Assembly: GCF_000007925.1 (NCBI RefSeq)
Contig: NC_005042.1
Span: 496,001-560,000 of the forward strand
DNA: 64,000 bases
Source: Prochlorococcus marinus subsp. marinus str. CCMP1375
Lineage (GTDB): Bacteria > Cyanobacteriota > Cyanobacteriia > PCC-6307 > Cyanobiaceae
Direction: 5' to 3'
The notes under the pieces are model-generated. The model was given only the letters and a program-made list of their open reading frames with translations, ran no database searches and had not been told where the DNA came from. A program made the position numbers and the translations under genes. Of this stretch, positions 1 to 64,000 are shown piece after piece. Position 1 is the stretch's first letter. Every line of letters starts with the position of its first letter.

Positions 1-1
1 A

Positions 2-616
2 GTGTTGATTAAGGTTGCATCAACTTGGGAAGGGATTAAGGCTGCTGAAGTTCTTGAAAGTGAGGGTATTCATTGTAATTTAACGTTGTTATTTGGCTTT
101 TCTCAGGCAGTTGCATGTGCAGAGGCAGGTGTGACACTTATTTCACCTTTTGTAGGTCGTATACTTGATTGGTATAAAGCAGAAACAGGGAAGGACTCTT
201 ATGCTGGAGAAGAAGATCCAGGTGTAGTTTCTGTAACTAAGATCTTTAATTATTATAAGTCAAATAATTATAAGACTGAAGTAATGGGAGCAAGTTTTAG
301 AAATATAGATGAAATCTTAGAATTAGCAGGCTGTGATTTGCTTACGATTGCACCAAAATTTTTAGAACAATTGGAAAACTCTGATTCAAAATTAACAAGA
401 AAATTAGACTCATTAAAGCCATTGCCTTCAGAAACTAAAATCCATCTTGAAGAATACGATTTTAGAAATATGCTTAAGTTAGATCGTATGGCAACAGAAA
501 AGCTTGAAGAAGGAATTATTAATTTCAGCAAGGCAATTGAACAATTGGAGCAGCTTTTGAGTAAAAGGCTTTCTTATATTGAGAGCGGTTCAAATGCTGA
601 GCTTTCTATCGCTTAG
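2..616 (+). CDS. tal: Transaldolase, C-terminal part (5' end outside window)
   Basis: Pentose phosphate/Calvin-cycle related enzyme that moves a dihydroxyacetone unit between sugar phosphates, in the cytosol. The window opens inside the gene; the frame is open from base 2. The fragment begins at the active-site strand [10 protein letters not shown], whose lysine is the Schiff-base residue of the family, followed by the [18 protein letters not shown] and [11 protein letters not shown] segments typical of transaldolase B. The C-terminus (about residues 110-204 of the fragment) is a helical extension commonly seen in cyanobacterial enzymes. It is convergent with the flavoprotein gene downstream, 68 bp away. 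Confidence 0.95.
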
Positions 617-684
617 AACTTATATTTTTTTAGATCAACTGACTTCTAAATTTTTAGATAAATTAAACTTTAATTTAAGACTTT

Positions 685-1812
685 TTAGCTCTTTAGGATT
701 AGTCTTTTGATTACTCGTTGTGCAATATCTCCATACCCCATTTCCCCAGATAGGATTTGTGCGATTCTTTGAGGTGCAGTTGGTCTTTTGATTCCCAGTT
801 GATACCCTATTTTTGGAAATCGGTAGAAAACTTGGGAGATTCTTCTTCCCCAGGCCATTGAGTCACCCCATTTTTTTTTCATTGACTTTGTGTAAGAACT
901 TAATTCGGTTGTGTTGCCTTTTAACCAATTGATTATGCATTTGGCAGCTTCACAGCCACTTAATAAGGCAGGCCTTAGACCTTCAGCAAGAAATGGATCG
1001 CAAAGTGATGCTGCATCACCAATTACTAAAATCCCATCACCATGAAGATTACTGTGTCCATTCCAAACTCTTAAACGAGAATCATTCCTTATCCCTGCTT
1101 TTGGATCAAACCCTAGACTTGGCATTAATTCGTTAAGGATTTTTTCGCTTTCCACAGCATGATTACCAATAAAAGTTCCTACCCCAATGTTGACTGAGTC
1201 TTTCAAAGGAAATGCCCAAGCAAATCCATGATGAACCAAACCAAATTCAAATCTTGAGGTGCCTTCTTTCAGCAATCCTTTACCATTGACCCTTATGGAA
1301 GTTGTTGAGGCATAATGAAGATTTTTAGGACCTAGATTAAATTCCCTTGCCCAAGGTGAGCTTGATCCGTCTGCAATTACAACGCATTTTGATTTAAGTT
1401 GTTGTCCATCTTTAGAAGTGATAATCCATTGCCCTTCTATTTTAAATATTTTTACTACTTCAAATGACTGAAGAAGTGTTGCTCCTTGCTCAATAGCTTT
1501 TTGGGTTATGAGTTCATCAAGTTTTTCTCTTCTAGTAATCCAAAAAGGGGATGAACCTGGTAATTGTGCTATTACGTGGTCAGATAAGCACCAAGTAAAT
1601 TCAACTTTTTGAATTACTTCTTCAATTATTGGTTCAAGAGAAAATGGGAACCACTTTTGAACTGATGCAGCCATTCCACCTCCACATGGCTTTAAAAGAA
1701 AGCCATGTTTTTTGTCGACGATAGTTACTTGAACTCCAGAATTGGCTAAATGAAACGCTGCTGAAGAACCTGCTGCTCCAGCTCCAATAATTAATACTTC
1801 AATAGAATTCAA
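685..1812 (-). CDS. Geranylgeranyl-reductase-like FAD oxidoreductase (ChlP family)
   Basis: Probable FAD-dependent oxidoreductase of the geranylgeranyl reductase / ChlP superfamily, which reduces isoprenoid chains of chlorophyll, tocopherol or related lipids. The N-terminal dinucleotide-binding motif GAGAAG is at residues 10-15, with an acidic end to the second beta strand (IVDKK). A PCGGG segment follows near residue 42, and the second FAD motif [14 protein letters not shown] is near residue 280. At 375 aa it is shorter than true ChlP, so the substrate is open. The start codon overlaps the frr stop by 4 nt (ATGA), so the two are probably translationally coupled. Confidence 0.8.
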
Positions 1813-2357
1813 ACCTTTAGAATTTCCTCTTCTTTCCCTGAAAGATTTTTTTCAATTTCATTTATATATTTGTTTGTAATTTTCTGGATTGAGTCTTGCT
1901 GGTCTCGACTTTGATCCTCAGAAAACTCACCATCTTTTTCTGAACCTTTAATTTTTTCTATTGCATCTCTGCGTATATTTCGAAGTGATATTTTTGCTTC
2001 TTCTGCATATTTTGATGCTAATTTACAAAATTGTTTTCGACGCTCTTCTGTTAAAGGGGGGATGTTGATACGAATTATTTTTCCATCATTATTTGGTGTA
2101 AATCCAAGATCACTTATAGAGATTGCTTTTTCTATTAAACCTAGAGAGCCTAAATCAAAGGGTTGTATTGCAAGAGTTTGGGAGTCTGGAGTTGAAATGG
2201 TTGCTAGTGATTTAAGAGGGGTATCAGCACCGTAATACTCAACGGTTAATCGATCCAACAGAGATGTATTCGCGCGACCAGTTCTAATTGTATTGAAGTT
2301 GCGTTGACAAGCTTCAACTGATTTTTGCATGTTTAATTCGACTTCTTGAGTAAGCAT
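1809..2357 (-). CDS. frr: Ribosome recycling factor
   Basis: Splits post-termination 70S ribosomes together with EF-G. The 182-aa protein has the expected length and the family pattern: [17 protein letters not shown] near the N-terminus, a middle domain with [17 protein letters not shown], and the long C-terminal helix with [15 protein letters not shown]. It lies downstream of pyrH on the same strand (50 bp gap), the common bacterial pyrH-frr order, and overlaps the next gene by 4 nt. Confidence 0.97.
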
Positions 2358-2407
2358 TTGAATTTATATGAAATAGGATTGTGGATAATTAGAAATCAAG
2401 TGAAAGG

Positions 2408-3121
2408 TTAACCTGAATTAGAAATGCGGGAGCCTATCTTTTCTCCTGCTACCGCTTTATTAATATTGCCAGGTTGAAAAATGTTAAAGACAACTATAGG
2501 GATCTTGTTGTCTTTGCATAGAGCTATAGCTGTACTATCCATAACTGCTATTTCTTTACTAAGGACTTCTTGAAAAGTTAATGATTCATATTTAATAGCT
2601 TCAGGGTATTCTTTAGGATCTTGGTTGTAAACACCATCGACTTTAGTTGCTTTAAAAATTACATCAGCATTTATTTCTGCTGCACGTAATGCTGATGTTG
2701 TATCAGTAGTAAAGAAAGGGTTTCCGCATCCTCCACCAAAAACTACAACTCGACCTTTTTCAAGATGTCTAATTGCTCGACGGCGAATGTAAGGCTCAGC
2801 GATTTGTTGCATCTCAATAGCAGTTTGCACTCTGGTCTCTACTCCTGCTCTTTCTAGACCATCTTGCAGAGTTATTGCATTCATTACTGTGGCTAACATT
2901 CCTACATAATCTGCTGTAGCACGATCCATTCCAGCAGAAGATCCCTTAAGACCTCGGAAAATATTCCCTCCTCCCACAACAATTGCAAGTTGTGTTCCTT
3001 CCTGTACCACTTTTGATACATCTTGAGCAATAGATTGAACTATTTCTGGATCTATACCATATGGCTTGCTTCCCATGAGAGCTTCGCCACTAAGCTTGAG
3101 GAGGACACGTGAGTAAGACAT
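2408..3121 (-). CDS. pyrH: UMP kinase
   Basis: Phosphorylates UMP to UDP in pyrimidine nucleotide synthesis. It is a 237-aa amino acid kinase family protein. Visible motifs are [12 protein letters not shown] (residues 6-17), the GGGNIFRG loop near residue 50, the [17 protein letters not shown] segment and [13 protein letters not shown] near the acceptor site. It heads the pyrH-frr pair. A 26-bp perfect hairpin lies 60 bp upstream of its start at 3181-3206 and may influence expression. Confidence 0.97.
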
Positions 3122-3180
3122 TAATTATCAATATCTCAATGACAGTAGCAAGGGATCTTTGTTTCGCTGGGCTCTTTATG

Positions 3181-3206
3181 GATTTGTTCGTGAGAACGAA
3201 CAAATC
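3181..3206. promoter_or_regulatory. Perfect inverted repeat upstream of pyrH
   Basis: GATTTGTTCGT and its exact reverse complement are separated by a GAGA loop, giving an 11-bp stem. It sits between the end of cobO and the start of pyrH, both minus-strand. Neither side has a T run, so it does not look like an intrinsic terminator. An operator or an mRNA leader hairpin for pyrH-frr is possible. No function can be assigned from sequence. Confidence 0.4.
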
Positions 3207-3345
3207 GTGTTTGATTAAAAACCTTTCATAGGCTACAAACTTTCTGCAGAATGATTTTTTTAGTGTTTATTAAGTAATTAAAATATTAATACTTTGGCAA
3301 AGCAAAAACTATAAAGTAATTTGAACAAATCTTGAAAAATTTTAG

Positions 3346-4038
3346 TTAAAATTCAATTCCTTTCTGAGCCTTAACTCCTTTTTCTCTAAAGGGGTGCTTT
3401 AATAAATTCATTTCAGTTACAAGGTCTGCTTGTTGTATTAACTCTTCCTTAGCACTTCGACCTGTTAAGACAACATGAGTCAATGCAGGACGTTTTTTTA
3501 TCCCTTCGATGACTTCATTTAAAGAAAGATATCCTAGTTTGATAGCTATATTTATTTCATCAAGAATAACTAATTTATGACTACGACTACATAGGTATAA
3601 AAGTGCTTGCTCCCAAGCTTTTTGGCTAAGTTTTTTATCTTGCATCCTGTCTTGTGTTTCCCAAGTAAATCCTTCTCCAAAAGCATGCCAGTCTAAGGAA
3701 TCTCCATATACTTTTAATGCTTTAGCTTCCCCTGGTTGCCATCCTCCTTTGATAAATTGAACAATCGCTACATTATCTCCGTGACCCAATGTTCTTAATG
3801 CCATGCCTAATGCAGCTGTAGTTTTTCCTTTCCCTTGACCCGTAAAAACAATAATCAGCCCTTTCTCTAGATTTCTTTCCTCTATTCTTTTGCTTTGGAT
3901 TTCTTTTCTTCTTTGCATTCTTAGCTTATATTTTTCTTCATCCGCCTCTTTAGTTGTAAAGCCTCCCATACCCAATTGACTTGACTCTCTATCTAATTCA
4001 TCTAGAGACTCATCACTCTTGGCCATTTTCTTTTGCAT
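3346..4038 (-). CDS. cobO: Cob(I)yrinic acid a,c-diamide adenosyltransferase
   Basis: ATP:corrinoid adenosyltransferase of the CobO/BtuR type, adding the adenosyl ligand during cobalamin synthesis. The P-loop GQGKGKTT is at residues 67-74, followed by ALGMALRTLGHG, QFIKGGW and the LVILDEINIAIKLGYL strand typical of this family. The first 60 residues form a charged extension (KLRMQRRKEIQSKRIEERN), also seen in other CobO proteins. The gene stands alone on the minus strand, with about 220 bp before pyrH. Confidence 0.92.
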   Translation of the reverse strand: MQKKMAKSDESLDELDRESSQLGMGGFTTKEADEEKYKLRMQRRKEIQSKRIEERNLEKGLIIVFTGQGKGKTTAALGMALRTLGHGDNVAIVQFIKGGWQPGEAKALKVYGDSLDWHAFGEGFTWETQDRMQDKKLSQKAWEQALLYLCSRSHKLVILDEINIAIKLGYLSLNEVIEGIKKRPALTHVVLTGRSAKEELIQQADLVTEMNLLKHPFREKGVKAQKGIEF

Positions 4039-4107
4039 AAGAAAGAGTTAATAACTTAAATCTCTTGTAAATACAAATCAGTATTTTAAAAATTATATCT
4101 AAGAAAT

Positions 4108-5268
4108 TTAAAGATTTTTGCCACCTAAAGCTTTGTCAACAGCTTGTTGCTGATCTCTTCGAGTAATCCAATGGTGATAAGTGCGCGTATGTATTGCAAC
4201 CGAATGACCCATCATGCGTGCGGCAACACTATCAGGGAGACCTATGTGAATAGTGCGAACAGCCCATGCATGTCTTAAGTCATATGGGGTTAAAGGAAGA
4301 TTATATCTTCGGAATTGTTCGGAAACTCTTCTACCTACATTTTGGAGAGTGGTTTTATTGAGATCAGTGTTTATCTCTGGAAGTAAATTTGTTTCATAAG
4401 AAAGTGCATTTAATTTAAATCGGTTGATCCATTCGGGTTGAAATGGCCATACTTGATGTTCCCCAGTTTTTGTATTAGGAAATACTCTTAATATTTTGTC
4501 TTCACCTTCGCTGAGACATGAAAGATCACAAAAGAACACCTCATGATTTCTAAGACCGTAAGTTGCCATGAGGCCATAAACTAATCTCCATCTTGGATTT
4601 GGGATCATGAAAAATGTTTTTTCAATAAGGCTGTCGCTTGGTAACTTTCTAAATCTTGCTTGATGCAATCCATATCCATATGCCAAGTCTCTCCAGTTTT
4701 CTGGCAATTGAATATCTGAATATTTGGCAAGTGCTTTTAAAGTCGTACCACATTGCTGCCTGCTACGACTATTTTCTGAATAACTAGATAATGTCTTAAG
4801 GAATAAATTCTTATTTAAACTCTCATTATTACTTTGAGCTATAATACTAAGTCTTCGAAGATATGGTAAGTAAGCACATTTCCAATTGGTACGACTGCCA
4901 GCCTTTGATTTGTTTCTAATAGGATCATTAAAGAAAAATAATTCAAAATCTTTTATAGCTTCTTCAACATCTAAAAACTTTTTGTTAGTAGATATTTTTG
5001 ATTTACTTGTAGACCAGTGCTTCCAATCAAATTGATTGTGTTGAATTTGTAAATATAAAAAATGAAGAGTTTTTTCAGCTTGTTGAAGTTCTTTTATATT
5101 TGCGTCTAAACCTAAACTTATTCGTTGGTCTTTAGTTTTATTTGGATTTTTTTGACATGGTAGGGGCCCGCGTAAGCAAAGTCGTTTGCCACGCTGCTCA
5201 ATCCGAAGCTTTATCCCTTTAGAGGCAATCTTTTGATTAACAATCAAAAGTTCACTTGTAAAGTTCAT
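4108..5268 (-). CDS. Tyrosine recombinase/integrase family protein, not phage-linked
   Basis: 386-aa member of the tyrosine recombinase family. The C-terminal catalytic domain shows GLRNHEVFF (arginine I, near residue 240), YDLRHAWAVR near 329-338, GHSVAIHTRTYHHW (histidine box and nucleophile tyrosine near 355-364). The family's usual HxxR reads YDLR here, so the first histidine is a tyrosine; this change occurs in some active recombinases. An in-frame TTG lies 9 bp upstream (5277); I chose the ATG. No phage genes, tRNA end or att repeat is visible around it, and base use matches the neighbours, so this looks like a resident gene rather than a prophage remnant. Confidence 0.8.
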   Translation of the reverse strand: MNFTSELLIVNQKIASKGIKLRIEQRGKRLCLRGPLPCQKNPNKTKDQRISLGLDANIKELQQAEKTLHFLYLQIQHNQFDWKHWSTSKSKISTNKKFLDVEEAIKDFELFFFNDPIRNKSKAGSRTNWKCAYLPYLRRLSIIAQSNNESLNKNLFLKTLSSYSENSRSRQQCGTTLKALAKYSDIQLPENWRDLAYGYGLHQARFRKLPSDSLIEKTFFMIPNPRWRLVYGLMATYGLRNHEVFFCDLSCLSEGEDKILRVFPNTKTGEHQVWPFQPEWINRFKLNALSYETNLLPEINTDLNKTTLQNVGRRVSEQFRRYNLPLTPYDLRHAWAVRTIHIGLPDSVAARMMGHSVAIHTRTYHHWITRRDQQQAVDKALGGKNL

Positions 5269-5338
5269 TGGTCTCAATGGTTACAGCTACATTGACGTCG
5301 TTACGCGTTAAGCTCAACCCCTAAGTAAAAGTATTTTA

Positions 5339-6514
5339 ATGACTCGTGTTGGCGTCCTTTTAATGAATCTGGGAGGGCCCGAGCGAATTAAAGATGTTGG
5401 CCCATTTTTATATAACCTTTTTTCAGACCCTGAGATAATTAGATTACCCCTCCCAATTTTTCAAAAACCTTTAGCTTGGTTTATAAGTACTCTTAGAAGT
5501 TCAAAATCTCAAAAAGCTTATCAAGCAATTGGTGGCGGCTCTCCTCTAAGAAGAATTACTGAACAACAAGCAAGGGAATTACAGAGCGCGCTGCGTAATA
5601 GGGGAATTAATGCAACTAGTTATGTTGCTATGAGATATTGGCATCCTTTTACTGAGTCTGCTGTTGAGGATATTAAGGCAGATAATATTAATGAAGTTGT
5701 TGTACTTCCCCTTTATCCTCATTTCTCAATAAGTACAAGTGGGTCAAGTTTCAGAGAGTTGCGACGTTTGCGTGAGGTAGATAAAGAGTTTCAAAAACTA
5801 TCTATAAGATGTATTCGAAGTTGGTTTGACAACACTGGATATATAGCTTCCATGGCAGAATTAATCGAACAAGAAATCTCTTCCTGCGAGTCTCCAAATG
5901 CAGCACATATTTGCTTTACAGCACATGGAGTCCCAAAAAGTTATGTGGAAGAAGCAGGTGATCCTTATAAAGATGAAATACAAGATTGCGCTCTGTTGAT
6001 TATCGATAAGGTTGAAAAATCCCTTGGATTTAGTAATTCTTATACTCTTTCTTATCAAAGTAGAGTAGGCCCTGAGGAGTGGCTAAAGCCATATACAGAA
6101 GAAGTGTTAGAAGAGCTTGGAGCTAATGGAGTAAAGGAGTTGATAGTAGTGCCAATAAGCTTTGTCAGTGAACATATAGAAACCCTTCAGGAAATTGATA
6201 TTGAGTATAAAAAGATAGCCCTTAACAATGGAATAATTAATTTTCGTAGAGTTAAGGCTTTAGATACATACCCTTTATTTATTAATGGGCTTGCTGATTT
6301 AGTTGCCTCTTGTCTTAGCGGTCCAGAAATAAGCCTAGACGAAGCTGCTAAATTACCTGAAAAAGTTAAGCTTTACCCTCAAGAAAAATGGCAATGGGGT
6401 TGGAATAATAGTGCTGAAGTATGGAATGGAAGGGTTGCAATGTTTGTTTTTATTATTTGTTTCTTTGAGTTGGTGATTGGCAATGGCCCTTTACATTACA
6501 TTGGTCTTCTTTGA
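5339..6514 (+). CDS. hemH: Ferrochelatase with C-terminal chlorophyll-binding helix
   Basis: Inserts Fe2+ into protoporphyrin IX, the last step of haem synthesis. The catalytic part (about residues 1-320) has [11 protein letters not shown] at the start, the [10 protein letters not shown] segment, [19 protein letters not shown] with the catalytic histidine, and [14 protein letters not shown]. After a linker, residues 351-391 form a CAB/Hli-like transmembrane segment with the chlorophyll-binding pattern ExxNxR (E360, N363, R365) in [13 protein letters not shown]. This fusion is known in cyanobacterial and plastid type II ferrochelatases and anchors the enzyme in the thylakoid. Confidence 0.97.
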
Positions 6515-6651
6515 AGGATGCTTTTTAAAGATATATCAATTAATTAATCACTAAAATAGCCAATAAGAATTTAATTTTTGAATCGATATAGCTTTTTATA
6601 GGCAAAACAACCTTTGTCCATATAACATTTATCTAAGATTATTTCTTTGCC

Positions 6652-8406
6652 GTGACTCTGTCGTCTTCACCTTTTGGTATAGGTGATTCAACAAAAAAGG
6701 AGCAAAATCAGATTCTAGGGGCAGATGCCCTTATGGAATCTCTTAAAAATCACGGTGTCGATACTATTTTTGGGTACCCTGGAGGAGCTATCCTTCCTAT
6801 CTATGATGCGGTTTATAAAGCAGAAAAAGCAGGTTGGGTAAAACATATTTTAGTTAGACATGAGCAAGGTGGTGCTCATGCAGCTGATGGATATGCAAGG
6901 TCCACAGGAAAAGTTGGTGTATGTTTTGGCACCTCAGGACCAGGAGCAACAAATTTGGTTACAGGAATTGCCACAGCTCAAATGGACTCTGTTCCATTGG
7001 TTGTTATTACTGGACAAGTCCCAAGACCAGCTATTGGAACTGACGCCTTTCAAGAAACAGATATTTTTGGTATTACTCTCCCAATTGTTAAGCATTCTTG
7101 GGTTGTAAGAGATCCTTCTGAAATAGCATCTGTTATTGCCCAAGCTTTTTTTATTGCTTCTTCTGGGCGCCCAGGACCAGTCCTAGTTGACATTCCAAAA
7201 GATGTTGGCCAAGAACTTTTTGATTATCAACCTGTTCAGCCAGGTTCTTTAATCCCTGCAGGCTTTACTCCTCCTCAAAAGCCAGACCCAGTGGCTATAT
7301 CTAAAGCGCTGGATTTAATTGAAAGAGCTAAAAAGCCACTTTTATATGTAGGAGGAGGAGTTATTTCTGCAAGTGCTCATGACACTTTATTTGCTATTGC
7401 CAAGCGATATCACTTGCCTGTTACGACAACATTGATGGGTAAAGGTGCATTTGATGAACGTGAATCTCTTTCTGTGGGGATGTTAGGGATGCATGGCACT
7501 GCATATGCCAATTTCGCAGTAACTGAATGCGATTTATTAGTAGCTATAGGAGCACGTTTTGACGACCGAGTGACTGGAAGACTTGATTCATTTGCAGCAA
7601 ATGCAAAAGTTGTTCATTTTGAAGTAGACCCTGCAGAAATTAACAAAAACAGAGTTGCAGATGTTGCGGTTTTAGGAGATTTAGCAATTAGTCTTTCTGA
7701 TTTACATGAACTTAGCAAAAGAAGAACTGTTAAACCAAATACTCAAGAATGGTTGGCTCAAATAGAAGAGTGGAAGATTAAATATCCACTTTTAATACCT
7801 TCAAAAGAAGGGGAAATATATCCACAAGAAGTATTGATTGAAATTAGAGATTTAGCACCAGATGCTTATATAACAACTGATGTGGGCCAACATCAAATGT
7901 GGGCAGCTCAATATTTAAGAAATAGTCCACGTCATTGGATTAGCAGTGCAGGATTGGGAACAATGGGTTTCGGAGTACCTGCTGCCTTAGGAGTGCAAGT
8001 TGCTTTGCCAAAACAACAAGTGATTTGCATTGCAGGTGATGCAAGCATTTTGATGAATATTCAAGAATTAGGGACTATCTCGCAATATCAATTAAATACA
8101 AAAATAATTATCATTAATAATCATTGGCAAGGTATGGTGCGACAATGGCAGCAAAGTTTTTATGATGAAAGGTATTCAGCAACTAATATGTTAAACGGGG
8201 AGCCGAATTTTGTTGCTTTAGCTAATGCTTTTGGAGTTGGAGGCGTGATTATTAAAGAGCGTAATTCATTGAAAGAAAAGTTAAAAGAAGCTCTTAATTC
8301 CGAAGGACCAATGCTCATTGATGTTCATGTCCGTAGAGATGAGAATTGTTATCCAATGGTTCCACCAGGTAAAAGCAATGCTGAAATGGTTGGTTTGCCT
8401 GATTAG
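6652..8406 (+). CDS. ilvB: Acetolactate synthase large subunit
   Basis: Thiamine-diphosphate enzyme condensing two pyruvates (or pyruvate plus 2-oxobutyrate) at the start of branched-chain amino acid synthesis. The N-terminal domain carries the TPP-activating glutamate in [16 protein letters not shown]. The central FAD-associated domain follows, and the C-terminal TPP/Mg motif begins [14 protein letters not shown] and ends IIINN. Length 584 aa is normal. The start is GTG; the residues before [19 protein letters not shown] form a short variable leader. The regulatory small subunit is not in this window. Confidence 0.96.
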
Positions 8407-8446
8407 AATCTAGGCAAAGTTTAATTCCTAGCTTTTATTATTATTT

Positions 8447-8812
8447 ATGATTGGTTTATTTCTTAGAAGACTGAAGGCCTTTATATGTATTTCTATTTTT
8501 ATTTTCATAATACCTTTTAAGGCTTTGCCTGCAGAAGTATTACAGGTTTCAAGCCCTTCTATTATACAAATAGGAGATAATAATAGAAATTATAAGGTTA
8601 AGCTTGCTTGCATCAATATTGAACCTTCAAAAGAGAGCGAAGCTCTAAATTGGATGAAATCCACACTACCAAGACACTCAAAAGTTAACTTATTGCCACA
8701 ACGATCTGAAGATGGTATTTTACTTGCTGAATTAATCAAATTGCGCTCAAATCAAGATATTGCAAAGTCGATGTCAGAGATGGGTTTTGGAGAGTATTAC
8801 TGTAGAGATTAA
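8447..8812 (+). CDS. Small exported protein with nuclease-fold-like segment
   Basis: 121-aa protein of unknown function. Residues about 8-29 form a hydrophobic signal peptide ending in FKALPAE, so it is probably periplasmic or lumenal. The region NYKVKLACINIEPSKESEALNWMKSTL resembles the strand-turn-helix of thermonuclease-like domains, but catalytic arginine and acidic residues are not evident. There are two cysteines (KLACIN and EYYCRD) that could pair. It follows ilvB after 40 bp and is convergent with the laccase-domain gene. Confidence 0.6.
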   Translation: MIGLFLRRLKAFICISIFIFIIPFKALPAEVLQVSSPSIIQIGDNNRNYKVKLACINIEPSKESEALNWMKSTLPRHSKVNLLPQRSEDGILLAELIKLRSNQDIAKSMSEMGFGEYYCRD

Positions 8813-8835
8813 TTAAAAATATCAGCTATTTAATA

Positions 8836-9624
8836 TTAATTGGATGAGATAAAGCTCCATTGCCTTGATTTGATCTTTTCTCTACGCCAAGATTGGAAAT
8901 AACTTGACTCTGAATATGTACAATTAGAATTTATGCTAATCTGATTTTCTTTTATTCCTTCATTCTTCAACTGAATTTTTGCAGTTAATCTAATATCTAA
9001 TAGAAACTCTTCTGGAGTATTTGTGATTTTAATACAACCAGTGCTAATCATGTATTTAATAAAATCATTGAATTGATAGTTTTTGTTCTTGTTAAAGTCT
9101 AAGTAGATACTATTAATTGTACTTTTACTTACTATATAATTATTAATACTTATTGCTGGACCTAGCGCTATTAACAAGTTTTGTTTATCAAACCCCCACT
9201 CCTTTATGGTTTCTATAGTGTTTCGTAGTATGCCTTTTGCTAACCCTCTCCAGCCAGAATGTACAGCAGCAACATATCTATTTTTCATGTCACCTATTAA
9301 AATAGGGATGCAATCAGCTGTATATATCCATAAACCTTGATTGTCTTGATCACTAAAAATACCATCGGCCTTTTTTAATTTATTAGAACTTAGTTCCGAA
9401 GTTTTTATTATTTCACTTCCATGCACTTGATGTAAAGAATAAATGCATGTACCAGGAGAAAATAGTTTGCTTAGGCTTTTGTTTTTATTATCACCTGATA
9501 CTTTTGTAAAGAATCCATGATTGAATCCATTATCTAAGAGAAGTTTGGATTGTAAGTAGATAATTCCATTGTCTTTTATGGTAATCCAATCTTTATTTCT
9601 TATTAGTACTTTTTTCTTACTCAA
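8836..9624 (-). CDS. pgeF: Laccase-domain (YfiH/PgeF, LACC1-type) protein
   Basis: Member of the multicopper-polyphenol-oxidase-like family, now associated with purine nucleoside phosphorolysis/deamination or correction of mis-incorporated L-serine in peptidoglycan precursors. Family landmarks are LHQVHGSEI, KADGIFSDQ, YTADCIPILIGD (metal cysteine) and AAVHSGWRGLAKGI (metal histidine). The C-terminal third is lysine- and asparagine-rich and less conserved. The start is TTG with MSKKK following. It shares the strand of the Tab2-like and S1 genes, with only 14 bp before it. Confidence 0.85.
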   Translation of the reverse strand: MSKKKVLIRNKDWITIKDNGIIYLQSKLLLDNGFNHGFFTKVSGDNKNKSLSKLFSPGTCIYSLHQVHGSEIIKTSELSSNKLKKADGIFSDQDNQGLWIYTADCIPILIGDMKNRYVAAVHSGWRGLAKGILRNTIETIKEWGFDKQNLLIALGPAISINNYIVSKSTINSIYLDFNKNKNYQFNDFIKYMISTGCIKITNTPEEFLLDIRLTAKIQLKNEGIKENQISINSNCTYSESSYFQSWRREKIKSRQWSFISSN

Positions 9625-9638
9625 TTTAATTTTAACTT

Positions 9639-10532
9639 TCAGATTAGGTCTATATCTTTAAGCATCCAAAAGCCAGTAAAGCTTTCTTCTTCGGGTGAAG
9701 TTTGAATTGCTATAAATTGAATTCCGTCAGCATTTGCTTTGCCATTAATTAAACTATCCTTTACCTTTTCAGCGTAGTCTTTGCTCATATCTGTAACAAG
9801 CCATAGAGACTCTTGACCTGACTCTAAAAGCAACTGGTTATTTTCAACTAATAATCTTACTGGTTCTAAACCGCTCAGCCATGCTGATAGAGGGAGTGCT
9901 CTTGTTTTGCTAAACATACGAAGTCCCGGTATTTCAATGTTTCCTTCTAATGATTTTTTAATTGGCAGGAGTGCGTTGAATTCCATTGGCCATTCACGGG
10001 CTCCCCTAATTGCCTCAATAGATAGTGAAGAAAAGCTCCAAGCATCTCCTCTAAGTGCTTCAGGAAGAGGTTCTGGTTGAGTAAAGTCTATGGAGGGATT
10101 TGGTGGTATTGGTGCAGATATATAGCCTTCTTCATTGGGATAAACATCTTTGTCTCTTTGTAATAACCATTCGTGAAGAGAAAAAGTCCTTCGGCTTTCA
10201 ATAACTTCTATCCCAACTTTTTCTGATGCTTTTGTGATCATTGTTTTCATAGATGTCCGCCAACAGCGCAATCTTTTAGGAAAGGCCCACCCTTGTTTTG
10301 AAGAATCTTCTAAGGCTTCTTTTAATGCTTCACTGAGCCAAATGGAATTGACTTCATTTGCCGGACATTTTTTTTCCCAACGGAAAGTCTCTGCACCTGA
10401 AAAATCTTGAGTGCTTGAGATTAGTAATTCCCATCTTTTTTTTCCATCAATCTCTATTACTGGTCGCGAATAAAAGTCAACTTCCCAATCTGCCTTGTTA
10501 AGGGGTTTTCCTACGTTGTTAGGGTCTTCCAT
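9639..10532 (-). CDS. Tab2/Atab2-like RNA-binding protein (DUF1092)
   Basis: 297-aa protein matching the cyanobacterial/plant Tab2 family. In algae and plants this family binds the psaB mRNA leader and is needed for photosystem I reaction centre translation. Recognisable segments are WEVDFYSRPVIEIDGKKRWEL at the start, CWRTSMKTMITKA and the PPNPSIDFTQPEPLPEALRGD region. Its start codon overlaps the stop of the upstream S1 protein gene by one base (TAATG), so the two RNA-binding proteins are translationally coupled. Confidence 0.82.
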   Translation of the reverse strand: MEDPNNVGKPLNKADWEVDFYSRPVIEIDGKKRWELLISSTQDFSGAETFRWEKKCPANEVNSIWLSEALKEALEDSSKQGWAFPKRLRCWRTSMKTMITKASEKVGIEVIESRRTFSLHEWLLQRDKDVYPNEEGYISAPIPPNPSIDFTQPEPLPEALRGDAWSFSSLSIEAIRGAREWPMEFNALLPIKKSLEGNIEIPGLRMFSKTRALPLSAWLSGLEPVRLLVENNQLLLESGQESLWLVTDMSKDYAEKVKDSLINGKANADGIQFIAIQTSPEEESFTGFWMLKDIDLI

Positions 10533-11785
10533 TATTTGACCTCTTCTTCTTTTGGCTTAAAAAGACCTTGAGCTTTTTTGGCGCGATCTTCTGCTTCAGC
10601 TAAAACTTTTTCTTTGTCTATGAGCAACTCTCCTGGGAGACCTTCGAGCAGTGCAGTATTTAATCCAATTCTCCCTCTGGCTGGGTCCAGATCAGTTATT
10701 AGCGCTTTGACATTATCGCCTTGATTAAATACCTCTCTCAGTGATCTGAGACTTCCATTTGTGATCATTGATTGATGCAAAAGACCGCTAATCCCTCCTA
10801 AGTCAACAAAAAATCCATATGGTTTAACCGATATAACCTTTCCTTCTATAAGTTGTCCCACTTCAAGTTCAGCAAATTTAGCTGCAGTAGCGGCTTTTTT
10901 TTCTGAGAGGATAAGCTTTCTATTGTCTGGGCTGACTTCAATAAAAGCTACATTAATTGTTTTACCAACAAGAGATTCATGGTCATCTCCTTGATTAAGT
11001 TGTGATCTAGGAATAAAACCCCTAAGACCTTCAAGGTCACATGTTACTCCTCCCCGATTAAATCCATTTAGTTTCACTTCAACAACTTTTGCTTCTTTTG
11101 CAAGCTGAATGACCTTGTCCCAGCTTTTGCGAAGGGCCAATGCTCTGCAGCTAATGGTAACCATCCCATCTGCATTTTGTTCTCGTGTTACAAGTACTTC
11201 TACCTCTAAGCCTTTAGGGAAGCGCTCTTTGAGATTAGTGATAACACCAAGCCCGCATTCACTTTTAGGCATGAAGCCAGGAGCTTTGCCCCCAATATCG
11301 ACATATACGCCGTCACTCTCTACACCTATTACTGAGCCTTTAGCTGTTTCACCTGTATTCCCTACAGGTTCATTTTCATCAAGAGCAGCTAGGAATTCTC
11401 CTTCATCAAAATCAAAATCATCAACGCTTCTTTCAAGGAAACCATCACTTTCAAAAGGTGTTGAATTATTTTTTGAGGAATCTCTTTCTTGAGCAAGAAG
11501 ATCTCCCATTGAAAGTCCTTCTTCATACTCTTGATCAAATGCGGTTTGATTATTTTGGGCAATATTTTCAGAAGGCTTGCTGGTGTTGGGAGAAAGTGGC
11601 TGTTTAGCGCCTTTTGAGATTGTTGAAGACTTTTGCCTGGATTCTTCAACTTTTTTTAGATTGTCAATATCTTGACGTTCTTCTTTACGGCTAATATGCA
11701 TTACCTGCAAGGGCTTACGCAGATCGCTCTGCTCTTGCCTAGGAGGGTTAGGTCTTTTAGGTTGGGGGTTTCCTGAACCGGCCAT
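10532..11785 (-). CDS. rps1b: S1-domain RNA-binding protein (ribosomal protein S1 homologue)
   Basis: 417-aa protein with a low-complexity, polar N-terminal ~125 residues followed by three S1 domains. The first runs from about ETAKGSVIGVESDGVYVDIGGKAPGF, the second from the ARNRGGV-like segment VKLNGFNRGGVTCDLEGLRGFIP, and the third from LIEGKVISVKPYGFFVDLGG. In cyanobacteria such short S1 homologues (Nbp1/Rps1b) bind mRNA or ribosomes. It is co-transcribed with the Tab2-like gene (1-nt overlap) and is divergent from the creatininase gene. Confidence 0.85.
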   Translation of the reverse strand: MAGSGNPQPKRPNPPRQEQSDLRKPLQVMHISRKEERQDIDNLKKVEESRQKSSTISKGAKQPLSPNTSKPSENIAQNNQTAFDQEYEEGLSMGDLLAQERDSSKNNSTPFESDGFLERSVDDFDFDEGEFLAALDENEPVGNTGETAKGSVIGVESDGVYVDIGGKAPGFMPKSECGLGVITNLKERFPKGLEVEVLVTREQNADGMVTISCRALALRKSWDKVIQLAKEAKVVEVKLNGFNRGGVTCDLEGLRGFIPRSQLNQGDDHESLVGKTINVAFIEVSPDNRKLILSEKKAATAAKFAELEVGQLIEGKVISVKPYGFFVDLGGISGLLHQSMITNGSLRSLREVFNQGDNVKALITDLDPARGRIGLNTALLEGLPGELLIDKEKVLAEAEDRAKKAQGLFKPKEEEVK

Positions 11786-11846
11786 TGGACCTTAATGTGG
11801 GTTGTCAATAAACCATTGTTGCAGGAAAAGTTAAATTATTTCATGT

Positions 11847-12680
11847 TTGGAGGTTATTTCTATCACTTCTAATTCACGTAATTTAGCTTTCCTTTCTTGG
11901 CCAGAAGCTTCTGAAGCTGCATCGAAAGAGGGTTCTACATTGGTTTGGCCTTTCGGTGCATGCGAACAACATGGGCCTCATTTGCCTTTGATTACAGATA
12001 CTTTGTTTGCAGAAAGTATTTTGAAAGAGGTTTTTGATTGTTTGCCTAATGATTTGCCAATTTGGTCGTTGCCTTCTCAATCAATAGGGTTTTCACCTGA
12101 GCATCTTAGTTTTCCGGGAACACTTTCTTTGTCAGGGGATTTGATGCTCAAAATGATTAGCGAAGTTGGAAAACAGTTGTCAGAGATGGGGTTTCAAAGA
12201 CTTGTTTTTTTTAATGCTCATGGAGGACAAATAGGCCTTTTACAAGCAATTGCAAGAGAACTTAGAGTTCAATGTCCTTCTATGGCTGTGTTGCCATGCT
12301 TCTTATGGAGTGGAATTGATTCTTTAAAAGATTTAATTCCTCATAAAGAAGTTGAGCAAGGATTGCATGCAGCTTTAGCAGAGACAAGCTTAATGCTTTC
12401 TTTAAATTCTGATTTAGTAGGAGAAGCAAGACCTTTTGATGGTGATATGGATGTGTTCGATAAAAAAAGGATTTTGCCTCCTGAAGGTTGGAGCCTAGAA
12501 GGGGCTGCCCCTTGCGCATGGCTTACGCAAGATCTAAGCAAGACAGGCGTTGTGGGCGATAGTCGAGGGTCAACACCTGAGCTGGGGAATCAGTTAAGAA
12601 AAAAATTAGTTGAGCATTGGATTAAGTTGTTTTTGAATCTTTTGGACAGCAACTGGCCACCAATTGATCATCAAAAATAA
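11847..12680 (+). CDS. Creatininase/creatinine amidohydrolase family protein
   Basis: Metal-dependent amidohydrolase of the creatininase superfamily, whose members hydrolyse cyclic amides in creatinine, riboflavin or mycofactocin pathways; the substrate here is unknown. The metal-binding signature PFGACEQHGPHLPL(I)TD lies at residues 34-48, and FNAHGGQ (near 125) and ALAETSLML (near 180) supply further ligands. Length 277 aa is usual. Translation appears to begin at TTG 11847; the nearby ATG at 11842 is out of frame. It precedes ado by about 90 bp. Confidence 0.82.
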   Translation: MEVISITSNSRNLAFLSWPEASEAASKEGSTLVWPFGACEQHGPHLPLITDTLFAESILKEVFDCLPNDLPIWSLPSQSIGFSPEHLSFPGTLSLSGDLMLKMISEVGKQLSEMGFQRLVFFNAHGGQIGLLQAIARELRVQCPSMAVLPCFLWSGIDSLKDLIPHKEVEQGLHAALAETSLMLSLNSDLVGEARPFDGDMDVFDKKRILPPEGWSLEGAAPCAWLTQDLSKTGVVGDSRGSTPELGNQLRKKLVEHWIKLFLNLLDSNWPPIDHQK

Positions 12681-12767
12681 ATTAAATACCAATAAAACCT
12701 CTTAAGAAACAAACTATTTTGCACTTTATTCGGTACACTTCCCCATATTGTGAATCAAAAAGGACTT

Positions 12768-13481
12768 ATGCAGACCTTAACTAATCAGGTTGCTAGTGCT
12801 GATGAATTGGATAATTTGCCAGACTTTTCATCTTCTCAGTACAAAGATGCTTATAGCAGAATCAATGCAATTGTTATTGAGGGAGAGAAGGAGGCTCATG
12901 ATAATTACATGTCTATCGGCACTCTCATACCAGACAAGGCAGATGAATTAAAGAAGCTTGCAGTTATGGAGTTAAAGCATATGAGAGGTTTTACTGCTTG
13001 CGGTAAAAATCTTGGAGTAAAAGCTGATATTCCTTTTGCAGAGAAATTCTTTTCTCCTTTACATGGTAATTTTCAAAAGGCTTTTAAAGAAGAAAATTTA
13101 ACTACTTGCTTTCTTATTCAAGCCATTCTTATCGAAGCTTTCGCAATATCTGCTTATCACGTTTATATAAGAGTTGCAGATCCTTTTGCCAAAAAGATCA
13201 CAGAAAATGTTGTGAAGGATGAATATCTTCATCTGAACTATGGTCAGCAATGGTTAAAAGCAAACCTAGACACTTGTAAAGAAGAGTTGATGAAGGCCAA
13301 CAAGGAAAACTTGCCTCTTATTAAGTCAATGCTTGATCAAGTTGCTGATGATGCATGTTCACTTTCAATGGATAAGGAAGAGTTGATGGAAGAATTTATG
13401 ATTGCCTATCAAGATTCTCTTTTAGAGATTGGCCTTGATTCTAGGGAAATTGCTCGTATGGCTTTAGCTGCGCTTGTCTAA
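12768..13481 (+). CDS. ado: Aldehyde-deformylating oxygenase (alkane synthase)
   Basis: Ferritin-like di-iron enzyme that converts fatty aldehydes to alkanes plus formate; the product is C15/C17 hydrocarbon in membranes. 237 aa from the ATG at 12768. A GTG six codons upstream (12750) is open, but the MQTLT start agrees with known Prochlorococcus proteins. Iron ligands are seen in EGEKEAHDNY, VMELKHMRGFTACGKNLGV, QAILIEAFAISAYH and VVKDEYLHLNYG. It pairs with aar downstream across 144 bp containing two palindromes. Confidence 0.96.
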   Translation: MQTLTNQVASADELDNLPDFSSSQYKDAYSRINAIVIEGEKEAHDNYMSIGTLIPDKADELKKLAVMELKHMRGFTACGKNLGVKADIPFAEKFFSPLHGNFQKAFKEENLTTCFLIQAILIEAFAISAYHVYIRVADPFAKKITENVVKDEYLHLNYGQQWLKANLDTCKEELMKANKENLPLIKSMLDQVADDACSLSMDKEELMEEFMIAYQDSLLEIGLDSREIARMALAALV

Positions 13482-13516
13482 TTGGATCCAGAATTAGTAC
13501 AAACTACTAATTTAAA

Positions 13517-13538
13517 AGTTTTTTACCGTTAAAAAACT
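13517..13538. promoter_or_regulatory. AT-rich inverted repeat after ado
   Basis: AGTTTTTTA and its exact reverse complement flank the loop CCGT, a 9-bp stem 36 bp past the ado stop. It could weakly terminate ado transcripts or protect their 3' end. No T run follows on the plus strand beyond the stem itself. Confidence 0.4.
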
Positions 13539-13596
13539 GCTAATAGTAATTTCTTTGGTGTTTCATCGTTTAATCTATGAAATTCCATTTAAGAGT

Positions 13597-13614
13597 TACT
13601 TCATGAATGAAGTA
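13597..13614. promoter_or_regulatory. Perfect palindrome just before aar
   Basis: TACTTCAT-GA-ATGAAGTA is an 18-bp perfect palindrome ending 11 bp before the aar start codon. The position suits a repressor operator or a hairpin that covers the translation start region. No consensus Shine-Dalgarno sequence is visible between it and the ATG. Confidence 0.45.
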
Positions 13615-13625
13615 TCAGTTAGGCA

Positions 13626-14669
13626 ATGTTTGGATTGATCGGCCACTCAACAAGTTTTAAAGATGCCAGGCAAAAGGCTATGGATTTAGGATATGACCAT
13701 ATTGCTGAAGGTGATCTGGATGTTTGGTGTAGTGCTCCGCCTCAGCTTGTTGAGCATGTAAAAGTTGTTAGTGCAATTGGTAAAACTATTGAGGGAGCAT
13801 ATATCGATTCATGTTTTGTTCCAGAAATGTTATCTCGATTTAAAACTGCTCGAAGAAAAGTGCTTAATGCAATGGAACTAGCCCAAAAAAAAGGAATAAA
13901 CATTACTGCTCTAGGCGGGTTTACTTCGATTATTTTCGAGAATTTTAATCTTCTTGAGAACAAGCAGGTCCGAAATACTACTCTCGATTGGGAACGCTTC
14001 ACTACCGGCAATACACATACTGCTTGGGTTATATGCCGCCAATTAGAGATTAATGCTCCTTTGCTTGGGATTGATCTTCAGAAGGCTCGTGTAGCAGTTG
14101 TTGGAGCTACTGGGGATATCGGCAGTGCAGTTTGTAGATGGCTTTCTCAAAGGACAGGCGTAAGTGAGCTTCTTTTGGTCGCAAGACAACAGCAACCTCT
14201 TAAAGATTTGCAGAAAGACCTTGGAGGAGGAAGAGTGCTTAGATTGGAGGAGGCTCTCCCTGAAGCGGATGCTGTGATATGGGTTGCCAGCTTGCCTAAA
14301 AATCTTCAAATTGATAAGTCTAAACTTCGTAAGCCTTGCCTAATGATTGACGGCGGGTACCCCAAAAACCTTGATGAGAAATTTTCTGGGTCAGGGATTC
14401 ATGTATTGAAGGGAGGAATTGTTGAGTTCTTTGAAGATATTGGTTGGAATATGATGGAAATAGCAGAGATGGATGTTCCTCAAAGGCAAATGTTTGCTTG
14501 TTTTGCTGAGGCAATGCTTTTGGAATTTGAGAATTGCCATACCAATTTTAGCTGGGGTAGGAATAACATTACTTTGGAAAAAATGGATTTTATAGGTGAA
14601 GCTTCTTTAAGGCATGGGTTTTCAGTGCTTAGGCTTCAACCTAATAATCTTCAGGCAGCTTTTGCTTGA
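13626..14669 (+). CDS. aar: Long-chain acyl-ACP reductase
   Basis: NADPH-dependent enzyme that reduces fatty acyl-ACP to fatty aldehyde, the substrate of Ado. 347 aa. The N-terminal domain begins [15 protein letters not shown]. The nucleotide-binding motif [10 protein letters not shown] lies at residues 160-169. The likely catalytic cysteine is C292 in [10 protein letters not shown], matching Cys294 of the Synechococcus enzyme. It sits between ado and accA, linking alkane formation with fatty acid synthesis. Confidence 0.96.
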
Positions 14670-14700
14670 CTTTTAGTAATTAATTAATTCTTTATTTGCT

Positions 14701-15690
14701 ATGGCCCGTCGTTATTTGTTGGAGTTTGAGAAGCCATTAGTAGAGCTAGAAAAGCAAATTGAACAGATTAGAGAGTTGGCTAGGGACTCTGAGGTTGATG
14801 TAAGTCAACAATTACTTCAATTGGAAACTCTTGCGGCAAGAAGGAGAGAGGAGATTTTCAGTGCATTAACACCAGCTGAAAAGATACAGGTTGCAAGGCA
14901 CCCTCAACGACCAAGTACGCTTGATTTTATTCAGATGTTCTGCGAGGACTGGATAGAGTTGCATGGAGATAGGAATTGCAGTGACGATAGTGCTTTGATT
15001 GGCGGAATAGCTCGAATAGAAGATATTCCCGTGCTCTTAATTGGACAACAAAAGGGAAGAGATACAAAGGAAAATGTAGCTCGAAACTTTGGCATGGCGA
15101 AGCCAAGTGGATATAGAAAAGCTTTAAGGCTAATGAATCATGCCGATAAGTTCAATTTGCCTATTATTTCTTTTATTGACACTCCAGGTGCTTATGCAGG
15201 CTTGCTCGCTGAAGAACAAGGGCAAGGAGAAGCAATAGCAGTTAATTTGCGAGAAATGTTCCGAATTAAAGTACCTATTATTGCCACTGTTATTGGGGAA
15301 GGAGGCTCTGGCGGAGCCTTAGGTATTGGTGTTGCAGATAGATTGCTCATGTTTGAACATAGTGTTTACACGGTAGCTAGTCCAGAGGCATGCGCTTCGA
15401 TCTTATGGAGAGATGCAGCAAAAGCACCTGATGCAGCAGCTGCATTAAAGATCACGGGATCAGATCTCTTGACTCTAGGGATTGTCGATGAAGTTATTAA
15501 AGAGCCAGCGGGAGGTAACAATTGGGCTCCTTTGCAGGCTGGAGAAGCATTAAAAACGTCAATACTTAGGCATTTGACAGAGTTATCAACTTTAAGTGAA
15601 CACAAATTAAGGGATAATAGATATAAGAAATTTAGGCAAATAGGTAGTTTCTTGGAGCTAAGTTCGCAGGAAGAACAGCTCATTACATAG
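14701..15690 (+). CDS. accA: Acetyl-CoA carboxylase carboxyltransferase subunit alpha
   Basis: Transfers the carboxyl group from biotin to acetyl-CoA with AccD, giving malonyl-CoA. The 329-aa length is normal. The N-terminal helical part has [14 protein letters not shown]. The catalytic region has [28 protein letters not shown] and [19 protein letters not shown]. It follows aar after 31 bp on the same strand; the ado-aar-accA order is widely conserved in alkane-producing cyanobacteria. Confidence 0.97.
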
Positions 15691-15716
15691 AATATTTGTC
15701 AATGAGAATTAATTAA

Positions 15717-16424
15717 TTGGCAACTGCTCTTATTACAGGAGCCTCTAAAGGGATTGGTAAGGCTACAGCAAAAGCTTTTGCTCATGCTGGTTGGGATCTC
15801 TTGCTCGTGGCTCGTTCTAAAAATATTCTTCAATCCTTATCAGCGGAATTGGAAGATTCAGGGTCCAAGGTATTTTTTAGGTCTATTGATCTTTCTAATC
15901 CTGAAGAGATCTCTAGCGGCTTTCATGATTTGTTAGGGAATGGACTTTGCCCATCAGTTTTAATTAATAATGCTGGTGTTGCTTGGACAGGTGGATTGTT
16001 ATCAATGCCAATCGATCGATGGAATTGGTTGATGCAGGTTAATCTAACAAGTGTTTTCCAAGTATGTGCTGCTGTTGTTCCCTCTATGAGGCAAGAAGGT
16101 GGTTTGATTATTAATGTTAGTAGCCATGCTGCAAGAAACGCTTTTCCTCAATGGGGAGCTTATTGTGTAACTAAGGCGGCATTAGAAAGTCTTACTAAAT
16201 GCATCGCTAAAGAAGAGAATGAACATAACATTAGGGCTTGTACTCTTACCCTAGGTTCTGTTAATAGTAAGCTTTGGGATTCTGATACTGTAAAGAGTGA
16301 TTTTGATCGAGAACAAATGCTTTCGGTTGATCAAGTTGCTGCCGAGCTTCTTCACTTGGGTGAACAGCCTCATTCACAAGTAATTGAAGATCTCACACTA
16401 ATGCCTTCTGCAGGTGTGTTCTGA
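15717..16424 (+). CDS. Short-chain dehydrogenase/reductase
   Basis: Classical SDR of 235 aa, probable NAD(P)H-dependent oxidoreductase with unknown substrate. It has the cofactor motif TGASKGIGKA (residues 7-16), the NNAG motif near residue 82, serine in INVSSHAA and the catalytic YCVTK (Y and K near 145-149). Translation appears to begin at TTG 15717. Its place after accA suggests a role in lipid or cofactor metabolism, but this is inference. Confidence 0.85.
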   Translation: MATALITGASKGIGKATAKAFAHAGWDLLLVARSKNILQSLSAELEDSGSKVFFRSIDLSNPEEISSGFHDLLGNGLCPSVLINNAGVAWTGGLLSMPIDRWNWLMQVNLTSVFQVCAAVVPSMRQEGGLIINVSSHAARNAFPQWGAYCVTKAALESLTKCIAKEENEHNIRACTLTLGSVNSKLWDSDTVKSDFDREQMLSVDQVAAELLHLGEQPHSQVIEDLTLMPSAGVF

Positions 16425-16432
16425 TTCTATTT

Positions 16433-17188
16433 ATGACTTCAACAACAGATTCTTCTTCCATTAATAAAAATGATAAAGAACCTATGAAAGGTTTTGATGA
16501 TTGGTCATTAGTATCAGATCGCATTCGAGCGAGACTCAAAGAAAGGGATATCTCTTTCTTTGCTAATGACAACTTGGCTGAATGTATTTAGCCTGGAGAA
16601 CTTGAAGAGTTGGAAAAAGAAGTCTCCGTCCGAATAAAAGACCTACTTAAGAGCTTGGTTATAGATATAGATAATGATCATAATACTAGAGAAACACCCG
16701 AAAGAGTTGCACGAATATATATCAATGAAGTTTTCAAAGGAAGATATCATAAACAACCAAAAGTCACTAGTTTCCCTAATGTCAAACATCTAGATGAAAT
16801 CTATACAGTTGGACCTATTTGTGTTAGATCAGCTTGTTCTCATCACTTTGTCCCCATTATGGGAAATTGCTGGATAGGAATTAAGCCTGGAGCACGTGTG
16901 ATTGGATTATCTAAATTCTCCAGAGTTGCTGATTGGGTTTTTTCTAGGCCTCATATTCAGGAAGAAGCTGTCATGATTCTTGCTGATGAAATAGAGAAGT
17001 TGTGTGAACCTCAGGGTCTTGGGATAATTATCAAAGCTGATCATTACTGTATGAAACTTAGAGGAGTTAAGGAGAGTCAATGCAGCATGGTTAATTCAGT
17101 TGTAAGAGGTGATTTTAGGCATGATTCAAGTCTTAAGCAAGAATTCTTTGAGCTTGTTAGACAGCAAGAAACAGCTCTTTCTAGATAA
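16433..17188 (+). pseudogene. folE: GTP cyclohydrolase I gene with in-frame amber codon
   Basis: GTP cyclohydrolase I opens the pterin ring pathway to tetrahydrofolate. The frame starting at ATG 16433 encodes a plausible N-terminus (DRIRARLKERDISFFANDN) but meets TAG at 16589-16591 (codon 53); after it the frame runs on unbroken to 17188. A TTG at 16610 could restart translation to give a 192-aa protein. The catalytic core is intact: NDHNTRETPERVAR, the zinc site RSACSHHFVPIMG, and CMKLRGVKESQC near the end. Because the gene is normally essential, the downstream part is likely still expressed by reinitiation, readthrough or an internal start; a sequence error is also possible. Confidence 0.75.
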
Positions 17189-17191
17189 GAC

Positions 17192-17851
17192 TTAAGTAGC
17201 TCTTATTTTCTTTATTAGCTCTTCTACTTTCTTTATATTTTTTATTCCTGGCTCTAATTCTAATTTGCTAGATGCATCAATTCCAAAGGGTTTTAATTTA
17301 GATAATATTTCTTGAATACAATCGGAAGAGATCCCACCTGCCAGCCACCAAGGGAGCTGGAAATCTATATCTTCAAGCCATTCTATGGGTATTCTTTGCC
17401 CTGTTCCTCCTAAGCTACTTTTGTGCCAACTATCAAATAATATTGCATCAACTGAGGCTTGATATCCTTTTGCTGTAACTAAGTCATTTTTTTGTCGAAT
17501 TTGAAAAGATTTCCAAAATTGAATATTTGGATGTGATCTTTTTAAGTCTTCACAGTATTGTTTTGACTCATTTCCATGCAGTTGAACAATCGAAGGAGAC
17601 CCTTTGCTGTTTAGACCTTTGATGATTTCATCTTTATTTAAGTTTGCTACAACCCAAACTCTTTCTTTTGATGGAACAGCTCTAATCATTTCCTCAAATA
17701 ATGTGCGTCTTTCTGGCTCTGAAATATAACGCGGTGAGTTTTTAACCCCTATTACACCAATAGCATCTGCTCCCATTAATGCTATTTCAATGGCCTGTTG
17801 CGGCTTTGTGATGCCACAGACTTTGATGGCTATAGATGCTTGAGCCCTCAT
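17192..17851 (-). CDS. trpF: Phosphoribosylanthranilate isomerase
   Basis: Tryptophan pathway enzyme rearranging phosphoribosylanthranilate to CdRP. The (beta/alpha)8 barrel begins IAIKVCGITKPQQA, with the catalytic cysteine in KVCGIT, and includes VQLHGNE, ILFDSW and GGISSDCI near the phosphate site. I place the start at ATG 17851 (MRAQAS). The frame stays open upstream to 17953, but that would overlap the divergent M50-like gene and add residues not seen in the family. It is convergent with folE, 3 bp apart. Confidence 0.93.
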   Translation of the reverse strand: MRAQASIAIKVCGITKPQQAIEIALMGADAIGVIGVKNSPRYISEPERRTLFEEMIRAVPSKERVWVVANLNKDEIIKGLNSKGSPSIVQLHGNESKQYCEDLKRSHPNIQFWKSFQIRQKNDLVTAKGYQASVDAILFDSWHKSSLGGTGQRIPIEWLEDIDFQLPWWLAGGISSDCIQEILSKLKPFGIDASSKLELEPGIKNIKKVEELIKKIRAT

Positions 17852-17930
17852 AGTCAAACTTAATGGCCTATTCCCTTTATAGGATTGAAGTAGTTCATCA
17901 CCATCTTCTAGCTTACAAGGAGGAGAAAAT

Positions 17931-19196
17931 TTGCAAGGTGTTGAGTTAATCAAGTTAAAAGGAATTTCCTTAAAAGTGCATCCAAGTTGGGTGTTTATTC
18001 TGATTGTCTTTACTCGTATATCTCAAGCTCAATTTTCTAGAATATTTACTGATCAATTCCCGGCTTGGCAGGCTTGGGGTGTTGGGTTTTTGACATCGGC
18101 ATGTTTTTTCTTGTCCGTCCTTTTGCGCGAGCTTGGCAACTCTTTTATTGCGTTGAATGAGGGAGTCAAAGTGCATGACATTACACTGTTTTCCTTAGGT
18201 GGTATTAAGAGAGTGGATAAGCAATGCTCCACTCCTATGGGCAGTCTGAGAATCGCTATAGCTGGGCCTTTGATAAATATTGCTATTGGGATTTTATGTT
18301 TGTCTTGCGCTCAAATTGTTGATAGTTCAAATCTCATTTTCTTAAATCTTTTGAGTCAAGTTGGAGTTATTAATTTTCTTTTAGCCCTTTTCAATTTATT
18401 GCCAGGCCTTCCTCTCGATGGTGGCGTGATACTTAAGTCAATTGTCTGGCACTTTACAGGGAGTCAAAGGAAAGGACATAGAGCTGCAAATGCTTCTGGC
18501 CGGTTTTTTTCTTTGATAGTGATTTTTTTAGGAGGCTTGATTGCTTTTGCTGTTAAAGGCGGATTTGTTTTGGGATTTTGTTTGATAGTTATTGGTTGGT
18601 TTGGTCTAAGTTCCTCAAGATCACAAGATCAAATAATAGTTTTACAACAAGCTCTATATGATTTGTCTGTAAAAGATGCTTCTCGTAAGCGTTTTCGAGT
18701 TCTTGAACACAATCAATCACTAAAAGCTCTTAGTGAATTGCGCTTATCATCTCAAAGTGAAAATGGAGATCCTCAATTGGTTCTTTTATGCAATTTAGGA
18801 AGATGGACAGGTTATATTACTGACAAGTTATTGATGGATGTACCTGCTGAAGATTGGGATCAATATTTATTATCTGAATACAGTCAGCCTCTGACTGATT
18901 TGCCTTCTATTAGTGAGAAAAGACCTCTTTGGTATGCAGTTTTAGAATTAGAAAGAGTAAAAGGTGAAAGCCTTTTGGTTCTCAATCCTGCAGGTTTACC
19001 TTCTGGAACTATTGATAGAGTTGATCTTTCTGAGGTGGTTTTAAAAAAGCTAGGATTTAATCTTCCAAGAGCTTTCCTAGATCTTGCTAGAAAGAATAAT
19101 ATTTATCCTTTAGGAATTTCTTTGTTCAAAATTGTAGAAGGAATGATTGATTCTGGATTAATCCCAAAATCTGAATTGGATAAAGTTACTAAGTAA
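17931..19196 (+). CDS. M50 (site-2) protease family membrane protein lacking zinc histidines
   Basis: 421-aa integral membrane protein of the S2P/M50 family. It starts at TTG 17931, preceded by a strong Shine-Dalgarno AAGGAGGAG at 17917-17925. Several hydrophobic segments occupy residues 18-225, then a degenerate CBS-like cytosolic part. The family's HExxH motif reads RELGN (residues 66-70, bases 18126-18140), so both zinc histidines are gone while the glutamate stays. The distal NLLPGLPLDGG motif with its aspartate is retained. It is therefore probably proteolytically inactive. Its 3' end overlaps the convergent lipoate ligase gene by 94 bp. Confidence 0.8.
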   Translation: MQGVELIKLKGISLKVHPSWVFILIVFTRISQAQFSRIFTDQFPAWQAWGVGFLTSACFFLSVLLRELGNSFIALNEGVKVHDITLFSLGGIKRVDKQCSTPMGSLRIAIAGPLINIAIGILCLSCAQIVDSSNLIFLNLLSQVGVINFLLALFNLLPGLPLDGGVILKSIVWHFTGSQRKGHRAANASGRFFSLIVIFLGGLIAFAVKGGFVLGFCLIVIGWFGLSSSRSQDQIIVLQQALYDLSVKDASRKRFRVLEHNQSLKALSELRLSSQSENGDPQLVLLCNLGRWTGYITDKLLMDVPAEDWDQYLLSEYSQPLTDLPSISEKRPLWYAVLELERVKGESLLVLNPAGLPSGTIDRVDLSEVVLKKLGFNLPRAFLDLARKNNIYPLGISLFKIVEGMIDSGLIPKSELDKVTK

Positions 19197-19945
19197 CTAT
19201 TTGAATTTTCAGAAATTTCTTTTAGATCATTTGGTTCTAATCCTTTGTGAGACCATTTAAGTGTTGACCAATGTGAAATCAAGGCTTCTGTGAGCAATCT
19301 TTCTAGATCAACTCTAGGAACTGTCTTTGGAGCTGGCTTGGGAGGATCAGTATTGAAGATTTCTTCCCAAAGTTCTTTTGGAGGGTCTAAAAGTATTTCA
19401 CCATGCTGAAGCAGATTTCCTCGTTTCCAGAATTGAGCACTCCCTATACGTTTGATCCCATTTTGGTCAACCAAATCAGCAGAACTTGAGGTTGAAAAAC
19501 AATTGTCAGAAATGAAACTATGAGGATGATTGCCAAATTGCAAATGGAGTCCAAGTTTAGAGAAACAGTTGATTAACCATTGGCTCGCAGCTATATAAGC
19601 TTGGTGCTTTTTGATTGGCGGTGATAGCCAAGCGAGTGAATAGGTTAATCCAGTGTGAAGAACAGCAGTTCCACCGCTAGGCCTACGAACTATGTTCAAC
19701 TTTCTTTCTTTTATTAAATTGATCCAATGCCTTGGTAATTCTCTTTGGTTTTTTCCAATGGATAGCCAAGTGCCTTCCCATTGATAAAAACGTATCAAGA
19801 GTGATATTTCAGGAATTTGGAGTAATTTTTCAAGCATCATTACATCGGCTGCCATCTGACAGGGTCCAGACAAGGCAGAAGAATGGATTATTTGCCCATG
19901 GCACTTTCTTTTCTTAGAGCTATAAGAGTATTTCTCGTTAAACAT
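19103..19945 (-). CDS. Lipoate-protein ligase A-like protein
   Basis: 280-aa member of the biotin/lipoate A/B ligase family. The signature RRPSGGTAVLHTGLTYS lies near residues 88-104, with KRIGSAQFWKRG further on and the conserved LLQHGEILLD. It would attach lipoate or octanoate to dehydrogenase E2 or GcvH proteins. The last ~45 residues, past the HWSTLKW end typical of the family, look like a C-terminal extension that reads antisense through the end of the M50-like gene; the stop may have been displaced. Confidence 0.82.
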   Translation of the reverse strand: MFNEKYSYSSKKRKCHGQIIHSSALSGPCQMAADVMMLEKLLQIPEISLLIRFYQWEGTWLSIGKNQRELPRHWINLIKERKLNIVRRPSGGTAVLHTGLTYSLAWLSPPIKKHQAYIAASQWLINCFSKLGLHLQFGNHPHSFISDNCFSTSSSADLVDQNGIKRIGSAQFWKRGNLLQHGEILLDPPKELWEEIFNTDPPKPAPKTVPRVDLERLLTEALISHWSTLKWSHKGLEPNDLKEISENSNSYLVTLSNSDFGINPESIIPSTILNKEIPKG

Positions 19946-20084
19946 CTTTTTAAGTTTTGCCTGATAATTTGGAAAATTTTGTATAGAAATTTAAATCGAA
20001 GTGCATTAATCCATGACAGGGTTTTGCAAAAGCCCCCATTTTTGACCGTTTAAGTTGAGAATACTAAAAGTTATAGTGATTTTC

Positions 20085-20189
20085 ATGGAGACTTCAACCA
20101 CTATTGATCTTGCGGGCCTTTGTTTAGTGGTGGTTATGCATGCTGGGATATTAGCTTTGAGATTAGGAATTAGCCTTAAAAGAGCTTAA
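20085..20189 (+). CDS. psaM: Photosystem I subunit XII (PsaM)
   Basis: 34-aa single-helix protein: a short acidic/polar start (METSTTID), a hydrophobic stretch LAGLCLVVVMHAGILAL and a basic tail (ISLKRA). Size, topology and position between a lipoate ligase and por match psaM in Prochlorococcus. PsaM lies in the PSI trimer interface region. Sequence similarity to PsaM of other cyanobacteria is modest, so the call leans on topology and context. Confidence 0.7.
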   Translation: METSTTIDLAGLCLVVVMHAGILALRLGISLKRA

Positions 20190-20254
20190 TAAGCTTTATT
20201 ATTGGCATTTCCACTGTCTTTGCGTTAAAAGCAAGTAAATAGTCTTTATTCTTT

Positions 20255-20671
20255 TTGGCACTCCCACAGGTTAAGCCTAGAGAATCATTCCCAAGGCGCA
20301 GCAGAGATGCTAGAAGACATTCAAAAAGGGAGCTTGTATCTTCTTCTAAACGAATTGACTCATCTACGTTGGCGGCAACCTTTCAGTTGCAAGAAGATCA
20401 GCGCGAGCTGACTTATAGCCTAATAGGTTTATTTATAAAAACAGGACTTTTGGTAATAGCAATTGCTAGCTCCTTGAAACTAGGAATTGCTTCTCATCAA
20501 CGAATAAGTCGTAACAATGAAATCTCTGCGGTACTTAGGTCAGAAACTCAAAAGCTGGAGAGATTGCATCTAAGATTTGACAGTTTATTTTCCATAGGAG
20601 GAAAAGATACATTAATGGACGAGCAAGATCAATGGATCCCCCCTAAAAGCAGGCGAATTATTTGGCGTTGA
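20255..20671 (+). CDS. Conserved small membrane protein of unknown function
   Basis: 138-aa protein beginning at TTG 20255. The first ~50 residues are basic and serine-rich (PRRSRDARRHSKREL). One transmembrane helix lies at about residues 70-88 (LFIKTGLLVIAIASSLKLGI). After it comes a predicted helical/coiled segment (RSETQKLERLHLRFDSLF) and the end IPPKSRRIIWR. I do not recognise a family. It sits between psaM and por, so a thylakoid role is conceivable but unsupported. Confidence 0.6.
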   Translation: MALPQVKPRESFPRRSRDARRHSKRELVSSSKRIDSSTLAATFQLQEDQRELTYSLIGLFIKTGLLVIAIASSLKLGIASHQRISRNNEISAVLRSETQKLERLHLRFDSLFSIGGKDTLMDEQDQWIPPKSRRIIWR

Positions 20672-20743
20672 AAATTATCTTTAAAGTTTCTTTGATTTTG
20701 TATGCCTTCGTAGTTGACTAAAGAAGTTGTTAATGAATTGGAT

Positions 20744-21763
20744 ATGTCTTCATTTCAGTCAGCTCCAGGTACAGTCTTAATCACTGGGACGACTTCTGGA
20801 GTTGGATTATATGCAACCAAGGCTTTGATAGACCTTGGTTGGAAGGTGATTACAGCAAATAGGTCACCTGAAAGAGCTGAAAAAGCAGCTGTAAAATTGG
20901 GATTGCCTTTTAGGTGCCCTAAACAGCTCCAACACATATCTATAGATCTTTCGGATTTAGATAGTGTTAGTAAGGGAGTTAAGGATCTTTTAGATAAATT
21001 GGATGAACCTTTGGATGCTTTGGTCTGTAATGCGGCCGTTTATATGCCTCGATTATCAAAACCCCGCAGATCACCGCAGGGATATGAGCTTTCAATGGCT
21101 ACTAATCATTTTGGACATTTCCTTATGATCCAACTTCTCTTAGAAAATCTAAGTAAATCAAAACGTCCAGTGTGGAAGGGACGTTCATGGGGAATTGAAT
21201 CTTCCAGATTAGTTATGCTAGGAACAGTGACTGCTAATTACAAGGAACTTGGAGGTAAAATACCTATACCGGCGCCAGCTGATTTAGGGGATTTATCTGG
21301 TTTTAAAGAAGGGTTCTTGGATCCAATTTGTATGGCTAGTGGGAAACGTTTCAAGCCAGGTAAGGCTTATAAAGATAGCAAGCTCTGCAACATGATCACT
21401 ATTCAAGAACTGCATAGGAGATTTAAAGATTCTTCGGTTGTCTTTAGCTCTCTTTATCCAGGTTGTGTAGCTAATACAAAACTTTTTAGAAATACTCCAA
21501 AGATTTTTCAATGGCTTTTCCCTCTATTCCAGAGGTTTGTAACAGGTGGCTTTGTTAGTCAGCCTTTAGCCGGTAAAAGAGTCGCTCAAGTGGTTTCTAG
21601 CCCAGAGTTTGGAATTTCTGGCGTTCATTGGAGTTGGGGGAATCGCCAGAAAAAAAATGGCGAGCAGTTCTCTCAGAAATTATCTGAAAGAATAACCGAC
21701 CCTGAAACAGCTAGTGATGTTTGGGACCTTTCTATGAAACTTGCAGAAGTAAACGTAAAATAA
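20744..21763 (+). CDS. por: Light-dependent protochlorophyllide oxidoreductase
   Basis: NADPH- and light-dependent reduction of protochlorophyllide to chlorophyllide. SDR fold with [10 protein letters not shown] near the start, NAAVY, and the catalytic YKDSK ([10 protein letters not shown]). I start at ATG 20744 ([15 protein letters not shown]), the usual POR beginning; a TTG at 20714 would add ten residues. It is convergent with chlL, so both routes to chlorophyllide are adjacent. Confidence 0.96.
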
Positions 21764-21768
21764 ACAAA

Positions 21769-21787
21769 AGGGATTAAGCCTTAAACC

Positions 21788-21789
<2 letters not shown>
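21769..21789. terminator. Weak stem-loop between convergent por and chlL
   Basis: AGGG-a-TTAA / TTAA-a-CCCT surrounds a GCC loop in the 24-bp gap between the two convergent stop codons, extending into the chlL stop. It has one A/A mismatch and no long T run, so any termination would be weak and possibly bidirectional. Confidence 0.3.
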
Positions 21790-22687
<898 letters not shown>

Positions 22688-22863
22688 TTACAAATTCGGT
22701 TAGTTATTTATACATTCAAGCAGGAATATCATTAGTTAGTAAATATTTAGTTAATTAGATACAAGTAGTTTTTTATTAGAGTTTTGATATCTACACATTT
22801 CAAGAGTTTGGGAGGAGAATGAGCCTAAATACTCATAACAAATTATTTTTTTTTGTACATAAT

Positions 22864-24456
22864 TCAAGCTCCGAAATGAGCTTTTGCGTCTAATAAGGTC
22901 TCTCCGTCTATTTCTCTACAGCCTGCCTGTCGCGCATACTTTTCAGTATTTCTTCGAACTTTACCTCTTACAAAGAAAGGAATTTTGGCTAATTCTGATT
23001 CACCTTCTGAAGTCCAATGAATACTTTCACCAGCAGGTGAATGATTATTTGGAGATTGATTGATTCCCTTGGAAGATGTTTTTGTTTCTGATGCATGACC
23101 TCCTAGATGCCCTAAATGACTTTGATGCCCATCAGTGAATTCAAAGTCATGACGAAACATTCCTATTAAATGCTCTTCGAGTCCCATCATTAGCGGGTGA
23201 ACCCAATCATCGAAAATTACATTGGCACCTTCCCAACCCATTTGTGGGCTATAGCGAGCAGGAACATCTTGAACATGCATAGGTGTGCTTATTACTGCGC
23301 ATGGAATCCCTAGCCTCTTTGCGCTATGTCTTTCCATTTGAGTCCCTAGAACTAGCTCTGGGGCACATTCTTTTATTGATTCTTCGACTTCCAAATAGTC
23401 GTTCGTAATTAAGGCTTCTAATCCAAGTTCTGTTGCTGCAGCTCTAACTTTTCGAGCCATCTCCCGACTGTAAGTTCCTATGCCTACAACTTCGAAACCT
23501 AGTTCTTCATTTGCAATTCTTGCAGCAGCCAATACATGGGTGCCATCTCCAAATATAAAAACCCTTTTCCCTGTCAAGTAATTGGAATCGACTGATTTTG
23601 AATACCAAGGTAGTTTCGATTGGTCTGAATTACTAATTGAGTTGGATACTTCCATTCCCAATAGCTCATAAAGCTCTTCAAGAAAATCCTGTGTTGCTTT
23701 TACTCCTATAGGCACCACTTTTGTAAAGGGTGTCTTGAAATTTCGTTCAAGCCAAAGACATGTAGATTCTGCAATTTCCGGATATAGACAAACATTTGCA
23801 TCAGCCTTTGGAAGTCTCATTAAATCACTAGGGGATGCTCCTAAAGGCGCAATTACATTGATGTCAATACCATTTTCACCAAGAATCTTTTGTATTTCTA
23901 AAACGTCGTCTCTACATCTAAATCCTAATAGGGATGGGCCTAATAAGTTTACTCTCGGTCTTCTTCCTTCTTCTTGCCATGATTGCTTCGCATTGTTTGA
24001 AGAATCCTCTGAAATTTCTTTTAATAGGCCTCTAATTAGTTGATAGAAGGTTTCAGAAGCTCCCCAGTTTTCTTTTTTACTATATGCGGGGAGTTCTAAG
24101 CTAACAATAGGAATGTTGAGACCCATTCCTTTAGCTAAAGAACCTGGTTGATCTTGAATTAATTCAGCAGTACAGCTTTCTCCAACAAGAAGAGCTTCAG
24201 GTTTGAACCTTTCAACTGCCTCAAAAATATGCCCTTTAACTAATTCTGCAGTGTCTCCACCTAGATCTCTGGCTTGAAAAGTTGTATAGGTAACTGGTGG
24301 TCTACTGCCTCTACGCTCAATCATTGTGAAAAGGAGATCTGCATAAGTATCTCCCTGAGGAGCATGCAAAACGTAATGAAGCCCTTTCATAGAAGTGGCT
24401 ATTCTCATAGCCCCTATATGGGGGGGGCCTTCATATGTCCAAAGTGTTAGTTCCAT
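22864..24456 (-). CDS. chlB: Light-independent protochlorophyllide reductase subunit B
   Basis: NifK-like subunit of dark-operative protochlorophyllide reductase. It starts [20 protein letters not shown]; the cluster-ligand aspartate of ChlB falls in the N-terminal segment near [12 protein letters not shown], and [13 protein letters not shown] carries a conserved cysteine. [12 protein letters not shown] lies in the middle domain. The C-terminal ~60 residues contain the small domain ([16 protein letters not shown]) typical of ChlB after a variable histidine-rich linker. It is separated from chlN by 4 bp, consistent with co-transcription. Confidence 0.98.
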
Positions 24457-24460
24457 GGGT

Positions 24461-25732
<1,272 letters not shown>

Positions 25733-25868
25733 CTATCTTTAAAGTGCATCTATTAATCGAAAGATGCAATTACTAACAGGAAAAATTCGGAATTCAATAT
25801 ATATTTTGTTGCTTTTTATTTAGCGTTTTGGACTGATTTCTCAAAATAGCTGATAAATATGAGTAATT

Positions 25869-26240
25869 CTAGTTTCTCCAGTAAGAACTGTCTTCACCTT
25901 GAGTCCCAGACAGTTTCCAGACATTTCTACTTATTCTTCGTGCAAGTAGACCCCCTCGCGTTGTTTTTGAAGATCCAGGACGCGCTCCTATTAGATGAGT
26001 TACCTCAGCAGTGCTTAATGGTGCACCTGTTTCTATTGCTAAGGCAATCAATTCGAGGCGTTCTCTAAGCGCATGAAGATCGAATTTCTCTTGATTGTCT
26101 TCAACTAATCTTAATCTTGAAGTGCTATTACTAGATATTCTTTGCATCATTCCAAGACCTACTAACCCAAGTGCTTGTTCAGGCTTCAAGTCGCTTGGTA
26201 TAGCTTGAGAGTCGGGGTTACTTTTTTGAGGAGCAGACAT
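25869..26240 (-). CDS. Unknown protein, possible winged-helix-like fold
   Basis: 123-aa soluble protein between chlN and csoS1D. I do not recognise a named family. Residues 50-70 (LHALRERLELIALAIETG) look helical, and 73-90 (LSTAEVTHLIGARPGSSK) read like a helix-turn-helix or winged-helix element, followed by basic TTRGGLLARRISRNVWKL. It is divergent from csoS1D with ~98 bp shared upstream DNA, so a regulatory role on that gene is possible but speculative. Confidence 0.6.
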   Translation of the reverse strand: MSAPQKSNPDSQAIPSDLKPEQALGLVGLGMMQRISSNSTSRLRLVEDNQEKFDLHALRERLELIALAIETGAPLSTAEVTHLIGARPGSSKTTRGGLLARRISRNVWKLSGTQGEDSSYWRN

Positions 26241-26338
26241 CTTTTTATGCTGTATTTCTTTGAAGATATCGGTAGAAATTTAAGGTTGCAAGACTTTTAA
26301 TTAGCTAAATAGACGATCTTTCGGGTAGTATCCCCGCC

Positions 26339-27112
26339 ATGACCGGACTCGCTAGTTATGAAAATGGTGAGCGCCGACTCTCAGGGAGTGCGCTAGTTAC
26401 AGGATCTGAGGTAGGGCCTCAGGCTTCTGGAGCAAGCTGTGTTATTACTACTGATTCTGAGAAGTCACTTGTTTCTCGCCAAGCGAGCCATGTTCAGCAA
26501 ATTGAGTTAAGAAGTTACGTATTCCTAGATTCATTGCAGCCCCAGCTTGCAGCATATATGGGGACAGTTAGTCAGGGATTTCTTCCTATACCAGGAGATG
26601 CTTGCCTTTGGATGGAAGTTTCGCCAGGGATGGCTGTTCATAGGGTTACCGATATTGCGCTTAAGGCTAGTAATGTCAGACTTGGCCAGATGGTTGTTGA
26701 GAGGGCTTTTGGCTCTTTAGCTCTTTACCACCGAGATCAAAGTACCGTTCTTCACTCTGGTGATGTTGTCTTAGATGCTATTGGCAGTAGTGTTAGTAGA
26801 CGTACTAAACCGGCAGTTAGTTGGACTGAAGTAATTAGAGCAATAACTCCTGATCATGCAGTTTTAATTAACCGTCAAAATCGTAGAGGCTCAATGATTC
26901 AATCTGGTATGAGTATGTTTATTCTTGAGACAGAGCCTGCTGGTTATGTGTTAATGGCAGCAAATGAAGCCGAGAAGGCTTCTAATATCACAGTTGTTGA
27001 CGTAAAAGGTGTGGGAGCATTTGGAAGATTAACTCTTGCTGGCAAAGAAGGTGATGTTGAGGAGGCAGCAGCAGCAGCAATGAGATCTATCGATCAAATT
27101 AATCGCCAATAG
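26339..27112 (+). CDS. csoS1D: Carboxysome shell protein CsoS1D (tandem BMC)
   Basis: Tandem bacterial-microcompartment-domain protein (257 aa) forming gated pseudohexameric trimers in the alpha-carboxysome shell, thought to pass larger metabolites such as RuBP. A variable ~50-residue leader precedes the first BMC repeat ([17 protein letters not shown]) and the second ([18 protein letters not shown]). The pore-gating Glu-Arg pair of MED4 CsoS1D is present as E121-R122 in VVERAFGSL. It is transcribed toward the cso operon but separated from it by convergent rdgB. Confidence 0.93.
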
Positions 27113-27129
27113 AGAAAAATTTTTATATT

Positions 27130-27714
27130 TTAATTTAGATTTAAAGCTTTAAGAAGATATGGGGACATTGCACGAGCAGCTTTCCCGCGACTTCCAAGTC
27201 TTGTCAATTGTTCTTGACTAAGTTGTCCATAAGTACAATTTGCTTCTCTTACCCAAAAGATGGATTCAAATTCGCCTTCAGGATATGCAGGCTTTTTTAA
27301 AATTTCACCCCAGCAAATTCCTTCTGAATCATGAATATGATTCCCTTGAGGATCACATAAAACCATTACACTGCAGAATCTGGCGCTGCGATAGGGGTTG
27401 TTTTTAAGCTCGCCGAGTAATTTCTTAAGCTTCTCTTCGTTATTGATAGCAAAACGAGCAGAGTAGATCCCAGGAGCACCATTAAGTGCGTCAACCTCAA
27501 GACCTGAATCATCTGCAATTGCCCAAGTGTTAGTCAATTTTGCAGTTGTTTGAGCTTTAAGCAAAGCATTTTCAAGATAACTGGAGCCCGTTTCTTCTAT
27601 GGAAAGACCTTCAGGCTGCCTTTTAACTCCAATTGGAAGAGGTCCTAGCATTGATTCAATCTCTGAGACCTTTTTAGGATTTCCACTAGCAATGGTAAGT
27701 AGTGGTGCTGTCAA
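27130..27714 (-). CDS. rdgB: dITP/XTP pyrophosphatase (Ham1/RdgB)
   Basis: Removes non-canonical purine triphosphates (ITP, XTP) to keep them out of DNA and RNA. 194 aa. Family motifs: LTIASGNPKKVSEIESML at the start, AIADDSGLEVDALNGAPGIYSAR, and LGSRGKAARAMSPYL near the end (usual SHRGKA reads SRGKA). Starts at TTG 27714. It separates csoS1D from csoS1, an arrangement also found in other Prochlorococcus. Confidence 0.95.
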   Translation of the reverse strand: MTAPLLTIASGNPKKVSEIESMLGPLPIGVKRQPEGLSIEETGSSYLENALLKAQTTAKLTNTWAIADDSGLEVDALNGAPGIYSARFAINNEEKLKKLLGELKNNPYRSARFCSVMVLCDPQGNHIHDSEGICWGEILKKPAYPEGEFESIFWVREANCTYGQLSQEQLTRLGSRGKAARAMSPYLLKALNLN

Positions 27715-27807
27715 AATATAAATGAGCCTTTTTTTAAGGCCTTATAAAATTGATTTATAGAGTAACTTATCGATAATCAATAAATTTTTATAGAGACAGG
27801 ATTAGGT

Positions 27808-27962
27808 TGAACATTCCATCCCTTGGCAATGCCATGGGTACCTGTCCCGGGAGGAAGCTAACCAATAAGCAGCTCACAAACAATTGATTGTTCTCAGCTG
27901 CTGACGTAAATCAGGACAGCCTCTTATATCAGTAGTGCCAAGGGTGATAAGCACAGCTTATC
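27808..27962 (+). ncRNA. Candidate structured RNA upstream of csoS1
   Basis: The 359-bp space between rdgB and csoS1 holds no gene but shows nested complementary segments. CCCTTGGCA (27820-27828) pairs exactly with TGCCAAGGG (27936-27944). CTGTCC (27842-27847) pairs with GGACAG (27914-27919). AGCAGCT (27868-27874) pairs with AGCTGCT (27896-27902), capped by AACAAT/ATTGTT. A further hairpin GATAAGC-aca-GCTTATC is at 27946-27962. The long rod with internal loops resembles 6S-type RNAs, but I cannot assign a family. The strand is inferred from the cso direction. Alternatively it is a structured leader of csoS1. Confidence 0.4.
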
Positions 27963-28040
27963 AGCGAGAGTAAATAAGGTGATAGTGTTTTTGATGAATT
28001 CCCCTTGACTTAATAGTATCTCAGCCGTCATTGTCCTTGA

Positions 28041-28054
28041 TGAACATTCCATCC
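28041..28054. repeat. Second copy of a 14-bp direct repeat (first at 27808-27821)
   Basis: TGAACATTCCATCC occurs at 27808-27821, at the 5' edge of the candidate RNA, and again at 28041-28054, 19 bp before the csoS1 start. Both copies are in the same orientation, 233 bp apart. They may be binding sites for one regulator or shared transcript starts. Confidence 0.5.
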
Positions 28055-28073
28055 TTTATTTTTCGCAAGGCAT

Positions 28074-28385
28074 ATGGCTAACGAAACTATGGGCATAGCA
28101 CTCGGCATGATCGAGACACGCGGCCTTGTTCCAGCTATTGAAGCTGCTGACGCAATGACCAAGGCTGCTGAAGTGCGCCTTATAGGTCGTGAATTTGTTG
28201 GTGGCGGTTATGTAACAGTTCTAGTTCGTGGAGAAACTGGTGCAGTTAATGCTGCAGTTCGTGCAGGCGCTGACGCCTGTGAGCGTGTAGGAGACGGACT
28301 TGTTGCTGCTCACATCATTGCTCGTCCTCATAGAGAAGTTGAGCCTGCATTGGGTAACGGCAACTTCCTTGGTCAAAAGGACTGA
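28074..28385 (+). CDS. csoS1: Major carboxysome shell hexamer protein CsoS1
   Basis: 103-aa single-BMC protein that builds the facets of the alpha-carboxysome shell. The BMC domain covers nearly the whole chain (ALGMIETRGLVPAIEAADAM, REFVGGGYVTVLVRGETGAV, GDGLVAAHIIARPH). It is the first gene of the cso operon. A 6-bp hairpin GCTTGA/TCAAGC follows its stop. Its BMC core is close to that of csoS1E, 6.8 kb downstream. Confidence 0.97.
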   Translation: MANETMGIALGMIETRGLVPAIEAADAMTKAAEVRLIGREFVGGGYVTVLVRGETGAVNAAVRAGADACERVGDGLVAAHIIARPHREVEPALGNGNFLGQKD

Positions 28386-28395
28386 AATCTAAAGC

Positions 28396-28413
28396 GCTTG
28401 ATTTAATTCAAGC
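28396..28413 (+). promoter_or_regulatory. Intercistronic hairpin csoS1-cbbL
   Basis: GCTTGA-tttaat-TCAAGC, a short perfect stem-loop 10 bp after the csoS1 stop. It is AT-rich without a T run. It may stabilise the 3' end of processed csoS1 mRNA or slow polymerase. Confidence 0.35.
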
Positions 28414-28453
28414 CTGATTTCATATCCCTATATCGACTTACAGGAGTTATCCC

Positions 28454-29866
28454 ATGAGTAAAAAGTATGACGCTGGGGTTAAGGAGTACAGAGACACCTA
28501 CTGGACTCCCGATTATGTACCCCTAGACACAGACCTTTTGGCTTGTTTTAAATGCACAGGTCAAGAAGGAGTTCCAAGAGAGGAAGTTGCTGCTGCTGTA
28601 GCTGCTGAATCATCAACAGGTACTTGGTCTACGGTTTGGTCTGAATTGCTAACTGACCTTGAATTTTACAAGGGCCGTTGTTATCGCATTGAGGACGTAC
28701 CCGGAGATAAAGAATCTTTTTATGCATTCATTGCATATCCTCTAGATCTTTTTGAAGAAGGCTCAATAACAAACGTTCTGACTTCATTGGTCGGTAATGT
28801 CTTTGGATTTAAAGCTTTACGCCATTTGCGTTTAGAAGATATCCGCTTCCCAATGGCCTTCATCAAGACATGTGGAGGACCCCCTCAAGGAATCGTTGTT
28901 GAGCGTGACCGCTTGAATAAGTATGGTCGCCCTCTTCTTGGTTGCACCATTAAGCCTAAGCTTGGCCTTTCTGGTAAAAACTATGGACGTGTGGTTTATG
29001 AATGCCTTCGAGGTGGCTTAGATCTTACAAAAGATGATGAGAACATAAACTCACAGCCCTTCCAGCGGTGGAGAGATCGTTTTGAGTTTGTTGCTGAAGC
29101 TGTAAAGCTTGCCCAGCAAGAGACAGGCGAGGTTAAAGGTCATTATCTTAATTGCACAGCTACTACTCCTGAAGAGATGTATGAGCGTGCAGAGTTCGCT
29201 AAAGAGCTTGATATGCCTATTATCATGCATGACTACATAACTGGAGGCTTTACTGCTAACACAGGCTTGGCCAACTGGTGCCGTAAGAATGGCATGTTGC
29301 TTCATATCCATAGAGCAATGCATGCGGTGATTGATCGTCATCCAAAGCATGGTATCCATTTCCGTGTTCTAGCAAAGTGCTTACGCCTATCTGGTGGAGA
29401 TCAACTTCATACCGGAACGGTCGTAGGTAAGTTAGAAGGTGATCGTCAAACCACTCTTGGTTATATCGACAATTTACGTGAATCCTTTGTCCCAGAAGAC
29501 CGCACACGCGGTAACTTCTTTGATCAGGATTGGGGCTCTATGCCAGGCGTATTTGCCGTCGCTTCAGGTGGTATTCATGTATGGCATATGCCTGCTTTGC
29601 TTGCAATCTTTGGTGACGATTCATGCCTTCAGTTTGGAGGTGGTACTCATGGTCATCCATGGGGATCAGCTGCAGGTGCAGCCGCTAACCGTGTAGCTTT
29701 AGAGGCTTGTGTTAAGGCACGTAATGCAGGTAGAGAGATCGAGAAGGAAAGTCGCGACATCCTTATGGAAGCTGCGAAGCATAGTCCAGAGTTGGCTATT
29801 GCACTTGAAACCTGGAAGGAAATTAAATTCGAGTTTGACACCGTTGATAAACTCGACGTTCAGTAA
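28454..29866 (+). CDS. cbbL: RubisCO large subunit (form IA)
   Basis: Catalytic subunit of ribulose-1,5-bisphosphate carboxylase, housed in the alpha-carboxysome. 470 aa. Active-site segments: [30 protein letters not shown] with the carbamylated lysine, [15 protein letters not shown], and loop 6 around [13 protein letters not shown]. The sequence and its cso context fit proteobacterial-type form IA acquired by marine picocyanobacteria. The ribosome site AGGAG precedes the ATG. A hairpin follows the stop. Confidence 0.99.
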
Positions 29867-29876
29867 TTAACAAAAG

Positions 29877-29902
29877 CATGAGGAGGCTTATTACTCCTCA
29901 TG
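29877..29902 (+). promoter_or_regulatory. Intercistronic hairpin cbbL-cbbS
   Basis: CATGAGGAG-gcttatta-CTCCTCATG is a perfect 9-bp stem-loop 10 bp after the cbbL stop. No T run follows, so full termination is unlikely. It fits an mRNA processing/stability element between the two RubisCO genes. Its AGGAG strand also resembles a buried Shine-Dalgarno sequence. Confidence 0.5.
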
Positions 29903-29969
29903 ACTTCCTTTCCAATCAGTATCCGGTCAAACTATCGGCATACTTTAATTCCCTAAACAAAAGTTCACC

Positions 29970-30311
29970 ATGCCTTTTCAGAGCACAGTTGGTGACTATC
30001 AAACAGTCGCCACCCTGGAGACATTTGGCTTTTTGCCTCCTATGTCACAGGACGAAATTTACGACCAAATCGCTTACATCATCGCGCAGGGTTGGAGCCC
30101 TGTTATTGAACATGTTCATCCAAGTGGCTCCATGCAGACCTATTGGTCTTATTGGAAATTGCCTTTCTTTGGTGAGAAAGATTTGAATGTCGTTGTTAAT
30201 GAGCTTGAAGCTTGCCACCGCGCATATCCAGATCACCATGTTCGAATGGTTGGTTACGATGCTTATACCCAAAGTCAGGGTACAGCTTTCGTAGTCTTTG
30301 AAGGTCGCTAA
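29970..30311 (+). CDS. cbbS: RubisCO small subunit (form IA)
   Basis: 113-aa small subunit capping the L8 core. It has the usual start MPFQSTVGDYQTVATLETFGFLPP, the IAYIIAQGWSPVIEH helix, and SYWKLPFFGE-like segment YWSYWKLPFFGEKD, and ends SQGTAFVVFEGR. It lies 103 bp after cbbL and is followed by another hairpin before csoS2. No clear Shine-Dalgarno sequence precedes the ATG. Confidence 0.99.
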   Translation: MPFQSTVGDYQTVATLETFGFLPPMSQDEIYDQIAYIIAQGWSPVIEHVHPSGSMQTYWSYWKLPFFGEKDLNVVVNELEACHRAYPDHHVRMVGYDAYTQSQGTAFVVFEGR

Positions 30312-30327
30312 GTAAGCGATGACATTT

Positions 30328-30353
30328 ATAGCCTCGTAGCTTTTCGAGGCTAT
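30328..30353 (+). terminator. Stem-loop between cbbS and csoS2 (attenuator-like)
   Basis: ATAGCCTCG-tagctttt-CGAGGCTAT forms a perfect 9-bp stem followed by TTAGTT. It is GC-richer than the other cso hairpins and could act as a partial terminator, so that shell scaffold and later genes are made at lower level than RubisCO and CsoS1. Confidence 0.5.
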
Positions 30354-30413
30354 TTAGTTCCCTTAGAGAAGAATTGGCTCTTCTCGAAACAGCAAAGTTC
30401 CTATCCGGTAGAA

Positions 30414-32792
30414 ATGGCAAAACAAACCAGTCGAGAACTAGTCCTTGAACGCCGAAAAGCGTTAAGTCAAGGTGGAAAAAATGCACTAGCAGTTAATGAC
30501 TCTACGAATAATAGGGTCCGCTCAGCTGTCGATTCTCGTGCTACTAGGACAGGCGCATCAACTTCTCAAAATGGAAACGAGATATCAACATCTACTTCTT
30601 CAAGCGCTTATACTAAATTGAATGTCGCGACTGTAAGTTCAGTTGCTGGTAGACATATACAACGTGTAAGTCGGCCAAGCAGAGACCTTGTATTAGCACG
30701 TCGTGAGGCACTCTCTCGCAAAGGTAAAACTGCCGATACAAGTAAAGATAGAACAAGAGCAGATAGTAGTGGAACATCATCTTCCTCAACAGTTGTAACT
30801 CCTTCTGTAGTAACCAAGTATTGTTGCGATGAATGTAAAGAAAATGATCTTAAACCCTCCACTGAATCTATAAATTCTTTATCACTTTCCTCTAGAAGAA
30901 AAGAATTGACATCTAATTCTAATAATAGCCGTCGCGCTACAACAAAACGTCGGCCTATTCAAAACTCTAGCCGTGCACTTGTATTAGCGCGACGTGAGGC
31001 TCAGTCTAAGCACGGTAAAACAGCTGGCAAACAACCAACGTCTGCAGCGTCTGTTGCAAGACAAGGAGATCCTGATCTCACAAGTAGAGAGCTTTCTCAG
31101 AGGGTTCGTGAACTTAGAAGTAAAAGTGGTGCTAGCGGTTCTAAACGTTCTGGTGGGAGCAGACCTTGTGGCCCTAACAAAAATGGATCTAAGCAATTGG
31201 CTGCTGCAGATGCTCATTGGAAGGTTGGTGTAAGTGAAACAAGTTCTGGACAAGTTGTCACAGGAACACAAGCAAATAGATCTACTAAAACAACTGGAAA
31301 TGAAGCCAGTACATGTCGTTCAGTTACTGGAACGCAATATATGGGAGAGGAGGCCTTCAGTACTTTTTGCCAGTCAACTCCTATACCTAGCCAACCATTA
31401 AAAGTTGCTGTTACCAATACTAGCCATGGCAACCTAGTTACAGGTAATGAAGTTGGTAGGTCTGAAAAGGTTACAGGTAATGAGCCTGGGACTTGTAAAA
31501 ACCTTACAGGAACTGAATATATTTCATCCAATCAATCTAATGAATATTGTGGAGGTATAAATCCTTCTCCTAGAAAGGTTGGACACAGTCTTACTCAAGA
31601 CGGTAGAACTGTAAGTGGTGTCATGGTCGGCCGTTCTTCTAGGGTTACTGGAGATGAGGCAGGATCACATAAAGGACTTACAGGGGATCAATATCTTGGC
31701 TCAGACCCATTGCCAGAAGGTAGACCAGCAGAGAAAGTAAGTTCTTTTAATACACTCGCTGGAGCAGGTGTAACCGGAACAAATGTGTCTCGAACAGAAT
31801 CGGTAACTGGCAATGAGCCTGGAACTTGTAAACTTGTAACAGGAGATGAGTATATTGGTCAGCAACAATACCAGTCATTTTGTGGTGGAAAACCTAAGGG
31901 AGAAGCTCCTAAGGTTGGTTTAAGTCTTACCAATAAGTCACAAATTGTCAGTGGAACACAGACAGGTCGTTCTCAGATTGTTACCGGAGATGAGCCGGGT
32001 ACATGTAAGGCAGTTACAGGAACTCCATATGCAGGATTAGAACAAGCCAGTCAATTATGTGATGTTAATTCAGTGAATGAAATTCAACAGCGTACCCCAA
32101 GAAATATAGGAACCCCAGCTCCTGCGCTTACAGGCCAGCAGCCAGGGATAGGAGGTGTAATGACAGGTGCTGATAGAGGAGCTTGTGAGCTTTTGACAGG
32201 CACCCCTTACGTTGGCGGAGACCAGATAAATCAAGCTTGCGCTAACTCGTCTAAAAATGTTAGCGATTCTAATGATCAAGTCTCTTTAGGTGGACCAGGA
32301 ACTCAGTTCACTGTTCAATCCCCGGCAAGATCAGCGCAGAAAAGTCGGGAGCAATTAACTGGAGTTACTGGTACTAGTTATGAGAACGGTTCAAGGATTA
32401 CTGGCCCTTTTGATATGGCATTAGAAAAAATTACTGGTACTGAACAATTTCGGTTTGGTTCGAAATTGGATCAAACTCTACCTTCTTCAATAGATGAAGC
32501 TCCAGTCTCAGAAAAAGGCTCGAGACCTATTTCAAGGATTACAGGAGAAGGTCAATCTTCTGGTCTAAATATCACAGGAGATGATTGGGCTAGAGGGGAA
32601 AGTGTTACTGGTACTGAAGGTAGATCCTCCACACGTCGCAATCCTTCTCGCGCTGGTGGAATGAGTGCTATGCCAGCTTTTGAACCTAAAAGAAATGAAG
32701 AGCTTGCAAAACCCGATCTCTTGATTACAGGATCTAGTGGTAATACAGGTCAGGGACAGTTGGTTACTTTTTCAGGTGGAGCAAGAGGTTAA
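30414..32792 (+). CDS. csoS2: Carboxysome assembly scaffold CsoS2
   Basis: 792-aa intrinsically disordered scaffold that binds RubisCO through N-terminal repeats and the shell through middle and C-terminal repeats. N-terminal repeats of the type SRxLVLxRRxALSxxGK occur near residues 6, 89 and 186, with a divergent one near 224. The middle region (about 268-610) has six repeats built on VTGN/T..GTCK.VTGT.Y.G. The third middle repeat (near KVGHSLTQDG) has serine-histidine instead of the usual threonine-cysteine. A cluster C137-C138-C141 lies in the N-terminal part. The C-terminal region carries further ITG motifs. Confidence 0.97.
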   Translation: MAKQTSRELVLERRKALSQGGKNALAVNDSTNNRVRSAVDSRATRTGASTSQNGNEISTSTSSSAYTKLNVATVSSVAGRHIQRVSRPSRDLVLARREALSRKGKTADTSKDRTRADSSGTSSSSTVVTPSVVTKYCCDECKENDLKPSTESINSLSLSSRRKELTSNSNNSRRATTKRRPIQNSSRALVLARREAQSKHGKTAGKQPTSAASVARQGDPDLTSRELSQRVRELRSKSGASGSKRSGGSRPCGPNKNGSKQLAAADAHWKVGVSETSSGQVVTGTQANRSTKTTGNEASTCRSVTGTQYMGEEAFSTFCQSTPIPSQPLKVAVTNTSHGNLVTGNEVGRSEKVTGNEPGTCKNLTGTEYISSNQSNEYCGGINPSPRKVGHSLTQDGRTVSGVMVGRSSRVTGDEAGSHKGLTGDQYLGSDPLPEGRPAEKVSSFNTLAGAGVTGTNVSRTESVTGNEPGTCKLVTGDEYIGQQQYQSFCGGKPKGEAPKVGLSLTNKSQIVSGTQTGRSQIVTGDEPGTCKAVTGTPYAGLEQASQLCDVNSVNEIQQRTPRNIGTPAPALTGQQPGIGGVMTGADRGACELLTGTPYVGGDQINQACANSSKNVSDSNDQVSLGGPGTQFTVQSPARSAQKSREQLTGVTGTSYENGSRITGPFDMALEKITGTEQFRFGSKLDQTLPSSIDEAPVSEKGSRPISRITGEGQSSGLNITGDDWARGESVTGTEGRSSTRRNPSRAGGMSAMPAFEPKRNEELAKPDLLITGSSGNTGQGQLVTFSGGARG

Positions 32793-32799
32793 TTGATCA

Positions 32800-34332
32800 A
32801 TGGCCTATAGACATTTGGCCAGAAAGAAAGATCGTTTTCTAGGGCCTACTGCCCCTAGAAAACGACATCCTTCTGCTATAGATTCCATAGCGGAATTAAA
32901 AAGTTTTCCACTAACAACTGATAAGAGAGCTCATCCTCTTACTGATTTAGCTGAGAACAATAAACTCCAACACTATGAATCTGAAGTAAAAGGAAGTTTT
33001 GAGAAAATTGTTCCGTTACTTCAGAAAATTTCAGCTCTCCAGCATGATCAAGCCTTTGTCGAAAGGGCACAAAAATTGGCAAAAGCCGAATTAGGGTTTG
33101 AGCTCCCTAAGCATATTTTAGATAAAGCATGGGTCCGCCCTCTTGATATGAGAGCATTATTTGCTTGGTGTGTTTTTGAGGCACATAAAAAGTCAAGTAA
33201 TCGTTTCTTTAATTCAGACCCATTGAATGGAGGAGTTGATAGCTCTAGGGCTAAAGATTTTGAAACTTTTCTTTCTGAATGTGGATTCCATTTATTAGAT
33301 GTCACGCCATGTTCAGATGGGCGCTTAGCTCATTCAATAGCCTATGTGTTAAGAATTCCTTTTAGTTCTGTTCGTCGAAGATCTCATGCTGGAGCAATGT
33401 TTGATGTAGAGAACACTGTTAATCGTTGGATAAAAACTGAACATAAACGCTATAGAGAAAACTCTCCTAATTCAGCACATGACCCTACTTGCTATCTCAA
33501 AGTAGTCCTTTATCATTTCAGCTCATTAGATCCATCCCATCAAGGTTGCGCAGCTCATGGTAGTGATGATTCTGTTGCTGCTGCTTCTGGACTTCAACGT
33601 CTACTTGATTTTCGTGAATCTGTTGAGAATAGTTTTTGTTGTGGTGCCTCTGTAGATCTTTTGCTTATTGGCATAGATACCGATACTGATGCGATTCGAG
33701 TTCATGTTCCAGATTCTAAAAGCCACATAAGTTTAGAAAAGTGGGTTTCTACTGCTGATATCTATCAGGAGACAAAACAACTCTCAAGTGATCAGGCTAT
33801 TTTAAGAATCTCTGAAAAAGTTAACTCCATTGTCCAAGGGAATATAAGCCCTGGGATGATTAAGTTTATTATTAAATTAATTACCAACAATATTTCTCAG
33901 ATTGATTATGTTCGAGATTTACATGATGGACCTTATCCTGATGCTGGACATGCAGAACGTTTTATTGGAGTTGGTATAGGGTTTAAAGAAGTGCACCTAC
34001 GTAATCTTACCTATTTCGCTCATCTTGATACTGTTGAAGAAGGAGCCCCCGATTTGGATGTAGGTATAAAGATTTTTAGTGGTTTAAATGTTTCAAGAGA
34101 CCTTCCTATACCAGTAGTTGTGAGATTTGATTATTCAGGAAGAGTGCCTGGAGCAAGAGAGAGAGCGTTGTCAGATTGCAAAAGAGTTGATAATGCTATT
34201 TCTTCTCGTTATCGAAAGTTGGTAGACGATGGTCTATTGCATACATGTCTTACTATTCGAGATCGAGATGCAAAAGACCCTGCAGAAGTTGTGGGGTCTT
34301 CTCTCGATCCTGCCCCTCAGGAGGAACATTGA
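32800..34332 (+). CDS. csoSCA: Carboxysomal carbonic anhydrase CsoSCA
   Basis: Beta-class-derived carbonic anhydrase (CsoS3) that turns bicarbonate into CO2 inside the shell. 510 aa. Zinc ligands are C171 (in TPCSDGRLAHS), H239 (LYHF) and C250 (HQGCAAHGSDD), keeping the 11-residue spacing known from Halothiobacillus. The N-terminal helical domain has a basic start (RHLARKKDRFLGP) as expected for tethering. The C-terminal half is the pseudo-symmetric catalytically silent repeat. It follows csoS2 by 7 bp and precedes csoS4A by 1 bp. Confidence 0.97.
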   Translation: MAYRHLARKKDRFLGPTAPRKRHPSAIDSIAELKSFPLTTDKRAHPLTDLAENNKLQHYESEVKGSFEKIVPLLQKISALQHDQAFVERAQKLAKAELGFELPKHILDKAWVRPLDMRALFAWCVFEAHKKSSNRFFNSDPLNGGVDSSRAKDFETFLSECGFHLLDVTPCSDGRLAHSIAYVLRIPFSSVRRRSHAGAMFDVENTVNRWIKTEHKRYRENSPNSAHDPTCYLKVVLYHFSSLDPSHQGCAAHGSDDSVAAASGLQRLLDFRESVENSFCCGASVDLLLIGIDTDTDAIRVHVPDSKSHISLEKWVSTADIYQETKQLSSDQAILRISEKVNSIVQGNISPGMIKFIIKLITNNISQIDYVRDLHDGPYPDAGHAERFIGVGIGFKEVHLRNLTYFAHLDTVEEGAPDLDVGIKIFSGLNVSRDLPIPVVVRFDYSGRVPGARERALSDCKRVDNAISSRYRKLVDDGLLHTCLTIRDRDAKDPAEVVGSSLDPAPQEEH

Positions 34333-34333
34333 A

Positions 34334-34609
34334 ATGTTGATCTGTAAAGTTGTTAAGCCACTTGTCTCAACAAACCGCATACCTGGTTTTGAACATAGAC
34401 ATCTTCAGGTTGTGCTGGATGGTAGCTCTAAAAAAGTTGCTGTAGATGCAGTTGGTTGTAAGCCAGATGATTGGGTTATTTGCGTAGGAAGTTCTGCTGC
34501 AAGAGAAGCTGCAGGCAGCAAGTCTTATCCAAGCGACCTCACAATAGTTGGAATCATTGATCATTGGGATCCTGACTCTCCAGTCCCTATGCCTGAGGAA
34601 AGAAAATAA
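34334..34609 (+). CDS. csoS4A: Carboxysome shell vertex pentamer CsoS4A
   Basis: 91-aa BMC-P/EutN-CcmL family protein that caps shell vertices. It starts at ATG 34334 right after the csoSCA stop (MLICKVVKPLVSTNRIPGFEHR). Family features are the VDAVGCKPDDWVICVGSSAAR core and LTIVGIIDHW. Its stop overlaps the csoS4B start (TAATG), so the two pentamer genes are translationally coupled. Confidence 0.96.
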   Translation: MLICKVVKPLVSTNRIPGFEHRHLQVVLDGSSKKVAVDAVGCKPDDWVICVGSSAAREAAGSKSYPSDLTIVGIIDHWDPDSPVPMPEERK

Positions 34610-34860
34610 TGGAAATTATGCAAGTTATGGGACGCCTCGTTTGCACTCAAAGAGTTGAAGGGTTAGGTCATATGCATTTACGTATCCTTCGCAATAATAA
34701 AGGGAAGCAACTTGTTGCAGTTGATCCCGTAGGTGCTCGTGAAGGTAATTGGGTTTTTACTGCAAGTGGCTCGGCTGCAAGATTTGCATGTCCCGAGCCT
34801 TCTACTCAAACTGATTTGACTATTGGAGGAATTATTGATTTTTGGACTCCTGATGGCTAG
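34609..34860 (+). CDS. csoS4B: Carboxysome shell vertex pentamer CsoS4B
   Basis: 83-aa paralogue of CsoS4A. It begins MEIMQVMGRLVCTQRVEG, has VDPVGAREGNWVFTASGSAAR in the core and LTIGGIIDFW at the end. It shares one base with csoS4A. Both vertex paralogues are needed for a gas-tight shell in studied alpha-carboxysomes. Confidence 0.96.
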   Translation: MEIMQVMGRLVCTQRVEGLGHMHLRILRNNKGKQLVAVDPVGAREGNWVFTASGSAARFACPEPSTQTDLTIGGIIDFWTPDG

Positions 34861-34905
34861 TACAGGAAGTTTGAAAAAACATTATTCAAAATTTAATTTT
34901 TCCAA

Positions 34906-35415
34906 ATGACTTCTTCAAATTCTCGTCGCAACCCTAAGACAAAACAAGACTTAAAAACTGTGGATCCTTCAAATCAAATAGTTGATGTGACTCCAGAAAC
35001 TACAGCTTCTAAAAAAGTTTCTTCATCATCAAAAACTATTAAAGGTTCTACTCCTAAAGGAGGAGGCCCGAAAGCACCTCCCTCAACTCCCTTTGCTACT
35101 TCCTCTGCTTCAGCTCAAAACAAAGGGATTGCTTTAGGGATGATAGAGACACGTGGGATGGTACCAGCTATAGAAGCAGCTGATGCTATGACAAAAGCTG
35201 CGGAAGTCAATTTAATTGCAAGAGAATATGTTGGGGGCGGTTATGTAAGTGTTTTGGTGCGTGGTGAAACAGGAGCTGTAAATGCTTCTGTTAGGGCAGG
35301 GGCTGACGCTTGTGAACGAGTTGGGGATGGATTGGTAGCTGCTCATATTATTGCTAGACCACATGTCGAAGTTGAGCCTATACTTAAAGTAAGCGGAGCG
35401 AAGAGAAGACTTTAA
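34906..35415 (+). CDS. csoS1E: BMC shell protein with long N-terminal extension (CsoS1E type)
   Basis: 169-aa protein: residues 1-~72 are a disordered, lysine/serine/threonine/proline-rich leader, then a single BMC domain (GIALGMIETRGMVPAIEAADAM, EYVGGGYVSVLVRGETGAV, GDGLVAAHIIARPHVEVEP) very close to CsoS1. Position after csoS4B and the extension fit CsoS1E reported from low-light picocyanobacteria. The leader may let it bind cargo or a tether. Gap to csoS4B is 45 bp. Confidence 0.85.
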   Translation: MTSSNSRRNPKTKQDLKTVDPSNQIVDVTPETTASKKVSSSSKTIKGSTPKGGGPKAPPSTPFATSSASAQNKGIALGMIETRGMVPAIEAADAMTKAAEVNLIAREYVGGGYVSVLVRGETGAVNASVRAGADACERVGDGLVAAHIIARPHVEVEPILKVSGAKRRL

Positions 35416-35487
35416 TGCGTTCTTGTTTGAAATTAACTTGAGTTGACTTACTTCTCTTGAATTAAACGATGATTTGCTTTTCAGATT

Positions 35488-35751
35488 ATGCATAAATGGC
35501 AAGAAAGGTCGCGACCTTTAAGACTTGAAAGAAGGTTTGAATTTGCTACTTATGAGTTAACTAGAGATTTCTTGGATTGTTTAGGTAAACTTTGTGAAAA
35601 GCGTCAACGCTTTCCTGACATCAGTTTTGGCAAAACTTATGTGAATTTGACACTGCAGATAGATTCTGAAGATGAAGATTCTCAAGCATCTGATCTTGAT
35701 AAGGAATTTGCTATGGAGATAGATGCTTTGATCGACGAAGATTCAGATTAA
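35488..35751 (+). CDS. Alpha-carboxysome RubisCO assembly factor (acRAF)
   Basis: 87-aa protein of the pterin-4a-carbinolamine-dehydratase-like fold, shown in other species to help assemble form IA RubisCO. Residues 1-57 (RPLRLERRFEFATYELTRDFLDCLG onward) carry the fold; the tail from about residue 60 is strongly acidic (SEDEDSQASDLDKE). Catalytic histidines of true dehydratases are missing, as expected for acRAF. It ends the plus-strand cso cluster and is convergent with the next gene. Confidence 0.85.
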   Translation: MHKWQERSRPLRLERRFEFATYELTRDFLDCLGKLCEKRQRFPDISFGKTYVNLTLQIDSEDEDSQASDLDKEFAMEIDALIDEDSD

Positions 35752-35758
35752 AAAATTT

Positions 35759-35983
35759 TTACTCTTTTGCTTCAGTAATATCTCTTTTTATTAGTGCCAT
35801 TAAATAACCAGGAGATTTGTAGCGTCCAGGTAAGCAGCGGTTAAGGGTCTCTAAATGTCCCCAACAGACTGTTCTCTCAATTTCTTGGGAGGTACGGCCC
35901 TGTAGGAGAAGGCGCCTAAGAGCCTTGCAGTAGAGGGGATAGCCAGCCTCTAACTCGCCAATTGTTAGCTTGGCTGCGGACAT
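35759..35983 (-). CDS. Small conserved picocyanobacterial protein (DUF3136-like)
   Basis: 74 aa from ATG 35983 (MSAAKLTIGELEAGYPLYC). An in-frame ATG at 36079 would add 32 residues and overlap ridA by 8 nt. The core ALRRLLLQGRTSQEIERTVCW looks like a helical, helix-turn-helix-like unit; two cysteines lie near YCKAL and VCWGH. I believe it belongs to DUF3136, confined to cyanobacteria, with no known function. It is tail-to-tail with acRAF (7 bp). Confidence 0.65.
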   Translation of the reverse strand: MSAAKLTIGELEAGYPLYCKALRRLLLQGRTSQEIERTVCWGHLETLNRCLPGRYKSPGYLMALIKRDITEAKE

Positions 35984-36071
35984 AGTTTGTCGCAGGTCAA
36001 GACTTAATCTAGACAATAGTGTGACCGGCATGCAAATCGGAAATCGGAAATCTTGTGATTTCTTTGATTTT

Positions 36072-36470
36072 TCAGCCAAGCCATGCTACACAATCAATTT
36101 CAACAAGCCCCCCTTTAGGCAGTGCAGCTACTTGAACGCATGCTCTCGCAGGGAAAATGCTGCCTTCAAAAAAATCAGAATAAATTTTGTTTACTTTGTT
36201 GAAGTCATTTAAATTGACAAGGTAAATAGTAGTTCTTATTACGTTTGTAGCATTTGCTCCTGCTTCATTAAGAACCGCCAATAGATTGTTTAGTACTTGA
36301 TGAGTTTCTTCTTCAATATTGCCTCCACCAACAATCTCTCCAGTCGATGGGTCTAATGCAATTTGTCCTGAGCAATAAAGCCAGTCGCCAGCAACTATTG
36401 CTTGGTTATAAGGACCTACTGGAGATGGGGCCAACTCTGTCTCGATTGAGTTTTGTACTGTTGGGGACAT
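36072..36470 (-). CDS. ridA: RidA family enamine/imine deaminase
   Basis: 132-aa YjgF/YER057c/UK114 protein that hydrolyses reactive 2-aminoacrylate-type enamines from PLP enzymes. Motifs: APSPVGPYNQAIVAGDWLYCSGQIALDP, NLLAVLNEAGA, RTTIYLVNLNDF and the C-terminal PARACVQVAALPKGGLVEID with the substrate-binding arginine. Upstream is gloB, 54 bp away on the same strand. Confidence 0.95.
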   Translation of the reverse strand: MSPTVQNSIETELAPSPVGPYNQAIVAGDWLYCSGQIALDPSTGEIVGGGNIEEETHQVLNNLLAVLNEAGANATNVIRTTIYLVNLNDFNKVNKIYSDFFEGSIFPARACVQVAALPKGGLVEIDCVAWLG

Positions 36471-36523
36471 AAAAAATACGAATTTTAAGGAATCTATCCT
36501 ACGAATTAATCTCTTTTTGTGCC

Positions 36524-37285
36524 TTAGCTTTTCCAGTTGTCTTTATGTAAGCGCAATTGAGCAAATTCCCTTTGATTTGAAGCTCGAATAAATAAATTAG
36601 TTTTTCTTTCTTCAGAAAGCTTGCTAGGGATACTAAGGAAACCTTTCGATTTTCTCAGTATTACTTCTTTTAGCCTTTCTTCTATATAAATATCTTCTGG
36701 GAATATTGATTTAGCCCACCTTAGATTGGCTTCGGTGTATTCATGAGCACAATAGATTTTTGTGTTTTTAGGGAGATTGTTTATTCGACTCAAAGAATTG
36801 AACATTTGTTCAGGAGTGCCTTCGAATAACCTTCCACAGCCAGCTCCAAACAATGTGTCCCCACAAAAAAGTACAGGGTCAATTTTTGATTCTTTAGAGC
36901 CTTGTAAGAAGAAACAAATATGATTGCTTGTATGGCCTGGCACCTCTATTACTTTAATTTTTTGCCCTAAAATATCTAACTCTTCATTGTCTACGACTGA
37001 CTTAGTTTGGAATTGGATTCTATCTAAATCACTTTTTGCAGCAATCACAGAAGCTGATGGCCAAACATTTATCAGTTCCTGTGTTCCACCTATATGGTCT
37101 TCATGGTGATGGGTTTGCAATACTGAATGAAGGGAAAGTCCATTCCCTTTTAGCAAGTTGATAACTGGTTCAGAGATAGCTGGATCAACAACTATTGCTT
37201 GCTTTTCTTTAACCCAAATCCATATGATGTTGTCCATAAGTACAGGGATGGGATGAATTATGAAACCTTCTTCTTTTTTTTTCAT
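36524..37285 (-). CDS. gloB: Hydroxyacylglutathione hydrolase (glyoxalase II)
   Basis: Hydrolyses S-D-lactoylglutathione, finishing methylglyoxal detoxification. Metallo-beta-lactamase fold with the metal motif THHHEDHIGG near residues 77-86, then VPGHTSNHICFF, CGDTLFGAGCGRLFEG and CAHEYTEANLRWA. 253 aa, normal length. It fits with the glutathione genes gst and gor further along the window. Confidence 0.95.
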   Translation of the reverse strand: MKKKEEGFIIHPIPVLMDNIIWIWVKEKQAIVVDPAISEPVINLLKGNGLSLHSVLQTHHHEDHIGGTQELINVWPSASVIAAKSDLDRIQFQTKSVVDNEELDILGQKIKVIEVPGHTSNHICFFLQGSKESKIDPVLFCGDTLFGAGCGRLFEGTPEQMFNSLSRINNLPKNTKIYCAHEYTEANLRWAKSIFPEDIYIEERLKEVILRKSKGFLSIPSKLSEERKTNLFIRASNQREFAQLRLHKDNWKS

Positions 37286-37334
37286 GGCTTTAAAAGTAGC
37301 TCTGGTAGTTCAATTCAAGTTGACTAGTTAACTC

Positions 37335-37982
37335 ATGATTACTGTTGCTTTAGCTAAAGGGGCCTTACTAAAAGACTCTGTTACAAGATTGGCCCAAGCG
37401 GGCTTGGATTTTTCAGCAGTCCTTGACCCTACCAATAGGCTTTTAATGGTTCCTTCTGCATGTGGTCGTGCAAAGGCACTTCTTGTTAGGAATGGAGATG
37501 TCCCTGTTTATGTAGCTTATGGCCAAGCTCAGTTAGGAATAGTTGGTTTTGATGTTCTTAGCGAAAAGCAAATGCCAGTAGCTAATTTAGTAGATCTCGG
37601 TTTTTGTGGGTGCCGTATGTCAGTGGCAGTAAAGGCAACAAGTGGTTATAGAAGCGCAGTTGAATTGCCACCTCATTGTCGGGTAGCAAGTAAATTTACT
37701 AGTTGCGCAAGACAATTTTTTGAGGACATTGATCTCCCAGTGGAATTAGTCCATTTAACCGGATCTGTAGAATTAGGACCTTTGACTGGCATTGCTGAAG
37801 CTATTGTGGATTTGGTAGCAACGGGACGAACACTTCGTGAGAATGGTTTGATTGAGATTGATCAGCTTTTTTATTCCACGGCTCGATTAATTGCGCATCC
37901 CCTTTCTTTAAGATTAGACAATGGAAGACTTCAGGAAATCATAGAAATTATGCAATCTTCAAAAGATTCGTCTGCACAATAA
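37335..37982 (+). CDS. hisG: ATP phosphoribosyltransferase (short form)
   Basis: First enzyme of histidine synthesis. At 215 aa it is the short HisG form, which works only with the regulatory subunit HisZ; that gene is not in this window. Visible are [13 protein letters not shown] at the start, [24 protein letters not shown] and the phosphate loop [16 protein letters not shown]. It is followed 4 bp later by an ABC exporter gene. Confidence 0.96.
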
Positions 37983-37986
37983 ATAA

Positions 37987-39780
37987 ATGGCCACTAACGA
38001 TTTTCATAGAGTTCAGCGCCTTGGCCGTTACCTTCGCCAAGACAAAAAGCGTTTATTGATAATTCTTTTCTTGCTCCTACCTCTTTCTTTTGCAGGAGCT
38101 GTTCAACCTTTATTGGTAGGACAAGCAATAAGTGTTTTGAAAGATGATGAGCAAACAACTTCTCTTTTTCTAAGTGGCTTTTCAGTTAATTCTTTAATAT
38201 TATTCCTTCTTTTTTCTGTACTTGTGCGTCTGGCTCTTCAAGGCTATCAGTCTTATAATATTCAGTCGGTGGGACAAAGCTTGACAGCAAGGATTAGAAA
38301 AGATTTGTTTTCTCATGCAATTAACCTTTCATTGAAATATCACGATTCAATGCCTGTAGGTAAATTACTAACAAGATTAACTAGTGATGTAGATGCATTG
38401 TCTGAAGTGTTTGGTAGTGGTGCGGTTGGTGTCCTTGCAGATGCTGTAACCCTTGTTGTAATTTCCATTACAATGCTTCTTATAGATATAAAGCTAGGGC
38501 TTTTACTTTTAACTACACAAATACCAGTAACTTATTTAGTCCTTTGGTTGCAAAAGAGATATAGAAAAGCAAATTATCGTGTTAGAGAAGAATTATCTCA
38601 ACTGAATGCAGACTTTCAGGAAAATCTTCAAGGTATTGAGGTTGTTCAAATGTTTAGGCGACAAAATATAAATGCAAAGCAATTTAATCGAACTGGAATG
38701 ATATATCGTAATGCAGTAAATAGTATTATTTTTTACGATAGTAGTATATCTGCTTTTATAGAATGGGTCTCATTAGCTGTAGTTGCTTTTGTGATAATTA
38801 TTGGAGGTTGGTTTGTTACAGAAGGCTCTATGGGGCTTGGTACTCTTACTGCATTTATTCTTTATTCTCAAAGACTTTTTGAACCTTTAAGGCAACTTGC
38901 AGAAAGATTTACACAGATCCAAGGTGGATTAACTGCAGTAGAAAGGATTGGGGAATTATTAGAAGAGGAAATCGAGATATCAGATATAAAAATTGATCAA
39001 AACTATAAAGATAAAACTTTAAATAATTCTAGAATCTCTTCCCTTGGAGAAGTTGTCTTTGATAATGTAAGCTTTTCTTATAGATCTGATGATCAAATAA
39101 TAAATAATCTGAGTTTTAGAATATCGCCAGGAGAACATGTGGCACTTGTTGGCCCTACTGGTTCAGGTAAAACAACTTTAATAAGATTATTATGTAGATT
39201 GTATGAACCTCAGGAAGGTAGGATATTTATAGATGGAACAGATATAAGAGATATTCCATTACATAGATTAAGAAAACAGATTGGAGTTGTTCTGCAAGAT
39301 ACTTTTTTGTTTAGTGGAAATGTTGCAGATAACCTTAGACTAGATGCACCCATAAATGATGAGGACTTATTAGCAATATGTAAGGAATTAGGATTAAATT
39401 CATTATTAAATAGATTCCCAGATGGATTAAATACTTTGTTAAGGGAGAGAGGTGGAAACATTTCTTCAGGCGAAAGGCAGTTGCTTTCAGTGGCTCGTGT
39501 GGCGATCCGTAACCCTAATATTTTGATAATGGATGAAGCTACAGCATTTATGGATCCTTCTACGGAGGCAACTTTGCAAAGAGATTTAAATAGAGTTCTT
39601 GAGAAAAGGACAGCATTAGTTATCGCTCATCGCCTGGCAACAATTGAATCATCTGATCGAATTTTAGTGATGAAAAAAGGTGAGCTAATAGAACAAGGAA
39701 GTCACCAAGAGCTTCGCTCCCTAGGAGGGTTGTACTCTCAATTAGCAAAATTGCAGGAACAAGGGCTAGCCAAATTTTAA
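37987..39780 (+). CDS. ABC transporter, fused permease and ATPase (MsbA/MDR-like)
   Basis: 597-aa half-exporter. Residues about 20-320 form a six-helix transmembrane domain; the ATPase follows with Walker A GPTGSGKTT (near 391), Q-loop VVLQDTFLFSG, signature ISSGERQLLS and Walker B ILIMDEATA, then the H-loop VIAHRLATI. It probably works as a homodimer flipping lipids or hydrophobic compounds; the substrate is unknown. It is coupled closely to hisG (4 bp) and the GNAT gene (18 bp). Confidence 0.92.
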   Translation: MATNDFHRVQRLGRYLRQDKKRLLIILFLLLPLSFAGAVQPLLVGQAISVLKDDEQTTSLFLSGFSVNSLILFLLFSVLVRLALQGYQSYNIQSVGQSLTARIRKDLFSHAINLSLKYHDSMPVGKLLTRLTSDVDALSEVFGSGAVGVLADAVTLVVISITMLLIDIKLGLLLLTTQIPVTYLVLWLQKRYRKANYRVREELSQLNADFQENLQGIEVVQMFRRQNINAKQFNRTGMIYRNAVNSIIFYDSSISAFIEWVSLAVVAFVIIIGGWFVTEGSMGLGTLTAFILYSQRLFEPLRQLAERFTQIQGGLTAVERIGELLEEEIEISDIKIDQNYKDKTLNNSRISSLGEVVFDNVSFSYRSDDQIINNLSFRISPGEHVALVGPTGSGKTTLIRLLCRLYEPQEGRIFIDGTDIRDIPLHRLRKQIGVVLQDTFLFSGNVADNLRLDAPINDEDLLAICKELGLNSLLNRFPDGLNTLLRERGGNISSGERQLLSVARVAIRNPNILIMDEATAFMDPSTEATLQRDLNRVLEKRTALVIAHRLATIESSDRILVMKKGELIEQGSHQELRSLGGLYSQLAKLQEQGLAKF

Positions 39781-39798
39781 TGGGGGTAGTTTTTTAAT

Positions 39799-40341
39799 AT
39801 GATCAAGAAGATTGGAGAAAGAAAGATAAGTTTCTCTGGGTGGTCAAATGGCCGTTCGGGTAGTAATGATTTTCGAGAAATGTATGGCTCAGATGCATGT
39901 GAATGTATCTCTTCTAATGATCAATATACGTTTGTTTTTAGCCAGGTTAGAACTTTAGATTTAATAGAACTGGAACAGTTACTTCAATCAGTTGGATGGA
40001 GCAGAAGACCAATTAGAAGAGTTAAAAAAGCATTAGATAATAGTTTGTTAAAAGTTGGGGTGTGGCAGCATGATCCAAAGTTTCCCCGTTTAATAGGCTT
40101 TGCAAGATGTACAGGTGATGAGGTTATTCAAGCAACTATTTGGGACGTTGCCATACACCCTGTTTACCAAGGCTTTGGCTTAGGAAAAGAACTTATGTCA
40201 TATGTTCTTCGCAGTCTTAAGGACAAGGGAATAGAAAGAGTTGTTTTGTTTGCAGACCCAGGAGTAATAAGTTTTTATCAGAGTCAAGGCTGGACTCTTG
40301 AGCCAAAAGGCAATCGTTGTGCTTTTTGGTATGCGAACTAG
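39799..40341 (+). CDS. GNAT acetyltransferase (Ycf52/NSI-like)
   Basis: 180-aa N-acetyltransferase. The C-terminal GNAT core has the acetyl-CoA motif VHPVYQGFGLGKELM (IHPVYQ here) and VVLFADPGVISFYQSQGW. The architecture is that of plastid Ycf52/GNAT2-type enzymes, which acetylate lysines or N-termini in photosynthetic organisms. The first ~45 residues are variable. The acceptor is unknown. Confidence 0.85.
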   Translation: MIKKIGERKISFSGWSNGRSGSNDFREMYGSDACECISSNDQYTFVFSQVRTLDLIELEQLLQSVGWSRRPIRRVKKALDNSLLKVGVWQHDPKFPRLIGFARCTGDEVIQATIWDVAIHPVYQGFGLGKELMSYVLRSLKDKGIERVVLFADPGVISFYQSQGWTLEPKGNRCAFWYAN

Positions 40342-40359
40342 TTTGAAAATGCTTTTGAT

Positions 40360-41070
40360 TTAATTTTCTGCATAATACCTTTTGGCCAATTCATTAATAT
40401 TTGCACCTTTTCTCCATTGATACCTGAGTAGAGCATTTTTAATTGCATTTTTAATAATATTACTACCAAGATATTTTCTTGAATTTGTTTCAATACCACT
40501 TCCCAAAGATCGAAGGGTTGTTATTTGTTTAAGACGTGTAATTAGATCCAGGTCTTCCATTATAGGAATTTCTTTATAGCCTCCAATTCGTGAATAAAGC
40601 TCTTTACTTAATAATAGCCCTTGATCTCCATAAGGGCTATTAAATAAATTACTTCTGATATAAACTGCCAATTCCAATATAAACCATATAAAGCCTTTCT
40701 TCTCTGTCTTAAAATTAAAATACCAGGCGTATTGCTTGCTTAAAGGATTACTTATTAAATTAATAATTTTGGATTTCCAGTTATATTTTAATCGGCTATC
40801 TGCATGTAAAAAAAACAGCCAATTACCATTGGCTGACATAGCACCTGTATGCAGTTGTTCGCCTCTATTCTTATTGGTCATTGCAATAACCTTTGCTCCG
40901 CCAATTTTTGCTACCAGTGTGGTTGAGTCAGTACTTCCACAATCGATAACAATCACCTCTAAACATTGAGTATATGATCTTATATCTGCTAGTAGAATAG
41001 GTAAATTTCTCGCCTCGTTAATTGTTGGTATGATTATGCTAAGTTTGTTATCTTTTTTTATATGTTCCAT
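40360..41070 (-). CDS. Family 2 glycosyltransferase (TIGR04283-like)
   Basis: 236-aa GT-A fold glycosyltransferase. It begins SIIIPTINEARNLPILL, has VIVIDCGSTDST and the nucleotide-sugar site FLHADSRL, followed by YGDQGLLLSKELYSRIGGY and EDLDLITRL. It overlaps the next minus-strand gene (DUF2064) by 13 nt; these two occur together in many bacteria, suggesting a joint role in making a glycosylated lipid or polymer. Confidence 0.88.
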   Translation of the reverse strand: MEHIKKDNKLSIIIPTINEARNLPILLADIRSYTQCLEVIVIDCGSTDSTTLVAKIGGAKVIAMTNKNRGEQLHTGAMSANGNWLFFLHADSRLKYNWKSKIINLISNPLSKQYAWYFNFKTEKKGFIWFILELAVYIRSNLFNSPYGDQGLLLSKELYSRIGGYKEIPIMEDLDLITRLKQITTLRSLGSGIETNSRKYLGSNIIKNAIKNALLRYQWRKGANINELAKRYYAEN

Positions 41071-41702
41071 AGGCTTAAGTCTGTTATAAAGTCTAAGTCA
41101 TCTTTTCTATTTAGCAATTTATAGTTAACTCCTTCTTCTTTTGCTTTCCGAAGAGTTTCTTTAAAAACAGAAGTAGTGCCCCATTTAATTCCAGAGAAAG
41201 GCCAAGAAATGACTGGGGAAAGGATGTTCTTTGAAAACCCTATTAACCAATACCCGCCATCATTTGCAGGTCCAATTACTAGGTCATTATTTTTCAAGGA
41301 ATTTAAAGCAGAATCTATATCTGATGTGCAAAGGCTTGGGACATCTGTTCCAATTAAAATCGTATCCCTTGATGATTGTGATTTGGATGTACTTTTTCTT
41401 TGAGCTAAAACTAATTGTCTTTTCATTTTAAGTCCTAGGTTCCCAGATCCTTGAGAGCAAGCCAATGAAAACCCTTCATTTCTCGCCCAAGCAGAAACTC
41501 TTTGATTGCCAATGCCATCGATAGCTAATTTGGTTTCTATTAGCCCTTTTAATTTGATTGCTTTTGCTACGGCAATTGTGTGATGAATAAGCCTTTGTTG
41601 TATTAAAGCTGCTCTGTAAGGTCCAATGTCTTTGGCAAGTCTTGTTTTGCATCGACTTGGTGCTGGCCATCGGGTCATTAAGACAAGGATGGGCTTAAGC
41701 AT
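41058..41702 (-). CDS. DUF2064/TIGR04282 sugar nucleotidyl-/glycosyltransferase-like protein
   Basis: 214-aa protein of the family related to nucleotidyltransferases such as CofC. Motifs: LMTRWPAPSRCKTRLAKDIG at the start, ILIGTDVPSL and LVIGPANDGGYWLIGF. The function is unproven; the paired family 2 glycosyltransferase downstream (13-nt overlap) suggests a shared pathway. The 254 bp to dnaA contain no gene and no obvious DnaA boxes. Confidence 0.87.
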   Translation of the reverse strand: MLKPILVLMTRWPAPSRCKTRLAKDIGPYRAALIQQRLIHHTIAVAKAIKLKGLIETKLAIDGIGNQRVSAWARNEGFSLACSQGSGNLGLKMKRQLVLAQRKSTSKSQSSRDTILIGTDVPSLCTSDIDSALNSLKNNDLVIGPANDGGYWLIGFSKNILSPVISWPFSGIKWGTTSVFKETLRKAKEEGVNYKLLNRKDDLDFITDLSLWNI

Positions 41703-41956
41703 GGATTGTTTTTTAGTGGGTTATTTTTGTTGTTACGGGGATTGCTGAAAGATTTTCATTGCATCCTGTATAGCTTTAATAAGCTTCATTACACAACTAT
41801 CTTAGTCGCTTTGCTCTAATCCCTCTGAATGACTTGGTGGTTGGAAAGAAGTTGAGTAATAATAATTAAAAACCTGATTTTCTGATTTAACACTGCTTTA
41901 TCCTTTAACCATGCTTAGATTCAACCTCTAGCTCTTCAACGTGAAAAGGTGGACTA

Positions 41957-43342
41957 ATGCTTGAAGCGTCTTGGGAAAAAGTTCAGAGTTCTCTAAAACA
42001 AAATCTAAGTAAGCCATCATATGAAACTTGGATACGTCCTACTGAGTTCAGTGGTTTTAAAAATGGAGAGCTGACTTTAATTGCTCCAAATAGCTTTTCC
42101 AGTGCATGGTTGAAAAATAATTATTCTCAGACAATTCAAGAGACTGCTGAAGAAATTTTTGGAGAACCTGTAACTGTTCATGTAAAGGTGAAAGCCAATG
42201 CAGAGAGTTCAGATGAACATTATTCTTCTGCTCCCATCACCCCTCCCTTAGAGGCTTCGCCTGGGTCAGTTGACTCTTCAGGCTCTTCTTTGCGATTATC
42301 TAAAAAGACCCTCCCGTTACTTAATTTAAGATATGTTTTCAATCGATTTGTTGTAGGACCTAATAGTCGCATGGCTCATGCAGCAGCTATGGCTGTAGCA
42401 GAGTCTCCAGGACGCGAATTTAATCCATTGTTCATATGTGGCGGTGTTGGTTTAGGTAAGACACATTTGATGCAAGCAATTGGCCATTATCGCTTAGAAA
42501 TTGATCCAGGTGCAAAAGTCTCTTATGTGTCTACTGAAACTTTTACCAATGATTTGATCTTGGCGATTAGGCAAGATCGAATGCAGGCTTTTAGAGATAG
42601 ATATAGAGCTGCAGATTTGATACTTGTTGATGATATTCAATTTATTGAAGGAAAAGAATATACCCAAGAAGAGTTTTTTCATACTTTTAATGCCTTGCAT
42701 GATGCAGGAAGTCAAATTGTTCTTGCTAGTGACAGACCTCCTAGCCAGATACCACGACTTCAAGAACGTTTAATGTCAAGATTTTCAATGGGGTTGATTG
42801 CTGATGTTCAAGCACCTGATTTAGAGACAAGGATGGCGATATTGCAGAAGAAAGCTGAACAAGAACGCGTAGGACTTCCAAGAGATTTGATTCAATTTAT
42901 TGCAGGCCGATTTACTTCAAATATTCGTGAATTAGAAGGAGCACTTACCAGGGCTATTGCATTTGCATCTATTACAGGCCTTCCAATGACAGTAGATTCA
43001 ATTGCACCAATGTTAGATCCAAACGGTCAAGGTGTAGAAGTAACTCCAAAGCAGGTACTAGATAAAGTTGCAGAAGTCTTTAAGGTTACTCCTGATGAAA
43101 TGAGAAGTGCAAGTAGACGTAGACCTGTAAGCCAGGCTAGGCAAGTAGGTATGTATTTAATGCGTCAAGGTACTAATTTAAGTTTGCCAAGAATTGGTGA
43201 TACGTTTGGAGGAAAAGATCACACAACTGTGATGTATGCAATTGAGCAAGTAGAAAAGAAATTGTCTAGTGACCCTCAGATTGCAAGCCAAGTTCAAAAA
43301 ATCAGAGATTTGTTGCAGATAGACTCTCGCCGTAAACGTTAG
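41957..43342 (+). CDS. dnaA: Chromosomal replication initiator DnaA
   Basis: Replication initiator and transcription regulator. 461 aa: N-terminal domain ([21 protein letters not shown]), variable linker (about 85-125), AAA+ domain with Walker [10 protein letters not shown] and Walker [10 protein letters not shown], and DNA-binding domain IV with the signature [13 protein letters not shown] clear ribosome site AAGGTGG lies upstream. No cluster of DnaA boxes is visible nearby, so the origin is probably elsewhere, as usual in cyanobacteria. Confidence 0.98.
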
Positions 43343-43350
43343 CTAATTTG

Positions 43351-43373
43351 AGCTATTTCAATTATCAATAGCT
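43351..43373. terminator. Stem-loop between convergent dnaA and gst
   Basis: AGCTATT-tcaattatc-AATAGCT lies just after dnaA and spans the stop of the convergent glutathione S-transferase gene. The stem is AT-rich and the T run is weak, so this is a tentative terminator. Confidence 0.3.
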
Positions 43374-44608
43374 TTAGAAAAATAAATGGGATTTTGATCA
43401 AAGCGATGTCTCGTTGGGAGAGGAGCTCCTTTTTCGGATCCATCTATTTGAGCAGTCTTTTCAAGTGCTTTGCGGAATTCTCTGGCTGCAAGTAGAGGCA
43501 TGTCTCTAGGGACTGATACCCTGTCCCTTAAATATCTTAATCCCACAGCACTGCCTTGAGTGGGGATGAAATCTTGCTTGGAGATCATATAGCTAAGAGC
43601 TGCTCTTAATGGCTGATCAAAAGATTCTGGCCCAAGAGGATTAACGGCTTTGATGCCTTCTCGATGTTTTAATACACGTGTTAAAGCAATTGCAGAAGGA
43701 AGAGTTTTCGTTGAAGGTTCGAAGGTTGTTTCATTTTCTCCAAGCCCGTTACCAATATCGATTTGATTTGAGAAAGTTTCTTGAAGGACATTTTTGTCTA
43801 ACCAACACCCTCCCATTTGAGGAGGCAGATCATGGGAATGGGTGTGGAAGTCACCTTGAGTGCCCCTATACTCTGGAAGTATTTCTAGCGATTTGAACCA
43901 TCTGTCAATATTGGGAAATTCTTTCCTTATCTTTATTCCTTTGTAGTAGGCTAAAGAGGCATTCATTCGTTCTAAATAGGGTACAAAAGCAACGTCTATA
44001 CTTCCTGGCAAAGATTCTAGAGAATTACTAATTGATGGGTCTATCCAAGGGGAATTTGTTTGAGATAATCGATTATCTACTTCTTTTGCAATAAATTTGA
44101 ATTGCTTTTCTCTTTCTATTGATTGGACTTTGCTAAATGATGGATTACACAACCATATGCACCAAGATCTAAAAAGATTTCTTTCAAGATTCCGCAAATC
44201 AATTATTTTAGGATGCTCCATTTGCATCCCTAACGGGCCAAAAGTTTTTTCTAAGTGCAAAAGAATTTTATCGCTTTCAGTTATGAGCTCTTGATCTATT
44301 TCTATCGCTGGGAAAAGGCCAGAGGGAACTTTTTTTAGATACCATTTTTCTTTTTCTCCATAACACCGCATGGTTACTTTCTTGACTGCATAAGGTATTT
44401 TCTTCAATTCCAACCACAACCATACTTTTTGACAATATGGACACCATGCATGCTTATCTCTAAAAAACACTACTCTTATCGAAGACTTGTTCTGGCCAAA
44501 TAGTCTGAGCAAAGAGTATGAATTGTTAGGGCCATTTATTAGATCTGATTGATTGTGAGCGAATTTTGTAAGCTCTTCCCAACTGAGTGCGGCTATAGCT
44601 TCTTTCAT
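43358..44608 (-). CDS. Glutathione S-transferase family protein
   Basis: 416-aa protein. Residues 50-130 form a thioredoxin-like GST domain with CPYCQKVWLWLELKKIPY, a glutaredoxin-like CxxC. An all-helical GST C-domain follows (to about 260), then an extra ~150-residue C-terminal part (ALTRVLKHREGIKAVNP, LRDRVSVPRDMPLLAAREFRKALE). The same long form occurs in plants and cyanobacteria. It is divergent from the glutathione reductase gene, with 41 bp between starts, so shared regulation is likely. Confidence 0.88.
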   Translation of the reverse strand: MKEAIAALSWEELTKFAHNQSDLINGPNNSYSLLRLFGQNKSSIRVVFFRDKHAWCPYCQKVWLWLELKKIPYAVKKVTMRCYGEKEKWYLKKVPSGLFPAIEIDQELITESDKILLHLEKTFGPLGMQMEHPKIIDLRNLERNLFRSWCIWLCNPSFSKVQSIEREKQFKFIAKEVDNRLSQTNSPWIDPSISNSLESLPGSIDVAFVPYLERMNASLAYYKGIKIRKEFPNIDRWFKSLEILPEYRGTQGDFHTHSHDLPPQMGGCWLDKNVLQETFSNQIDIGNGLGENETTFEPSTKTLPSAIALTRVLKHREGIKAVNPLGPESFDQPLRAALSYMISKQDFIPTQGSAVGLRYLRDRVSVPRDMPLLAAREFRKALEKTAQIDGSEKGAPLPTRHRFDQNPIYFSKAIDN

Positions 44609-44649
44609 GAATGAGTAGGAGAATGAAGTGAGAGATCCCTAGGATTATT

Positions 44650-46011
44650 TTGAATTATTCTTTTGACTTAATTGTATTAGGTGCTGGTTCAGGTGGATTA
44701 GCTGCTGCTAAAAGAGCAGCAAGTTATGGAGCCAGAGTTGCAATCGTAGAAGGAGATCGTGTTGGAGGTACATGTGTTATAAGAGGTTGCGTCCCTAAAA
44801 AGTTGCTGGTATATGGGTCTCAATATGGTGAATATCTAAAGAATGCCCCAAGCTTTGGCGTGAAATTGACTGCGTCAAAAATAGAGCCTTCTATTTTATT
44901 GAAAAATGTCCGTAATGAAGTTGATCGCTTAAATAAATTGCATATAGATTTGCTTGAGAAGTCAAATGTTGTTCTTATAAAAGGATGGGGGTCTATTGCT
45001 GGTCCTAATTCAGTTGTAGTTAAGAGTAAAGATGTTCAAGATCAGGCAATTGAACTGTTTGCTGAAAAAATCTTAATAGCAGTTGGAGGTCGTCCTTCTT
45101 TCCCAGAAATACCAGGTGCTTCTTTAGGATGGACAAGTGATGACGTGTTTTTGCAAGAAGGCTTTCCAGATAAAGTTGTAGTAGTTGGAGCAGGCTTTAT
45201 AGCGTGTGAATTTGCTTGTATTTTGAATGGTCTAGGAGTCAAAGTTAAGCAGTTGGTTAGAGGCCGTAATTTATTAAAAAACTTTGATAATGAGGTGGCT
45301 TTTAACCTTCAACAAAGTATGGAATCTAGCGGAATTGAATTTCAATTTGCTTCCGAAGTAAATTCTATAGAAGGTGAAATTGGGGATCTGAATTTAGTTG
45401 TTAATCATGACTCGAATATTAAGTCCGGGGCTGTTATCTTCGCGACCGGAAGAAAGCCATTCATAGAAGGCTTGAATTTAGAAAAAGTAGATATTAGAAC
45501 TTCTAATAATAGAATTAATGTAGACAATAAAAATTCAACCAATATATCTAATATTTTTGCTATTGGCGATGTTACTGATAAAGTTAATCTTACTCCTGTT
45601 GCTATAGAAGAAGGAAGAGTTTTCGCAGATAATAACTATAGTGATAAAAATAGATATGTAAATTACGAATTTATTCCCAAAGCAGTTTTCTCTCAGCCTG
45701 AGTTGGCATATGTGGGAAAGACGGAGGAAGAATCAAAAAGAATTTATGGAGAAAGTAACATCAAAATCTATAGAGCAAATTTTAAACCTATGTCAAAAAT
45801 GCTTGTTAAATCAAAGGAGAAATGTTTTTTGAAGTTAATTATTGAGAAAAATAGTAATAAAGTTGTTGGTTGTCATATGCTTGGAGAACATGCTTCTGAA
45901 ATTATTCAGATGGCCGCAATCTCTATGAATATGGGAGCAACTAAATTAGATTTTGATCAAACAATGGCTTTACACCCTACTATTTCTGAAGAGTTTGTGA
46001 CTATGAAATAA
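44650..46011 (+). CDS. gor: Glutathione reductase
   Basis: NADPH-dependent flavoprotein that keeps glutathione reduced. 453 aa: FAD motif GAGSGGLAAAKRA near the start, redox disulfide GGTCVIRGCVPKK, NADPH motif GAGFIACEFA, second FAD motif IFAIGDVT, and the C-terminal LHPTISEEF with the catalytic histidine. It starts at TTG 44650. Lies head to head with gst. Confidence 0.96.
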   Translation: MNYSFDLIVLGAGSGGLAAAKRAASYGARVAIVEGDRVGGTCVIRGCVPKKLLVYGSQYGEYLKNAPSFGVKLTASKIEPSILLKNVRNEVDRLNKLHIDLLEKSNVVLIKGWGSIAGPNSVVVKSKDVQDQAIELFAEKILIAVGGRPSFPEIPGASLGWTSDDVFLQEGFPDKVVVVGAGFIACEFACILNGLGVKVKQLVRGRNLLKNFDNEVAFNLQQSMESSGIEFQFASEVNSIEGEIGDLNLVVNHDSNIKSGAVIFATGRKPFIEGLNLEKVDIRTSNNRINVDNKNSTNISNIFAIGDVTDKVNLTPVAIEEGRVFADNNYSDKNRYVNYEFIPKAVFSQPELAYVGKTEEESKRIYGESNIKIYRANFKPMSKMLVKSKEKCFLKLIIEKNSNKVVGCHMLGEHASEIIQMAAISMNMGATKLDFDQTMALHPTISEEFVTMK

Positions 46012-46065
46012 TAAAAAGATAAGAACGTTATAAGTAAAAAGTTAAACAACAATATTTTCTTATAT

Positions 46066-47145
46066 CTATATTGTTTTTTTGAGTTTCCAGTAATTTATAG
46101 CTTTAAAAATTATTAAAATAAGTATTAATGGAAGAATATAGAAGATGATTATTAAACGAATGAATGGTAAGGAATTGAGAAAGATCTGATCTGTCAAATA
46201 GACTATATATAAAATCAAAAGCAATGCCCCTTCTGACCTGCTTATTGTTCCTTTTGTCCAAAAAATAGGCATGCATGCTAATACTGTAAGAATCATAATT
46301 GGAAAGTCTTTTTGAATTAAGATCTCTTCAACTTCTAATCCTTTATTGCCTGCAAATAACGCACAGCTGCCAAGTACTAACAGTTGATTGAGTAAGCTAC
46401 TGCCAACTACATTTCCAATAGCAAGATCTGTTTTTCCTCGAAAAGATGCAACTATAGAAGTTATCAATTCAGGCATAGAAGTACCTGCTGAAACAATTGT
46501 TAGACCGATAACTGTTTCGCTCCATCCATAAGAACTTGCAAGTGATTTTGCTCCACTAATCAATAGATTTGAGCCCAACGCAAGAATTAATATTCCAGCA
46601 ATTATTTTACTTGTCGCTTTGATCAAGTTATTAGTACCTAGTTCTATCTGAACTTCTGGCTCAGCATCTTTAATCCCTTGAGGTTCTTCTCTAGCAGTAC
46701 GGATTTCCCAAATAGTATTGATGATAAGAGCTATTAGAAGTGCAAATCCAGATTGCCAACTAAACCTTCCAGAAGAAGCCATACCCCATACAGCGGCAGA
46801 CACTGCTAGCAGAAGAGGCACATCTCTTTTAACTAGACGACTGCGTACTTTTAAAGGCATTACAAGAGCACTGCTTCCTAAAACAACTAAAACATTGAAA
46901 ATATTGCTACCAACTACATTCCCTACAGCAATTGCATCAGAGTCTCTAAAGAACGAACCAACACTTACGAACAGTTCTGGAGCACTGGTGCCAAGAGACA
47001 CGACAGTTAGACCTATTACAAGTTGAGGGATGCCTAGGATTCCAGCAAGTGCACCAGCTCCTTGAACAAAAAACTCGCCGCCTGCAAAAAGTATTATTAT
47101 CCCAAGAATAATTTCAAGAGATGATTGTATGAGCGGGATTGACAT
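46066..47145 (-). CDS. CaCA-family cation (Na+/Ca2+) exchanger
   Basis: 359-aa membrane protein with about ten transmembrane helices in two inverted halves. Each half carries an alpha repeat: GLTVVSLGTSAPELFVS (near 45-61) and GLTIVSAGTSMPELITS (near 215-231). The central cytosolic loop is short (EPQGIKDAEPEVQ). Comparable to YrbG; it may extrude Ca2+ or Na+. The exact ion is not readable. Confidence 0.9.
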   Translation of the reverse strand: MSIPLIQSSLEIILGIIILFAGGEFFVQGAGALAGILGIPQLVIGLTVVSLGTSAPELFVSVGSFFRDSDAIAVGNVVGSNIFNVLVVLGSSALVMPLKVRSRLVKRDVPLLLAVSAAVWGMASSGRFSWQSGFALLIALIINTIWEIRTAREEPQGIKDAEPEVQIELGTNNLIKATSKIIAGILILALGSNLLISGAKSLASSYGWSETVIGLTIVSAGTSMPELITSIVASFRGKTDLAIGNVVGSSLLNQLLVLGSCALFAGNKGLEVEEILIQKDFPIMILTVLACMPIFWTKGTISRSEGALLLILYIVYLTDQIFLNSLPFIRLIIIFYILPLILILIIFKAINYWKLKKTI

Positions 47146-47289
47146 ATTGGAATGATTCTAAAAGGCTCTAATGTTTTTGCTAAATATTTAATCCAATTTG
47201 ATTAAGAGTTGCTCGTAAATAAATATTCGAGTTATTTTAAAAATAATGGTATTTAATCCATCGAATAATTTAGATCGGGTTTTTTTCAT

Positions 47290-48369
47290 TTGTCTAAAGA
47301 ACGAATTACTTTGCGCCAACCTGATGATTGGCATTTACATCTTAGAGATGGAGATATTTTAAATGCTGTGGTTCCCCCTACAGCAAAAGTGTTTCGTCGT
47401 GCAGTAGTAATGCCCAACTTGCAACCACCAATAACAAGTCTTCAAGCTGCAATTGATTACAAGCAGAGAATCATGAATGCAATTCCCACTGAGGTTGCAT
47501 TCACTCCTCTTATGACTGTATATCTCACTGATGATATTTCTTCTGAGGTTTTAAGAGAAGGTCACAAAGAAGGTGTTTTGATGGCAGCAAAATTATATCC
47601 AGCAAATTCAACGACTAATTCATCTGGCGGTGTTACTGATATAAAGAATATTTACTCTATTTTCGAGACAATGGAGGAGATTGGGTTGCCATTGCTTATA
47701 CATGGAGAGGTTACAGATCAAGATGTAGATATTTTTGATAGAGAATCAGTGTTTATTGAGAGATATCTTGATCCTTTGCTTACTAAATTTCCTGATATAC
47801 GAACTGTTTTAGAACATATTACAACGGATGATGCTGTTCAATATGTTCAAGCAAGTAATGCAAAACTAGCGGCCACAATAACTCCCCATCATTTGCATAT
47901 AAATAGGAATGCAATTTTTCAGGATGGATTAAGAAGTGACTTTTTTTGTTTGCCAGTAGCTAAAAGAGAACGTCATCGTATTGCATTGAGACGTGCAGCC
48001 ATAAGTGGAGAACCTTGCTTTTTCCTTGGGACTGACTCCGCACCTCACCTTAGAGAATCCAAGGAAAGTGCTTGTGGTTGTGCCGGTATTTTTAATGCGA
48101 TTAATGCAATTGAAAGTTATGCTCAAGTTTTTGATGAAGAAGGTGCCATTGAACGCTTAGAAGCTTTTGCAAGCGAATTCGGCCCAGCATTTTATAAATT
48201 ACCGTTAAATGAAAACTCTATAACCTTAGTTAAAAAAGCAATTAAAATTCCTTCCAGGTTTGAACTGAATAATGCAGATGATTTGTCTAATTATATAGTC
48301 CCTTTTCATGCTGGAGAGACTTTGAATTGGTCTTTCGAATCAATACAACCTTTCTCTCAAAAAGTATGA
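47290..48369 (+). CDS. pyrC: Dihydroorotase
   Basis: Zinc enzyme closing carbamoyl aspartate to dihydroorotate in pyrimidine synthesis. 359 aa, class II type: metal site DDWHLHLRDGD (residues 11-21), carboxylated lysine in MAAKLYPANSTTNSSGG, metal histidines in LLIHGEVTD and VLEHITTDDA, and catalytic aspartate in GTDSAPH. Starts at TTG 47290. Alone between the exchanger gene and tRNA-Leu. Confidence 0.96.
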   Translation: MSKERITLRQPDDWHLHLRDGDILNAVVPPTAKVFRRAVVMPNLQPPITSLQAAIDYKQRIMNAIPTEVAFTPLMTVYLTDDISSEVLREGHKEGVLMAAKLYPANSTTNSSGGVTDIKNIYSIFETMEEIGLPLLIHGEVTDQDVDIFDRESVFIERYLDPLLTKFPDIRTVLEHITTDDAVQYVQASNAKLAATITPHHLHINRNAIFQDGLRSDFFCLPVAKRERHRIALRRAAISGEPCFFLGTDSAPHLRESKESACGCAGIFNAINAIESYAQVFDEEGAIERLEAFASEFGPAFYKLPLNENSITLVKKAIKIPSRFELNNADDLSNYIVPFHAGETLNWSFESIQPFSQKV

Positions 48370-48513
48370 TGAGCTTGGTTTATTTCTTTAAAAATCTTGT
48401 CATTATATTGTCTTTTTAGATCAACTGGATGTCAGAAAAAGTTGTTAATAATGAGCCGAGGGGTTTCGATGGACCTATGATGTGTATGCATCAAGTCTCT
48501 AGTTTAAAAGTTT

Positions 48514-48599
48514 GCGAGTGTGGTGGAATTGGTAGACACACAGGACTTAAAATCCTGAGACCAGCAATGGTCGTGAGGGTTCAAGTCCCTCCACTCGCA
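48514..48599 (+). tRNA. tRNA-Leu (anticodon UAA)
   Basis: 86-nt class II tRNA. Acceptor stem GCGAGTG/CACTCGC, anticodon arm CAGGA-CTTAAAA-TCCTG with anticodon TAA, a long variable arm (AGACCAGCAATGGTC), T arm GAGGGTTCAAGTCCCTC. The 3' CCA is not encoded. It has no group I intron, which interrupts this tRNA in many other cyanobacteria. Confidence 0.97.
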
Positions 48600-48846
48600 T
48601 TGTTCTTCTATTGAAACTTCAATTGAAGTTATCTCATCTATAGAGATGGAGCTGAAAGAGTTACGGTATTCCTACTGGTTTATGATTTGAATTTTTCTTG
48701 TAAGCAGTGAACTCAATAGAAAGTTCTGCTTTGCTTCTGTTTTATTGCCGTTGCTAATTTCACAACCTTTTATTGAAAAACTTTAGCCAATAGTATTAAT
48801 GTGATAATAGAATTCAAAGACCAACTTCTAGGGGTAGTTCCTTTTG

Positions 48847-49083
48847 ATGGCTAACGAAGTATTTAATAGTTCTCTGTTTGTAATAGGTACCTATTTGTTC
48901 CTTGGGACTCTATATTTAGTGTTTATTCCATTGGGGTTGTATTTTTGGATGAATACCAGATGGAATTACATGGGCAAGATTGAACGTTTATTGATATACA
49001 GCTTAGTTTTCCTGTTCTTCCCTGGACTAATTTTGTTCGCTCCTTTTTTAAACCTACGGATGAATGGACAAGGAGATGTTTAA
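48847..49083 (+). CDS. ndhL: NAD(P)H-quinone oxidoreductase subunit L
   Basis: 78-aa membrane subunit of the thylakoid NDH-1 complex (cyclic electron flow and CO2 uptake). Two transmembrane helices ([20 protein letters not shown] and [19 protein letters not shown]) separated by a [15 protein letters not shown] loop. ATG 48847 chosen; a TTG precedes directly. Followed by a DUF3007 gene and trpA, a conserved cyanobacterial order. Confidence 0.93.
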
Positions 49084-49086
49084 AGT

Positions 49087-49419
49087 TTGACTAAGGCAAA
49101 TGTTATTCAACTAGGATTGATTCTTTTCTTATTGGGTGGAATTGGTTATGGATCTTTTGTGCTTGTAGGGTTTGATGCACAAACTGCTGGAATTGCATCG
49201 CAGTCTCTTTTGGTATTGCTTATATGTGTTTGGGTGATCTCATACTTTGTTCGAGTGATCACAGGTAAAATGACTTTTATGGAACAACGTAAACGTTATC
49301 GCACCGAATATGAGCAAGTTACTAATAGAGAATTACAAAAAAAATTTGACTCGATGACTAATGATCAAAAGATTAGTCTGATTAAAGAACTTGAAGATGA
49401 AGATAATGATGCTAAATAA
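49087..49419 (+). CDS. DUF3007 family membrane protein
   Basis: 110-aa protein with two transmembrane helices (about residues 6-28 and 41-58) and a charged C-terminal tail (RKRYRTEYEQVTNRELQKKF). The family is conserved next to ndhL in cyanobacteria but has no established function; association with NDH-1 is suggested only by position. Starts at TTG, 3 bp after the ndhL stop. Confidence 0.8.
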   Translation: MTKANVIQLGLILFLLGGIGYGSFVLVGFDAQTAGIASQSLLVLLICVWVISYFVRVITGKMTFMEQRKRYRTEYEQVTNRELQKKFDSMTNDQKISLIKELEDEDNDAK

Positions 49420-49499
49420 ACTTTATAGGTTTTTCTCTTATTCTTTTATTAGATTAAGCTTTAGTAAATTTGCAGCACAAAAACTTTAATAGTAATTTT

Positions 49500-50303
49500 A
49501 TGGAAAGCTCAATTTTAGAGAGATGCTTCTCTCAATCAAAGAAGGAGGGCAGGATTGCATTAATGCCATTTATCATGGCAGGTGACCCTGATGTTAATAC
49601 CTCAGCAGAGATATTAATAATGCTTGAGAAAAAAGGAGCAGATATAATTGAATTAGGAATTCCTTATAGTGATCCACTCGCTGATGGACCAATAATACAG
49701 AAAGCAGCTTCTCGTGCACTTAATTCGGGCACATCTCCAAAATCTGTTTTAGAAATGTTGTCTACTTTGAAGACTAAGTTGTCAGTCCCGATAATACTTT
49801 TTACTTATAGCAACCCTTTGCTTAATTATGGAATGGAAGAATTTTGTATAGATGCTTCTAAAGCAGGAGCTGCTGGATTGGTTGTACCTGATCTGCCTCT
49901 AGAGGAAACTGAGAAATTATCTTCAATTGCTTTAAGTAAAAATCTAGATTTAGTTCTGTTAGTTGCACCTACCACTCCAAAAGAACGTATGAGAAAGATT
50001 TCACAAAGAAGTAACGGTTTCACCTATCTTGTAAGCGTAACTGGTGTCACAGGAGAACGTTCGGCTTTAGAAAACCGTGTTCAGCTGCTTATTAATGAAT
50101 TAAGAGGATTTAGCTCAACACCAGTTGCAGTTGGTTTTGGTATTTCTGATACTAAACATGTCATACAAGTTAAAAGATGGGGTGCAGATGGAGCGATAAT
50201 TGGTAGTGCACTAGTTAAAAGGATTTCAAACGCTACTACTGGACAAGAAGCAGAAGAAGCTGGTAAATTTTGTAGCGAACTTTATAAAGCTACTAGCCTT
50301 TGA
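49500..50303 (+). CDS. trpA: Tryptophan synthase alpha subunit
   Basis: Cleaves indole-3-glycerol phosphate to indole, passed to TrpB. 267 aa from ATG 49500; the frame is open to 49470 but the shorter start fits the family. Landmarks: [28 protein letters not shown] with the catalytic glutamate and aspartate, [10 protein letters not shown] and the phosphate site GFGISD. trpF is elsewhere in the window, so trp genes are dispersed. Confidence 0.96.
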
Positions 50304-50347
50304 CTATAATGCATATCTGATTATTTATCCTTTTTAGGTTAGTAAAA

Positions 50348-50372
50348 AAGCCTCAGATTATTACTGAAGCTT
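50348..50372. terminator. Bidirectional terminator between trpA and the AbrB gene
   Basis: AAGCCTCAG-attatta-length loop-CTGAAGCTT. On the minus strand the stem is complete (one T.G wobble) and is followed by TTTTT, fitting the end of the AbrB-like transcript. On the plus strand there is one mismatch and a later TTTTT, serving trpA less well. Confidence 0.65.
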
Positions 50373-50429
50373 ATGGTTTTTAATTTATGTTTTATTTAAG
50401 TTAAGGTTGATTTAATTAATTTAGTAGAT

Positions 50430-50789
50430 TTAATCTTCAGATCCAGCAGGAAAAAGTTTAATTTGCTTACGACCTAATTTGATTTCAAATTCATCACCAA
50501 CTTGGAGATCTAGCAAAGCTGTATATGCTTTACCAATTAAAAGATTTCCATTCCCTTGTACAGTTGCAATATAACTAAGCTTTCTGCCACCTTTACCAAT
50601 ACCTGCAACACCGGTTGCTCCTAGGTTTACACCTTTAGCTTCTAGGACAGCTTCATAAAATGCAGTGAAATTTAGTCTTTCTCCACCACTTTTCTTGTTT
50701 GATACATATCCACATGCACGAACAAGGTCTGATTTACTCACATCACCAAGTTCTTTGACTTTAGTGAGCAGGTCGCTACCTGTAAGCAT
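50430..50789 (-). CDS. cyAbrB-type transcriptional regulator
   Basis: 119-aa cyanobacterial AbrB-like DNA-binding protein. Starts at ATG 50789 (MLTGSDLLTKVKELGDVSKSDLVRACGYV); the frame extends 13 codons further upstream without support. The C-terminal AbrB beta-strand domain contains VQGNGNLLIGKAYTALLDLQVGDEFEIKLGRKQIKL split by a short turn. cyAbrBs are global regulators of nitrogen and carbon metabolism. Confidence 0.9.
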   Translation of the reverse strand: MLTGSDLLTKVKELGDVSKSDLVRACGYVSNKKSGGERLNFTAFYEAVLEAKGVNLGATGVAGIGKGGRKLSYIATVQGNGNLLIGKAYTALLDLQVGDEFEIKLGRKQIKLFPAGSED

Positions 50790-50893
50790 AGTTAAGTAAT
50801 AAATTGATCTACTAAAATAACATAGCAATTAGCTTGCTAATTGTGCAATGATTTAATTGTAAGTTTCATTGGATTATTTAATCTCTAATAGTA

Positions 50894-51163
50894 ATGGATA
50901 AATTTGTTCTTTTTGGCAGTTATTGTGAAAATGCTATTCAAAAACGAGTACCTTTTCGAGACGAGCATCTGTCTAGGCTTAATAAACTCAAACAAGAAGG
51001 CATACTAATAACTTTAGGACCTACAAAGTGTAATAGATATGTATTTGGTGTTTTTGAAGCAACAAGTATTGACATTGTAAAAAAACTTTTAGATGAAGAT
51101 GTTTATTGGAAAGAGGGCATTTGGACCTCTTTAGATATTTATCCTTGGACCCAAGCTTTTTGA
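50894..51163 (+). CDS. YCII-related protein
   Basis: 89-aa protein of the YciI-like ferredoxin-like fold (dimeric alpha/beta barrel). Features: FVLFGSYCENAIQKRVPFRDEHLSRLNKLKQEG-type first half (seen in two parts), GTLGP-like ITLGPTKCN, and PWTQAF at the end. The histidine in RDEHL matches the conserved family histidine. Function unknown. Its 3' end overlaps the convergent cytochrome gene by 25 bp. Confidence 0.8.
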   Translation: MDKFVLFGSYCENAIQKRVPFRDEHLSRLNKLKQEGILITLGPTKCNRYVFGVFEATSIDIVKKLLDEDVYWKEGIWTSLDIYPWTQAF

Positions 51164-51525
51164 GATTGTTCCCATATCCAATTTGCAACAAGATTGTCTC
51201 CATTTTCACCAAGAACATCTTTATAACCACTCATAATCCCTATGCCTTCTTTTGCAATCTTTGCAATTGCATCTGCATTATCTAATCCATTACGATGTAA
51301 GTCTTTTAATCTCAATGTTTTTGATCTCCTAATGATATTCCCACCATTTATATGACAACCTGCGCAATTTTCTATAAAGAGCCGTTCTCCATTCGTTTGA
51401 TTATTAGCAAGGACTCTATTAGGCGTGCCAAATACTGATGAAATAACCAATGCAATTAAAATAAAACATCTAAAGGCTTTAAGAAAATTATCAACAGGTG
51501 CTTTAGATTCCCAATGGAGTTTCAT
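51139..51525 (-). CDS. c6-like cytochrome c (class I), lumenal
   Basis: 128 aa with a signal peptide around residues 17-41 (ILIALVISSVFGTPNRVLA). The mature part has the haem motif CAGCH, the c6-like sequence HINGGNIIRRSKTL, an axial methionine in GIGIMSGYKD and the closing WIWEQSQKAW. It matches the cytochrome c6 family, an electron carrier between cytochrome b6f and photosystem I, though it may be one of the divergent paralogues. Confidence 0.88.
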   Translation of the reverse strand: MKLHWESKAPVDNFLKAFRCFILIALVISSVFGTPNRVLANNQTNGERLFIENCAGCHINGGNIIRRSKTLRLKDLHRNGLDNADAIAKIAKEGIGIMSGYKDVLGENGDNLVANWIWEQSQKAWVQG

Positions 51526-51553
51526 TTTAAAGGCTCTAATAGACTTGATTTAA

Positions 51554-51868
51554 TTAATTATTGCAGTCTTCTTTGAGTTCTTCTAAAAGGAGGTCCAATT
51601 GACTAAAAGGATCTGAAGAAGTCTCTTGCTTAAGAATAGGTGGATTCCCCTTGGCCCAACTTTGCTCTATGGAACAAAGAACACTTACAAGGTTAGGTAT
51701 TCCTCCAGAGGAATATTCTGCTTTAAGTGTCTCTATTAGAGCAGGCATTCGATCTGAGCTCGCATTGAGAATATCGCGAAGATCTTTTTGAGTTTTACCT
51801 TTGTGCTTAAGCCAGTCTTTGATTAAAAGAATGATTTCTTCTTCTACTTGTTTGTTCCATTTTTCCAT
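51554..51868 (-). CDS. Unknown acidic protein with HTH-like segment
   Basis: 104-aa soluble protein. Residues 25-45 (GKTQKDLRDILNASSDRMPAL) read like a helix-turn-helix; the C-terminus is acidic (LLLEELKEDCNN). No named family recognised. It is 4 bp from the DUF1232 gene, on the same strand as the sigma factor, suggesting one transcript. Confidence 0.65.
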   Translation of the reverse strand: MEKWNKQVEEEIILLIKDWLKHKGKTQKDLRDILNASSDRMPALIETLKAEYSSGGIPNLVSVLCSIEQSWAKGNPPILKQETSSDPFSQLDLLLEELKEDCNN

Positions 51869-51872
51869 TTGC

Positions 51873-52238
51873 TTAAAGAGGGAACCATCTATCTAGCTTT
51901 CTTCGAGCCCTGTTACGTATTTCAGGGTTCATGTGCTGACTCCAGAGACTTATTACTGCTGTTAGCGCTACAAGATCATCGCTAAACCCAGCGACAGGAA
52001 TGAAATCTGGCATTAAATCAATAGGCATAATTAAATACGTAAGTGCCGCGATCAAAGACACTCTTGCTTGAGGAGGTGTTCTCGTATCAAGAATCATTTC
52101 AAAGGCTTCCAAAGCAGGTTTAGCAAGACTCCTGCCAGCTCTAAGTAAAACTTTTCTGAAAACACTTTCATCAATAACTGAACTGTCAATTACCTCTGCA
52201 TCAAAAACTTCTTGATCATTGTGATTGGCTTGTTCCAT
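51873..52238 (-). CDS. DUF1232 (YkvA-like) membrane-associated protein
   Basis: 121 aa. The DUF1232 core is LIAALTYLIMPIDLMPDFIP followed by GFSDDLVALTAVISLW, a short amphipathic/hydrophobic pair. The N-terminal 30 residues are acidic. Function unknown. Lies 47 bp downstream of the sigma factor gene. Confidence 0.82.
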   Translation of the reverse strand: MEQANHNDQEVFDAEVIDSSVIDESVFRKVLLRAGRSLAKPALEAFEMILDTRTPPQARVSLIAALTYLIMPIDLMPDFIPVAGFSDDLVALTAVISLWSQHMNPEIRNRARRKLDRWFPL

Positions 52239-52285
52239 GATTCGAGACTTGTTTGAATTTGTTGAGACTTTTCAAGTTGATTTGG

Positions 52286-53218
52286 TTACTCATCTTGCGA
52301 GCTAGCTTCGACTAAACCACTTTGAATTCCTGTCTTGCGAAGCTTGCGTAGTGCTCTTTGGACGACTTGCCTACAGTATTCTCGACTGCAATTCATATGT
52401 TTTGCAACTTCTGCGAGAGTTCTCCATTCATTAGTTCCATCAAGACCGAATCTTAGGCTTACAATCGTTCTCTCCTTTGGCGTTAAATTAGCTTTGTTTA
52501 ATAATGACCATGCTGAATCATTTCGTTCTGCAAGTTCTGCAAGTTCCATTGGAGGAATCTCATCACTAGGCAATACATCTCCAAGTTCTGAAGGATCAGT
52601 TTTTGATTGAATTACACCTTGAAGGCTTACAGTGATACTCCTCATCTCACATTCGAGTAGATCTCCTATTATCTGCTTGGATACGCTTAATTTTTTTGCT
52701 AATTGTTCTGCAGAAGGAGGAGTCCCATACTCTTGCATTAACTCAGACTTCGCTGCTCTAAGCTTAGTTAGTTTCTCATTAATGTTTACTGGTATCCTGA
52801 TTGTTCTGCTTTGTGTAGATAAAGCTCTGTTTAAACCTTGTCTAATCCACCAATATGCATAAGTAGAAAAACGATGCCCTCTTTTTGGGTCGTACTTTTC
52901 AACTGCACGAGTTAATCCAATTGTTCCTTCTTGAATTAGGTCTAGAAGATCTAGCCCTTTCCCTTGATATTTTTTGGCTAAATTGACCACTAGCCTTAAA
53001 TTAGCAGTAATCATATGGTTCTTAGCCTTCTCGCCTATTTTGATTGTTCTCCTTTCAGCTTCAGTGTAAACACAGTCGGCCCCTTGGTCTCCAGCTCTAT
53101 GACAACGTTCTATTAATCCAACCATTGCTTGAACCTTTCTCCCCATGGTGAGCTCTTCTTCTGGTGTTAGCAGAGGATGACGTCCTATCTCTCCAAGAAA
53201 ATCACTTAAAGAACTCAC
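52286..53218 (-). CDS. Group 2 RNA polymerase sigma factor (sigma-70 family)
   Basis: 310-aa non-essential primary-like sigma factor. It has region 1.2 (SDFLGEIGRHPLLTPEEE), region 2 (LVVNLAKKYQGKGLDLLDLIQEG and RFSTYAYWWIRQGLNRAL in two parts), region 3, and region 4 (VSLRFGLDGTNEWRTLAEVA, HMNCSREYCRQVVQRALRKL). It starts at GTG 53218 with AAAGGAG ten bases upstream. Group 2 sigmas in cyanobacteria respond to light, nutrients and the circadian clock; the exact type cannot be told here. Confidence 0.94.
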   Translation of the reverse strand: MSSLSDFLGEIGRHPLLTPEEELTMGRKVQAMVGLIERCHRAGDQGADCVYTEAERRTIKIGEKAKNHMITANLRLVVNLAKKYQGKGLDLLDLIQEGTIGLTRAVEKYDPKRGHRFSTYAYWWIRQGLNRALSTQSRTIRIPVNINEKLTKLRAAKSELMQEYGTPPSAEQLAKKLSVSKQIIGDLLECEMRSITVSLQGVIQSKTDPSELGDVLPSDEIPPMELAELAERNDSAWSLLNKANLTPKERTIVSLRFGLDGTNEWRTLAEVAKHMNCSREYCRQVVQRALRKLRKTGIQSGLVEASSQDE

Positions 53219-53416
53219 GAGTTGAAACTCCTTTAATAAATAAATCGTAGTTCGAAAGTATTAACTTTCTATTGTTGTAATGAAGAGTTCCAAATTCATT
53301 TTATTTTTAATTAGTTTTTTTATTCTGAATATCTCTCAATAACTAGCCACTATTTTTTGCCAGTTATTACGGAAATGACATCTTTTGGGTAGGCTCAACT
53401 CAGTTATAGATGACAC

Positions 53417-53899
53417 ATGATCTTCGCAACGTTGCTTGAACCAGGGATTTTTAAAAGTGCTTTAGTTGCATATGCACACTACTTATGTATTTTTCTGTGT
53501 TTTTCAGCATTGATGTATGAAAGATTGCGTTTAAAAGTAGATCTAAATCGAGGAGAGGCTATATCGATAATTTTAGCGGATATTGTTTATGGCTTGGCAG
53601 GGCTCATGATAATTCTAACTGGCATTCTCAGGGTAAGATATTTTGGTCAAGGAGCAGAGTTTTATACTCAAAATCCTTTGTTTTGGTTAAAAGTAGGAGC
53701 TTATATTGCTGTTGGTCTTCTTTCTCTTTATCCCACTATTTCCTATATCCTTTGGGCTATTCCTTTAAGTAAAAATAATCTTCCTAATCTTAGTCCTGAT
53801 TTAGTCTCAAGGTTTAGGTTGATAATTAATATAGAACTTCTAGGTTTCTCTTTAATACCCCTTCTGGCGACTTTCATGGCTAGAGGTATCGGTTTGTAG
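53417..53899 (+). CDS. DUF2214 family membrane protein
   Basis: 160-aa protein with four transmembrane helices, beginning with FKSALVAYAHYLCIFLCFSAL, where the histidine is typical of this family, and ADIVYGLAGLMIILTGILRV. The histidine and aspartate in membrane suggest possible haem or proton handling, but no function is established. Divergent from the sigma factor. Confidence 0.82.
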   Translation: MIFATLLEPGIFKSALVAYAHYLCIFLCFSALMYERLRLKVDLNRGEAISIILADIVYGLAGLMIILTGILRVRYFGQGAEFYTQNPLFWLKVGAYIAVGLLSLYPTISYILWAIPLSKNNLPNLSPDLVSRFRLIINIELLGFSLIPLLATFMARGIGL

Positions 53900-53956
53900 T
53901 TGCATTGAAATTTGAGAAACAATCTTAAATGTCAATGGTTCGGCTATTAAGTCTTT

Positions 53957-54637
53957 TTACTTAGGATTTGATTTGGATTGCCTCCTTTTTGCAAGCACTT
54001 CTAATACGTCCCTCCATTCAACTTTGTGGTACTTAAGAGCAACTTGTATATGGAAAATCAAATCTGCTGCTTCATTAGAAATTGATTCATGGTCATTGTC
54101 TTTGCATGCCATAACAAATTCTGAACCTTCTTCTCCTATTTTTTTGAGAATTTTGTTGTCCCCGTCTTTTAAAAGACTATTAGTGTAACTATTTTTTTGT
54201 GGGTTTGAAGATCTATCTTTGATGACCTCAAAAAGTTCACTGCATGTATTAGATAGGGGACGATTAAAAGTTGAGTTTTGTTCTAAATCAGGAATATTCT
54301 CTTCTACTTCTTGGAAGAAGCAACTTCTTGCTCCTGTATGACAGGCAATGGATCCAACCTGTTCAATCGATAGCAACATTACATCTGAATCACAGTCAAA
54401 TCTTATGCCTTTTAGGATCTGAAAATGCCCACTGGTTTCACCTTTGTGCCATAACTTTTCTCTTGAGCGACTCCAGTAATGAACTTCTCCAGTGATTAAT
54501 GTTTTTTCTAATGACTCTTTGTTCATCCATGCCATCATGAGGATGGCACCATCAAGCCAGTCTTGAGCAATTGCCGGGATAAGTCCTTTTTCGTTAAAAC
54601 GAAGTTTTTGTATGAATTCTTGGTTCATTGGCATCAT
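53957..54637 (-). CDS. hisI: Bifunctional phosphoribosyl-AMP cyclohydrolase / phosphoribosyl-ATP pyrophosphatase
   Basis: Histidine pathway steps 2 and 3. HisI domain (residues 5-~115): AIAQDWLDGAILMMAWMN, GEVHYWSRSREKLWHKGETSG, RFDCDSDVMLL and the metal cysteines in IACHTGARSCFF. HisE domain (about 125-226): KKIGEEGSEFVMACKDND and EAADLIFHIQVAL. Several ATGs cluster at the start (54637, 54634, 54628). Confidence 0.95.
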   Translation of the reverse strand: MMPMNQEFIQKLRFNEKGLIPAIAQDWLDGAILMMAWMNKESLEKTLITGEVHYWSRSREKLWHKGETSGHFQILKGIRFDCDSDVMLLSIEQVGSIACHTGARSCFFQEVEENIPDLEQNSTFNRPLSNTCSELFEVIKDRSSNPQKNSYTNSLLKDGDNKILKKIGEEGSEFVMACKDNDHESISNEAADLIFHIQVALKYHKVEWRDVLEVLAKRRQSKSNPK

Positions 54638-54707
54638 ATTCTTAGAACATAATAGAAAAAATTGAGGCAGGTCATTTTGTTCAGAGATTTACTTCAATAT
54701 GATCTAA

Positions 54708-55193
54708 ATGTCTAATCAAATTACTGGTTTTAGCTGCAGTAAGCATTTTGAAGGATACCCTTGTTGTCATAGGCAATGGAAACATCCAGGCCATTGTAGT
54801 TTTGTTCATGGATATAGCCGAAGTTTTACTTTTTATTTTAGAGCGAAGGAATTAGATGCATATGGTTTTGTAGTTGATTTTTCTAGCATGGAGGCATTAG
54901 AAAAAAAATTAAGAGGATACTTTGACCATACATTTCTTGTAAATATGGATGATCCGCTTATTCCTCAATGGAAAAAATTACATTCTGAGAAGGCATTAGA
55001 TCTTCGCATAATGGCCAATGTAGGAATGGAATCCACTGCGAAACTTGTTTGGGAATGGGCAAATTCTATTTTACTTGAAAGGGATTTAGGGAGAACTTGT
55101 TGCTCTAGAGCCAAAGCAAGTGAGAATAATTTTAACTCTGCTTACTTTGAGTCAATTCCTGATTGGTTTACAACTCTTGAAGTTGATTCGTGA
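54708..55193 (+). CDS. 6-pyruvoyl-tetrahydropterin synthase / QueD-like protein
   Basis: 161-aa T-fold protein of the PTPS/QueD family, which makes 6-carboxy-tetrahydropterin for queuosine or related pterins. H13 (SKH), C30 and H34 (CSFVHGYS) match zinc and catalytic positions, and YFDHTFL matches LDHxxL. The third zinc histidine of E. coli QueD is replaced by Y36 (HGY instead of HGH), and the C-terminal catalytic glutamate is hard to place. No queC/queE/queF lies nearby. It is therefore a divergent member whose reaction is uncertain. Confidence 0.78.
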   Translation: MSNQITGFSCSKHFEGYPCCHRQWKHPGHCSFVHGYSRSFTFYFRAKELDAYGFVVDFSSMEALEKKLRGYFDHTFLVNMDDPLIPQWKKLHSEKALDLRIMANVGMESTAKLVWEWANSILLERDLGRTCCSRAKASENNFNSAYFESIPDWFTTLEVDS

Positions 55194-55224
55194 TAAGAGC
55201 AATATCCTTTGAATATCTTTTTTA

Positions 55225-56790
55225 TTATTCTGGAAGTGACCAAGGATTGATTCCTAGTTCTGCTCCTATCTTATGAGCGCATGCAAACCCGCTAAATGCT
55301 ACTGCGTTTAACCCTTGTCCTGGGAAGCATGAATCCCCTACCAGGAAGAGCCCCTTAATAGCAGTGCTGTTGAAAGGCATAGGCAATAAACCTGGCAGAC
55401 GCATTGCAGGGATTGGACCATAACTTCCTTTGTGACGCCCAAGGAATCTACGATGACTTTTAGGTGTTCCAATTTCTTTATGAGTAATACTAGGTTTTAA
55501 ATTTGGGAAAACCTTTTCGATTTTTGATAAAAGTCGCTCACAATCAAGTTCTTTTTTTGCGACATATTCTGATGGAGTAAGTGACTTCCATTCGATTATT
55601 GAAGAAGGGGTAAAGGCATGAATGATGTGATGGTCTTTTGGTGCTAATGATTGATCTAAGAGAGTAGGAATAGAAATGAAGGCGACCCCTTGCTCTTTTT
55701 CCATCTGATCCCATTCTTCAAGGATTAAATGATGGCAATGTGAATCGTTTGGAATACAGTCTTTTTTTACACCTAGATGAATAGATAAGAATGATGGAGA
55801 GGTCTGGTATCGATTTCTCCATTTTAATTCCGCAGATGGAGTCTTTGATTGTTCTATCAGAGGCTCTTTTACGTCTTCCCCTCCAAAAGTATCCCAACGA
55901 GTAGCATTGGAGATTATTGTACGAGCATATATTTGCTCGCCATTTGCTAATTTAACTCCAATAGCTTTGTTCCCCTCCAAAATAATTTTGACAACCCTTG
56001 ATTTGTATAAAACCTTGCCTCCGTTTTTCTCTAATCCCTTAACGAGCTTTTCTGAAATAACTCCTACACCACCTTTTGGATAGTTAATACCGCCAGCATG
56101 TCGATCAGAAAACACCATGCCTGCATTTATCATTGGAGTTTTGTCTGCTGGCATAACAGACCAGCAAAAACACTCAATATCTATAAAACGGAGTAGTTGT
56201 TGATCTTTTATATGCCTACGGGCGACTTCCCCAACATTGAATGGTAGCCATCGTGCAAGCCCCAAGCACGACAAAGGGGCCTTGAAAAATACCTTTGCTA
56301 AATAAGCCGGATCTTCTATTGATAGTAATGGCATCGAATCAAGACAGTTGAAGACTTCCCAGCAAACTTTGTAAAATGCTTTTATCCCTTTCTCTTCGTG
56401 AGGGAAAAGGGAAGTCAGAGATGAAATGAACTGGTCATAATTTCGGCTGACAGAAACTTCAGCTCCACCAGGGAGGTGATAGGCGAGTTGAACAGGGTCC
56501 GGAATGGTTTCGCATTTCTCTCCTATAGCTGATAAAGCTCTAGTTAAAAGATTTGTATAGCCTTTTTCGCCAAAACCAAAGATCATTGATGCTCCAACAT
56601 CAAAGGTATAACCATTTCTGTGAAAAGCGCCACTGCTTCCACCTGGAATCATATATCGCTCAAGAACTAATACTTGCGCACCTTTTGAAGCTAATTGAGT
56701 GGCAGTTACTAATCCTCCTATCCCAGAACCAATCACAATTGCATCCCATGAGATTTCTTTATTGTTTTGACGCATCTTGTCCAAATTCAT
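55225..56790 (-). CDS. crtH: Carotenoid (prolycopene) isomerase
   Basis: Flavoprotein converting poly-cis-lycopene to all-trans-lycopene, 521 aa. The dinucleotide-binding motif is [24 protein letters not shown] split around residues 22-45, with the [16 protein letters not shown] segment characteristic of CrtISO, and the C-terminal [17 protein letters not shown]. Its start overlaps the trmFO stop by 4 nt. Confidence 0.93.
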
Positions 56791-58193
56791 TGATTTTTAA
56801 AACCTAAAGGAGTACCAATTTCAAGGAACTCTTGGGTTTTTTTAATGTCTTCTAATGCTCTATCACGATATGCACCATAACGACAACGTTTGTCACGTAT
56901 CCTTCTATTTAATTCTGGTAACAAACCAAAGTTAGGAGGCATTGGTTGAAAATCACGTTTATGATTTGATTTAACCTTAGGACTAACTTCACTTATAAAG
57001 TTAAGGAGTGCACCTATCATAGTGGTCTCAGGTAATGTTATGGGTTTGCGATTCATCGCTATTAAAGCTGCATTTGTTCCTGCTAACCATCCACCTGCTA
57101 CGGCTGCGGCATATCCTTCAGTCCCAGTAATTTGACCTGCTGCAAGAAGGTTTAATCTTTTCCGGAATTGAAGAGTTGGATTTAAAAGTTTTGGTGATTC
57201 TATAAATGTATTGCGATGCATGACGCCTAAGCGAACAAATTCTGCTTTTTGTAGCCCTGGTATTAATCGAATAATCCTTTTTTGTTCACCCCATTTTAGA
57301 TTTGTTTGAAATCCAACTAAATTCCAAAGATGACCATTTTTGTCTTCTTGACGTAGTTGCACTACTGCATAAGCTCTTTTCGTTTTTCTTAGTTCCTTGT
57401 CATGAAGGTCTCCCCATCTATTGTCCCATAGACCAACAGGCTTCAATGGACCATATCGCATAGTATCTTCCCCTCTACGGGCAAGCTCTTCTATAGGGAG
57501 ACAACCTTCGAATAGATTAGAAACTCCTTTCTCGAAATCCTTTATTTCTGCCTGATCAGCTGATAATAATTCTGATCTGAATTTAAGATATTGATCCTTA
57601 TTTAAGGGACAGTTGACATAGTCAGCGTCCCCTTTATCATATCTACTTGCTCGAAATGCTAGTGAAAAATCTATACTTTCACCTTCAATGATTGGACTTG
57701 CAGCATCAAAAAAATGGCATTCTTCTAACCCAGTAAAGTTCTTCAAATCACCTGCTAAGTGTTCACTGGTAAGAGGACCAGTTGCTAAAACACTAATTTG
57801 ATTTTCAAAAGGGAGTGAATGAATTTCATCCCTTTGAACTGTGATTAGCGGATGAGATGAAATTTTTTTAGTTATGTAGCTACTAAATTTATTTCTATCA
57901 ACTGCTAGAGCTCCTCCTGCTGGCACTGAGTGTTCATCAGCAGTTTTGATCACAAAAGATTTTAAGATCCTTAGCTCTTCTTGTAGTAACCCTGATGCAC
58001 GATCACTACTTAGTGCTCCAAAGCTATTACTGCAAACAAGCTCTGCAAAATCATTGGAATGATGAGCTGGTGACCTTTTACAAGGTCTCATTTCAATCAA
58101 TTTCACAGGAATACCTGCACTAGCAATTTGCCAGGCAGCTTCTGAACCTGCTAAGCCTGCACCAATAACTAATAAAGGGGTTGACTGGCCCAA
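56787..58193 (-). CDS. trmFO: Methylenetetrahydrofolate-tRNA (uracil-5-)-methyltransferase
   Basis: Folate-dependent enzyme making m5U54 in tRNAs. 468 aa: FAD motif [16 protein letters not shown] (residues 8-23), [40 protein letters not shown] and the C-terminal [18 protein letters not shown]. It needs methylene-THF, so it depends on the folate pathway that begins with folE. Confidence 0.96.
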
Positions 58194-58235
58194 GAAAATT
58201 AAGGGTTAACGGAAATAAAGCCCCTAAAATTAATC

Positions 58236-58358
58236 TTAAAAAGGTTTGTTGTCACCAAATTGGCGATCCCATTGTTCTCTAGCTGGTTTTTGAATGTTTA
58301 ATGTTACCCAGCCAATTGCAGCAAGGATTGGGAGAGTGATAACTAGAAGGTTTAGCAT
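58236..58358 (-). CDS. psbY: Photosystem II protein Y (PsbY)
   Basis: 40-aa single-helix protein. MLNLLVITLPILAAIGWVTL forms the membrane span; the P-xxAAxxW-xxxNI-xxxAxxQ pattern (LPILAAIGW, NIQKPAREQ) matches PsbY of other cyanobacteria. The tail is charged. Too short for standard gene finders. It lies just upstream of trmFO on the same strand. Confidence 0.72.
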   Translation of the reverse strand: MLNLLVITLPILAAIGWVTLNIQKPAREQWDRQFGDNKPF

Positions 58359-58562
58359 GGATGAATTCGATATCGTCGTGATTTTACAGAAAATAGGGTT
58401 GTTTGGGGGTTGTAAGCGAATTCATTTAATCAAGCGTTTGTTTATGCTTGTTCACTAAACCAAATTTTATCTATTTACTAAGGGTTTTATGAGGGCGATC
58501 ATTTTTCATATCAAGATTCTGACGTGACAACTTTCATCTAGAGCTTTAATGTTCAACAGTGT

Positions 58563-58634
58563 GGGTCGCTAGCTCAGCGGTAGAGCATCCGGCTTTTAAC
58601 CGGCTGGTCCTGAGTTCGAATCTCAGGCGACCCA
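58563..58634 (+). tRNA. tRNA-Lys (anticodon UUU)
   Basis: 72-nt tRNA: acceptor stem GGGTCGC/GCGACCC, D arm AGCTCAGCGGTAGAGC, anticodon loop CTTTTAA (anticodon TTT), T arm CTGAGTTCGAATCTCAG. The last base pair of the anticodon stem next to the D arm is mismatched (T/C). CCA is not encoded. It borders the strip of small hypothetical genes. Confidence 0.97.
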
Positions 58635-58662
58635 TTTATTTTTGTGAAATAGCCTTGTAATC

Positions 58663-59004
58663 ATGAAAATACGCCTGTCCAGGCTTGTCTTTTGCATATG
58701 TTTTTTCTCTATCTATCAGATTTCTTTTGTTAATGCAGGATTGAATCGTTTTACACAAATTGATTCTTTTGGTAAATGGATAATTGAGCAAAAATTCGAC
58801 TCTGACAGAAAAGAAGTCTTTTGTAGGGCCTCAATGACTGGATATGGAACTTGGTTTGGTGAGAAAATTAGGCTAGGAATGAATGATGAAATTATTTTCC
58901 CTACAGACGATTCAAAGAAAATAGTGCCAAACCTGACTCAAATAGAAATAGTAAGAAAGCTTCTTGATAAATGCCGTGCAGGTTTGCTTTATCTCCCCAA
59001 CTAA
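58663..59004 (+). CDS. Small exported protein of unknown function
   Basis: 113 aa. Signal peptide at residues 1-25 (RLVFCICFFSIYQISFVNAG). The mature part has two cysteines (EVFCRASM, LDKCRAG) that may pair, and no recognised domain. Begins 29 bp after tRNA-Lys. Nothing hints at its role beyond export. Confidence 0.6.
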   Translation: MKIRLSRLVFCICFFSIYQISFVNAGLNRFTQIDSFGKWIIEQKFDSDRKEVFCRASMTGYGTWFGEKIRLGMNDEIIFPTDDSKKIVPNLTQIEIVRKLLDKCRAGLLYLPN

Positions 59005-59105
59005 AGAAGTTCCATATAAGAATAATTTGTCTCGGAATGAAAATAAACTCTCGCTTATAAGTCGTTTTCTTGGCTGGATTAGAAAAGTTCCATTCTAATT
59101 TGGCA

Positions 59106-59189
59106 ATGAAGCTTATAGCTGTTGCTCTTGCTTTTACCGCAAATATTTCTCTCTATCTTTGGATAGCCCTTAATAATCCTTTCGCTTAA
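59106..59189 (+). CDS. Candidate 27-aa membrane peptide
   Basis: ATG 59106 encodes MKLIAVALAFTANISLYLWI followed by ALNNPFA: a single hydrophobic helix with a polar end, like the small photosystem and cytochrome b6f subunits. No family match that I recognise. Region 59005-59341 otherwise holds nothing I can name. Confidence 0.35.
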   Translation: MKLIAVALAFTANISLYLWIALNNPFA

Positions 59190-59341
59190 AGGTTTTTAGT
59201 GCTTTCTTTTTGCAATGAACATGGCAAAAAATCTAAGATTGATTCTATTTCTATTCAGTTTTTCTTTAAGTATTAATAAATGAAATTTCAGAGAGCAACT
59301 TTTTGAGGTGATATGTCGCTTTTAGACGCATCCTTATAGAG

Positions 59342-59683
59342 ATGGATATAGGAATACATCAAATGTCTAAGAAATCTTCCACTCTGTCTGAAACCTCTCG
59401 TCCTTGGTTATTGCGTTGGACAGAGCCTGAAAGCGTTCTCACAGTAATACCGAAGTCAAAGACCAAACGTTTAGCAAAGCAAGCTCAATTAGCGAATGTT
59501 GATGCTGAAAGAGCTATTAACCGTGCTTTTCAGCAAGAGCTAATAAGAGCAAAAGCTATTAGCGAAGCAATGTTTAAATCAGGAAAAGCTGTCAGGTATA
59601 GCTTTATGAGTTCAGGGAGGCAAGCTTTTTTATGCATTTCATTAGCTCAAAGAAAGATAAAGTCATGGTTAAGATCTTCTTAA
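59342..59683 (+). CDS. Unknown basic protein
   Basis: 113 aa, or 106 aa if the ATG at 59363 (MSKKSSTLSE) is used. Helical, lysine- and arginine-rich (SKTKRLAKQAQLANVDAERAI, FQQELIRAKAISEAMF), with no signal peptide and no recognised domain. High pI suggests nucleic-acid or membrane-surface contact, but that is speculation. Confidence 0.5.
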   Translation: MDIGIHQMSKKSSTLSETSRPWLLRWTEPESVLTVIPKSKTKRLAKQAQLANVDAERAINRAFQQELIRAKAISEAMFKSGKAVRYSFMSSGRQAFLCISLAQRKIKSWLRSS

Positions 59684-59784
59684 TTCACTCAAGAATATGT
59701 CAGATGTTAATACTCAGAGCCAAATTATTCTTGTAAATTATTCACTATTTTTATAAGGTAAATAAATATATTTTATTTCATAAA

Positions 59785-60087
59785 ATGCAGCTTTATCTAG
59801 TTACATGGGAGTTTGAATCATCTGAAGATCAAACTTTTGCAGGTGATGCATTAATTGATTATGTAGAAAGTGGTAAACCAATTGATGAGATTGAGGGTTA
59901 TGAAAGACTTGCTTGGATACACACACCTCAAGATGGGACAGGAACGGTTATTTGCAAAGCTGAAAATGCATCAGTCTTATACAAGGTATTTGGCCCTTGG
60001 CGAGAAAAATTTGGTATGAAATGGAACTATAAGCCTGGACTAACAACTGAGGAACTTGTGGAATTATTAAGACAAAAAGATGTTTGA
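59785..60087 (+). CDS. DUF3303-like small protein
   Basis: 100-aa soluble protein beginning MQLYLVTWEFESSEDQTF, with IEGYERLAWIHTPQDGTGTVICKAEN and FGPWREKFGMKWNYKPGLTTEEL (the latter two cut here into parts). This matches the ferredoxin-like DUF3303 pattern (YLVTWxF at start, VICxA in the middle). Function unknown. Confidence 0.7.
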   Translation: MQLYLVTWEFESSEDQTFAGDALIDYVESGKPIDEIEGYERLAWIHTPQDGTGTVICKAENASVLYKVFGPWREKFGMKWNYKPGLTTEELVELLRQKDV

Positions 60088-60188
60088 AGAGTCTTTTCCA
60101 AAAAAGACCGATGGTTTAATCTTTATAGAGTTTGAAAGATAAAAGAATCAAAAGAAAACTCTGAAATCCCTATGAGGAGATTTTGATT

Positions 60189-60368
60189 TTATCTACGACG
60201 CTTTGTTCTGTTCTTTAGTCGTTGCTTACGCTTATATTTCTCTACTGGTGTTTCATGATGGCGAATTCGTTTTAAGTCATTAAATATTCCAGCTTTTGAA
60301 ACTTCTCGTTTAAATCTACGAAGAGCAGATTCAACTCCTTCGTTTTCCCCAACTATGACTTGTGTCAA
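60189..60368 (-). CDS. rpsU: 30S ribosomal protein S21
   Basis: 59-aa basic protein starting at TTG 60368 ([20 protein letters not shown]), with [19 protein letters not shown] and a terminal KNRTKRRR. S21 helps mRNA-16S pairing at initiation. It lies between unknown small genes. The rare TTG start could limit its synthesis. Confidence 0.92.
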
Positions 60369-60479
60369 AACAAAATTAATTAATTGTCCATCTTAACAGG
60401 GTGACAGCAAAATTCAGAGGGATATTGGAATTGTTGGGATATGTCTAAACTTGGATTTTTGATTAAAAATTGAAGTCAC

Positions 60480-60650
60480 AAAGGGTTTTAAAGAGGTTTT
60501 AAGGAGTTCATTCTTCTTTAACAAGAAGGCCTCTCAAGTTTAATGGTCGTAAAAACTGACTGCTTGTTTGCAGTATGTAGATCAGTAGGATTTTTGATTT
60601 GTAAAGCATTGAATAAAAAAAAACCGCCTTATTAGGCGGTTTTTTTTAGC
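60480..60650 (+). ncRNA. Candidate small RNA ending at a strong terminator
   Basis: The 417-bp gap between rpsU and the next gene has no ORF. On the plus strand it shows AGAGG (60492-60496) pairing with CCTCT (60530-60534) around an inner TTCTT/AAGAA hairpin, then ACTGC-ttgttt-GCAGT (60559-60574), then the terminator at 60615-60648. No coding gene uses that terminator on the plus strand, so a small RNA is plausible. A promoter is not obvious. Confidence 0.35.
60615..60648. terminator. Strong bidirectional intrinsic terminator
   Basis: CCGCCT-tatt-AGGCGG (60624-60639) flanked by nine A on the left and eight or more T on the right, so it works in either direction. On the minus strand it would end the transcript of the 84-aa membrane protein gene and insulate rpsU. 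On the plus strand it may end a small RNA. Confidence 0.9.
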
Positions 60651-60785
60651 TTCCTAAAAAGTGTTTCCTAGTTTCCACTTTTAGAGAAGCTTTCTCCTCA
60701 CATCTCAAATGATAATGACTAATTTTAATTTTGCAAGTTCCTCGTCAATGATTTTTTGGATTTGCTCTGTATAAGCCTTTTTTAC

Positions 60786-61040
60786 TTATCTATATCGATT
60801 TGAAGAACCACCATTACAAAAATGAACAGATTCAACAGAACCTCTCCCCTTAGCTGAAACCCCCTCAACACATTCATTGAATAACTTAGCTTCTTTTTTA
60901 ATTGAGCAAAGGCTTAGGGCTATTGCCACAAGTGCCAGTGCAGAGATAGTACTTGAGCCTAATTGAATGATTCCATAGGCAACCATTGCCTTCTTTTTGT
61001 TTCCACAATGCTTTTGAGCAGGTTGGTCTTCTTCGGTCAT
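60786..61040 (-). CDS. Small membrane protein of unknown function
   Basis: 84 aa. Soluble charged start (MTEEDQPAQKHCGNKKKAM), one or two hydrophobic segments (residues 21-47, SSTISALALVAIALSLCSI), and a cysteine-containing C-terminal part (FNECVEGVSAKG, SVHFCNGG). Not recognised. Downstream lies the strong terminator. Confidence 0.5.
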   Translation of the reverse strand: MTEEDQPAQKHCGNKKKAMVAYGIIQLGSSTISALALVAIALSLCSIKKEAKLFNECVEGVSAKGRGSVESVHFCNGGSSNRYR

Positions 61041-61224
61041 TTGAAGAGTAAATAATATTTCTTCAGAGTATGGAATTATTTGCTAAAAAGCTTCTCATAC
61101 TTCGTATTGAAAACTTTCACCTAGGCATTGAGTTGTGATTGGATTTTTCTTTTAATGCGTTTGGCTGGAATTTTAAGGAAAACCGTAGTTGTAAGCTTAT
61201 TATTGTTATTAGCTATGAAAAATT

Positions 61225-61362
61225 ATGGATATACAAGATCAAATAATGATTGGAGCGCTAATTTTCCTTGGACTGTCAGGGCTATATTATATCTGGCTTT
61301 GGTTCAGTGGATTTATTCGAGAAGGCAGGTCAGATAAGGAAATTAAACAACCCTGGGAATAA
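61225..61362 (+). CDS. Candidate 45-aa membrane protein
   Basis: ATG 61225 encodes MDIQDQIMIGALIFLGLSGL, then YYIWLWFSGFIREGRSDKEI and KQPWE: one membrane helix and a charged tail, a typical small-protein layout. A 69-aa frame at 61128-61337 overlaps in another frame and also contains hydrophobic stretches, so the true gene is unsettled; I prefer this one for its clean topology. Confidence 0.42.
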   Translation: MDIQDQIMIGALIFLGLSGLYYIWLWFSGFIREGRSDKEIKQPWE

Positions 61363-61400
61363 TTTTCAGCAAATAAATCAAGTCTAAATATTTAATAAAA

Positions 61401-61751
61401 ATGAATATATTTTCATTGCTTCTATCTTTTCTTATAAGTATCACCCCTTCCGAGAGTTTTTATTGTGATGGTGACCCACTTACAGTGGTTATTAGGAACA
61501 ACTTGAATGGTGACTTTGAATTAGTTACTGATCTTGAGAAATTAGACCAGGGTTCTTTTATAGTCCTTGATTGGAAAGATGTCAGCTTAATGCTTCCTAT
61601 CTCTTTTCAGAAGAATGAGATTAGCTTTACTGATAAGAAATGGTTGTGGAGTTATCAAGATAATGAAAGAGGCTTACATCAAGACTCTCCAAGATTTGCT
61701 CAGCGTCTTCCATCAGGCGAAGTTGTTGAACATGAATGTAAGTTGCCTTGA
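61401..61751 (+). CDS. Small exported protein of unknown function
   Basis: 116 aa with a signal peptide (residues 1-19, IFSLLLSFLISITPSES). The mature part starts FYCDGDPLTVVIRNNLNG and ends EVVEHECKLP, with two cysteines near the ends that may form a disulfide. No domain recognised. It is convergent with the next gene, 8 bp apart. Confidence 0.6.
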   Translation: MNIFSLLLSFLISITPSESFYCDGDPLTVVIRNNLNGDFELVTDLEKLDQGSFIVLDWKDVSLMLPISFQKNEISFTDKKWLWSYQDNERGLHQDSPRFAQRLPSGEVVEHECKLP

Positions 61752-61759
61752 TTTATTAA

Positions 61760-62110
61760 TCATTGAGCCTTTTCTAGAGTTAGCTCATTTAAGTCACTTT
61801 TCGCTAATTCGAAGTAATAACAAGTATTTGGGATATCAGCTAAAATTTGATCTTTTATATTTTCAATATCAACTTTATCTATAAGAGGGTTTTTTGAGAA
61901 TTCCCCTTTTGTTTCGCCAAGTGAGAATTTTAAAGCTCCTTCATAAGAAATCCCAAATCCAGTACTGTTGCAGAATGTTTTCGAGAATTTTTTGGAGACT
62001 TTATTTTCTAGTTTAGTTATTTTCTTTTCAATGCCTTGATCAGCTATAGCTGTACCTGAAGATAGGAAAGTAATAGCTGTAAAGATTAAAGCAAGTAGGA
62101 AGTGTCTCAT
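61760..62110 (-). CDS. Small exported protein of unknown function
   Basis: 116 aa. Signal peptide about residues 1-23 (LLALIFTAITFLSSGTAIAD). The mature part is helical (KKITKLENKVSKKFSKTFC) with two cysteines (KTFCNST, NTCYYF) and an acidic middle. It resembles lumenal/periplasmic hypothetical proteins of picocyanobacteria; function unknown. Confidence 0.6.
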   Translation of the reverse strand: MRHFLLALIFTAITFLSSGTAIADQGIEKKITKLENKVSKKFSKTFCNSTGFGISYEGALKFSLGETKGEFSKNPLIDKVDIENIKDQILADIPNTCYYFELAKSDLNELTLEKAQ

Positions 62111-62288
62111 TGTTCAATCATGAGTACTATTGATATTTTCCTATAGAGACCTAGTAAATGTGAAGGAAGGGTATTAAAAGTATTTTCTGTTTTTAACAAA
62201 CAACTGAAAAATTTACCAAAACAACCTCCTATCTAAGGATCCTTTTCTTGCTAATGTTTCAGAAGTTAAGGATCATGTGCTAAAAGCA

Positions 62289-62456
62289 ATGAGAAAAATT
62301 TTATCTTTGGGCTTTGTTTTTTTTCTCTCCTCAGCGCCTGTGATCGCTTGGGGTTGGGGAGAGAATAGCCCTTGTCCTTATTCAAAAAAGGATGCAATTC
62401 AAGAAGAAGTCTCTAACGAAGAATCAGATAAGAGCAAGTCATCTGATAAAAAATAA
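62289..62456 (+). CDS. Small exported peptide (55 aa)
   Basis: MRKILSLGFVFFLSSAPVIA is a clear signal peptide, cleaved before WGWGENSPCPYSKKDA. The tail is acidic and serine/lysine-rich (EEVSNEESDKSKSSDKK). Below the usual gene-finding size. Similar tiny exported proteins are common in Prochlorococcus, with unknown roles. Confidence 0.5.
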   Translation: MRKILSLGFVFFLSSAPVIAWGWGENSPCPYSKKDAIQEEVSNEESDKSKSSDKK

Positions 62457-62477
62457 CCCTAGTATTAAATATTGCTT

Positions 62478-62675
62478 TCACTTTAAGCTGCTATTGCTTT
62501 CAGACTTGCTTGAAGAGCTTTCTGGCTCAAATGAACGGAGATATCTCTTGCATTGCCGGCTTGCTTCTATTGCAATCTCAAAATTGTAAACAAAGCTTGG
62601 ATATTTGCTTTTCCAATTTAACTCTGCTTCTTTCTCTGAAAGGATTTCCTCTTTGATTTCAATGGTGATATTCAA
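62478..62675 (-). CDS. Doubtful 65-aa hypothetical protein
   Basis: Charged protein MNITIEIKEEILSEKEAELN with a serine-rich tail (EPESSSSKSESNSSLK). Codon use looks plausible, but there is no domain and no clear ribosome site. The following 62676-62879 has no gene and probably carries the end of the pst transcript. Confidence 0.3.
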   Translation of the reverse strand: MNITIEIKEEILSEKEAELNWKSKYPSFVYNFEIAIEASRQCKRYLRSFEPESSSSKSESNSSLK

Positions 62676-62879
62676 CCATTTTCAAGATGTTTTACAATGT
62701 ATCTATGCATACATATTAGAAGTTTAAAAATATATGGTTGATTATTATAGATTAATCAATCTAAAATATTAGAAAGAAATAAATGATAAAAAATAGTTTA
62801 CTGAGATAAAGTGCACTTATAATTCGTCTGTCATAGGTTTATATATGATCTCTTGTTAATTAAGGCTTACTATAATAAA

Positions 62880-63701
62880 TTAACCAAACTTACCAGAAAT
62901 ATAATCCTGTGTTGCTTTCTCTTTTGGAGAGTTGAATATTTTCTTTGTTTTGTCAAACTCTACTAAGTACCCTACTTTACCATCATCTGTTCCCCCTTTC
63001 TCTGCTGCATTAAAGAAAGCTGTTTTATCACTAACTCTCAAGGCTTGTTGCATATTATGAGTCACAATTACAATAGTAAAATTCTTTTTAAGTTCATGAA
63101 TTGTTTCTTCGATTTTAATTGTAGAAATAGGATCAAGAGCAGAACAAGGTTCATCCATTAAAATTACATCAGGTTTTATAGCAATTGTTCTTGCAATACA
63201 TAACCTTTGTTGTTGACCACCTGATAATGAATAACCACTTTCATTCAATTTGTCTTTACATTCATCCCATACAGCTGCTTTTCTTAAAGAATCCTCTACT
63301 AATTCATCAAGGTTTCCACTGAAACCATTGATTCTTGCTCCAAAAGCAATATTTTCATAAATACTTTTAGGGAAAGGATTAGGCTGCTGGAAAACCATTC
63401 CTATTTTCCTCCTTACTTCGACTGGGTCAATTTGGTCGGAGTACAAATCTAATCCTTCAAATAAAATAAGCCCTTTTAGTGTGCAGCTACTAATTAAATC
63501 GTTCATACGATTTAATGATCGAAGTACTGTTGATTTACCACACCCGGAAGGACCTATTAGAGAAGTCACTTTATATTTAGGAATGTCAAAATATACATTT
63601 CGAACAGCATCAGAATCGCCATAGCTTATAGTTACATTTTGAAGAGATATAGACGTCTCATTTGAATTCTTGATATCTTCCATTTGGTATGAATCTGTCA
63701 T
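62880..63701 (-). CDS. pstB: Phosphate ABC transporter ATP-binding protein
   Basis: ATPase of the high-affinity phosphate uptake system. 273 aa: Walker [11 protein letters not shown]-loop [20 protein letters not shown], signature [13 protein letters not shown], Walker [15 protein letters not shown]-loop [10 protein letters not shown]. It follows pstA by 20 bp in the usual pstSCAB order, the rest being beyond the window. pst genes are induced by phosphate starvation in Prochlorococcus. Confidence 0.97.
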
Positions 63702-63721
63702 TTGCCTACAATAATTATAAT

Positions 63722-64000
63722 TTATTTATTTGAATCACCTGATGCTATATCGCTAACAAGTTTAGATAATATATTCATGGAAAGTAGTAACACAACTAGT
63801 ATGAAGGATGCTGCCCAGGCTAGTTCATTTTGTGCTTCGTATGGTTCGAGTGCAAAGTTATAAATCAATACAGATAATGAACCCATTTCATAGAACAAAT
63901 CACCAAAGCCTGTTAAGTAATAACGAGAGAAGAGTGCAGTGAAAATTAGAGGAGCTGTCTCCCCAGCCGCTCTTGCTAGGCCTAATACAATTCCCGTTGC
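63722..64000 (-). CDS. pstA: Phosphate ABC transporter permease PstA, C-terminal part (start outside window)
   Basis: The last 92 residues of a membrane permease, frame open to the window edge. [20 protein letters not shown] is the EAA-type coupling region of PstA, followed by [19 protein letters not shown] and the final helix [21 protein letters not shown]. The stop at 63722 is 20 bp from the pstB start. Confidence 0.93.

Follow-up and report, generated by a model that had tools for sequence, protein, structure and literature searches.

A conserved structured RNA complementary to the predicted 5' end of the carboxysome-Rubisco mRNA: a candidate small RNA of Prochlorococcus and its relatives

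In a genome made up of a single contig of 1,751,080 bases, the genes rdgB (minus strand) and csoS1 (plus strand) diverge across a 359-bp spacer. This spacer lies in the window, that is, the whole stretch of 64,000 nucleotides that was analysed, whose coordinates are used throughout. The genes and elements at the locus are:

27130..27714, minus strand: rdgB, from the open reading frame list; downstream neighbour of the RNA module, on the same strand
27791..27849, minus strand: structured RNA module kept in relatives, a candidate sRNA; it spans 59 nt in this genome, with its 5' end predicted at about 27849
27793..27800, minus strand: 3' arm of closing stem P1, RNA CCUGUCUC-3'; covariation
27809..27817, minus strand: loop GGAAUGUUC, motif copy 1; invariant or nearly so in the 42-row and 66-row alignments
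27820..27838, minus strand: hairpin P3, RNA CCCAUGGCAUUGCCAAGGG; six of seven pairs changed on both sides, 86% of cells paired
27841..27848, minus strand: 5' arm of P1, RNA 5'-GGGACAGG; eight of eight P1 pairs changed on both sides, 98% of cells paired
27855..27860, minus strand: predicted sRNA -10, TAGCTT; an overlapping TTAGCT is possible too
27878..27883, minus strand: predicted sRNA -35, TTGTTT, with a 17-nt spacer
27947..27961, no strand: palindrome ATAAG-N5-CTTAT, putative RbcR-like operator
28005..28010, plus strand: predicted csoS1 -35, TTGACT; CTTGAC conserved in an alignment of 30 spacers
28029..28034, plus strand: predicted csoS1 -10, CATTGT, 7 nt before motif copy 2; position kept in most rows (by eye)
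28042..28054, plus strand: motif copy 2, GAACATTCCATCC, predicted first nucleotides of the csoS1 mRNA; direct repeat of 27809-27821
28074..28385, plus strand: csoS1, from the open reading frame list; heads the carboxysome-Rubisco operon, proposed target
from 28454, plus strand: rbcL, next after csoS1

Relatives were drawn from a family that we take to be Cyanobiaceae, in which 78 of 201 genomes were matched by a DNA search with positions 27800-28073 as query; a search of phages gave no match to the spacer. Sixty-two instances of the module were extracted, and 42 of them were aligned on the minus strand to build a covariance model, leaving out L085 and L103, in which P1 is poor, and 18 others. 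The covariance model matched 68 of 81 loci at E < 1e-3. The module has 57 conserved positions, comprising the closing stem P1 (arms GAGACAGG/CCTGTCCC, 27793-27800/27841-27848), the hairpin P3 and the loop, whose mean unpaired probability was 0.57-0.74 in the predicted folds of ten members. In the present genome, model R1 matched 27791..27849 with 75 bits (E 7.4e-19), the only other match having an E value of 4.9.

Covariation was scored over 66 loci, 63 of them distinct, with L085 and L103 dropped as weaker. Double changes were found in 14 of the 15 pairs, and 92.4% of cells were paired across these 15 pairs, in an alignment that had been fitted to the structure, which favours the covariation score. 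Double-change cells numbered 67, versus 14.6 after shuffling, and none of 500 shuffles, which ignore phylogeny, reached any of the five measures used; sliding the partner lowered pairing to 34-56% of cells. P1 was already plain in the unfitted sequences, for example as GGGGCAGG/CCTGCCCC, GAAACGGT/ACCGTTTC and AAGCGTGC/GCACGCTT. A conserved RNA structure, one of the marks by which an sRNA is recognised, was thus found here by covariation.

The strand of this RNA can be read from its wobble pairs, as G.U pairs of an RNA made from one strand appear as A.C on the other. In the minus reading, P1 had 30 G.U versus 3 A.C cells, and P3 had 45 versus 13, with seven of these 13 in its weakest pair; these are counts of cells rather than of independent events, and 16 of the 30 G.U cells in P1 fell at one pair, the rest being spread over six more. 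The excess of G.U over A.C in P1 therefore indicates an RNA on the minus strand. On that strand, 60 of 63 distinct loci have a TAnnnT whose end lies 4-8 nt ahead of the first model position, against a mean of 9.6 and a maximum of 18 in shuffled controls (300 rounds, mononucleotide, phylogeny ignored). The fuller pattern TTGnnn, 16-19 nt, T[AT]nnnT was present in 43 of the 63, where shuffling, again mononucleotide and blind to phylogeny, gave a mean of 2.0 and a maximum of 7. These promoter-like boxes lie directly upstream of the module, so that its predicted 5' end is the start of P1. The module appears to have a promoter of its own, a further mark of an sRNA.

At the other end of the spacer, the csoS1 start repeats part of the module. 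Read on the minus strand, the core of the module is GGAATGTTC, and its reverse complement, GAACATTCC, is met again 7 nt past the csoS1 -10; the predicted mRNA therefore begins GAACAUUCCAYCC. The loop of the module is exactly complementary to GAACAUUCC, with which this mRNA is predicted to start (28042). Pairing is predicted over about +1 to +13 of the csoS1 mRNA, ending 19 nt before the start codon in this genome. With its own leader, the module gave a mean duplex energy of -38.4 kcal/mol (-28.9 to -50.7, n = 62), versus -21.3 (sd 4.8, best -44.9, n = 62) with shuffled leaders, in a calculation that ignores internal folding. Judged from sequence and predicted folds, the module would thus present an accessible stretch complementary to an mRNA encoded elsewhere, as an sRNA should.

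Upstream of the csoS1 promoter lies a palindrome that the initial annotation had described as a hairpin following the nested repeats. The inverted repeat is present, but it is best read as a putative operator in DNA, of the RbcR-like, LysR type, because its layout and its position at about -90 resemble those of RbcR sites. Passages of PMC13249358 give the RbcR site as ATTA(G/A)-N5-(C/T)TAAT, activating near -90; ATAAG/CTTAT has the same layout and differs by one base per arm. In a search of 64 rows that reached up to 130 bp from copy 2 or 200 bp from copy 1, the palindrome was found in all 64 loci, 56 times exactly and eight times with one mismatch. Its centre precedes GAACATTCC at the predicted csoS1 start by 88 bp in 60 rows and by 87 bp in four, and it stays with csoS1 also in the four rows in which the module is 1.6-2.5 kb away. 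As a terminal hairpin it pairs in 88% of cells.

Across the family, the module was found at E <= 0.01 in 119 of 201 genomes (76 of 130 good ones), the best match being weak (E 0.001-0.01) in four of the 119. It is present as a single copy in all but two of them, G001 and G107. On contig C17 of G001 (L051), the csoS1 locus occurs twice, inverted and about 35 kb apart, which may be either a real duplication or an assembly artefact. In G152, which we take to be MED4, the module lies at about 518,430-518,483. In a class-wide draw, 13 of 145 genomes were matched; 12 of these belong to the family, and the thirteenth match was weak (E 0.0026).

The two copies of the motif vary together. Copies 1 and 2 were compared in 64 rows, including L085 and L103, and dealt at random 5000 times, ignoring phylogeny. 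At position 11 the copies agreed in 70% of rows versus 44% when shuffled, and at position 12 in 89% versus 67%, neither level being reached in 5000 rounds. Agreement was in weaker excess at position 14 (44 of 5000) and positions 15-16 (94 of 5000), and positions 10 and 13 showed no excess (885 and 778 of 5000).

A perfect copy 2 also goes with the presence of the module. Of 71 distinct sequences that have the module, 70 show an intact 9-mer core in copy 2, versus 14 of 42 distinct module-less ones, a comparison uncorrected for phylogeny in which absence means no model match and the search filters lose weak matches. The sample included 36 distinct stretches among 40 newly fetched and 64 distinct loci among 68 older module-bearing ones. 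Since a third of module-less sequences (14 of 42) keep a perfect GAACATTCC, the motif has another role or can linger without one. Among genera free of matches, it was kept in g9 (3 of 3) and g51 (1 of 2), and the other ten perfect module-less copies belong to genera with some module-bearing members (g5, g18, g29, g34, g45). Drift was seen in the examined members of the match-free genera g24, g35, g37, g32, g44, g54 and g25; drifted module-less loci include L084, L094, L097, L099, L100, L107 and some of L127-L154. Of 28 distinct sequences with a drifted csoS1 copy, 27 keep GAAC after the -10, a hint that these four bases have a role of their own in initiation. In the 12 module-less genomes searched, no second copy that would match the drifted csoS1 sites became apparent: the drifted g24 site had a further exact copy in one of five g24 genomes, the g32 site had no exact copy in the g32 genome, and counts of the drifted site in six g35 genomes were like those of the backwards control. 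Compensatory switching of sRNA and target was therefore not found in these 12 genomes.

The position of the module next to rdgB raises another explanation, in which the structured RNA belongs to the rdgB mRNA as its 5' leader, acting in cis or also pairing with the csoS1 mRNA, rather than being a free sRNA. In all 63 distinct loci, also where csoS1 is distant, rdgB follows the module on its strand, with a start, as estimated by tblastn, 50-182 nt away, and a terminator-like site was seen downstream of P1 and before rdgB in only eight of the 63, so that the RNA could run into rdgB. Here, an A+T-rich imperfect inverted repeat at 27746-27788, between the module and rdgB, is possibly part of termination. 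A leader of rdgB, however, would leave unexplained both the exact complement to csoS1 and the linked retention of the two sites. In 41 of 79 distinct upstream regions the motif CA[ACG]AAT lies no more than 60 nt from rdgB, 23 of the 41 at -28 to -32 (counts made with no chance control), a hint that in many strains rdgB is served by a promoter of its own, and the sequence between P1 and rdgB is largely dissimilar among 22 loci (by eye). We therefore regard the leader as unlikely.

If instead GAACATTCC were a DNA site, with a transcription factor bridging both copies and the module a by-product, such a site could also make use of the spacing of the copies. The copies run in the same direction and lie 230-246 bp apart in 60 of 64 rows (59 at 230-238, one at 246), and copy 2 keeps its distance of 7 nt from the -10 in most rows (by eye). 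Both copies are nevertheless kept in four rows with 1.6-2.5 kb between them, and covariation with one-strand G.U pairs and a promoter ending at P1 point to RNA. The 14-mer GAACATTCCAYCCC is also nearly confined to these two places: of 61 genomes, 31 carry it, at 46 sites in all, of which 45 fall at the module or the csoS1 start and only one elsewhere (G042:C4:48302); sites were assigned by coordinates, or by module distance alone in G047 and for one of two in G009. The same 14-mer read backwards, as a control, gave no match. A bridged DNA site is accordingly quite improbable. A second GAACATTCC regulon was considered and rejected: the genome holds one further exact GAACATTCCAYCC, antisense inside a coding region (by eye) that we take to be bioF, and this third occurrence looks like chance. 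Wide spacing between module and csoS1 was noted in L087 (1113-2936) and L088 (442-3094), and similarly in L101, L102, L092 and L096. By their open reading frame lists, L087 and L088 each have two genes between the rdgB-side module and csoS1, presumably sbtA and sbtB (a bicarbonate transporter and a PII-like regulator).

The initial annotation had drawn a different RNA from this spacer, a plus-strand rod of nested inverted repeats likened to 6S RNA or to a csoS1 leader. All of its arms are present in the sequence:

27820-27828 with 27936-27944: 9-bp stem, exact complement
27842-27847 with 27914-27919: first 6-bp stem, exact complement
27868-27874 with 27896-27902: 7-bp stem, exact complement
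27879-27884 with 27887-27892: second 6-bp stem, exact complement
27945-27952 with 27956-27963: terminal hairpin, 8 bp with a 3-nt loop

Over 27808-27962 the plus strand does take up the rod of the initial annotation (-47.9 kcal/mol, z = -2.62), and the minus strand reaches -50.2 kcal/mol (z = -2.23), with three of 200 shuffles folding as well in either case. Because both strands fold better than most shuffles, energy decides neither the strand nor the rod. Conservation was followed in 30 aligned spacers and then in 60; in the 60 relatives the 9-, 6-, 7- and 6-bp stems paired in 59, 59, 36 and 63% of cells in the plus reading and in 66, 69, 43 and 58% in the minus reading, for a structure derived from one of the aligned sequences, which favours its pairing score. 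P1, absent from the initial annotation, paired in 90% (plus) and 95% (minus) of cells in the same 60 spacers. Three of the four stems exceeded slid controls (59 versus 32-48%, 59 versus 25-37% and 63 versus 29-46%), so that some signal is left rather than pure noise; two rod arms overlap conserved elements (P3 and the minus-strand -35), and the arm 27820-27828 is one side of the local hairpin 27820-27838. The refuting condition set by the initial annotation, stems that vary in relatives with no compensation, thus speaks against the rod and spares the P1/P3 module.

Rfam gave three matches in the window, of which none is 6S or falls inside the spacer, and with the cut-off opened to E 10 the spacer gave one irrelevant match (E 4.4). 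6S RNA was rejected on this ground and because the long rod is poorly conserved. Far from the spacer, Rfam placed a Cyano-1 RNA (RF01701) at 60643-60707 on the minus strand (52.8 bits, gathering 41). A csoS1 mRNA leader was rejected too: the asymmetry of G.U and A.C places the conserved RNA on the opposite strand, and the module stays by rdgB where csoS1 is 1.6-2.5 kb off. A plus-strand rod or leader, for all its folding energy and the three stems above their controls, is hardly credible given stems paired at 36-63% versus 88-90% for the palindrome and P1, the Rfam result and the strand test. The spacer probably does hold an RNA, as had been proposed; on this evidence it differs in strand, fold, extent and kinship.

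The best reading, to which we give a probability of about 0.7, is that across the family the module serves as an sRNA that acts by base pairing with the csoS1-rbcLS mRNA. From the sequence come its structure, strand, promoter-like elements, exact complementarity, and linked retention and loss, and from these we infer transcription, pairing in the cell and its outcome. In the proposed mechanism, transcription would proceed leftward, on the minus strand, from a promoter in the rdgB-csoS1 spacer, starting at P1 (about 27849). P1 would close a junction with hairpin P3, exposing the loop GGAAUGUUCAAC. This loop is exactly complementary to the nucleotides with which the csoS1-rbcLS mRNA would begin, at a divergent start that lies about 190 bp off and would be controlled by an RbcR-type regulator. 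The sRNA would then diffuse to the csoS1 mRNA, where loop pairing would nucleate a duplex that spreads into the GGG strand of P3, reaches at least 13 bp and covers the very 5' end of the mRNA. The site lies at the predicted +1 and stops well short of the start codon, for which reason protection of the 5' end, with a stabilising or positive effect, seems slightly likelier than repression; the sign is a guess, to which we would give even odds for stabilising and somewhat less than even for repressing. The same position suggests shielding of the 5' end from degradation over direct occlusion of the ribosome site.

Small RNAs encoded beside a target and pairing with it through a short conserved stretch are known from IstR-1/tisB and OrzO/zorO, whose targets are toxin mRNAs. 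The module resembles these in the location of its gene and in its short pairing, and differs in that its proposed target is the carboxysome-Rubisco operon. FasX of Streptococcus pairs at the very 5' end of the ska mRNA, with a measured effect on stability; the likeness lies in the extreme 5'-end pairing, whereas the RNAs are unrelated and an effect of the module on stability is only proposed. An antisense RNA on a Rubisco transcript is known in RblR of Synechocystis PCC 6803, described in parts of PMC5306279 as 113 nt, completely complementary to rbcL and positive in effect. In contrast to RblR, the module is encoded outside its target; its fold covaries, and it would pair over about 13 nt with a site at the 5' end of csoS1.

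Among picocyanobacterial sRNAs, Yfr1/Yfr10 and Yfr2 differ from the module in their loci and in their motif, given as ACUCCUCACAC in sections of PMC2518516. A pull-down with Yfr10 enriched csoS1 and csoS2 mRNA in MED4, as stated in an excerpt of PMC6778093, and csoS1 may therefore be under several RNAs. Yfr103, another structured picocyanobacterial ncRNA, was considered for its abundance and upstream palindrome; excerpts of PMC5069720 give it as 290-328 nt, with seven paralogs in CC9605 and a homolog reported in SS120. On these figures identity was rejected, the module having 57 positions and a single copy in 117 of 119 genomes. The same region appears as cluster 87 of Axmann 2005, which the relevant table of PMC1242208 places upstream of the rbcLS cluster (2 sequences from 2 of 4 strains, 336 nt, Z -4.24/-3.64); the table entry notes a conserved promoter and the mark NT, which we take to mean not tested, and gives no structure or target. 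None of the 14 MED4 ncRNAs in Table 1 of PMC2518516 lies at the module site, the older Yfr1-7 standing outside that table. In the literature on csoS1, carboxysome and Rubisco small RNAs, antisense RNAs and Yfr RNAs, covered mostly through open-access papers, the module RNA was not found reported; its transcript may already be in published data under another name. Sections of PMC2518516 state that most Prochlorococcus strains lack Hfq and that Prochlorococcus has few regulatory proteins, and a passage of PMC6778093 calls the mode of action of sRNAs in picocyanobacteria enigmatic.

The target site is kept with the RNA gene and usually decays on its loss; the RNA and the mRNA start would therefore have evolved as a unit. 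We think it reasonably probable that a dedicated single-target RNA, kept across much of the family, caps about the first 13 nucleotides of the carboxysome-Rubisco mRNA, in many hosts without Hfq. A large part of the carbon fixed in the ocean is fixed by Prochlorococcus and marine Synechococcus, and the host group comprises the most abundant photosynthetic microbes of the ocean. If the proposed sRNA is real, the synthesis of Rubisco and carboxysomes would be open to direct control by a conserved RNA aimed at the start of the csoS1-rbcLS mRNA, and this group would have an unusually clear sRNA-target pair.
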